25,893 nucleotides of DNA, taken from a virus. The first letter of the stretch is position 1. The number at the start of each line of letters is the position of its first letter. The notes under the pieces were generated by a model that ran no database searches, had not been told where the DNA came from, and saw nothing but the letters and a program-made list of their open reading frames with translations. The stretch covers positions 1-25,893 of IMG/VR virus record IMGVR_UViG_3300004463_000507, one strand, 5' to 3'. The translations under genes and the position numbers were made by a program. Positions 1 to 25,893 of the stretch are shown here, in pieces.

Positions 1-143
1 CCACCACTGGCACGGACGGCCTCAAGCGCCAGCTCCGCGAGCGCAACCGCGTCCCCGAGACCATCGAGCCGGCCCGCGAGGCCGAGCCGGTGCCCATCTC
101 CCACCCCGACGCCCAGCCGCCGGAACCCGGGAGCGAGGGATGA
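1..143 (+). CDS. C-terminal end of an unidentified protein (5' truncated by the window edge)
   Basis: The frame beginning at base 3 is open from the left edge to a TGA at 141-143 and gives 46 residues. They include a basic stretch (LKRQLRERNR) followed by a Pro/Glu/Ala-rich tail ending PEPGSEG. The stop overlaps the ATG of the next gene in an ATGA junction, which is the arrangement used throughout this genome and is the main reason to believe the frame. The residues are low complexity and carry no recognisable domain. The N-terminal part lies outside the window, so the function cannot be judged. Confidence 0.6.
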   Translation, partial: TTGTDGLKRQLRERNRVPETIEPAREAEPVPISHPDAQPPEPGSEG

Positions 144-400
144 AGACGACGAAGATTCGGGAGATTGTGGAGCGGGCGTGCAGGCATCGATGGGAGGGTG
201 CGGCAGAGGCCATGGCCGAGGTGGAGACCATCGAAACAAGGGAGGCGCTCACCCTCATCTGCTGTGGCAATCGCAAGGGCGAGTGCTTGCGGCACGGCAG
301 GTTGGTCGATATGGACGGCATGTGCGAGGTGGGCCGAGGCGGGCCGCTGGTGCTGCCCGAGCCCACGGCGCAGCGTCTGCCGGCGAAGAAACGCAGGTAA
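140..400 (+). CDS. small Cys-containing protein of unknown function
   Basis: An 86-aa protein whose ATG at 140 overlaps the stop of the preceding gene (ATGA), which implies translational coupling. The N-terminal half is a predicted amphipathic helix (MKTTKIREIVERACRHRWEG). The middle holds four of its five cysteines, in LICCGNRKGEC and DGMC, so metal binding is possible, but the spacing matches no zinc-finger class I know. The C-terminus is basic (PAKKRR). I do not recognise the family. The start is fixed by the overlap; the GAGCGAGGG just upstream can act as ribosome-binding site. Confidence 0.6.
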   Translation: MKTTKIREIVERACRHRWEGAAEAMAEVETIETREALTLICCGNRKGECLRHGRLVDMDGMCEVGRGGPLVLPEPTAQRLPAKKRR

Positions 401-438
401 CAATCGACGCGCAAAGCGTCTTCACAGCAGGAGGAACG

Positions 439-693
439 ATGCTGAACGAGAAGCAATACCGGAGCGAAGCCGCGGCGACGTCCATCAACGTGTATGAGGA
501 CCTCTGCCGCGTCACCGAGGAAGAGGTGAACGATATGAAACGCCGTCTTGGGTGGTCGGACGACTACTTCACTGCACCACCCCCCACCGCTGCACTCCGG
601 GCCCTGAAAGAGTTCCTTCGAGCCCGAACCACGGCACTGGACGTGAAGCGACGCGCGAGCGAAGAACTTGCGCCCCCGAGCCCCGGGGCGTAG
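439..693 (+). CDS. small hypothetical protein
   Basis: An 84-aa protein. The ATG at 439 has a clear AGGAGG ribosome-binding site at 429-434, which is better than any upstream start in the same open frame. The sequence is charged and mostly helical, with an acidic first half (VYEDLCRVTEEEVNDMKRRLGW) and a helix ALKEFLRARTTALDVKRR near the end, followed by a Pro-rich tail. No domain is recognised. It is the third and last gene of the short plus-strand run at the left edge. A strong terminator follows about 100 bases later at 792-835. Confidence 0.65.
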   Translation: MLNEKQYRSEAAATSINVYEDLCRVTEEEVNDMKRRLGWSDDYFTAPPPTAALRALKEFLRARTTALDVKRRASEELAPPSPGA

Positions 694-791
694 GTAGGGA
701 GTGGGCTGTGCGCACGCAGTGGGCTCGCGAGCGCATGTACCAACCGGCGCCGCACCCATTCCGGGGCCGGGCCCTAAAGCGTGCGGCAACG

Positions 792-835
792 AAGCCCCGG
801 CGCCTACCCCTCGGTGCCGGGGCTTTCGTCTTTAT
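792..835 (+). terminator. strong intrinsic terminator
   Basis: A 13-bp stem (792-804 with 813-825, one G-T wobble) with an 8-base loop, followed by the T-rich tail TCGTCTTTAT. It closes the transcript of the genes at 140-693. The tail TTTCGTCTTT recurs in other terminators of this window. The stretch 694-791 between the last gene and this hairpin holds nothing else that I can support. Confidence 0.85.
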
Positions 836-843
836 GGACCCCA

Positions 844-875
844 GTGTTGACACCGGACGTCCGTGCGGTTACTGT
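844..875 (+). promoter_or_regulatory. promoter (TTGACA-N17-TACTGT), copy A of a duplicated promoter module
   Basis: A perfect -35 box TTGACA at 847-852, a 17-base spacer and TACTGT at 870-875. It lies directly behind the terminator at 792-835 and 49 bases before the ATG at 925, so it should drive the genes at 925-1697. The spacer includes the perfect palindrome CGGACGTCCG, a possible operator. Bases 844-872 match the minus-strand promoter at 6365-6393 at 26 of 29 positions. Confidence 0.75.
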
Positions 876-924
876 CTCTTTCGTTGGCGCGGCGGAGTGG
901 TCCGCCCCCAACAGGAGGTTACCC

Positions 925-1131
925 ATGCAGACGCACTTCACGACCCAGGACGAAGTCCGAGCGCGCGTCGCCGCTCTGAACATGAAGTGGTCCGGCGCGC
1001 TCAAGCGTGCGGACAATTGCATCGCCCGGGGTGATGCTGATGCGTGGGCCGTGGCCCAGAGGCGCGCTGACGCCATCCGTGCCGAGATGGACCGCGTCGA
1101 GGCGCTTATCCCCGCCCTCCCCGCCAGATGA
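925..1131 (+). CDS. small helical hypothetical protein
   Basis: A 68-aa protein starting at the ATG at 925, chosen because AGGAGG lies 8 bases upstream and the promoter at 847-875 precedes it. It is almost entirely helical and charged (DEVRARVAALNMKWSGALKRAD, then WAVAQRRADAIRAEMDRVEALI), which suggests a short helical hairpin or coiled coil. It has no cysteine cluster, signal peptide or membrane segment. Its stop overlaps the next ATG (ATGA at 1128-1131), so the two genes form a coupled pair. Function unknown. Confidence 0.75.
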   Translation: MQTHFTTQDEVRARVAALNMKWSGALKRADNCIARGDADAWAVAQRRADAIRAEMDRVEALIPALPAR

Positions 1132-1697
1132 TTGCCGCCCTCTACGTTCAGCGTGGCGGATGCTACTGGGACGTCCCGGGAGTTGACCCATGGGACGAGG
1201 AACGGGACGCGCGCCTGTACGCGGGTCCGCACCCCGTCGTCGCACACCCGCCGTGCCACCTCTGGGTGAACTTCGCCGCGCTCAACTTCAAGCGCTACGG
1301 CGGCGAGCACAACCGGCCGGGCAACGACGGCGGTTGCTTCAAGGCCGCGCTGGCGTCCGTGCGGCAATGGGGCGGAGTGCTGGAGCACCCAGCGTCAAGT
1401 AACGCGTGGCCAGCGCACGGGCTCGCGCGCCCCACGGGACACGGTTGGTCCGCCTGTATTGACGGCGGGTGGGTGTGCGAGGTGTGGCAGAGCGCGTATG
1501 GGCACAAGGCTCGCAAGCGGACGTGGCTGTACGCCTTCGGTGCGAGGCCGCCCGAATTGGACTGGCGCCGAGCCCCAGGCACCGCCCAGGTGGGGTGGTT
1601 CGACCGCATCAAGCCCAGTCTGTCGAAGCGGGATGCGAGCGCAACGCCGCCCGCGTTTCGTGACGCGCTGTTGGCGATTGCGCGGGGCATGCGCTGA
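1128..1697 (+). CDS. conserved phage protein with HPPC motif, possibly methyltransferase-like
   Basis: A 189-aa protein translationally coupled to the gene before it. Near residue 40 it has VAHPPCHLWVNFAA, and near residue 85 GGVLEHPASS followed by WPAHGL; further on come KARKRTWLYAFG and a basic tail. I recall this arrangement from a family of phage hypothetical proteins. The PPC and E-[HN]-P motifs recall the catalytic PC loop and ENV-type motif of cytosine-5 methyltransferase folds, but a clear SAM-binding glycine motif is absent and the protein is short for a full enzyme. It may be a minimal or degenerate Rossmann-fold enzyme, or something unrelated. Family membership is fairly likely; the enzymatic role is only a guess. 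Confidence 0.75.
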   Translation: MIAALYVQRGGCYWDVPGVDPWDEERDARLYAGPHPVVAHPPCHLWVNFAALNFKRYGGEHNRPGNDGGCFKAALASVRQWGGVLEHPASSNAWPAHGLARPTGHGWSACIDGGWVCEVWQSAYGHKARKRTWLYAFGARPPELDWRRAPGTAQVGWFDRIKPSLSKRDASATPPAFRDALLAIARGMR

Positions 1698-1723
1698 GCC
1701 TTTCTGGACTCCGGCGCTCGCGG

Positions 1724-1729
1724 TACTAT
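1724..1729 (+). promoter_or_regulatory. probable -10 box of the promoter for the gene at 1768
   Basis: TACTAT at 1724-1729 is a near-consensus -10 hexamer in the short gap between the stop at 1697 and the ATG at 1768. No good -35 box sits 16-18 bases upstream (the sequence there is TTTCTG), so the promoter would be weak or activator dependent. Confidence 0.35.
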
Positions 1730-1767
1730 CTTGCTCGGGCCGGTTCGTCCCGGCACAGGAGGAGTCC

Positions 1768-2160
1768 ATGCCTAACGAGCAGTGGTATCTGAGCAGAGAC
1801 GAAGAGACCTTCAACGACGGCCCTTATGATACCCGCGAGAAGGCCATTGCGTCCGCGCCGGACGAGGGCTTTGACCCGGGGGAGTCGTTCTGGGTCGGCC
1901 GTGCGGTGCCCGCGTCGTCATTCCTGTCGGCGGCGAACGTCGTCCAGATGCTGAACGACCATGCCTATGACGAGGGTCCCGATGGCAACGACGGGTACGA
2001 TGTTGGCACCGAGGCCCAAGAGGAATTGGACGTTTTGCTGCGGGCGTGGGCCGACAAGCACAACATCAAGCCGACGTGGTGGGGCATCGAGGACGTGAGC
2101 CACCACGCCGTGCCGCTGGAGCGCACCCCTGCCGATGAGTACGAGGACTCCGCGCGGTAG
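1768..2160 (+). CDS. conserved phage hypothetical protein
   Basis: A 130-aa acidic soluble protein. The ATG at 1768 has AGGAGG at 1758-1763; upstream in-frame starts lie inside the previous gene and were rejected. The N-terminus (WYLSRDEETFNDGPYDTREKA) and the following ESFWVGRAV look like a short beta-rich domain. A helical middle (EAQEELDVLLRAWADKHN) and a conserved-looking PTWWGIEDV follow. Similar small proteins occur in phages of proteobacteria, to my memory, without known function. It stands alone between its own promoter-like -10 box and a terminator at 2199-2235. Confidence 0.75.
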   Translation: MPNEQWYLSRDEETFNDGPYDTREKAIASAPDEGFDPGESFWVGRAVPASSFLSAANVVQMLNDHAYDEGPDGNDGYDVGTEAQEELDVLLRAWADKHNIKPTWWGIEDVSHHAVPLERTPADEYEDSAR

Positions 2161-2198
2161 GCGGGACGAACCGCGCCCACGGGCGCAAGGGCGGGCGA

Positions 2199-2235
2199 GG
2201 GCGTCGGGCATGGCTCGGCGCCCTTCGTCTTTCTT
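2199..2235 (+). terminator. intrinsic terminator after the gene at 1768-2160
   Basis: A 10-bp stem (2199-2208 with 2214-2223, two G-T wobbles) with a 5-base loop, followed by TTCGTCTTTCTT. It ends the transcript of the gene at 1768-2160 and separates it from the structured RNA that follows. Confidence 0.7.
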
Positions 2236-2271
2236 GCGTCAGGGCGCGGGAGGGTGCATCGTCTCAGGGAA

Positions 2272-2373
2272 TGCTGCGGCACGGACTGCACAAGGGGCCA
2301 CGGCCCCACGGCGGTGCGACTCCGCTGGAGGGACCCCAGATGGGTCGTCCGGGTTCAACTCCCGGCGCAGCAG
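2272..2373 (+). ncRNA. tRNA-like structured RNA (degenerate class II, Ser-like)
   Basis: The ends form a perfect 7-bp acceptor-like stem (TGCTGCG at 2272-2278 with CGCAGCA at 2366-2372) followed by a G at the discriminator position. A perfect T-arm lies at 2349-2365: a 5-bp stem with the canonical loop TTCAACT. A long variable-arm-like hairpin (GACCC/GGGTC) lies at 2332-2346. A 5-bp stem at 2310-2326 carries a 7-base loop with CGA in the anticodon place, which would be serine and fits the discriminator G and long variable arm. Against a working tRNA: loop position 33 is G instead of T, and the D-arm region (2281-2309) is too long and folds into a GGGGC/GCCCC hairpin. No CCA is encoded. A decayed tRNA, a tRNA mimic, or part of an attachment site are all possible. 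Confidence 0.4.
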
Positions 2374-2420
2374 CGAAGGGCCCGGGATAGCGTAGTCGCG
2401 CACCCGGGCCCTTCGTCTTG
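2374..2420. terminator. strong terminator shared by convergent units
   Basis: A perfect 13-bp inverted repeat (2374-2386 with 2403-2415) with a 16-base loop, followed on the plus strand by GTCTTG. It lies directly behind the tRNA-like RNA (plus) and just after the stop of the minus-strand gene ending at 2425, so it can terminate transcripts from both sides. Confidence 0.75.
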
Positions 2421-2424
2421 CGGG

Positions 2425-2706
2425 CTACTGCACCCGCTTCGGCGCGTTGCCGCTGGAGGTGATGCCCAGACCCACGCCAATCGCCGCGACGATGGAGCAC
2501 ACCTTGATGACGAGCGCGTCCTCGGTGGGCGAGAGGAACGGGACGACCGCGGCGCACGAGGTGGCGACCACGGCCACCACGCGCTTGAGGTGCCGCTCCC
2601 ACGCGGGCTGCACATGGGTGATGGCCACCCCCTCCGTGTCCGTCTTCAGCGGCGGGGCGTGGGGGGCGAGAGACGGGGGGGGCTTGTAGAGGGACGGCTC
2701 GGACAT
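2425..2706 (-). CDS. two-TM small membrane protein, holin-like
   Basis: A 93-aa protein with a Pro-rich cytosolic-type N-terminus (residues 1-38), a first hydrophobic helix at about 43-59 (VVAVVATSCAAVVPFL) and a second at about 65-84 (ALVIKVCSIVAAIGVGLGI), joined by a short SPTED turn, and a short basic C-terminus. Size, two close TM helices and a charged tail fit a class II-type holin. It follows a TM-coiled-coil gene by 20 bases on the same strand, which would suit a lysis cassette, but no endolysin is present in the window. The ATG at 2706 was chosen because upstream sequence in the frame is low complexity. The assignment rests on topology only. Confidence 0.6.
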   Translation of the reverse strand: MSEPSLYKPPPSLAPHAPPLKTDTEGVAITHVQPAWERHLKRVVAVVATSCAAVVPFLSPTEDALVIKVCSIVAAIGVGLGITSSGNAPKRVQ

Positions 2707-2726
2707 GGGGACTCCGGTGGGTGGAG

Positions 2727-3020
2727 CTACTTGGGACGGTTGGCGAGGCGCTCCATGGCGTTCGCGAGGCGCGACATCTCCGCGCCCAGGCCACGCAACT
2801 CCGCCTTGAGTTCGCCGGCTTCTCGAGAGGCCGCGGCTTGCTGCCCGCTCATGGCCTCCACTCGCGCCTCGGTTCTGTCCTGGCGACGCTCCATGGCCTC
2901 GGAACGCGCCTCGTGCCGGCCGGCAGAGACGGACACCGTCACCAGCGGGGCGATGACCGCCAGCCCACTGGAGACGGCGAAGAGCAGCCACGGGGATGGA
3001 GCTGGGCGCGCATCGGACAT
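2727..3020 (-). CDS. single-TM protein with coiled coil (lysis-cassette or spanin-like)
   Basis: A 97-aa protein. Residues 1-10 are a short leader, 11-33 a hydrophobic helix (WLLFAVSSGLAVIAPLVTVS), and about 36-95 a long Arg/Glu/Ala heptad region (EARSEAMERRQDRTEARVEA and onwards) typical of a coiled coil. An N-terminal anchor followed by a coiled coil resembles inner-membrane spanins (Rz type) and some phage hemolysin-like proteins. It lies just upstream of the two-TM holin-like gene, so both are probably co-transcribed. The start at 3020 is the first ATG before the anchor; its ribosome-binding site is weak. No partner outer-membrane spanin lipoprotein is seen nearby. Confidence 0.6.
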   Translation of the reverse strand: MSDARPAPSPWLLFAVSSGLAVIAPLVTVSVSAGRHEARSEAMERRQDRTEARVEAMSGQQAAASREAGELKAELRGLGAEMSRLANAMERLANRPK

Positions 3021-3080
3021 GAGGCCAGCGTCCACCGTTGTGCGGACAGGGCGCCTGTGCGGGCATGCCTGCTCGCCGCC

Positions 3081-3108
3081 TTGCGTTCTCGGGCGTGAGG
3101 GGTACAAC
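3081..3108 (+). promoter_or_regulatory. promoter for the gene run 3126-3744
   Basis: TTGCGT at 3081-3086, a 16-base spacer and TACAAC at 3103-3108, lying 17 bases before the ATG at 3126 with AGGAGGAG in between. It is in the 105-base gap between the divergent genes starting at 3020 (minus) and 3126 (plus). Confidence 0.5.
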
Positions 3109-3125
3109 AGAGGCAGGAGGAGCGC

Positions 3126-3500
3126 ATGATTCCAAGCCCGAAGTGCGAAACGCCAGTGTCGTGTTCCGTCGCTATCCCGAGGTGCCGTCACTGCTGCGCT
3201 GAGCCCACGCCCGTTCAGCGGGTCGTCGCGGACACCGGATCTGGCGTTCAGCCTCCAGTCGCGATGCTGGGCGAGGCGCTGGAGCATATCGGCGCCGCCG
3301 CGCAACTCGTGACGTCAGCCTGTGGCCGCGAACCGTTGGTCGGCCGAGTTCAAAAAGCCCTTGGCGACGCGGCAGCGCTGGTGCGCACGCTGAGTCACGT
3401 GGCCGGGGCGCAGGCCCCGACGTGCTGGCAGTGCGAAGCCGTGCTCGGCACTACCGAGGCGTGCACGACGTGCGCGGCGAAGCGCTTGGAGGGGCGATGA
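3126..3500 (+). CDS. zinc-ribbon small protein
   Basis: A 124-aa protein. The start at 3126 is supported by AGGAGGAG directly upstream. The N-terminal 30 residues carry several cysteines (PKCETPVSC, CRHCC). The middle is a helical region (LGEALEHIGAAAQLV, VGRVQKALGDAAALVRTLSHV). The C-terminus is a compact ribbon, CWQCEAVLGTTEACTTC, that is CxxC-x9-CxxC followed by AAKR. The same ribbon with identical spacing occurs at the ends of the proteins at 6461-6727 and 7339-7536, so this is a small in-genome family. Zinc binding is inferred from the cysteines and the partner is unknown. Its stop overlaps the next ATG (ATGA), starting a three-gene coupled run. Confidence 0.7.
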   Translation: MIPSPKCETPVSCSVAIPRCRHCCAEPTPVQRVVADTGSGVQPPVAMLGEALEHIGAAAQLVTSACGREPLVGRVQKALGDAAALVRTLSHVAGAQAPTCWQCEAVLGTTEACTTCAAKRLEGR

Positions 3501-3577
3501 CTCGGCGCCCCGTGGTCTTCGCCCTGGCCCTAGCACTTGGCGGTTGGGCCGTCATGCTCTGGCGGGTGCTCGAATGA
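3497..3577 (+). CDS. 26-residue single-pass membrane microprotein
   Basis: A 26-residue frame from the ATG at 3497 to the TGA at 3575-3577. It has a basic start (MTRRP) and one hydrophobic helix (VVFALALALGGWAVMLW) ending RVLE, which is the right length to cross a membrane once with the N-terminus inside. It is linked by ATGA overlaps at both ends, to the zinc-ribbon gene before it and the 56-aa gene after it. This double coupling is the strongest argument that it is a real gene. Function unknown; a small regulator of a membrane complex or a lysis helper is possible. Confidence 0.6.
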   Translation: MTRRPVVFALALALGGWAVMLWRVLE

Positions 3578-3744
3578 AGCGCATCAGCAAGGCGAAGCGG
3601 CGGCACCTCATCCAGTGCGCGGTGGCCATGCAGCCATGGCGCATCGACACCGAGGGCGAGGCACGGCGCCAGTGCGAAGCCGCGCTAGCGGACCTCCGGG
3701 ACGCGCTCCCTATGCGGGCGCAAGTAACGGTGATGTTCGATTAG
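3574..3744 (+). CDS. small basic hypothetical protein
   Basis: A 56-aa protein whose ATG at 3574 overlaps the stop of the microprotein gene. The N-terminus is strongly basic (MKRISKAKRRHL), followed by a helix rich in Ala/Arg/Glu (EGEARRQCEAALADLRDALP) and a short hydrophobic strand (QVTVMFD). No family recognised. The longer in-frame start upstream at 3544 lies inside the microprotein gene, lacks a ribosome-binding site and was not used. A GC hairpin follows directly after the stop. Confidence 0.6.
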   Translation: MKRISKAKRRHLIQCAVAMQPWRIDTEGEARRQCEAALADLRDALPMRAQVTVMFD

Positions 3745-3752
3745 AAAGCGAC

Positions 3753-3784
3753 GAGGGGCCCCGGTGAGCGTGCCGGGACCCCTC
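3753..3784 (+). terminator. GC-rich hairpin, probable terminator
   Basis: GAGGGG pairs with CCCCTC (6 bp); after one mismatch, CCCGG pairs with CCGGG (5 bp) around an 8-base loop. It begins 9 bases after the stop of the gene at 3574-3744. There is no T-rich tail, so termination would be inefficient or Rho-assisted. Confidence 0.45.
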
Positions 3785-3792
3785 TGGAGGAA

Positions 3793-4074
3793 CTACGCTG
3801 AGCGCTTCTGGGGTGGAGAATACCCGGGCCCCGCCGCGGCACAAGCGGATTCCGCCACGACGTCCGGCGGAGAACAGTCCGCCTCTACCAGCAGGCGCGT
3901 CCCCAGGCCGGCACTCGACGTCCCCTCCCGCCAGGATGCCTCCACCACCGTCAGATCCCGGGCGCGAGCTCGCCGCCGCACCTCGCCCTGAAGGGCCCTG
4001 GACTGGAGGTCTCGCACCACGGGAAGGGATTCGGGCGGGCAGGCGAAGACGCCGGTAGCGGACACGGTGGGCAT
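3793..4074 (-). CDS. hypothetical protein
   Basis: A 93-aa frame on the minus strand filling the gap between the gene runs at 3126-3744 and 4139-4825. It has an ordinary-looking composition: a short strand start (MPTVSATGVFACPPESLPVV), a charged helical section (RDLQSRALQGEVRRRARARD), then LTVVEASWREGT and LGTRLLVEADCSPPDVV, with a Cys/Ala-rich tail. An in-frame ATG at 4140 would add 22 residues but would overlap the divergent gene at 4139. Neither start has a good ribosome-binding site. No family recognised. The competing plus-strand frame in this region is Ser/Arg-rich and looks like an antisense shadow. The gene is plausible but not certain. Confidence 0.45.
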   Translation of the reverse strand: MPTVSATGVFACPPESLPVVRDLQSRALQGEVRRRARARDLTVVEASWREGTSSAGLGTRLLVEADCSPPDVVAESACAAAGPGYSPPQKRSA

Positions 4075-4103
4075 GTCCCGGACGGTACGCCTCGGCTGAA
4101 AGG

Positions 4104-4132
4104 TGGGCAAGAAAGCGGACGGGCCGTAGACT
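4104..4132 (+). promoter_or_regulatory. leaderless-type promoter for the gene at 4139
   Basis: TGGGCA at 4104-4109, a 17-base spacer and TAGACT at 4127-4132, with only 6 bases between the -10 box and the ATG at 4139. Transcription would begin at or next to the start codon, which fits the lack of a ribosome-binding site there. The same layout is seen before 6461 (6 bases) and before the minus-strand start at 6354 (7 bases). Confidence 0.45.
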
Positions 4133-4138
4133 CCAGGC

Positions 4139-4624
4139 ATGGCCCCACACCCCAAGTGCGACAAGAAGCCCGCCTTTCCCGCGCGCCCGCGGGTTCCCTC
4201 GCCCGCCCTTCGTGGCCCGCGTCGGGACCATGGGCTCTCCTCTACCTCCCCAACCGCCCGCTTCGCGCCGGCCCTGGCCGCAGCCGCTGCGGTCCTGCTA
4301 GTGCTCGGCTCCGGCATCTTCGCCCCACTGCCCGACGTTCCCGACGCTGGCACTCCGGACGCGGGACTGCTGGCGCCCGAGGCTGGGGTGATGACCGATG
4401 GGAGCACGGGGGAGGAGTGGGCCGGCATCCCCATCCCAACGGCCCCCGCCCCTGGACAGAAGACGCAGTGTAGCGCGAAGGCGGCCGAGGTGCTCATCAA
4501 CGGGGGCTGCTACATCCAGACGGCACAGGTGCCGCCCTGTCCGGATCTCCAGTACGAGCACGGCGGGAAGTGCTGGGCTGCCGTCGGCAAGCGCACCCGT
4601 CCGGCCCAGTCCCTCGGGGAGTAG
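4139..4624 (+). CDS. single-TM protein with Cys-rich myxobacterial kinase-type tail
   Basis: A 161-aa protein. Residues 1-40 are basic and Pro-rich and stay inside; about 42-62 are a TM helix (FAPALAAAAAVLLVLGSGIF). Then comes an Asp/Pro/Ala-rich linker (VPDAGTPDAGLLAPEAG) and a compact Cys domain at about 110-150: C, then LINGGCYIQ, PPCPDLQYEHGGKC and a basic end. From memory, C-x(10-12)-C-x(9-12)-C-x10-C with an INGGCW and YE-x2-G-KC core is found at the C-terminal outside ends of many myxobacterial Ser/Thr protein kinases. Here there is no kinase domain. The protein at 6724-7218 has the same plan. A decoy or partner for host signalling is an inference. It probably starts leaderless. Confidence 0.75.
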   Translation: MAPHPKCDKKPAFPARPRVPSPALRGPRRDHGLSSTSPTARFAPALAAAAAVLLVLGSGIFAPLPDVPDAGTPDAGLLAPEAGVMTDGSTGEEWAGIPIPTAPAPGQKTQCSAKAAEVLINGGCYIQTAQVPPCPDLQYEHGGKCWAAVGKRTRPAQSLGE

Positions 4625-4636
4625 CACCTTCCGCCC

Positions 4637-4825
4637 ATGGGACGCCGGAAGGAAGTGGTGACCGTCTACTTCGACCCGGAGACCTACGCGGCGCTCCGGG
4701 CACTGACGGCCAACACCAGCGTCCCGACTGCCGTCTACATCCGGGAAGCGGTGGACGAGTGGCTGACCCGGCGCAGGGCCAAGCCCACCCCGGCAACAGG
4801 TCACGCCGCCCGCATGCCCGGGTAG
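4637..4825 (+). CDS. ribbon-helix-helix (CopG/Arc-type) DNA-binding protein
   Basis: A 62-aa protein with the classic RHH plan: a beta strand (VVTVYFDPE, residues 6-14), helix A (TYAALRALTANT, 15-26), a turn, and helix B (PTAVYIREAVDEWL, 29-43), then a basic tail. RHH proteins bind DNA as dimers through paired strands and usually act as repressors. It follows the kinase-tail gene by 12 bases without a clear ribosome-binding site, so coupling is likely. Its end overlaps the end of the convergent gene at 4801-5184 by 25 bases. A target could be one of the inverted repeats in this region, but nothing in the sequence proves which one. No toxin partner is adjacent. Confidence 0.85.
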   Translation: MGRRKEVVTVYFDPETYAALRALTANTSVPTAVYIREAVDEWLTRRRAKPTPATGHAARMPG

Positions 4826-5184
4826 CAGACGGAACCGATGACCACTCGCCCGGCGGTTGGCCACGCGACAACGCGGGACAAGCCGAAGTGCTCCGCCGCG
4901 TGCGCCGCGTCGAAGTCCTGGGTGGCTCCGATGGGGACGCCGCCCGTCGTCTGCGCCTTGGCGAGTTGCCGCTCCACGTGCCCCTGGGCGTTGCCTGTGA
5001 CGGTCCGCCTGGGGACACACCCGCGCGCCTCCATCTCGTTGCGCATGGCGGACACGTGGGGCCGGGTGATCTCCACCTGCGTGGCTGCCTTCGTGCTCGT
5101 CATGTTCGGGAAGCGGGACAGCAGGGCCTGGAGCGCCCGCCGGCCCTTCGTCTTCTGGCACCACTCGCACTGATGCAGGGTCAT
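4801..5184 (-). CDS. HTH-like small regulatory protein
   Basis: A 127-aa protein. The N-terminus has one CxxC knuckle (HQCEWCQKTKG). Residues about 28-55 (MTSTKAATQVEITRPHVSAM then RNEMEARG) read as a helix-turn-helix or winged-helix unit. The rest (HVERQLAKAQTTGG, then AAHAAEHFGLSRVVAW) holds a second helix-turn-like segment. It is the third gene of a minus-strand operon whose genes overlap by ATGA or GTGA, starting at 5650 behind the inverted-repeat operator cluster, which fits a regulator. No exact family recognised. The start at 5184 is fixed by the ATGA overlap with the gene at 5181-5381. Confidence 0.65.
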   Translation of the reverse strand: MTLHQCEWCQKTKGRRALQALLSRFPNMTSTKAATQVEITRPHVSAMRNEMEARGCVPRRTVTGNAQGHVERQLAKAQTTGGVPIGATQDFDAAHAAEHFGLSRVVAWPTAGRVVIGSVCYPGMRAA

Positions 5185-5381
5185 GGCGCCCTCCGGTAGC
5201 CCTCGGGGAGGCCGTCCGCGCCGAGGTTGACGGCGTGGGTGCGGACCTCGTTGCGCCGCGTCTTGCTGCTCTCGGACATGCCCTCCAGCACCGCACTCAG
5301 TTTGCCGACGCGCAGCACACGCACCTTGCGAGTGCCTCCGCCGCGCATCTTCACCAGCACGTCTCCCACGCGCAGTTTCAC
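5181..5381 (-). CDS. small beta-rich hypothetical protein, GTG start
   Basis: A 66-aa protein with a GTG start at 5381, chosen because GAGGAGG lies just upstream and the GTG overlaps the previous stop (GTGA). The sequence KLRVGDVLVKMRGGGTRKVR then VLRVGKLSAVLEG looks like a small beta-barrel (SH3/KOW-like), followed by a conserved-looking KTRRNEVRTHAVNLG. Proteins of this size and look can bind nucleic acid, but this is only suggestive. It is the middle gene of the 4801-5650 operon, with both junctions overlapping by four bases. Confidence 0.65.
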   Translation of the reverse strand: MKLRVGDVLVKMRGGGTRKVRVLRVGKLSAVLEGMSESSKTRRNEVRTHAVNLGADGLPEGYRRAP

Positions 5382-5650
5382 GGCGCCGCCTCCTCGAAAA
5401 CGTGGAAGACGAATCGTCCGCCGTCGAGGTGAGCCGTGCCGACGAAGCGGAGGCGTCCGCTCAGGGCGCCGATGGGGTGGCCAGTGCCGAAGACCCGGAA
5501 GCGGCGCGTCACTTTCTGTCGCTCCGGGTTGCACAGGTACCACAGGCAGATCTCCGAGCCCTGCTCGCGGGCTGAGAGCACCTGCGCGCCCTCCGGCAGG
5601 TGGTACTCCGTCTGGGATGGACTCAGCACCACCTTGTAGATCGTCGTCAT
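5378..5650 (-). CDS. DUF7352-like conserved small protein
   Basis: A 90-aa protein. ATG at 5650 with GAGGGGAAG upstream. It begins IYKVVLSPSQTEYHLPEGAQ, continues with VLSAREQGSEICLWYLCNP, then TRRFRVFGTGHPIG and FVGTAHLDGGRFVFHVFEE. This series of strands, with the LPEGAxVLS, RRFRVxGTGHP and HVFE marks, is what I recall for the DUF7352 family, a small all-beta protein common in phages and mobile regions with no known function. It is the first gene of the three-gene operon behind the operator cluster at 5741-5802. A 9-bp inverted repeat at 5687-5722 lies in its leader. Confidence 0.8.
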   Translation of the reverse strand: MTTIYKVVLSPSQTEYHLPEGAQVLSAREQGSEICLWYLCNPERQKVTRRFRVFGTGHPIGALSGRLRFVGTAHLDGGRFVFHVFEEAAP

Positions 5651-5686
5651 GTTCTTCCCCTCGCCCGGAATGGGCACTGCCGTTGT

Positions 5687-5722
5687 CGCACGAGGCCGCG
5701 TCCGGGCGAACGACCTCGTGCG
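5687..5722 (-). repeat. perfect 9-bp inverted repeat in the leader of the 5650 operon
   Basis: CGCACGAGG at 5687-5695 and CCTCGTGCG at 5714-5722 with an 18-base loop, between the operator cluster and the ATG at 5650. It could be an attenuator, a protein-binding RNA hairpin or a DNA operator. No T-rich tail follows it on the minus strand. Confidence 0.5.
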
Positions 5723-5740
5723 TCCGCGACTCGCGCGGTC

Positions 5741-5802
5741 GATGTTGAAACGACATCTACGCCACGACACTGATGTCGCTGGCGCTATGACACGGATGTC
5801 AT
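5741..5802. promoter_or_regulatory. cluster of inverted-repeat operators (GATGTCR half-sites)
   Basis: Two near-identical inverted repeats occur in tandem: CGACA-CTGA-TGTCG at 5765-5778 and ATGACA-CGGA-TGTCAT at 5787-5802, with centres 23 bases apart, that is roughly two helical turns. A third, differently spaced pair (GATGTTG-AAA-CGACATC) lies at 5741-5757, and a lone half-site (GCGACAC) follows at about 5806. This looks like a multi-site repressor operator. It lies 90-150 bases upstream of the minus-strand operon starting at 5650. The bound regulator is unknown; the HTH-like protein at 4801-5184, the RHH protein, or a repressor outside the window are candidates. Confidence 0.6.
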
Positions 5803-6133
5803 ACCGCGACACTTGCGCCATGGGTCTGTGACGACCGCGACGAAAACACCGGATTGACAGGACCACGCGCGGCGAGCACAACTGCTTCGCGCGTGCGACA
5901 CATCAGCGGGCGGCAACGGCACCTGCAGCCGTCCGTCCGAAGCGGCACCGCTCCCGGGACGACGCAGGCCATCGGGAGCCACCTCCCCGGATGCCCCGGG
6001 ACGGCAGAGGCCTCCTGGCCACCGCGAGCAGCACGGCAGGCGATGCGCCCCGGCGGAGTGGTGCGGCAGCGGGAGTGCACTGCGGGCGAATGTCGGCCAC
6101 GAAGCGAGCGCCGCGCAACCACGACGCGACAGC
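5803..6133. other. gene-free stretch
   Basis: About 330 bases without a convincing gene. The open frames here are Arg/Ser/Pro-rich on both strands, with no ribosome-binding site. A perfect -35-like TTGACA lies at 5854-5859 on the plus strand, but no acceptable -10 box sits at the right distance and no plus-strand gene follows. The stretch links the operator cluster on its left to the terminator-like hairpin on its right. Confidence 0.5.
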
Positions 6134-6165
6134 GGCCCACCCTCAGCGACTTTCGAGGGCGGGCC
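6134..6165 (-). terminator. hairpin terminator after the gene at 6172-6354
   Basis: An 11-bp stem (6134-6144 with 6155-6165, one G-T wobble) with a 10-base loop, starting 7 bases after the minus-strand stop at 6172. No T tract follows, so it may rely on stem strength alone. Confidence 0.5.
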
Positions 6166-6171
6166 CTGCTG

Positions 6172-6354
6172 CTACTTCAGCCCCCGGCGGGCGGCTTCGG
6201 CTTCCAGCGCCGCTCGGTTCTGCCAGCGGGTGCCCTGGAGGAGGACGCTGCCCCCGCCATTCTTGATGGCGGCCTTGGTGGCACGACGCGCCGTCTGGAG
6301 GTCCGCGTCCGTCATCTTCGCCGCCATCTTCGTCATCAGTGCCGTGGGGTTCAT
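6172..6354 (-). CDS. small hypothetical protein expressed from a leaderless promoter
   Basis: A 60-aa protein. The start at 6354 is chosen because a near-consensus promoter (TTGACA-N17-TACATT) ends 7 bases before this ATG and no ribosome-binding site is present, so a leaderless transcript fits. Upstream residues in the same frame run across that promoter. The protein is basic and helical (MTKMAAKMTDADLQTARR, then ATKAAIKNGGGSVLLQGT and RAALEAEAARRGLK). No family recognised. It is divergent from the gene at 6461, which carries the tape-measure-like segment, with both promoters inside the 106-base gap. Confidence 0.6.
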   Translation of the reverse strand: MNPTALMTKMAAKMTDADLQTARRATKAAIKNGGGSVLLQGTRWQNRAALEAEAARRGLK

Positions 6355-6361
6355 GAACAGC

Positions 6362-6393
6362 AATGTAACTGCGCGGCCGTCCGGTGTCAACAC
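6362..6393 (-). promoter_or_regulatory. promoter (TTGACA-N17-TACATT), copy B of the duplicated module
   Basis: On the minus strand, TTGACA at 6390-6385, a 17-base spacer and TACATT at 6367-6362, followed after 7 bases by the ATG at 6354. Bases 6393-6365 match the plus-strand promoter at 844-872 at 26 of 29 positions, including the first 16 bases. This is the best promoter in the window by consensus. Confidence 0.8.
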
Positions 6394-6424
6394 CGCTCGT
6401 TTCGCGCCCGCTGCCGCGCCGTGT

Positions 6425-6454
6425 GTGACCGCCGTCCACGCCGCGACATACACT
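6425..6454 (+). promoter_or_regulatory. leaderless-type promoter for the gene at 6461
   Basis: GTGACC at 6425-6430, an 18-base spacer and TACACT at 6449-6454, then 6 bases to the ATG at 6461. The start codon has no ribosome-binding site (GGGGCC precedes it), which fits transcription starting at the ATG. Confidence 0.5.
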
Positions 6455-6460
6455 GGGGCC

Positions 6461-6727
6461 ATGACCGACGATGACAACGACGGCTTCGACGAGGCGAGCG
6501 CGGGGAGGGCGCTCGCGCGGCTCGGCTATGACGTGAAGGCGGAGCAGGAGCGCGTAGCCGCGCGGGCCCGGGAGATGTCTGAGTCCCTGTGCATCCCGTC
6601 CTGGTGGAAGGCCGAGTTGTCCCGCTTCCACGCCTCCGAACAGGCAGCGGCCCCGAAGTGCTCGGAGTGTAACGGGCCGCTCGGGTCTACGACGGGGTGC
6701 CGCACCTGCGCTGGGAGCAGGGTCTAG
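6461..6727 (+). CDS. tape-measure-segment mimic with C-terminal zinc ribbon
   Basis: An 88-aa protein. Residues 1-14 are very acidic. Residues 23-60 match residues 783-820 of the tape measure protein without gaps, with 23 of 38 identical, including AREMSESL, IPSWWK and EL-x-RF. Residues 67-83 are a zinc ribbon, CSECNGPLGSTTGCRTC, of the same CxxC-x9-CxxC type as in the proteins at 3126-3500 and 7339-7536. The gene sits alone on the plus strand behind its own leaderless-type promoter, outside the late operon, so it may be expressed in the lysogen. A role in blocking genome injection by a related phage, by imitating the tape measure end, is my inference. It ends in a CTAG shared with the convergent gene at 6724-7218. 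Confidence 0.8.
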   Translation: MTDDDNDGFDEASAGRALARLGYDVKAEQERVAARAREMSESLCIPSWWKAELSRFHASEQAAAPKCSECNGPLGSTTGCRTCAGSRV

Positions 6728-7218
6728 GGCTCCATGCTCGTAGGCGGGCGTTCTGCCTCGCGTACCGGAAGGTAGCAGCGCCCTTCGTGCTCGAAGAACT
6801 CGCGCCCGCAGTGGTCCTCAAGGGGCCGGCGCGCCACCTCCACCCAGCACGCTTCCAGGATGGCTCTCTGCTCGAGCGTGCATGGTGGCTTCTTCTGCCC
6901 CTTGAATGCGGCACCGGGCATGGGGCGAGCGATGGCGTCAACCCCCGCGTCTGCCGCGTCCGTCGCCCACGACTCCGGGGGCTCATCCTCGGGCAGGGCC
7001 AGGGGCGTGCTCGGAGGGTTGCTGAGCGAGGCCATGAGAATCAGGAAGATGGCCACGATGCCCAGCACCACGATGACGGCGGCGATGCCCGCTCGGCGCC
7101 GCAGCACTGCGAGCTGGCGCTGGTGCTCCTTCTCGCGCAGCGCGGCGCGCCGCGCCTCCGAGGCAATGCTCGCGTCGAGCTCGTCTTCCAGTTCCTCCAA
7201 CGTCTTCCAGTCGCCCAT
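6724..7218 (-). CDS. single-TM protein with Cys-rich myxobacterial kinase-type tail
   Basis: A 164-aa protein. Residues 1-45 form a charged, cytosolic coiled region (WKTLEELEDELDASIASEAR then REKEHQRQLAVLRRR). About 45-66 are a TM helix (IAAVIVVLGIVAIFLILMA). An acidic linker follows (PEDEPPESWATDAADAG), then a Cys domain: C, ILEACWVEV, EDHCGREFFEHEGRC, YLPV, and the end ERPPTSMEP. The C-x10-C-x12-C-x10-C plan and the PTS-type end resemble the outer tails of myxobacterial Ser/Thr kinases, as in the protein at 4139-4624, again without a kinase domain. The start at 7218 has a GGGGGAG ribosome-binding site that lies inside a perfect hairpin. Its stop shares CTAG with the convergent gene at 6461-6727. 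Confidence 0.8.
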   Translation of the reverse strand: MGDWKTLEELEDELDASIASEARRAALREKEHQRQLAVLRRRAGIAAVIVVLGIVAIFLILMASLSNPPSTPLALPEDEPPESWATDAADAGVDAIARPMPGAAFKGQKKPPCTLEQRAILEACWVEVARRPLEDHCGREFFEHEGRCYLPVREAERPPTSMEP

Positions 7219-7222
7219 GGGT

Positions 7223-7250
7223 ACTCCCCCGCTTGGTGTGCCGGGGGAGT
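7223..7250 (-). promoter_or_regulatory. 9-bp hairpin containing the ribosome-binding site of the gene starting at 7218
   Basis: ACTCCCCCG at 7223-7231 and CGGGGGAGT at 7242-7250 form a perfect stem with a 10-base loop. On the minus-strand mRNA the half nearest the start codon carries the GGGGGAG ribosome-binding site, 4 bases from the ATG. When folded, the site would be hidden. This can set low basal translation or act as a switch. Confidence 0.6.
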
Positions 7251-7338
7251 CTCGTCGGATCAACCTAGGTGGGAGCCATACGTCAAGGGGAGGATGGAGT
7301 GGGCACCGCCGCACGACGTGGCCTGTCGGTCGCGTTCG

Positions 7339-7536
7339 TCATGGCTTCTCCTTTGCCCTGTCCTCAGCCCGCTTGGCCGCACAGGCGGGGCAGCCGTCGG
7401 TGCTCCCGAGCGCCACGTCGCACTGCCCGCAAGGCGGGTTACCGGCGTACAGATAGTTGCTGCCGAACCTGCGGAGGTCTCGTTCGAGTCCATCCAAGAG
7501 GGCGAGCGTCTCGGCCTGAAATGGTGTCAACGTCAT
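7339..7536 (-). CDS. small zinc-ribbon protein
   Basis: A 65-aa protein. The ATG at 7536 has GGAGGAG upstream and overlaps the stop of the lipoprotein gene (ATGA), so the two are coupled. The N-terminal part is a helix (FQAETLALLDGLERDLRRFG) and the C-terminal part a ribbon, CGQCDVALGSTDGCPAC, CxxC-x9-CxxC, then AAKRAEDRAKEKP. Spacing and the LGST core are identical to the ribbons at 3126-3500 and 6461-6727. Zinc binding is inferred; the role is unknown. Having it in the same transcript as a secreted lipoprotein is curious, because this protein has no export signal. Confidence 0.75.
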   Translation of the reverse strand: MTLTPFQAETLALLDGLERDLRRFGSNYLYAGNPPCGQCDVALGSTDGCPACAAKRAEDRAKEKP

Positions 7537-8252
7537 GGCTCTCCTCCACCGCCACGCATCATGAGTAACCACTGCGCGTCCACGGCATCTAGAATGTCCA
7601 TCTGCTCCTTCGTTCGAACGACGTCTCGGCACTCGTCTCTGCTGAGTTTCATGGCGTGCATCGCGAGGCGCCCAACCGCAGTCGCCCTTTCGAATTCCTC
7701 TTCGGTGACGTCGACCCCACGCGGCAATGGCGGGCGTGGAACCACGGCCCTGTGTTTCGCGCACATGAAGTAGGCCCATGCCGCCATGCAACTGCGGACC
7801 CGGGGCGGGAACAGCATGGCATCCTTGTCCGCCCCGACGGCCCTTGCGGCGTGCGCTACCGTGTCAACACAGGCCCGGGATGCATCGACCAGCACAGCGG
7901 ACCCGGCCGGGTCCGGGATGTCGACACCGAACAGGAGTTCTCTGGCGCTCGCCGTCGGCGCCCCGTCCGCGGCCCACAACCCCGCCTCCTTCGTGGCGGG
8001 CAGCACCCGCTTGTTGGGCGAGCGGGGCACGGTGGGCTGCTGGGTGCCCCGGGTGGGGTCGTAGAGGCCGGCGCCGTTGGGCGTGTAGACGGGAGCGGCG
8101 GGGGTGCCGGGCGCGAAGCCGGGAGTCATCACCGGAGGGGTGGGTGCCGGGACGAAGGCCGGGGCAGCGGCCTGCTGGTAGGAGGTAGGCGAGGAGGTGG
8201 CGCACGCAGAGAGGGTGGCCACGAGGAGTGCAGCGAGGATGGGTCTGGTCAT
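7533..8252 (-). CDS. lipoprotein, paralogue of the divergent secreted protein
   Basis: A 239-aa protein with a lipoprotein signal: MTRPILAALLVATLSAC, with the lipobox LSAC and the modified Cys at 17. A Pro/Ala/Thr-rich spacer follows (PAPTPPVMTPGFAPGTPAAP). Then comes VPRSPNKRVLPATK and GLWAADGAP, then a helical domain with several Cys (ACVDTVAHAARAVG, RVRSCMAAWAYFMC, DECRDVVRTKEQMDILDAVD). The marks VPRSPN-x-RVLPA-x-K and WAADGAP recur in the protein at 8449-9141, which is transcribed in the opposite direction from the same gap. The pair therefore looks like a duplication with changed export mode, one lipid anchored and one free. Function unknown. The start at 8252 is set by the signal peptide; GAGG lies upstream. 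Confidence 0.75.
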   Translation of the reverse strand: MTRPILAALLVATLSACATSSPTSYQQAAAPAFVPAPTPPVMTPGFAPGTPAAPVYTPNGAGLYDPTRGTQQPTVPRSPNKRVLPATKEAGLWAADGAPTASARELLFGVDIPDPAGSAVLVDASRACVDTVAHAARAVGADKDAMLFPPRVRSCMAAWAYFMCAKHRAVVPRPPLPRGVDVTEEEFERATAVGRLAMHAMKLSRDECRDVVRTKEQMDILDAVDAQWLLMMRGGGGEP

Positions 8253-8346
8253 GCCTCGCTTTCTAGCATGGCCTGCGGTCGGCCGACTGCTCGGGCGAGT
8301 GGTGCGCAGCGGGTTGCGCATCCGTCAACGGGAGGAGGCGCGACGG

Positions 8347-8362
8347 CGAATGCTTGCATTCG
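8347..8362. promoter_or_regulatory. perfect 16-bp palindrome, likely operator
   Basis: CGAATGCTTGCATTCG is a 7-bp inverted repeat around a two-base TT centre, and stands out as AT-rich in a very GC-rich gap. It lies midway between the divergent starts at 8252 (minus) and 8449 (plus), a good place for one regulator to control both. Confidence 0.5.
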
Positions 8363-8395
8363 TCAGTGGAAACCCTGAGAGTCCGTCCCGCCTCG

Positions 8396-8413
8396 CGGGT
8401 CACTTCGGACCCG
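8396..8413 (+). repeat. short hairpin in the leader of the gene at 8449
   Basis: CGGGTC at 8396-8401 and GACCCG at 8408-8413 with a 6-base loop (ACTTCG). It may be a leader structure of the mRNA. The rest of the 196-base gap (8253-8448) shows no convincing -35/-10 pair. Confidence 0.35.
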
Positions 8414-8448
8414 AGAGGGTGTGCCGCCACCCGCACGCCCGAGACACC

Positions 8449-9141
8449 ATGCTCCGCGCTCTCGCCGCCATTACTCTCTTCGTCGCCAGCATCGCCAACG
8501 CTCAGGCTGTGGCGCCCATGCCCACGCCGGTGCGCCCACCGCTCGTTCGGCCCGTGGTCAACGACCCGTACTTCCCGACGCCCGGAGCCACTCCGGCGGG
8601 GGCGGGCATCGTCGTCCCGACCCGAGAGGGAGGCGAGCAGGTAGTGCCGCGTTCTCCGAACACGAGGGTCCTCCCCGCCTCGAAGGACCCGGGGGTGTGG
8701 GCGGCCGACGGGGCGCCGAAGGCGGCGATCGACGTGGGCAAGGTGAACGTGCTTGGTGTGGTGTTCAATGTGGGCCCCGACGTGGGCACGTGGTACGTGG
8801 CCGGAGAGTGTGCAAGCGACCTAAACGAAGCCAAGTCCATCCCGCATGGCTGGGCCGAGATCGTATCCAAGTTCTCGGAGGGGGCGTTGCGCTGCATCAG
8901 TGCCAAGGCGCTCCTGTATTGCGCCTCAGCCACCGAGGACGAACTCAGGAAGGGCTCCAGGATGTACACGCGCCTGCGGCTTGATGGCGCCATTGAGGCA
9001 AAGCGTCGTGCCGAAGCGCTGGAACGCGAGCACTGCGGAGACAAGAATCTGAATCCGCAACAGACGGCCTACCTGATGAGCATCCAATCAACATGGGGTG
9101 GCGTCCACATGAGGCGGATTCGGCAGGAGGAGGGGAAGTGA
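8449..9141 (+). CDS. secreted protein, paralogue of the divergent lipoprotein
   Basis: A 230-aa protein with a Sec signal peptide (MLRALAAITLFVASIANAQA, cleavage likely after ANAQA), but no lipobox. A Pro-rich stretch (PMPTPVRPPLVRP) follows, then VPRSPNTRVLPASK and GVWAADGAP, which match VPRSPNKRVLPATK and GLWAADGAP in the lipoprotein at 7533-8252. The C-terminal half is helical with paired Cys (YVAGECASDLNEA, ALRCISAKALLYC) and ends in a region similar in place to the other paralogue (NPQQTAYLMSIQSTWG). The start is set by the signal peptide; a ribosome-binding site is not obvious. The next gene overlaps the stop (GTGA). Function unknown; a cell-envelope role in the lysogen is likely. Confidence 0.75.
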   Translation: MLRALAAITLFVASIANAQAVAPMPTPVRPPLVRPVVNDPYFPTPGATPAGAGIVVPTREGGEQVVPRSPNTRVLPASKDPGVWAADGAPKAAIDVGKVNVLGVVFNVGPDVGTWYVAGECASDLNEAKSIPHGWAEIVSKFSEGALRCISAKALLYCASATEDELRKGSRMYTRLRLDGAIEAKRRAEALEREHCGDKNLNPQQTAYLMSIQSTWGGVHMRRIRQEEGK

Positions 9142-9485
9142 TCTCTGGCGAGGAATGGAGCAGGTTCGACGCGTGGCGCAGGGAGGTTGCGGTTGACATC
9201 CGCGTCCGCGCGGTCGCGATGGGGCAGCCCGTTGAGTATGCCTTCCTCAGACACGCGCAGATTCTGTGGTTGACGATGGCGGAGCGGTTCCCCGCCATCG
9301 GGAACGCCATGTTCGACTCGGTAGAGCGCGGATGCTATGAGAGCGAACACCAACCCGACCTCGCTGCTGTCAACGCGTTTCGGGCGGCCATCGGCTACCC
9401 CGCACTCGGATTCCTGCCGCCGCTGCGAATGAGGGAGGAGTACAGAGTGCCGATGCCAGATAACGCCACTGCGTCGAAACCCTGA
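9138..9485 (+). CDS. hypothetical protein coupled to the secreted paralogue, GTG start
   Basis: A 115-aa protein. The GTG at 9138 overlaps the stop of the gene before it (GTGA) and has AGGAGGAGGGG directly upstream; a longer start at 9093 would lie inside the secreted protein gene. The sequence is helical (EEWSRFDAWRREVAVDIRVR, FLRHAQILWLTMAERFP) with an unremarkable tail. No signal peptide, TM helix or known domain. Because it is coupled to a secreted protein it may act on or with it from inside the cell, but this is a guess. A terminator hairpin follows 17 bases after the stop. Confidence 0.7.
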   Translation: MISGEEWSRFDAWRREVAVDIRVRAVAMGQPVEYAFLRHAQILWLTMAERFPAIGNAMFDSVERGCYESEHQPDLAAVNAFRAAIGYPALGFLPPLRMREEYRVPMPDNATASKP

Positions 9486-9502
9486 CGCCGCCTGCCGCAC
9501 CG

Positions 9503-9525
9503 GCCCGCCCTCGCAAGGGGCGGGC
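9503..9525 (+). terminator. terminator hairpin after the gene at 9138-9485
   Basis: GCCCGCCC at 9503-9510 pairs with GGGCGGGC at 9518-9525 around a 7-base loop, followed by a short TT. It closes the 8449-9485 transcript. Confidence 0.6.
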
Positions 9526-9562
9526 TTAGGGCGTTGCGGGGATGCCCCCGCACAAACAACCC

Positions 9563-9598
9563 GCGCGCCCGGACCCCGCCAAGAGTCATCGGGCGCGC
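9563..9598. repeat. 9-bp GC inverted repeat before the lipoprotein gene
   Basis: GCGCGCCCG at 9563-9571 and CGGGCGCGC at 9590-9598 with an 18-base loop, 19 bases upstream of the GTG at 9618. It could be a leader structure of that mRNA or an operator. No promoter boxes were recognised in 9526-9617. Confidence 0.45.
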
Positions 9599-9617
9599 GC
9601 CCCGTGAGAGGTCAAAC

Positions 9618-10298
9618 GTGAATAGCAGCAATCCCCGTGGAAATCGACTGGCTGTGCTAGTGCTGTTGTGCGTCGGACTCTCGGCGTGTGCGGCCTGCGG
9701 TCCCGGCGCACTCCCCGGCGAAGACGAGGGCACGGGCGGTGCGGGCCTCAAGAGCCGCGACGCGGGAATGCTGTCCTGTGCCCCCGGCGAGGTCTGCGAT
9801 GAGTACCCGGGCGGGAGTGGCCCGACCTTCCCCGCTCACCCGGACATCAATGGCGGTTTCGAATCCATCAGCACGAGTGGCATCCCGTCCAAGTGGACCC
9901 TGTCGGGGCCTTCGTGCACGTGGGGTGGACTGGTTCTCGTCACCACCAACGCGGCGTCGTCCGGCGCGCAGGGGTTGCGGATGTATGGCGGATGTTCGGC
10001 GATCTCGATCCGAGCGCCCGCGCCCACCACGGCCACGCGCGCTTCCGTGTCGCTCAAGTCGCGCTCGGTCACGGAGGGAAGAGCGACCGCGTCTCTCACG
10101 TGGTTCGACGCGAATGGCGCGGAGATGTCGGGGGACTCAATCGTCATTCAGGGCACGGCCGAGCGCATGTTCGTGTCGAACTACCTCTCGGTGGTGCGTC
10201 CCGCAGGGGCGGACTCGGCCACTGTGACAATCACCACCCCATCGGGGGCGACGGTCACGATGGACTTTGACGAGGTGTCGTTGGACTTCGCCAGTTAG
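9618..10298 (+). CDS. lipoprotein with jelly-roll (carbohydrate-binding-like) domain
   Basis: A 226-aa protein with a GTG start at 9618 (GAGAGG upstream). It has a lipoprotein signal with hydrophobic core LAVLVLLCVGLSAC and lipobox LSAC, Cys at 24. A low-complexity linker runs to about residue 75. Residues about 76-226 look like a beta jelly roll of the carbohydrate-binding-module type: NGGFES, GIPSKWTLSG, SSGAQGLRMYGG and the closing strand MDFDEVSLDF. The tail-tip protein at 10356-12725 has the same kind of module at residues 520-668 (NADFEA, GSIPDTWSVL, and VDSLEF). An outer-membrane lipoprotein sharing a fold with the phage's own tail protein could mask or bind the receptor against superinfection; this is inferred. 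It converges on the tail operon. Confidence 0.75.
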   Translation: MNSSNPRGNRLAVLVLLCVGLSACAACGPGALPGEDEGTGGAGLKSRDAGMLSCAPGEVCDEYPGGSGPTFPAHPDINGGFESISTSGIPSKWTLSGPSCTWGGLVLVTTNAASSGAQGLRMYGGCSAISIRAPAPTTATRASVSLKSRSVTEGRATASLTWFDANGAEMSGDSIVIQGTAERMFVSNYLSVVRPAGADSATVTITTPSGATVTMDFDEVSLDFAS

Positions 10299-10310
10299 GC
10301 CCGCATGTAC

Positions 10311-10349
10311 TGCGCGGCTCGCCACGTGGTGGGGGGGGCGAGCCGCGCA
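10311..10349. terminator. bidirectional terminator between convergent genes
   Basis: A perfect 13-bp inverted repeat (10311-10323 with 10337-10349) with a 13-base, G-rich loop, between the lipoprotein gene (plus, ends 10298) and the last late gene (minus, ends 10356). It probably ends both transcripts although no T tract is present on either side. Confidence 0.65.
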
Positions 10350-10355
10350 CGGGCA

Positions 10356-12725
10356 CTATGGCAGCGCGAAGGATAGTCCGTCGAAAGAGACAACGTCGCC
10401 GGCGGAGATGTTGTAGACGCTCACCTTCCCATCCGAGCCAACGCGGATATCGGCCGTGCCACCGCCAGAGAGATAGAGCCGAAACAGTTTCTGCACGGAT
10501 GGTCTGTAGCCAGTGGAGAGTGTGAACACCGTTGCCGCGATTCCCGGGGCAGGCGTTGGGGCCTTCGCCACACCCTTGAGTTCCAGATTCCCGAGCGTGT
10601 TGAGGCGGAACCCAACGTCTCCGTGCGGGCTCCCGTAGTTGCTCCAACTGTTCTCGAAGGCCACGGAGTAGCCGCCGCCGATGGACGGGCCGACCATCTT
10701 CCACGGACGCTGCGGCAACGACGTTGGGAGGAATTCGAGACTGTCAACGTAGACGTCAATGGACGCGGTGCCGCCCGTAAAGATGAGGACTTCGGCATAC
10801 CGGGCCGTACTCGGGGCGGTGTCGAACACCAGCACTTCTGTCCACGCGTTGCTCGTGGCGTTCTTCGTCTCGGAGTAGAGCGTGCCGGTGCCGCCGACGG
10901 TGGAGTACCATCGAATCCCGACACTGACGACTGAAGTCGTCGTGCCGCTGGCGCGCATGTAGACGCGAGCGCAGTACGTCTGACTCGGACGGACCGTCAT
11001 CAACTGGGATGCCAGCGTGGCGGTGTGCGTCGCCGGGAACTTGATGGACGTCCCGCCCGAGAACGAATCAGTGGATGAAGTGATGTCCGTCCCCCATGAA
11101 CCCGCGAGCACACTCCACGTGTCAGGGATGGACCCGTTCACAGCCTCGAAGTCGGCATTGGGCGGGAGGGCGCCGGCCGCCACGTATGGCTGTAGCGTCC
11201 TCGGTTCCACGTACCGCGCAGTCGCACTGACCTCCGACGACGCGGTGCCCCGGTTTCCCACCTCGTCGATGGGCACCACCTTGAAGTAGTACGTGGTCCC
11301 GGGGGTGAGGCCGTTCACGACGAAGGTCGTGGTGTTCGCCCGCTCGTGGAACGTCGAAGACGACGGGGTGGATCCAGACGTGGTGCTCTTGTGCAACTCG
11401 TACTCAGCCGGGAATGGCGGCACGGTGGGCTGCGCGAAGGTGACGGTTGCGGAGCTCGGAGCGCCCGTGGCCACGAGCCCTGTGATGGTGTCGGGTTGCG
11501 CCGCCCGGGGCTGGGGCATGGCGCGCCCCTCGCGCTGCAACCATGACCGGTGCGCGCCCACGGGCTTGCCGCGCAGGGTCAGCGTCGTGCTGTGTCCCTT
11601 CGCGTCGATGCGGTGCGCGGCCGACACCACCGCGAGCGTCTGGTCACTGCTGAAGTTGTCGTCATCCGCCGCGAAGGTGAGTTGGTCGCGCAACTGCACC
11701 CCGTAATGGAAGCCCACTTCCACGGACATGTCGAGCAGTGGGTCTTTCAGGTCATCCCGCGCCGCGTCCGCCATGGCCTGCGCTTCGGTCGGGCTGTCGA
11801 TCGGGCTGTTCTCGTCCTCGGCCAACTGCATGAAGCCACGCCCGTACGTGATGATGGACGTGGCGTCCGAGGAGGTGACGGAGGAGAGCGTCGGCTTGCC
11901 GCCGGGGTCGGTGGTGCTGCGGTTGTAGTAGTAGAGCAGAACGACGTTGCGCACGCCGTCGATGCTCTGCTCCATCTTCGTCACCCGTCGCACTTGCCCA
12001 GGCTGGAAGGTCCACTGCGAGCCCGCCAAACCAGCCCGGTCAGGTTTCAGCAGCGTGAAGCGAAACGCACCAGTGCCGTTGTCCCAGAAGTACCGCGCGT
12101 CCCAGCCGATGGTGAGGGCCCGCTCGCGCACGCCCGCGAGCACCGGCGCCTTCTTCTGCTTGTACTTCGACAGCACCACGCCCGGGGACACCGGCACGTA
12201 GAGCGTCACCCCCGTGCTGTTGTCCGTCAGGATGGACTGCATCACCGTCTGGACGGCTACCCCAGTGGTGTCGTTGCCGTACTCGCGGTCCGTCTCGATG
12301 TACGCGCGCAGCAGGGCGCCGGCATCGTCCCGCCCCGTGAACGTGATGGGGTCCTTATCGAGCGCCAGTCGCTCAATCTTCCCCCGGAACACCTCGCGCC
12401 AGTCGCCCGACTGCGGCTCGTCTCCCAGGGGCAGCGTCGCCGCCTCAACGTAGAATGGCCGCGCGAGCGCGAGCACCCCCGTCAGTTTGTTGCTCAGCAG
12501 TGGGTTGAGGGAGAAATCCTCCAGCCGCCGCCGGAGTTGCACCGTCGCCTGTGCGCACGGCTCGTTGATGGATTCGTCCCACTCCACCGACACCAGCCAA
12601 TCGCGCCCCTCGAGCGTCGTCACGTCCTGCCACGCCGAGCCATTCCACACGAAGACGCGGGCGCGCACGGAGTACCCGTCCGGGGCCTGGAGAACCTTCG
12701 TGTCCTGTCCCGTCAGCGTCCGCAC
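10356..12725 (-). CDS. tail-tip / fibre protein (hub-like N-terminus, FnIII, jelly roll, fibre-type C-terminus)
   Basis: A 789-aa protein with a GTG start at 12725 preceded by GGGAGG. Residues about 1-400 are a tail-hub type region (GRDWLVSVEWDESINEPCAQ, FRGKIERLALDKDPI), as expected for the Tal/gp27-like protein that closes the tube. Residues 412-505 are a fibronectin type III domain (TGLVATGAPSSATVTF, NGLTPGTTYYFKVVPIDEVG). Residues 520-668 are a carbohydrate-binding-like jelly roll. Residues 670-789 resemble receptor-binding fibre ends (LGNLELKGV, TLSTGYRPS, RVGSDGKVSVYN, VSFDGLSFALP). It is the last gene of the late operon and is probably the main host-contact protein. Assignment by position and domain look; no catalytic motif seen. 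Confidence 0.8.
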   Translation of the reverse strand: MRTLTGQDTKVLQAPDGYSVRARVFVWNGSAWQDVTTLEGRDWLVSVEWDESINEPCAQATVQLRRRLEDFSLNPLLSNKLTGVLALARPFYVEAATLPLGDEPQSGDWREVFRGKIERLALDKDPITFTGRDDAGALLRAYIETDREYGNDTTGVAVQTVMQSILTDNSTGVTLYVPVSPGVVLSKYKQKKAPVLAGVRERALTIGWDARYFWDNGTGAFRFTLLKPDRAGLAGSQWTFQPGQVRRVTKMEQSIDGVRNVVLLYYYNRSTTDPGGKPTLSSVTSSDATSIITYGRGFMQLAEDENSPIDSPTEAQAMADAARDDLKDPLLDMSVEVGFHYGVQLRDQLTFAADDDNFSSDQTLAVVSAAHRIDAKGHSTTLTLRGKPVGAHRSWLQREGRAMPQPRAAQPDTITGLVATGAPSSATVTFAQPTVPPFPAEYELHKSTTSGSTPSSSTFHERANTTTFVVNGLTPGTTYYFKVVPIDEVGNRGTASSEVSATARYVEPRTLQPYVAAGALPPNADFEAVNGSIPDTWSVLAGSWGTDITSSTDSFSGGTSIKFPATHTATLASQLMTVRPSQTYCARVYMRASGTTTSVVSVGIRWYSTVGGTGTLYSETKNATSNAWTEVLVFDTAPSTARYAEVLIFTGGTASIDVYVDSLEFLPTSLPQRPWKMVGPSIGGGYSVAFENSWSNYGSPHGDVGFRLNTLGNLELKGVAKAPTPAPGIAATVFTLSTGYRPSVQKLFRLYLSGGGTADIRVGSDGKVSVYNISAGDVVSFDGLSFALP

Positions 12726-12726
12726 G

Positions 12727-13515
12727 TCACACCTCCCGCAGAGTGAATTCGATGGCGTGCATGGCCGTCAGCGCCCCGCCGTTGGACTGCCGCGTCACCT
12801 TCACGTCCGTTACCTTCCCGCGCACCGTGACGGAGGACGGGGCGAACGTGCCTGCGGCGGTGACTCGCGGTAGAGCGCTCCACGCTCCGGCGCTGTGCTG
12901 GGCGTACAGGGACGACGCCCACGAGGCCGGAATGGCAAATGGGAACGCAACCACATCGTCAATCAGCCAATCCGTCCCGTCCGCGCCGAAGACAACCGCG
13001 GCCCCGCCAGAAACGGTGACCTCTCCATGGCTAGTGCCAGAGATCACGGAGACGCCGTTGTGCCACTCGGCCCCGTCGCTTCTGATGGCCCAGTGCTCCC
13101 ACACGCCAGCCGCCTCCTTGCTCCACCACATCACCGACCATGACGCCCCGAGGCCGAGAGACCATGTCGGCCCAGACACACCGGTGTCGGCGACAAGGCA
13201 GCCGGCGCCCCACTTCATGCCGGACGCGGTGATGGTCGCCGCCCCCGTCACAGAAGGCCCGCGCCCGCGCAGACTGTACCGGTCGGTGTCGAGCGGGAAG
13301 GCGTGACCCTTCCCTTCGATGAGGCCCGCCCAGGCGTCCACCTCGGACGCGGGGACAGGCGTGGTCGTCATCCGCCACTCCCGCTTCGTGGAGGTGGGTC
13401 CGCCCACGAGGTCGCCCGACGGGCTGCGCTCCGTCTCGCCTCCAACTCCGACGTAGGACATGGAGACGCTGTCCACCGCGATGCGCACCGTTACGCCGTT
13501 GAGAGAAAGGTACAT
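12727..13515 (-). CDS. distal-tail-like (Dit-type) protein
   Basis: A 262-aa, beta-rich protein without Cys-rich or membrane parts. It lies between the tape measure gene and the tail-tip gene, the usual place of the distal tail protein that forms the adaptor ring of a siphophage baseplate. The start MYLSLNGVTVRIAVDSVSM, the REWRMTTTPVPASEV segment, the Gly/Trp-rich middle (WSVMWWSKEAAGVWEHW) and the end TAMHAIEFTLREV fit a Dit-like N-terminal domain with an inserted lectin-like sandwich in the middle (about 95-190). Identification rests on position and predicted fold, not on a signature motif. Its stop is two bases from the next GTG. Confidence 0.65.
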   Translation of the reverse strand: MYLSLNGVTVRIAVDSVSMSYVGVGGETERSPSGDLVGGPTSTKREWRMTTTPVPASEVDAWAGLIEGKGHAFPLDTDRYSLRGRGPSVTGAATITASGMKWGAGCLVADTGVSGPTWSLGLGASWSVMWWSKEAAGVWEHWAIRSDGAEWHNGVSVISGTSHGEVTVSGGAAVVFGADGTDWLIDDVVAFPFAIPASWASSLYAQHSAGAWSALPRVTAAGTFAPSSVTVRGKVTDVKVTRQSNGGALTAMHAIEFTLREV

Positions 13516-13520
13516 GGTCG

Positions 13521-16166
13521 TCAGGGGATGTACTGCTCTTCGCCGTACTGGCTTAAGGTCTTGCGGCCCTTCTTCTCGTCGATGCGGTCAATCACCTTGT
13601 CCGCCGTGATCGCGTCTTCCTGTTCCTTGGTGATGTGGATGATGGTGGTGCTGTTGTCGTGGACGACGGTCCCGCCGCCGCTGGAGCCACTGCCCGGCGC
13701 GCCCGGGTCCGCCGCGTTGAAGCGCCCGAGTTCCACCTTCCACCAGGACGGGATGTTGAGGCTTTCGCTCATCTCCCGCGCCTTATCCGCCACCTTCTGC
13801 TCTGCCCGTGCGGTGTCGTACGAGGAGTTCTTGAGGTTGTTGAGCGCCTTGTCGATGCCGGAGAGGTCAAGCCCCGCTCCCTCTCCACCGAAGAACTGGG
13901 CGATCTCGTTGACGATCTCCCCGACGAACTTGATGATCTCCAGCGTCGCAATGCCGAAGGCGCGGAACACCATGAAGAGCGGCCGCGCGACGAACTCGAT
14001 GATGGGGGTGATGGCGTCAATGAGGAGGAACAGCACGCTGTCCATCTCGGAGAAAATCGAAAGCAGGGGCATGAGCGGTTCAATCAACTTGCCCACGGAG
14101 TCAGCCAACTTCTGGAGGATGGACTCCACCTGCTCCAGCATGTTCTTGAAGGCTTCACTCTGGGTGAGCAACCCGACGCCAGCGCCGATGATGGCGCCCC
14201 AGGGCCCCGCCGCCGAGCCCGTCTCCGCCCCCTGCATGACGGCCGAGGTGGTTGGGCCGGTCCCGCTCAGCAGCATCCCGCCTAGTTCCGTCGGCACGTT
14301 GGCCCGTGCCCGCTCCAACTTCGCGAACGACTCGGCCGCCGCCGAGGCGGACTCCGCCAGGGCCTTCTGTGCGTCGGCCGCGAGCGTGGCCTGCCTCGCT
14401 TCCGCCAGCAGGCCCTTCTTCTCCAGCGCGCTCGCATCGAGCCGACGCGCAGCCTCCTCCTTCAGCGCCGTGGCCATGGTGTCGAGCGCGGCGTTGAAGT
14501 TGGCGAATCCCTGAGTGGGCTTTGGCGCGTCCGGACGAGCCTCCGCTCGGCGCAGCGCCACCGCCCGGTCAATGTCGTCGAACTGCTTCAGCAGCGCGGC
14601 GGCGGCAGCGTCCTTGCTCTTGAATCCTTCAATGGCCCGCTCGGCACTGTCGCCGAGCTCCCCCAAGAGGTCCGCCTTCCCGAGTGACTCCTGAGCGGAG
14701 GACCGAGATGCAGCCTCGCGGCCAGACGCGGCGACGGCATCCTTCTTGCGGCCCATGGCGGAGAGGTCCGCAGCGTTCGCCTTCTCGCGGTCTGCATCCC
14801 GCTCCTGCTCGGCAGCCTGGGCAAGCATCTTCGCCTGCGCCTTCCGAGCACGCTCCAACTTCTCCAGGGCCTCGTCGAGGTTGGCAAACCCCTTAGTCGG
14901 ATCCTCCCCAGCAAGGTCGGAGCGCCGACGCTGCATTGCGCGCTCGATATCCTGAAGCTTTCTGTTGAGTTCGAGTTGGGCGTTGACGAAAGCCTCCAAC
15001 GCATTGCCGGACGCCTCCGAAGCCTTCTTGGCGAACTCGAATAGTTTCTTCTGCGCTTCAACAGCGCTGTCGATTGCGGCGGAGTATTTCTTGGCCGCAG
15101 GCGCGGCCTTCTCGGCGTCCTTCTGCATGGCCGCGCCGGGGCCGTCATTGGACCAGATGGCGCGGAACTGCCGGCCCTCGGCCTTCAGTGAGGCCATGAT
15201 GTCGTTCCATGCCGCAACGGCCGCCTCGCCAGAGCGCGACGACATCGCGTCGTCATCGAACAACGCCGCCGTCCATGCGGCTGCACCTGCTGCGGCCTTC
15301 CCGACGACGTCGAACGCCGTCCCGACGACCACGCATGCGCTGGCCAGCAAGCGCAGTGAAGTAGTCAGCGTGTCGAATGCCCCGGCGCTACCGCTTGCGC
15401 GTGTCGCGCTGGTGGCGAGCTCCTCGGCCAACGCGGCCATGCTGGGTGCGAGGTCTTGTGCCACGCGGAGTGCCAGCGACTGGCTGGCCTTCTCCAGCCG
15501 CGTAAGCGCGTCATTGAACTCACCGGCAGCAGCGGCGCCCTTCTCTGTAACGACCGCCCCCGTCCGCTCGGCCTCATCTCCGAAAGCAGCGAGCCCCGCC
15601 TTCCCGTTGTTCAGCATGGGGATGAGCTTCACCCCCTCGTCGCCAAACAACTTCACGGCGAGCGCCGTCTTCGCTGCGCCGTCGTCCGTCTCGGCAAATC
15701 GCTGCGCGATGTCGGCGAAGACGTCACCAGTCGCGCGGAGTTTTCCATGTGCGTCAGTGGCGCTGATTCCGAGCACCTTGAAGATCGCGGCCTGCTCGGA
15801 CGTCCTTACCTGGGACTTGGCCATCAGGTCGGCCGTCTTCGAGAGCGCCTTCCCAACCGCCTCGGCCGAGGAACCTGAGAGTTCCGCTGCGTAGGCCAGC
15901 TTCGAGAGTTCCTCCACCGGAACGCCCACGGCGGAGGCCATTTCGCCCATGGCGTCGGCCGCGTCGGCGCCGCTCCGGACGAAGTCCACCAGCCACGCCG
16001 CGCCATCCTTCAACGCGTCGAAGGTGAAGGCGCCGGCCAGGATGTTGCCGGTGCGCTCCGCCTGCTTGCCGAAGTCGTCAAGCTTGCGGTTCGCCTCGTC
16101 GAGCCCCTTGCGGAGTTCGGCGGACTGGACCTGCAAATCCACTACAAGCGAAGCCAAGCGAGCCAT
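13521..16166 (-). CDS. tape measure protein
   Basis: An 881-aa protein, the longest in the window, directly after the chaperone frameshift pair as in other siphophages. Residues 1-45 are a coiled coil; about 60-230 look like the TP901-type tape measure core (DAADAMGEMASAVGVPVEEL, GISATDAHGKL, KLFGDEGVKLIPML). Then come long Ala-rich helices with an internal duplication (403-490 and 529-615, both with D-I-[ED]-R-A and GFAN marks). Hydrophobic segments lie at about 640-670 and 708-760, likely for membrane passage. Residues 783-820 are shared with the 88-aa protein at 6461-6727. The length predicts a tail of roughly 130 nm, using the usual 1.5 angstrom per residue. Confidence 0.93.
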   Translation of the reverse strand: MARLASLVVDLQVQSAELRKGLDEANRKLDDFGKQAERTGNILAGAFTFDALKDGAAWLVDFVRSGADAADAMGEMASAVGVPVEELSKLAYAAELSGSSAEAVGKALSKTADLMAKSQVRTSEQAAIFKVLGISATDAHGKLRATGDVFADIAQRFAETDDGAAKTALAVKLFGDEGVKLIPMLNNGKAGLAAFGDEAERTGAVVTEKGAAAAGEFNDALTRLEKASQSLALRVAQDLAPSMAALAEELATSATRASGSAGAFDTLTTSLRLLASACVVVGTAFDVVGKAAAGAAAWTAALFDDDAMSSRSGEAAVAAWNDIMASLKAEGRQFRAIWSNDGPGAAMQKDAEKAAPAAKKYSAAIDSAVEAQKKLFEFAKKASEASGNALEAFVNAQLELNRKLQDIERAMQRRRSDLAGEDPTKGFANLDEALEKLERARKAQAKMLAQAAEQERDADREKANAADLSAMGRKKDAVAASGREAASRSSAQESLGKADLLGELGDSAERAIEGFKSKDAAAAALLKQFDDIDRAVALRRAEARPDAPKPTQGFANFNAALDTMATALKEEAARRLDASALEKKGLLAEARQATLAADAQKALAESASAAAESFAKLERARANVPTELGGMLLSGTGPTTSAVMQGAETGSAAGPWGAIIGAGVGLLTQSEAFKNMLEQVESILQKLADSVGKLIEPLMPLLSIFSEMDSVLFLLIDAITPIIEFVARPLFMVFRAFGIATLEIIKFVGEIVNEIAQFFGGEGAGLDLSGIDKALNNLKNSSYDTARAEQKVADKAREMSESLNIPSWWKVELGRFNAADPGAPGSGSSGGGTVVHDNSTTIIHITKEQEDAITADKVIDRIDEKKGRKTLSQYGEEQYIP

Positions 16167-16169
16167 GGG

Positions 16170-16834
16170 TCAATCCTGCTTCGTGGTGCGGACGGCGGCG
16201 GTCTTGAAGATGGCGTCCAAGAGCGCCTCGGTCTCGTCCGGCGTTGGCTCGCGCTCGGGCGTCCGGCGCAGCATGTAGTCGCGCGGGTCCGCCGTGGCTC
16301 CCTTCTTCAGGTGTGGAGCGATGCTCATTGCGCACTGCATCCCGTGCCACATGTCGAGCACGGGGAACCCGAACGGCTCCAGCGCGTAGAACTCAAGGCA
16401 CTCCGCCCAGAAGTCTGCGGACATGTCCTCAAGCATTTCGTCCGGGTTTCTGTACCTACCGCCCAGCGCGAGCCAGTACCTGAATGCTACTCGGCGCTCG
16501 TGCTGGGCTTCGAGTTTCCCGGGGCACCACCCTTGCCGGCCTGCATCTCGAAGCACTTCGTGGCGATGGCCGTGAGGGACTCAGCGGAGATGCCCTCCAG
16601 AAACGCGGGCACTTCCTCGAGCGAGAACATGCGAGATCCGCTCTCGTCCACCAGCATGTCGGCGACCATGGCCGCGAGGCCCTCGGCGCTCCCGAGGTTG
16701 ACGCCGCCGCGAAGGCGGAGGGCGAGACTGGCGGACGGCTTGGCCAGCAGCAGCGGGGCGCTGAACTCGGAGATGGTGAGCGGCACGGTATCGCGCTTCG
16801 GGGATCGGGCTTGTTCCTTCGACAGGGGGCGCAT
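16170..16834 (-). CDS. tail assembly chaperone GT, -1 frameshift product
   Basis: The 221-aa product made when ribosomes slip at GGGAAAC (16514-16520). Reading starts at 16834 in the G frame, passes codon 107 and moves back one base into the frame that ends at 16170. The T part (EAQHERRVAFRYWLALGGRY, NPDEMLEDMSADFWAECLEF) contains an aromatic and acidic region typical of the T extension that binds the tail tube protein. The two frames differ by exactly -1 and overlap across the slip site, as in lambda gpG/gpGT. The frame also has a possible start of its own upstream of the slip site, but it lies inside G and has no function of its own in known phages. Confidence 0.9.
16487..16834 (-). CDS. 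tail assembly chaperone G
   Basis: A 115-aa protein, the unshifted product; ATG at 16834 with GAGGAC upstream. It has the usual plan: a short beta start (RDTVPLTISEFSAPLLLAKP) and a helical rest (LAAMVADMLVDE, LEEVPAFLEGISAESLTAIA). It lies between the tail tube gene and the tape measure gene, the fixed place for this chaperone. In siphophages G and GT coat the tape measure protein and bring tube subunits to it during tail assembly; they are absent from the finished virion. The last residues, after the slip site, are the low-complexity SKPSTSAE. Confidence 0.88.
   Translation of the reverse strand: MRPLSKEQARSPKRDTVPLTISEFSAPLLLAKPSASLALRLRGGVNLGSAEGLAAMVADMLVDESGSRMFSLEEVPAFLEGISAESLTAIATKCFEMQAGKGGAPGNSKPSTSAE
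16514..16520 (-). promoter_or_regulatory. -1 ribosomal slippery site GGGAAAC
   Basis: On the minus-strand mRNA the codons CCG GGA AAC carry G-GGA-AAC, a canonical X-XXY-YYZ heptamer of the same type as the lambda GGGAAAG site. Shifting here gives GGG AAA CTC GAA GCC, which continues straight into the T frame. Confidence 0.92.
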
Positions 16835-16855
16835 AGGTGTCTGTCCTCGTTGGGG

Positions 16856-17281
16856 TTACGCCGGGGCCGGGGCGTAGGTCTTCGTCGCCTTGCCGGTGAT
16901 CTTCAGGGTGCAACTGCCCTTCAGCGCGTCGTTGACGCCGCCGGGGTTGATGCTGAAGGCGGTCACCCACGCGGAGAAGGTATAGGCGCTCTTCGTCGTC
17001 GCGTGGTCGTTGAGCGTCAGGGTGTAGGTCCCAAGGACCACGTCCTCGCGGTCGGCCTCCAATCCCTGCTGTTCCTCGTCGCTGCCGATCCAGTTGAAGT
17101 CGAACGACACCTCCCCTGCGTCCGGCATGCCGCCGACGTACTCGGCCGACGTTGAATCGTGCGAGGTGACGTCAACGGTGCTCAGGGTGCCGTTGGGCCC
17201 ACTGACGCTCGTGACCTCGCCGATGGCATTACTGCCGCGCTTGAGAATCAGCCCCTTGGATGCCTTCGCCTTCGTCGCCAT
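16856..17281 (-). CDS. major tail (tube) protein
   Basis: A 141-aa protein with ATG at 17281 and AGGAGC upstream. It has the plan of a siphophage tail tube subunit: a strand start (GLILKRGSNAIGEVTSVSGP), the loop STVDVTSHDST-x-AEYVGG, DAGEVSFDFNWI, and strands to the end (GSCTLKITGKATKTY). The SHDST and G-E-V-S-F-D-F-N-W marks are typical of lambda-type and TP901-type tube proteins. It polymerises as hexamer rings around the tape measure. It sits between the tail terminator gene and the chaperone pair. The 54-base gap to the tail terminator gene is the largest but one inside the operon. Confidence 0.9.
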   Translation of the reverse strand: MATKAKASKGLILKRGSNAIGEVTSVSGPNGTLSTVDVTSHDSTSAEYVGGMPDAGEVSFDFNWIGSDEEQQGLEADREDVVLGTYTLTLNDHATTKSAYTFSAWVTAFSINPGGVNDALKGSCTLKITGKATKTYAPAPA

Positions 17282-17335
17282 GTCGTTGTGCTCCTGCGAG
17301 AGGGCACAAGAATCCGACGACGCGCGGACAGCCTG

Positions 17336-17716
17336 TTAGAGCCACACCATGTAGTCGGCCGCGACGACGTACAGGCTCGTCTCGTCGTCGTACATGTCGC
17401 GCATGTTGTCGCGCGTGGCACTCGGCGCCGGAGATGGGCCCGAGAGGGCACCAACAATTTCGTCAATCGCCTCTGCCACGGCATGGATAGCGGCGTACTC
17501 CGGGCCGTAGGAAGCCACCTGGACGCGCGCCTGTTCGAGCAAGTCGGCCGGGAGCCCATCGTGCGTGTGGGCCGGCACCGCCGAGGCCAGCGTCAGCACG
17601 ACATAGGGGCGCGCGCAACCCTGGGGCGCGACGCTGGCATAGATGCGGTCGGTCACCAGAGAGGTTACCGCTGGTGTGGCGAGCAGCGCGTCGCGGATGA
17701 CCTGGACGTGCGTCAT
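17336..17716 (-). CDS. DUF3168 tail terminator/completion protein
   Basis: A 126-aa protein of the DUF3168 family: it begins VQVIRDALLATPAVTSLVTD then RIYASVAPQG and RPYVVLTLAS, followed by strands and a helix (AAIHAVAEAIDEIVGAL) and a closing strand (ETSLYVVAADYMVWL). Proteins of this family occupy the tail-terminator slot, forming the ring that stops tube growth and joins the head. Its ATG at 17716 overlaps the stop of the gp10-like gene (ATGA). The order gp10-like, DUF3168, tube is standard for HK97-type siphophages. Confidence 0.9.
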   Translation of the reverse strand: MTHVQVIRDALLATPAVTSLVTDRIYASVAPQGCARPYVVLTLASAVPAHTHDGLPADLLEQARVQVASYGPEYAAIHAVAEAIDEIVGALSGPSPAPSATRDNMRDMYDDETSLYVVAADYMVWL

Positions 17717-18264
17717 CGGAACCCCCGCTTGAATCCCTTCAGGCCCGTCTTGGCGAAGGACTTCGCTTGGGCCAAGCCACGGCCGATGGACCCGCGCACG
17801 CCTTCCTTGGCGCGCTTCTTCAGCACGCGCGCTATCGCCTTGGCCAACTCGCCGCGCAGGTTGCCCACCACCGTATCGGCGTTGGCGTCCAGGGCTGGCC
17901 GCATGAATGGGTGCTTGAGTTCCGCGAAGTGCCAGCGCCAGTGCGGAGACTGGTAGCCCGGCTTGCGCGCCTTGCCAGTCTTGCTTTGGCGTGTCTCCTT
18001 CGACTTCTTGACGCGCAAGCCCACCAGTACAACCCCGTCACCTTCCTTCGGCTTCTGGGTGACGATGACGATGTTGTCCCGCAGGAGTCCAGTGTCCACC
18101 GGGGCGTTCTGCTTGGCCGCCTCCAACACTGGGGCGAACGCATTGCGCGCCGCGCGGGTCAGCACCTTGCGGCCCTCGTTCGCGCCGAGCGCCACGAGTT
18201 GTTTCTCCAGGTCCTTCAGGCCCTCGGTGACGTCGAGCATGCCGTACGTCTGCATCCGAATCAC
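17713..18264 (-). CDS. HK97 gp10-family head-tail/tail completion protein
   Basis: A 183-aa protein. The GTG at 18264 is preferred over the ATG three codons later because AGAGGA precedes it and it overlaps the stop of the gene before it (GTGA). The first 100 residues are the gp10-like part: DLEKQLVALG, RKVLTRAARNAFAPVLEAAK, APVDTGLLRDNIVI (the PVDTG motif is characteristic), then HFAELKHPFMRPALDANAD. The C-terminus is a long basic helix (ARVLKKRAKEGVRGSIGRG then KTGLKGFKRGFR). Family members are found at the head-tail junction or as minor tail proteins. Confidence 0.9.
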   Translation of the reverse strand: MIRMQTYGMLDVTEGLKDLEKQLVALGANEGRKVLTRAARNAFAPVLEAAKQNAPVDTGLLRDNIVIVTQKPKEGDGVVLVGLRVKKSKETRQSKTGKARKPGYQSPHWRWHFAELKHPFMRPALDANADTVVGNLRGELAKAIARVLKKRAKEGVRGSIGRGLAQAKSFAKTGLKGFKRGFR

Positions 18265-18533
18265 GGTGCGTCCTCTGCCCCAATCGTCACCTCGACGTCG
18301 GTGCGCATGAGAAAGGCGGCCACGGCAAGCGGATAGAGTGCGACACGGAGCATCAACCACGCCGCGAGGTGAGGGATGCCAGGACGCGCGGTCACATCCA
18401 CGGTCGCATGGTGCTGGGCGAAGCGCGGCGCCGAGAATATCATGTGGACGGGCGGCATCCGGAATGAGAATCGGGCCCGCCCAACGCGGACCGCCACAGG
18501 GATGCGGAAGCTCGTGTGCGGACTCGGCTTCAT
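18261..18533 (-). CDS. small protein of unknown function at the head-tail junction
   Basis: A 90-aa protein placed between the head-tail adaptor and the gp10-like gene. It is joined by ATGA (start) and GTGA (end) overlaps, which argues strongly that it is translated. The composition is unusual for a structural protein: basic N-terminus (HTSFRIPVAVRVGRARFSF), His-containing middle (RFAQHHATVDVTAR) and a hydrophobic stretch at about 57-76 (LAAWLMLRVALYPLAVAAFL) that may be a TM helix, then VEVTIGAEDAP. No family recognised. It might be a minor neck component or an inserted gene. Confidence 0.65.
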   Translation of the reverse strand: MKPSPHTSFRIPVAVRVGRARFSFRMPPVHMIFSAPRFAQHHATVDVTARPGIPHLAAWLMLRVALYPLAVAAFLMRTDVEVTIGAEDAP

Positions 18534-18859
18534 GGCGCTTCCTCCACCAGTTCCTCGGCGGTGATGACGAGCTCGGCCTTCCGGCCCTCCTGGTCCACCG
18601 CCGACAGGATGTTGTAGACCCGCCCATCGAACAGAAGGCGCATGGATGGCACCACCCCGTCGAGGTAGCGCAAGCGGAAGACGGCGGGCACCCGGCCGCT
18701 CCGCTGCGCGCTGGCCCACACCTCGACGCCGGACGCCCGGTCCATGGACGCCCGCCGACTGTCGAAGTCCTCCCAGGTGTTGAGCACCCCGCCCGCCGCA
18801 TCCGTACCCGTGGCGCGGCGCTGGAGCGTCACCCGGTGGCGCATCGGCCCCGGGCGCAT
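18530..18859 (-). CDS. head-tail adaptor / head closure protein
   Basis: A 109-aa protein of the SPP1 gp16-like head-tail joining family: MRHRVTLQRRATGTDAAGG, then the W-x-D-F segment (NTWEDFDSRRASMDRAS), RLRYLDGVVPSMRLLFDGRV, YNILSAVDQEGRKAELVITA. This order of strands and the R-x-x-D-G and Y-N-I-L marks are typical. It forms the ring below the connector that closes the filled head. Its ATG shares one base with the stop of the connector gene (TGATG). Confidence 0.92.
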   Translation of the reverse strand: MRPGPMRHRVTLQRRATGTDAAGGVLNTWEDFDSRRASMDRASGVEVWASAQRSGRVPAVFRLRYLDGVVPSMRLLFDGRVYNILSAVDQEGRKAELVITAEELVEEAP

Positions 18860-19431
18860 CAGAAGGCCACCAGTCGGTAGGGGGAGAGCAACGCATTCAC
18901 GGCGAAGTCCACCTTGGACACGATGGCCCCGGTGATTTCTGGAACCCGGTTCTCGTACATCTGTGCCACCAGCAGCAGCAGCGCCTGCTTGATGGGCGCA
19001 GGCACGTCATCCACCGCCCAGCCCACGGTGTAGCGCACCCGCACCGCGTTCCACTGGCAGCGCGTCGCGGGCCAGGACTCACCGTAGGCGAGAAGCAAGC
19101 GGCCGGGCACGGACACCGTGTCTGCCTCGTAGGTGTCCGGGTCCAGCGTCTGCTCGGACCCATCGGCGTCCACGTACGTGACTGAGGAAATGGTGCCGAG
19201 GTTGCCGCCGGGGAGTTCCATCTCGGAGGCGCACGGGAAGCCCTCCAACACGGCCTCCCATGTCTGCGACACCATCCCCCGCCAGCACACCTCCTCAGCA
19301 TGCTGGCGAGCGGCCTGAATGAGCACCGTCACATACGCGTCGTCATCGTCTCCCTCCAGGCGTAGGTGGTCCTTCGCCTCGGCCAGCGAGACGGGCTCCG
19401 ACGCTGGAGGCGTGACGACGTGCCGGAGCAC
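18859..19431 (-). CDS. gp6-like head-tail connector protein
   Basis: A 190-aa protein with a GTG start at 19431, three bases after the stop of the gene before it. It begins with EPVSLAEAKDHLRLEGDDDD and YVTVLIQAARQHAEEVCWR, the typical all-helical connector start with L-x-E-A-K-x-H-L-R, and continues with strands (VTYVDADGSEQTLDP) and a helical end with PAPIKQALLLLVAQMYENR. This is the adaptor ring directly under the portal (gp6/gp15 type). No more suitable ATG is available before the conserved start. Confidence 0.9.
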   Translation of the reverse strand: MLRHVVTPPASEPVSLAEAKDHLRLEGDDDDAYVTVLIQAARQHAEEVCWRGMVSQTWEAVLEGFPCASEMELPGGNLGTISSVTYVDADGSEQTLDPDTYEADTVSVPGRLLLAYGESWPATRCQWNAVRVRYTVGWAVDDVPAPIKQALLLLVAQMYENRVPEITGAIVSKVDFAVNALLSPYRLVAF

Positions 19432-19434
19432 GGG

Positions 19435-19626
19435 TCAGCGCCCCTTGTTGGGTTCGCCGCCGGGCTTCTTGCTGGGCTCGGGGGCGGACTCCTTCACCTC
19501 TTCACCCGAGCGCAACTGTAGCGCCACCTCGGCGCCACGGCCTTCCAGCACCTCACCCACGTTGACGGTGCGGATGTGGTTGCCGTCGGGCGCCCACTTG
19601 AACTCCCTCGTCACCTTGACCTTCAT
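19435..19626 (-). CDS. small basic hypothetical protein
   Basis: A 63-aa protein. The first 45 residues are likely a small beta domain (MKVKVTREFKWAP, IRTVNVGEVLEGRGAEVAL), followed by a Lys/Pro/Glu tail (SKKPGGEPNKGR). Short proteins of this type between the capsid and connector genes are frequent in HK97-type phages, but their job is not known to me. It is tightly packed in the operon. Confidence 0.7.
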   Translation of the reverse strand: MKVKVTREFKWAPDGNHIRTVNVGEVLEGRGAEVALQLRSGEEVKESAPEPSKKPGGEPNKGR

Positions 19627-19650
19627 GGCATTCCTCGAGCGGCGGCGCGG

Positions 19651-20052
19651 TTAGGCGACGGGGGCGGTCTTCGGGTGGCCCTGGACGGCGATGCAGGTGA
19701 TGAAGCCACCCGAGGTGGCGCCGGCCTGGACCACCTTCACGCGCAGGTAGCGCTTGGAGCCAATGTACCCCACGCGCTTCACGGTGTTGTCGTCCGATGC
19801 CGCGAAGGCGGGCTCGGTACCGAGCAGGTCCGCGTCCGCCACCGCCGCCTCGTCCGACATGTCCGACGCGTCGCCCTCGTACAGGGTGGCGGTGAACGTG
19901 CCGTCGGTGATGACCCCCGACAGGAAGACGAACTCCACGGAGCCGAAGTCGGCCACGTCGATGGTCTGCCCCGTCGTGGTGCCGTTGGCGGTGAGGGCCG
20001 CCGCCGGGCTGATGCAGCGCGACGCCTTCAGGTTGTTGTGTAGGTCATGCAT
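19651..20052 (-). CDS. conserved head-region protein (possible decoration protein)
   Basis: A 133-aa, beta-rich protein directly after the major capsid gene. Marks: DLHNNLKASRCISPAAAL, TTGQTIDVADFGSVEFVFLS, VADADLLGTEP, NTVKRVGYIGSKRYLRVKVV and the end VQGHPKTAPV. The GYIGSKRY and GHP-x-x-AP marks belong to a conserved family of phage head-region proteins that I recall mostly as hypothetical. Position and size suit a decoration or minor head protein, but that is an inference. Ribosome-binding site weak. Confidence 0.75.
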   Translation of the reverse strand: MHDLHNNLKASRCISPAAALTANGTTTGQTIDVADFGSVEFVFLSGVITDGTFTATLYEGDASDMSDEAAVADADLLGTEPAFAASDDNTVKRVGYIGSKRYLRVKVVQAGATSGGFITCIAVQGHPKTAPVA

Positions 20053-20065
20053 GGTCGTGTCTCGA

Positions 20066-21256
20066 TCAGGCGGAGAGGGTGAGAACCTTCACGGCGCGGT
20101 CCTGGACGAGCATGCCGCCCACGCGCTTCGTGGTGTAGAACTCGATGTAGGGCTTGGCGCTGTACTCGTCCCGGAGGATGCGCACACCGCGCACATCGTA
20201 GATGGTGTACGCGCACTGGAAGTTGCCGAACAGCAGGGCGTTGGCGTCCGCGGCCGGGTCCGGCATGGCGTCGTTCTCGGCGACCGTGTAGCCCAGCAGC
20301 GTCCCGCTCGGGCCCTGGGAGTAGTCGGGCTGCCAGAGGTAGTTGTTCTGCCCGTCCTTGAGCTTGCGGATGGCGGCGAGGCTCAGGTTTGAGAGCATGA
20401 ACTGCGCGCCCTGGCGGTAGTTGCGGTGCAGCGAGTGCACGACGTCGATGAGTTTGTCCGCCACGAAGGCGCCAGCCGAGCCGCTGACGATCTTCTGAAT
20501 GGAACCGAAGGCGCGCGTCCCGTCCACATCCGTCGAGAGCGTGTAGGCCAGGATTCCCTTGGGCTTCTTCACGCCGTTGCCCATGAGGTACGCGTCGTTC
20601 TCCTTCTGGGCGAACTCGAGACCCACCTCCTCGGAGAGCCACGCCTCGACGTTGATGGCGAGGTCGTCCAGCGAGCGCTGGGTGGCCTTGGGCTTCGCGT
20701 AGATTTCGCCGAAGTAGGGCTTCAACTCCGCCAGAGTGGGGGTGCCCGTCTCGGTGCGCGACTCCGTCTCGCCGACCCAGCCAGAGCCAGCAGTGCCCTG
20801 GGACACGAGCTTCGTGTAGTTCTCGTTCGAGAGCGTCATCACGTTGCACACGCCGCGCATGGGGGCGTTGTCGCGCTCGTACTTCTCGATCATTGTGTCG
20901 AGCGTCTCGGGGACGGCATAGCCGCCCTTCGTGTCATCGCCCACGGAGATGGAGGCCTTGAGGGACGCCACGTCGCCGGTCCGCACGAACGCCTGGAAGG
21001 CCTCGCGATGAGCCGCCTTGCGCGGGTCCAACTCAGTCGCCGAGCCGCCGGCCGTGGCCCGACGCTGACTCTGCTTCTGGGTCTCATCCACCTGCGCTTG
21101 GAGCTCGGAGATGCGGGCGTTGAGCCGCTCCACCTTCTGCTCCGTCTCCGCGGAAGCGTGGCCCTTCTTCTCGAACTCCGCCAAGCGCCGGTCGTTCTCG
21201 GCGCGCATCTCGGCCACTGCCTTCTGCACCTGCTCCACTGCGTTCTGCACGTTCAC
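20066..21256 (-). CDS. HK97-type major capsid protein
   Basis: A 396-aa protein. The GTG at 21256 is chosen because AAGGAGA lies 5 bases upstream; an earlier start at 21283 overlaps the protease gene. Residues 1 to about 75 are a coiled coil (VEQVQKAVAEMRAENDRRLA, VERLNARISELQAQVDE), the delta domain that serves as internal scaffold and is removed by the protease. The mature fold begins near SISVGDDTKGGYAVPE. Further marks: NAPMRGVCNV, SGWVGETE, KPYFGEIYAKPKATQRSLDD, LMGNGVKKPKGIL, and the end KPYIEFYTTKRVGGMLVQD. The order protease then capsid is standard. Confidence 0.95.
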   Translation of the reverse strand: MNVQNAVEQVQKAVAEMRAENDRRLAEFEKKGHASAETEQKVERLNARISELQAQVDETQKQSQRRATAGGSATELDPRKAAHREAFQAFVRTGDVASLKASISVGDDTKGGYAVPETLDTMIEKYERDNAPMRGVCNVMTLSNENYTKLVSQGTAGSGWVGETESRTETGTPTLAELKPYFGEIYAKPKATQRSLDDLAINVEAWLSEEVGLEFAQKENDAYLMGNGVKKPKGILAYTLSTDVDGTRAFGSIQKIVSGSAGAFVADKLIDVVHSLHRNYRQGAQFMLSNLSLAAIRKLKDGQNNYLWQPDYSQGPSGTLLGYTVAENDAMPDPAADANALLFGNFQCAYTIYDVRGVRILRDEYSAKPYIEFYTTKRVGGMLVQDRAVKVLTLSA

Positions 21257-21267
21257 GTTGTTCTCCT

Positions 21268-21945
21268 TCAGCGTCCCGCGCACGCGCGGAGGGTTGCACC
21301 CAGGTTCAGCAGGGCAGAAACCGCCGCCCCATCCTCCGAGGTCTCAGCCTCGGAAATCTCATCGGTGAAGCCGCGGGCCATGGCGTCGCTGGCGCTCATC
21401 CATGTCTCGGCAGCCATCAACGCGCGCACATCCTCGACGCTCTGTCCGGTGCGCGTGGCGTACGTCTCCGCGAAGGTGCCGTTCTCCATGTCCAGCACGT
21501 CGGCCATGGCGCGCATGTCGGAGGCGCGGCCCACTGCGCCGGCCCAGACCTCGTGAATCATCCACGTCGCCGCTGGGGCGGTGATGATGCGGTCGCCAGC
21601 CATGGCGATGAACGATGCGGCGCTCGCTGCGATGCCGTCCACGTGCACCACCTTCTCGCCCGAGAAGCGACGAATCTGGGCATAGATGGCCTTGCCCTCG
21701 AAAATGTCGCCGCCCGGGGAGTTGATATAGACGTCCAGGGCGGTGGCGCCCTTCATTCCGTCGATGGCTTGCTGCACCGACTTCGCCGTGACGCCGCCGC
21801 CCGTCCACCAGTCCTCTCCGATGACGTCGTAGATGTAGAGACTGGCGCGCGTGCCCGACGCCTCGGCATGGAACGAAGGCTTCCCGCTGGTCTCGCGGTG
21901 GCGGGCGGCAAGCATGCGGGCTCGTGGGAGCACCAAGTCTTTCAT
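21268..21945 (-). CDS. ClpP-like (S14) prohead protease
   Basis: A 225-aa protein; ATG at 21945 with GGGAGGA upstream. It has the ClpP fold: LYIYDVIGEDWWTGG, the VYINSPGGDIFEGKAIY loop, the serine in VDGIAASAASF (Ser108) and the histidine in TWMIHEVWAG (His131). It should cleave the N-terminal delta domain of the capsid protein during head maturation. The C-terminal part (MSASDAMARGFTDEI) is usual for the family. It sits between portal and capsid genes. Confidence 0.95.
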   Translation of the reverse strand: MKDLVLPRARMLAARHRETSGKPSFHAEASGTRASLYIYDVIGEDWWTGGGVTAKSVQQAIDGMKGATALDVYINSPGGDIFEGKAIYAQIRRFSGEKVVHVDGIAASAASFIAMAGDRIITAPAATWMIHEVWAGAVGRASDMRAMADVLDMENGTFAETYATRTGQSVEDVRALMAAETWMSASDAMARGFTDEISEAETSEDGAAVSALLNLGATLRACAGR

Positions 21946-21975
21946 GGGTGGAATCCTCCCGTGGGGCGCGGACAG

Positions 21976-23187
21976 TTATTCGTCGGCCGGCGGCTTGCCG
22001 TTGATGTTCATGTTGGCCGGGGTCAGGTAGATGTCGCCCCCATCCCGAGGGTTCATCTCCTCAAGGTCCCGGATCTCGTTGGGGGAGAGGGCGCCGTCCT
22101 GGACGAGCGAGTGGTAGTAGGTGGCGCGTGCGGCCATGTCGCCGCGCAGCAACCCGGCCACGTTGATGCGGGGGAAGTACCGCTGCCACTCCTCGCGGGG
22201 CAGCAGGTGGAAGACGATCCGTTGTTCAATCCGGGTGACGTACGGCAGGAGTCCACGCACCACGAAGTCCAAGCTCTGGTGCTCGATGTTGGAGAAGGTC
22301 GCCTTGTCCAGGTCACCGATGAGGTGAGGCGGGACGCGGTACATGCCAGCTATCTCGCTACGCTGGTGCTTCCGCGTCTCGAGGAACTGCGCGTCCTTCG
22401 CCGGGAAGCCGATGCTTTGCCACGTCATCCCTTCCTCAAGGATGGCGGGCTTGTGGGAGTTCTCGCTCCCCTGGTGTCGCTCGACCCAACTGTCCTTCAG
22501 ATTGTTGTACGCCTTTTCGCTCATCTTGCCAGGGTGCTGGAGAACCCCACCCGGGGAGGCATCGTTGGCGAACAACCGCGCCCCAAACATCTCTGCTCCG
22601 ATGCCGAGACCGATGGCCTCGCGGGCGTACTGTACGGGGTTCACGCCCTTGAGCCCGCCGAGGGAGAAGAGCGGGATATGCATCATCTCGGCCGTCGAAT
22701 ATGTCTCCGTCCCGCCGCCCGCGAGAGACACGCGGTAGCCCACTTCGCCGCGCGTCGCGTCGTAGAGCAGCGTCACCGCCTCCGGGTGGATGGGTAGCAA
22801 CTCCGCCACGCGCAGACGGGCGGCGGGGCCGGTGCGAATGATCCGAAAGTAGGCGTTCCCCCACAGGCCGAGACACGCCATCAGCCATTCGCGCCAATCC
22901 TGCGCCGTCTGGAACTTGTTTGGCGCGAAGTGCAGAAGGTCGTGCAGCGGGTGGCCCGTCGCCTTCATCTTCTCTCGCCCACGCTGCTCGTAGAGGTGGA
23001 CGGGTAGTTGACCCACCGACTCGGCCAGTACGCGCACGCAGGAAAAGACGGCCGAGAGCGCCATGGCCCGCTCGGGGGTGACAGCCACGCCAGCGGCCGA
23101 GGGGCTGCTCCGTGCGAGGATGCGCTCAAGGTCCGTGCTCGTCATCTGGCGCGGAGCCTGGGCGCGAAAGATGCGGTCAAGAATCAC
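21976..23187 (-). CDS. HK97-family portal protein
   Basis: A 403-aa protein with a GTG start at 23187, overlapping the stop of the small membrane protein gene by 11 bases. Marks of the HK97 portal family: MALSAVFSCVRVLAESVGQL, LHDLLHFAPNKFQTAQDWRE, LGLWGNAYFRIIR, the YRVPPHLIGDLDKATFSN segment and SLDFVVRGLLPYVTRIEQ. The portal forms the dodecamer at the special vertex through which DNA is packed by the terminase. Its length is normal for the family. Confidence 0.95.
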   Translation of the reverse strand: MILDRIFRAQAPRQMTSTDLERILARSSPSAAGVAVTPERAMALSAVFSCVRVLAESVGQLPVHLYEQRGREKMKATGHPLHDLLHFAPNKFQTAQDWREWLMACLGLWGNAYFRIIRTGPAARLRVAELLPIHPEAVTLLYDATRGEVGYRVSLAGGGTETYSTAEMMHIPLFSLGGLKGVNPVQYAREAIGLGIGAEMFGARLFANDASPGGVLQHPGKMSEKAYNNLKDSWVERHQGSENSHKPAILEEGMTWQSIGFPAKDAQFLETRKHQRSEIAGMYRVPPHLIGDLDKATFSNIEHQSLDFVVRGLLPYVTRIEQRIVFHLLPREEWQRYFPRINVAGLLRGDMAARATYYHSLVQDGALSPNEIRDLEEMNPRDGGDIYLTPANMNINGKPPADE

Positions 23188-23344
23188 TCCGGGCCTCCGG
23201 CACGCGCGTCAGGTGGATGGCCTCGCCCAGGACCAACATACCGCCAAGAATCCACGCGGCCGGCGGGTAGACCTGCCACACGCCGTAGAGCAGGGCGACG
23301 AGTCCCAGCATGGCCATGAAAACCAAGAGAAGTGCCTGACGCAT
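23177..23344 (-). CDS. small two-TM membrane protein between terminase and portal
   Basis: A 55-aa protein: MRQALLLVFMAMLGLVALLY forms a first TM helix, then VWQVYPPAA, a second helix (WILGGMLVLGEAIHL), and a polar end. A GTG at 23410 would add 22 Ser/Arg-rich residues and overlap terL, so the shorter form is preferred, although it lacks a good ribosome-binding site. Small membrane proteins in this slot occur in other HK97-type phages without known function. Its stop overlaps the portal start. Confidence 0.6.
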   Translation of the reverse strand: MRQALLLVFMAMLGLVALLYGVWQVYPPAAWILGGMLVLGEAIHLTRVPEARSDS

Positions 23345-23375
23345 GGGTGAAGCGTACGAGCGAGCGCGGACACCG

Positions 23376-25157
23376 CTAGAGCGTCCGAATCCCGCGCTCC
23401 TCGTAGACACTGCCAGGGTCCTCCGGCGCCAGCAGCGCGCGGTTGAGCGCCATGATGGCGGCCACCACTCCGTCGATCTTGTTCTCGGGGCGCTCCTTGC
23501 GCGGGTAGATGTTGTCCTTCGCGTCCGTGTGGCACACCACGTTAGAAACCATCCAGCGCATGGCGGGGTTGGCGTCGTGGTGGAGGCGGCCCTCCAGAAC
23601 GAGTGCCTCCATGGTCTTCATCGGCTCCGAGAAGTTCTTCACCGTGGGCGAAACCTCAACCGTCACCACGCCTTCGGCCTGGAGTTCGTTGGATAGCTGG
23701 GTCGCCTGCCACGGGTCGAAGGCCACCTCACGCAGGTCGTGCCGGTCCTTGTCGTCCAGCACCCCTTCCCTGAATGCCTCGAAATCGAGCACGTCCCCTG
23801 GGGTGGTCTTGAACCACCCCTCCTTCACCCAACCCTTGTACTGGCTGATGCGGCTCTCATCTACAGCGCGCTCCGGGAGGTAGGAGTGGACGAAGAGGTA
23901 GAAGTGCCGCTCGGTGGCTGGATCGTCCGTGGGCCGTCCCTCCTCGTCCCTCTTCATCTTCGGCGTGCCATCCTTGTTCTTGGCGGGCAGGTCCCGATAG
24001 AAGACCTTGGCGCGGCAGGCCACGTCTCGCTTGCTGGCGAGGTCAAGGCCATCGACGCATGGCTTGCCCGAGAAGTCGTCCTCAGAGAGGGTCGGGTCGG
24101 CGCAGCGGTCCCACGCCGCCATGTTCATCCACTGCACCTCCGCCTTGCACCAGACGTTGAGGTGCTTCGTCTTGAAGTTGCCCTCCTTCGCCGCGCTCTG
24201 CATCGCCTCGACGGCGTTGAATCGGTAGATGACGTGGTCGATGCTGGCGTGCCAGTTGGGGTTGGCCTTGATCCATGCGGCCGGGTCTCTCCAGTCGTCG
24301 CCACCATCCTGCCCCGTTCCATCTCCGTCGATGGTGTAGATGACGCCGAAGAGGGCGTCATTCTCCAGGCCCTCGAGCATCTGGGTGACGTTCCCGCGCA
24401 CCTCGTAGCATATGCCCCCAGTATCCGTGCCCGCGGTGGTGATGGTCCAAATGAGCGACTGGGGCCGCTTCCCTGAGCCGGAGATGAGCACGTCCCACAT
24501 ATCGCGGGTCTGGTGGGCGTGGAGTTCGTCCACTACGGCGACGTGGATGTTCTGCCCGTCCTTGCTCTTGGAGTCACGAGACAGCGCCGTGAACAACGAG
24601 CCAGTCCTCGCATGGGAGATGGTGTGGGCCGTCGCCCGGATGCCAAGCTTGGCGCCGAACTCGGGACGCTCGCGGAGCATGGCTTTCGCATCGCCCCAGA
24701 CGATCTTGGCTTGGCTGCGGTCGGTCGCGGCGGAGTACACCTCGGCGCCCGACTCACCATCGGCCGCGAGCCCGTACAGGGCGATGCCGGAGGACAGGAA
24801 GGACTTGCCGTTGCCTCGCGGGACCTCGACGTAGCCGCGGCGGAACCGGCGCGCCCCGTTGTCCTTGAACACCCACCCAAAGGCCGTGGTGATCACGAAG
24901 CATTGCCATGGTTCCATCCGGAATAGGGTTTTGGCCTTGGGGCCCTTGACGTGGGGGAGTTGCTCGAGGAAGCGGCACACCCGCCCGGCCTTGCCCTCGT
25001 CGAAGCGGTATTGCCACTCGCCCTTCGCGCGCTCCAGGTCGTCGAGTTGCCGCTGGCAGGCGAGGCGCACCCACTTACAGGCGGGCACATTGCCGCTCAC
25101 GACGTCGTGGCAGTAGGCCAGGGCCTTGGCGACGTGGGGGTCCGTCGTGCCGCTCAC
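23376..25157 (-). CDS. terL: terminase large subunit
   Basis: A 593-aa protein. The GTG at 25157 overlaps the terS stop (GTGA) and has AAGGA upstream; the open frame extends further but without protein-like sequence. ATPase: Walker A in YVEVPRGNGKS (about 109-119) and Walker B in HVAVVDELHAH (about 205-215). Nuclease: DGLDLASKRD (Asp369/372), VAFDPWQATQ (Asp481) and NKIDGVVAA (Asp562), the three acidic sites of the Terminase_1 family. It pumps and cuts DNA during packaging, docked on the portal. All catalytic residues appear intact. Confidence 0.96.
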   Translation of the reverse strand: MSGTTDPHVAKALAYCHDVVSGNVPACKWVRLACQRQLDDLERAKGEWQYRFDEGKAGRVCRFLEQLPHVKGPKAKTLFRMEPWQCFVITTAFGWVFKDNGARRFRRGYVEVPRGNGKSFLSSGIALYGLAADGESGAEVYSAATDRSQAKIVWGDAKAMLRERPEFGAKLGIRATAHTISHARTGSLFTALSRDSKSKDGQNIHVAVVDELHAHQTRDMWDVLISGSGKRPQSLIWTITTAGTDTGGICYEVRGNVTQMLEGLENDALFGVIYTIDGDGTGQDGGDDWRDPAAWIKANPNWHASIDHVIYRFNAVEAMQSAAKEGNFKTKHLNVWCKAEVQWMNMAAWDRCADPTLSEDDFSGKPCVDGLDLASKRDVACRAKVFYRDLPAKNKDGTPKMKRDEEGRPTDDPATERHFYLFVHSYLPERAVDESRISQYKGWVKEGWFKTTPGDVLDFEAFREGVLDDKDRHDLREVAFDPWQATQLSNELQAEGVVTVEVSPTVKNFSEPMKTMEALVLEGRLHHDANPAMRWMVSNVVCHTDAKDNIYPRKERPENKIDGVVAAIMALNRALLAPEDPGSVYEERGIRTL

Positions 25158-25636
25158 GCCTCGAATTCCTTGAGGGGGTCGTGTCCCTCGGACTCCGGGG
25201 CGAAGGCGGACACCCGCTGCCTCGCCGCCGGAGTGAGTCCGAACTGGGCGAGTTCCACGCTCAGTTGCTTCTTGGCGCTGAGGAGGACTTCCACCTCGGG
25301 CCGCTTGCGGATGACCTCCCCGCTCTCCGTGCTCACGGTGAACGTCACCCCGAGGGCGTTGACGGTCTCGCGGCATCCCTCAATCAGGGCCCACGTGGTG
25401 ACCATCTGGCGGAAGGCCGGCAGGTCGCTGGCCGTCACGACGCGCATGGGGGCCACCACCGCGGCGAGCTCGGCCCACCCCCGGGCCTCCCGCTCGGTGA
25501 GGCCCTCGGGCATGGGGAGGGTCTCCAGCGGGGCCCCGGCGGGCGCGTGGGCGTTGGACCGGTCCTTCCGGGCGGTGCCCTCCAATTGCTTCAGGGCGGC
25601 GGGCTTGGGCGGTCGGCCAGCATTCAGGGCAGCCAT
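25154..25636 (-). CDS. terS: terminase small subunit, P27 family
   Basis: A 160-aa protein with the P27-type start AALNAGRPPKPAALKQLEGT then ARKDR, and a helical body (LTEREARGWAELAAVV, SDLPAFRQMVTTWALIEGCR, KKQLSVELAQFGLTPAARQR). It recognises the packaging site and regulates the large subunit. The ATG at 25636 lacks a good ribosome-binding site and lies only about 25 bases after the terminator tail of the gene before it. There is no room for an ordinary promoter, so expression depends on read-through or antitermination. Confidence 0.93.
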   Translation of the reverse strand: MAALNAGRPPKPAALKQLEGTARKDRSNAHAPAGAPLETLPMPEGLTEREARGWAELAAVVAPMRVVTASDLPAFRQMVTTWALIEGCRETVNALGVTFTVSTESGEVIRKRPEVEVLLSAKKQLSVELAQFGLTPAARQRVSAFAPESEGHDPLKEFEA

Positions 25637-25660
25637 GAGGAGAGAATCCCCCGGCGTGCG

Positions 25661-25697
25661 GACGAAAGACGAAGGGCCCCGCCGAAGCAGAGCCCTT
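25661..25697 (-). terminator. strong terminator upstream of terS
   Basis: An 11-bp stem (25672-25682 with 25687-25697, two G-T wobbles) closed by a UUCG tetraloop on the minus-strand RNA, followed by CGTCTTTCGTC. It lies 15 bases after the stop of the partial gene at 25712-25893 and directly before terS. Confidence 0.85.
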
Positions 25698-25711
25698 GCC
25701 TGCGACCTGTT

Positions 25712-25893
25712 TCATGCCCGTTTCAATGGCGGGGTCCCGGGTTCTCCCCGAGCACCATGGGCCGCACACCCATCATTCACGGCCTGGGTCCACGACGCAA
25801 GGATGCGCCGGAAAAGGCCCAGCATTTCGGCAGCGAGAGAATTTGATGGGGCAACGGTCTCCAGGGCCCACCCCTCCAGAGATTCCCCCCCCC
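25712..25893 (-). CDS. C-terminal part of an unidentified protein (cut by the window edge)
   Basis: The minus-strand frame is open from the right edge to the TGA at 25712-25714 and gives about 59 residues. The clear part reads SLEGWALETVAPSNSL, then AAEMLGLFRRILASWTQAVN, then a Gly/Pro/Ala-rich end. It looks like real protein: helical, with a normal mix of residues, and it is followed 15 bases later by a strong terminator on the same strand. I do not recognise the family. In related phages the gene before terS is often an HNH endonuclease or a regulator, but no such motif is visible here. Confidence 0.6.
   Translation of the reverse strand, partial: GGESLEGWALETVAPSNSLAAEMLGLFRRILASWTQAVNDGCAAHGARGEPGTPPLKRA

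Follow-up and report, generated by a model that had tools for sequence, protein, structure and literature searches.

The window, a stretch of 25,893 bases, is the IMG/VR virus record IMGVR_UViG_3300004463_000507. It matches parts of a 39,636-base IMG/VR contig (G001) with full identity, and this contig wraps round it; the genome of the window phage is therefore circularly mapping, with a length of ∼39.5 kb. The minus strand carries the genes for terminase, portal, protease, capsid and tail proteins, which begin at ∼25.6 kb and run to 10.4 kb. A candidate tail assembly chaperone is encoded at 16487–16834. The tape measure protein (TMP) of 881 aa is encoded at 13521–16166 (minus strand) and was identified by a match to phrog_8462, tail length tape measure (E 2e-44), and by a PhageMin_Tail match above cut-off. 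Two more tail-operon genes, for proteins of 262 and 789 aa, follow the TMP gene at 10356–13515 (minus strand); the 789-aa protein has fn3 and weak tail-protein matches. Their position after the TMP makes both products candidate tail-tip proteins that would hold the C-terminal segment of the TMP. In other siphophages the tail tip or baseplate holds the C-terminal part of the TMP during assembly; the JBD30 model has this part leaving the baseplate first on infection (PMC10721106, PMC11445458).

Past the last tail gene, on the plus strand, is a gene (m1, 6461–6727) for an 88-aa protein. A sequence-only reading of this DNA had put the gene outside the late operon, and its orientation opposite to the tail operon bears that out. 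Among the six frames the codon score is highest for the frame of the m1 ORF; the gene call is further backed by the BLASTP match, the shuffle control and the counterpart in a second phage given below. The same reading had assigned to m1 a leaderless-type promoter of its own. A promoter-like site does exist 6 nt 5′ of the ATG (GTGACC-18-TACACT, 6421–6460, plus strand), but it matches at 8 of 12 positions, is not significant and falls under the scan threshold, whereas the better promoter (TTGACA-17-TACATT, 10 of 12, leaderless-type, 7 nt from an ATG) faces the other way and precedes the adjoining divergent ORF of 60 aa (6172–6354, minus strand).

The protein encoded by m1 resembles the TMP of its own phage. 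BLASTP aligned m1 residues 8–64 with TMP residues 765–824 (E 2e-15, a 3-residue gap being allowed). The core, residues 23–60 (6527–6640, plus strand), aligns without gaps to TMP residues 783–820 (13707–13820, minus strand) with 23 of 38 residues identical, and around IPSWWK a 20-base stretch is identical in the DNA of both genes. The local score of 139 stands against a mean of 36.6 and a maximum of 63 in 1000 shuffles. The coordinates and counts first reported for this alignment proved correct. We conclude that m1 is, by its sequence, a true copy of a TMP segment; no other small gene in the predicted proteome of the window phage resembles a structural gene as m1 does. The segment copied by m1 comprises TMP residues 766–820 (13707–13871, minus strand) and lies C-terminal to the last hydrophobic stretch of the TMP. 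It had been taken for the C-terminal end; the segment itself is confirmed, but it sits ∼60 residues short of the C-terminus.

After the copied segment m1 carries a C-terminal zinc ribbon, C67-x2-C70-x9-C80-x2-C83 (6659–6709, plus strand). The same ribbon ends two other small proteins of the window phage, encoded at 3264–3500 (plus strand) and 7339–7536 (minus strand). The pattern C-x2-C-x4-LG[ST]T-x2-C-x2-CA-x-[KS]R is thus common to three otherwise dissimilar small proteins, as a shared tag in this phage. The best Pfam match for m1 was DUF2703, with 16.6 bits against a cut-off of 23.6, and PADLOC models gave no match to the mimic proteins.

The neighbourhood of m1 is an accessory stretch with several predicted lipoproteins and secreted proteins. 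A divergent gene pair in it, at 7533–8252 (minus strand) and 8449–9141 (plus strand), encodes a predicted lipoprotein and a secreted protein that have a 46-residue segment in common (63% identity), a further example of segment copying within the accessory region; the second phage described below has a relative (L027:3888–4571). Elsewhere, an ∼80-base repeat with 91% identity occurs at 844–920 and at 14361–14440 of G001. Both copies hold the promoter-like site TTGACA-17-TACTGT, and the repeat is possibly a duplicated promoter region.

A degenerate pattern of the segment's motif was scanned through 2.9 million viral contigs, and a second pattern scan was made afterwards. The first scan added a single TMP with the segment. 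It is encoded by G002, a phage contig of 43 kb that has end repeats of 127 bases and whose structural proteins are mostly 50–75% identical to their counterparts in the window phage. Searching G002 with the 88-aa m1 protein gave two matches, the TMP and a separate small ORF (m2). The m2 protein has 78 aa, begins MSNDRDDIAAALHRLGEDSYDASAETRRMSEEVRGATERVSGISQWWRAEVARFDAL and ends in a short tail after the segment. Its gene lies just past the end of the tail operon and is opposite to it in strand, in a group of plus-strand genes of which one encodes a secreted protein and another a lipoprotein. G002 also encodes a repressor-like HTH protein (L028:13518–13742, plus strand; PHROG transcriptional repressor, E 1e-9). 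Neither genome, that of the window phage or G002, has a match to tyrosine integrase (PF00589) or serine resolvase (PF00239); plasmid-like lysogeny is conceivable for either phage.

In both scans the motif in open frames was confined to these two phages, each with one copy in the TMP and one in a small protein. The segment is thus no common motif of many unrelated proteins in the collections scanned, and in the single relative found a mimic is again paired with a TMP segment and co-varies with it. Most other contigs with the WW motif have it within stop-bounded fragments of at most 61 aa, the real matches being the two TMPs and the two mimics. Two viral matches to the m1 ORF (39%; L006 and L007) were dismissed as chance, since longer ORFs occupy the other strand there. 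In 13 further phages or contigs with a TMP, no ORF was similar to that TMP (best E 0.14, vs 1e-9 and 7e-8 in the two phages), and the segment is absent from more distant TMP contigs. No relative was found in phage records, plasmid records or bacterial genome contigs, and the major capsid protein as a query produced no further close relative.

The zinc ribbon is missing from m2. Its presence in m1 stands as first described, but not as an essential part of the protein. This bears on the idea that the segment is a docking tag, which would carry a small protein (with its zinc ribbon in the window phage) into the tail tip for delivery to the next host. Fusion of the m1 segment to a ribbon that is present on two other small proteins is what such a module might look like; with m2 lacking a cargo domain and the gene placed outside the late operon, we regard this use as quite improbable. 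Since m1 and m2 differ outside the TMP-like segment, that segment is the conserved part.

Each mimic is closest to the TMP of its own phage. The local scores of the own pairs are 139 (m1 with its TMP) and 152 (m2 with the TMP of G002), and those of the other pairs are 98 (m1 with m2), 103 (m1 with the TMP of G002) and 91 (m2 with the TMP of the window phage). Core identities are 23/38 and 23/39 for the own pairs and 15/38 for the two mimics, and a one-residue insertion (SG-I) is common to m2 and the TMP of G002 only. The quartet test favoured own pairing by 9.4–10.9 lnL units under three amino-acid models, with five sites for own pairing (one of them the shared indel) vs two for role pairing. 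The tree with mimic grouped with mimic and TMP with TMP had AU p-values of 0.044–0.089, depending on the model; it is disfavoured, not clearly rejected.

At identical residues the synonymous codons agree as often as expected by chance: 12 observed vs 12.5 expected (sd 2.0) in the own pair of m1 and 13 vs 14.0 (sd 2.3) in that of m2. Synonymous change has thus had time to reach saturation without the proteins losing their likeness, which points to selection on the protein sequence, rather than recent DNA copying, as what has maintained it. Recent gene conversion is ruled out by codon identity at the chance level; old independent captures, or an old gene conversion followed by constraint, are possible histories. 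The 20-base identity needs no special cause, given that codons of identical residues in m1 and the TMP agree at the chance rate. Taken jointly, the copy, its pairing with the phage's own TMP and the constraint on it are, in our judgment, very probably real.

Could m1 nevertheless be a functionless recombinational copy of a TMP fragment? The second segment duplication in the same accessory region would suit such an origin, yet a relic would hardly persist as an intact ORF with a coding signature in two diverged phages, nor would it keep protein identity past synonymous saturation, and we consider a neutral relic highly improbable. Full tape measures the two mimics are not either: with 88 and 78 aa they cover ∼55–60 TMP residues, and neither is a long tail-spanning helical protein.

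Helices are predicted in the mimic at residues 11–20, 25–42 and 47–61, the last two belonging to the core, and the same three helices are predicted, with low confidence, in the TMP beyond the last hydrophobic region. Model confidence was low (mean pLDDT 66 and 53). With these low-confidence models as queries, the fold search against viral models found no match; PDB profile matches were short and helical only, and either lacked a significant stretch or had poor E-values. Neither mimic has a membrane segment or an export signal. The maximum 19-residue hydropathy is −0.08 for m1 and 0.81 for m2, net charges are −3 and −7, and both proteins are acidic and soluble by prediction. A small acidic protein with no membrane or export signal would act in the cytoplasm, where new TMP enters tails; thus the mimic should meet the TMP segment there, during tail assembly.

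This placement bears on the function first proposed for m1, that a lysogen expresses it and that genome injection by related phages is blocked in the manner of HK97 gp15. In its general form this is superinfection exclusion, with the mimic taking a host factor that the TMP of a related phage uses, so that genome entry fails. Own-TMP matching would direct the exclusion at the same kind of phage, the accessory neighbourhood with its predicted lipoproteins and secreted proteins is congenial to it, and HK97 gp15 and streptococcal Ltp are cited as TMP-connected exclusion cases. Against it, lysogen expression is unsupported, no integrase or resolvase having been found in either genome. The gp15-like mode is unlikely on topology as well: gp15 is hydrophobic at its N-terminus, the mimics are acidic, soluble and without an export signal, and in the JBD30 model the C-domain of the entering TMP emerges outside the cytoplasm. 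With likeness to gp15 limited to a match of the coiled-coil type, we judge superinfection exclusion unlikely.

Another candidate role is that of an assembly cofactor. Here the mimic would fill the site for the TMP segment on the tail-tip hub, or join the C-terminal bundle of the TMP, and so prime or regulate tail initiation. Other siphophages do anchor TMP C-termini in the tail tip, the predicted helices of mimic and TMP match, and a hub from the same phage would explain why each mimic matches its own TMP. A hub role does not predict, however, that the gene should lie outside the late operon, on the opposite strand and among accessory genes in both phages, and a protein of this kind is missing from all 13 of the additional phages or contigs with a TMP. 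A cofactor role is thus conceivable but rather doubtful.

The reading we prefer, tentatively, is that the mimic may be a decoy against a factor that targets assembly. A protein that stays TMP-like would, we infer, bind whatever recognises the segment in the TMP. The hub, chaperones and inhibitors such as Tab and Rta can all reach new TMP in the cytoplasm; by occupying a factor that binds the C-terminal segment, the mimic would leave the real TMP free. Most likely such a factor would come from the host, a prophage or a satellite and would inhibit tail assembly, like Tab or Rta. A decoy has to resemble the phage's own TMP and therefore fits the own pairing seen.

Evidence that we count for a decoy, from comparisons and predictions, comprises the homology, the second phage with the same pairing, the own-pair scores, the quartet test, the codon saturation, the conservation of the segment in otherwise different proteins, the matching helices and the solubility. 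Published work adds the anchoring of TMP C-termini in the tail and the defences directed at TMPs. Counted against it are the small sample of two phages (n = 2), the AU p-values of the role-grouping tree, the weak promoter in front of m1, the missing TMP likeness of Tab and anti-Tab, which leaves the mechanism without precedent, and the consideration that a hub competitor would hamper the phage's own tails unless timing or affinity differs. More broadly, and with some further reserve, the two mimics may represent a class of dedicated own-TMP decoys: soluble copies of a C-terminal, tail-tip-proximal segment that co-evolve with the TMP and absorb TMP-targeting factors or control TMP binding during assembly. 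Only a few copies of the TMP are present per virion. Several recently described defences, among them Tab, Rta and SNIPE, are directed at TMPs. If the mimic tracks the TMP in two diverged phages, it would be well suited as a counter-measure or as a control point.

Those defences make TMPs a frequent target. Tab (83 aa) works through the C-terminal region of the TMP and stops tail assembly (PMC10884400), Rta (80 aa) of the V. cholerae element PLE11 is directed at a TMP (PMC12987554) and SNIPE binds TMPs (PMC13190303). With Tab and Rta as small TMP-acting proteins, one might suppose that the mimic itself poisons assembly of the TMP or hub in co-infecting related phages. Yet the mimic is most like its own TMP, so that the phage's own progeny would be hit most, and we found no paired counter-protein and no relatives of Tab or anti-Tab in either genome; a blocker of rivals is accordingly very unlikely.

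Like the mimic, Tab and anti-Tab of Pseudomonas phage JBD26 are small proteins with links to tail assembly and to the C-terminal region of the TMP, and tab is oriented against the late genes and has a promoter of its own (PMC10884400). The mimic genes of the two phages are placed past the tail genes. In contrast, Tab and anti-Tab are unlike their own TMP (z 0.6 and −0.2), and Tab blocks assembly while the mimic copies the target; there is therefore no precedent in this pair for a decoy mechanism. Neither had a BLAST match at E 1 in either phage proteome, and z-scores against the mimics were −0.9 to 1.5. Rta and PLE resemble the present case in the 80-aa TMP-directed protein and in the substitute TMP that the satellite provides. 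However, PLE TMPs enter virions as the tape measure, whereas the window phage gene is only a segment of its own TMP, and Rta, with no reported TMP likeness, is set apart from the mimic by its description (PMC12987554).

HK97 gp15 is likewise a small accessory protein with an activity connected to the TMP, but it has a strongly hydrophobic N-terminal stretch and TMP likeness at background (z 2.2), unlike the soluble, TMP-derived mimics. It had no BLAST match in either phage proteome, its shuffle z-scores of 2.7 (m1) and 4.1 (m2) are at the background of coiled-coil types, and its apparent match to the TMP falls on a charged helical stretch rather than on the copied segment. By these comparisons gp15, Tab and anti-Tab are all unrelated to the mimics. 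The open-access literature searched gave no precedent for decoys, paralogues or mimics of a TMP. In lambda gpH and JBD30 gp46 the helical C-terminal part of the TMP sits in the tail tip; in the window phage a segment of that region is, in addition, a separate small protein. Thus, known systems target TMPs, and what appears to be new here is a gene that reproduces part of its own phage's TMP as a protein by itself.
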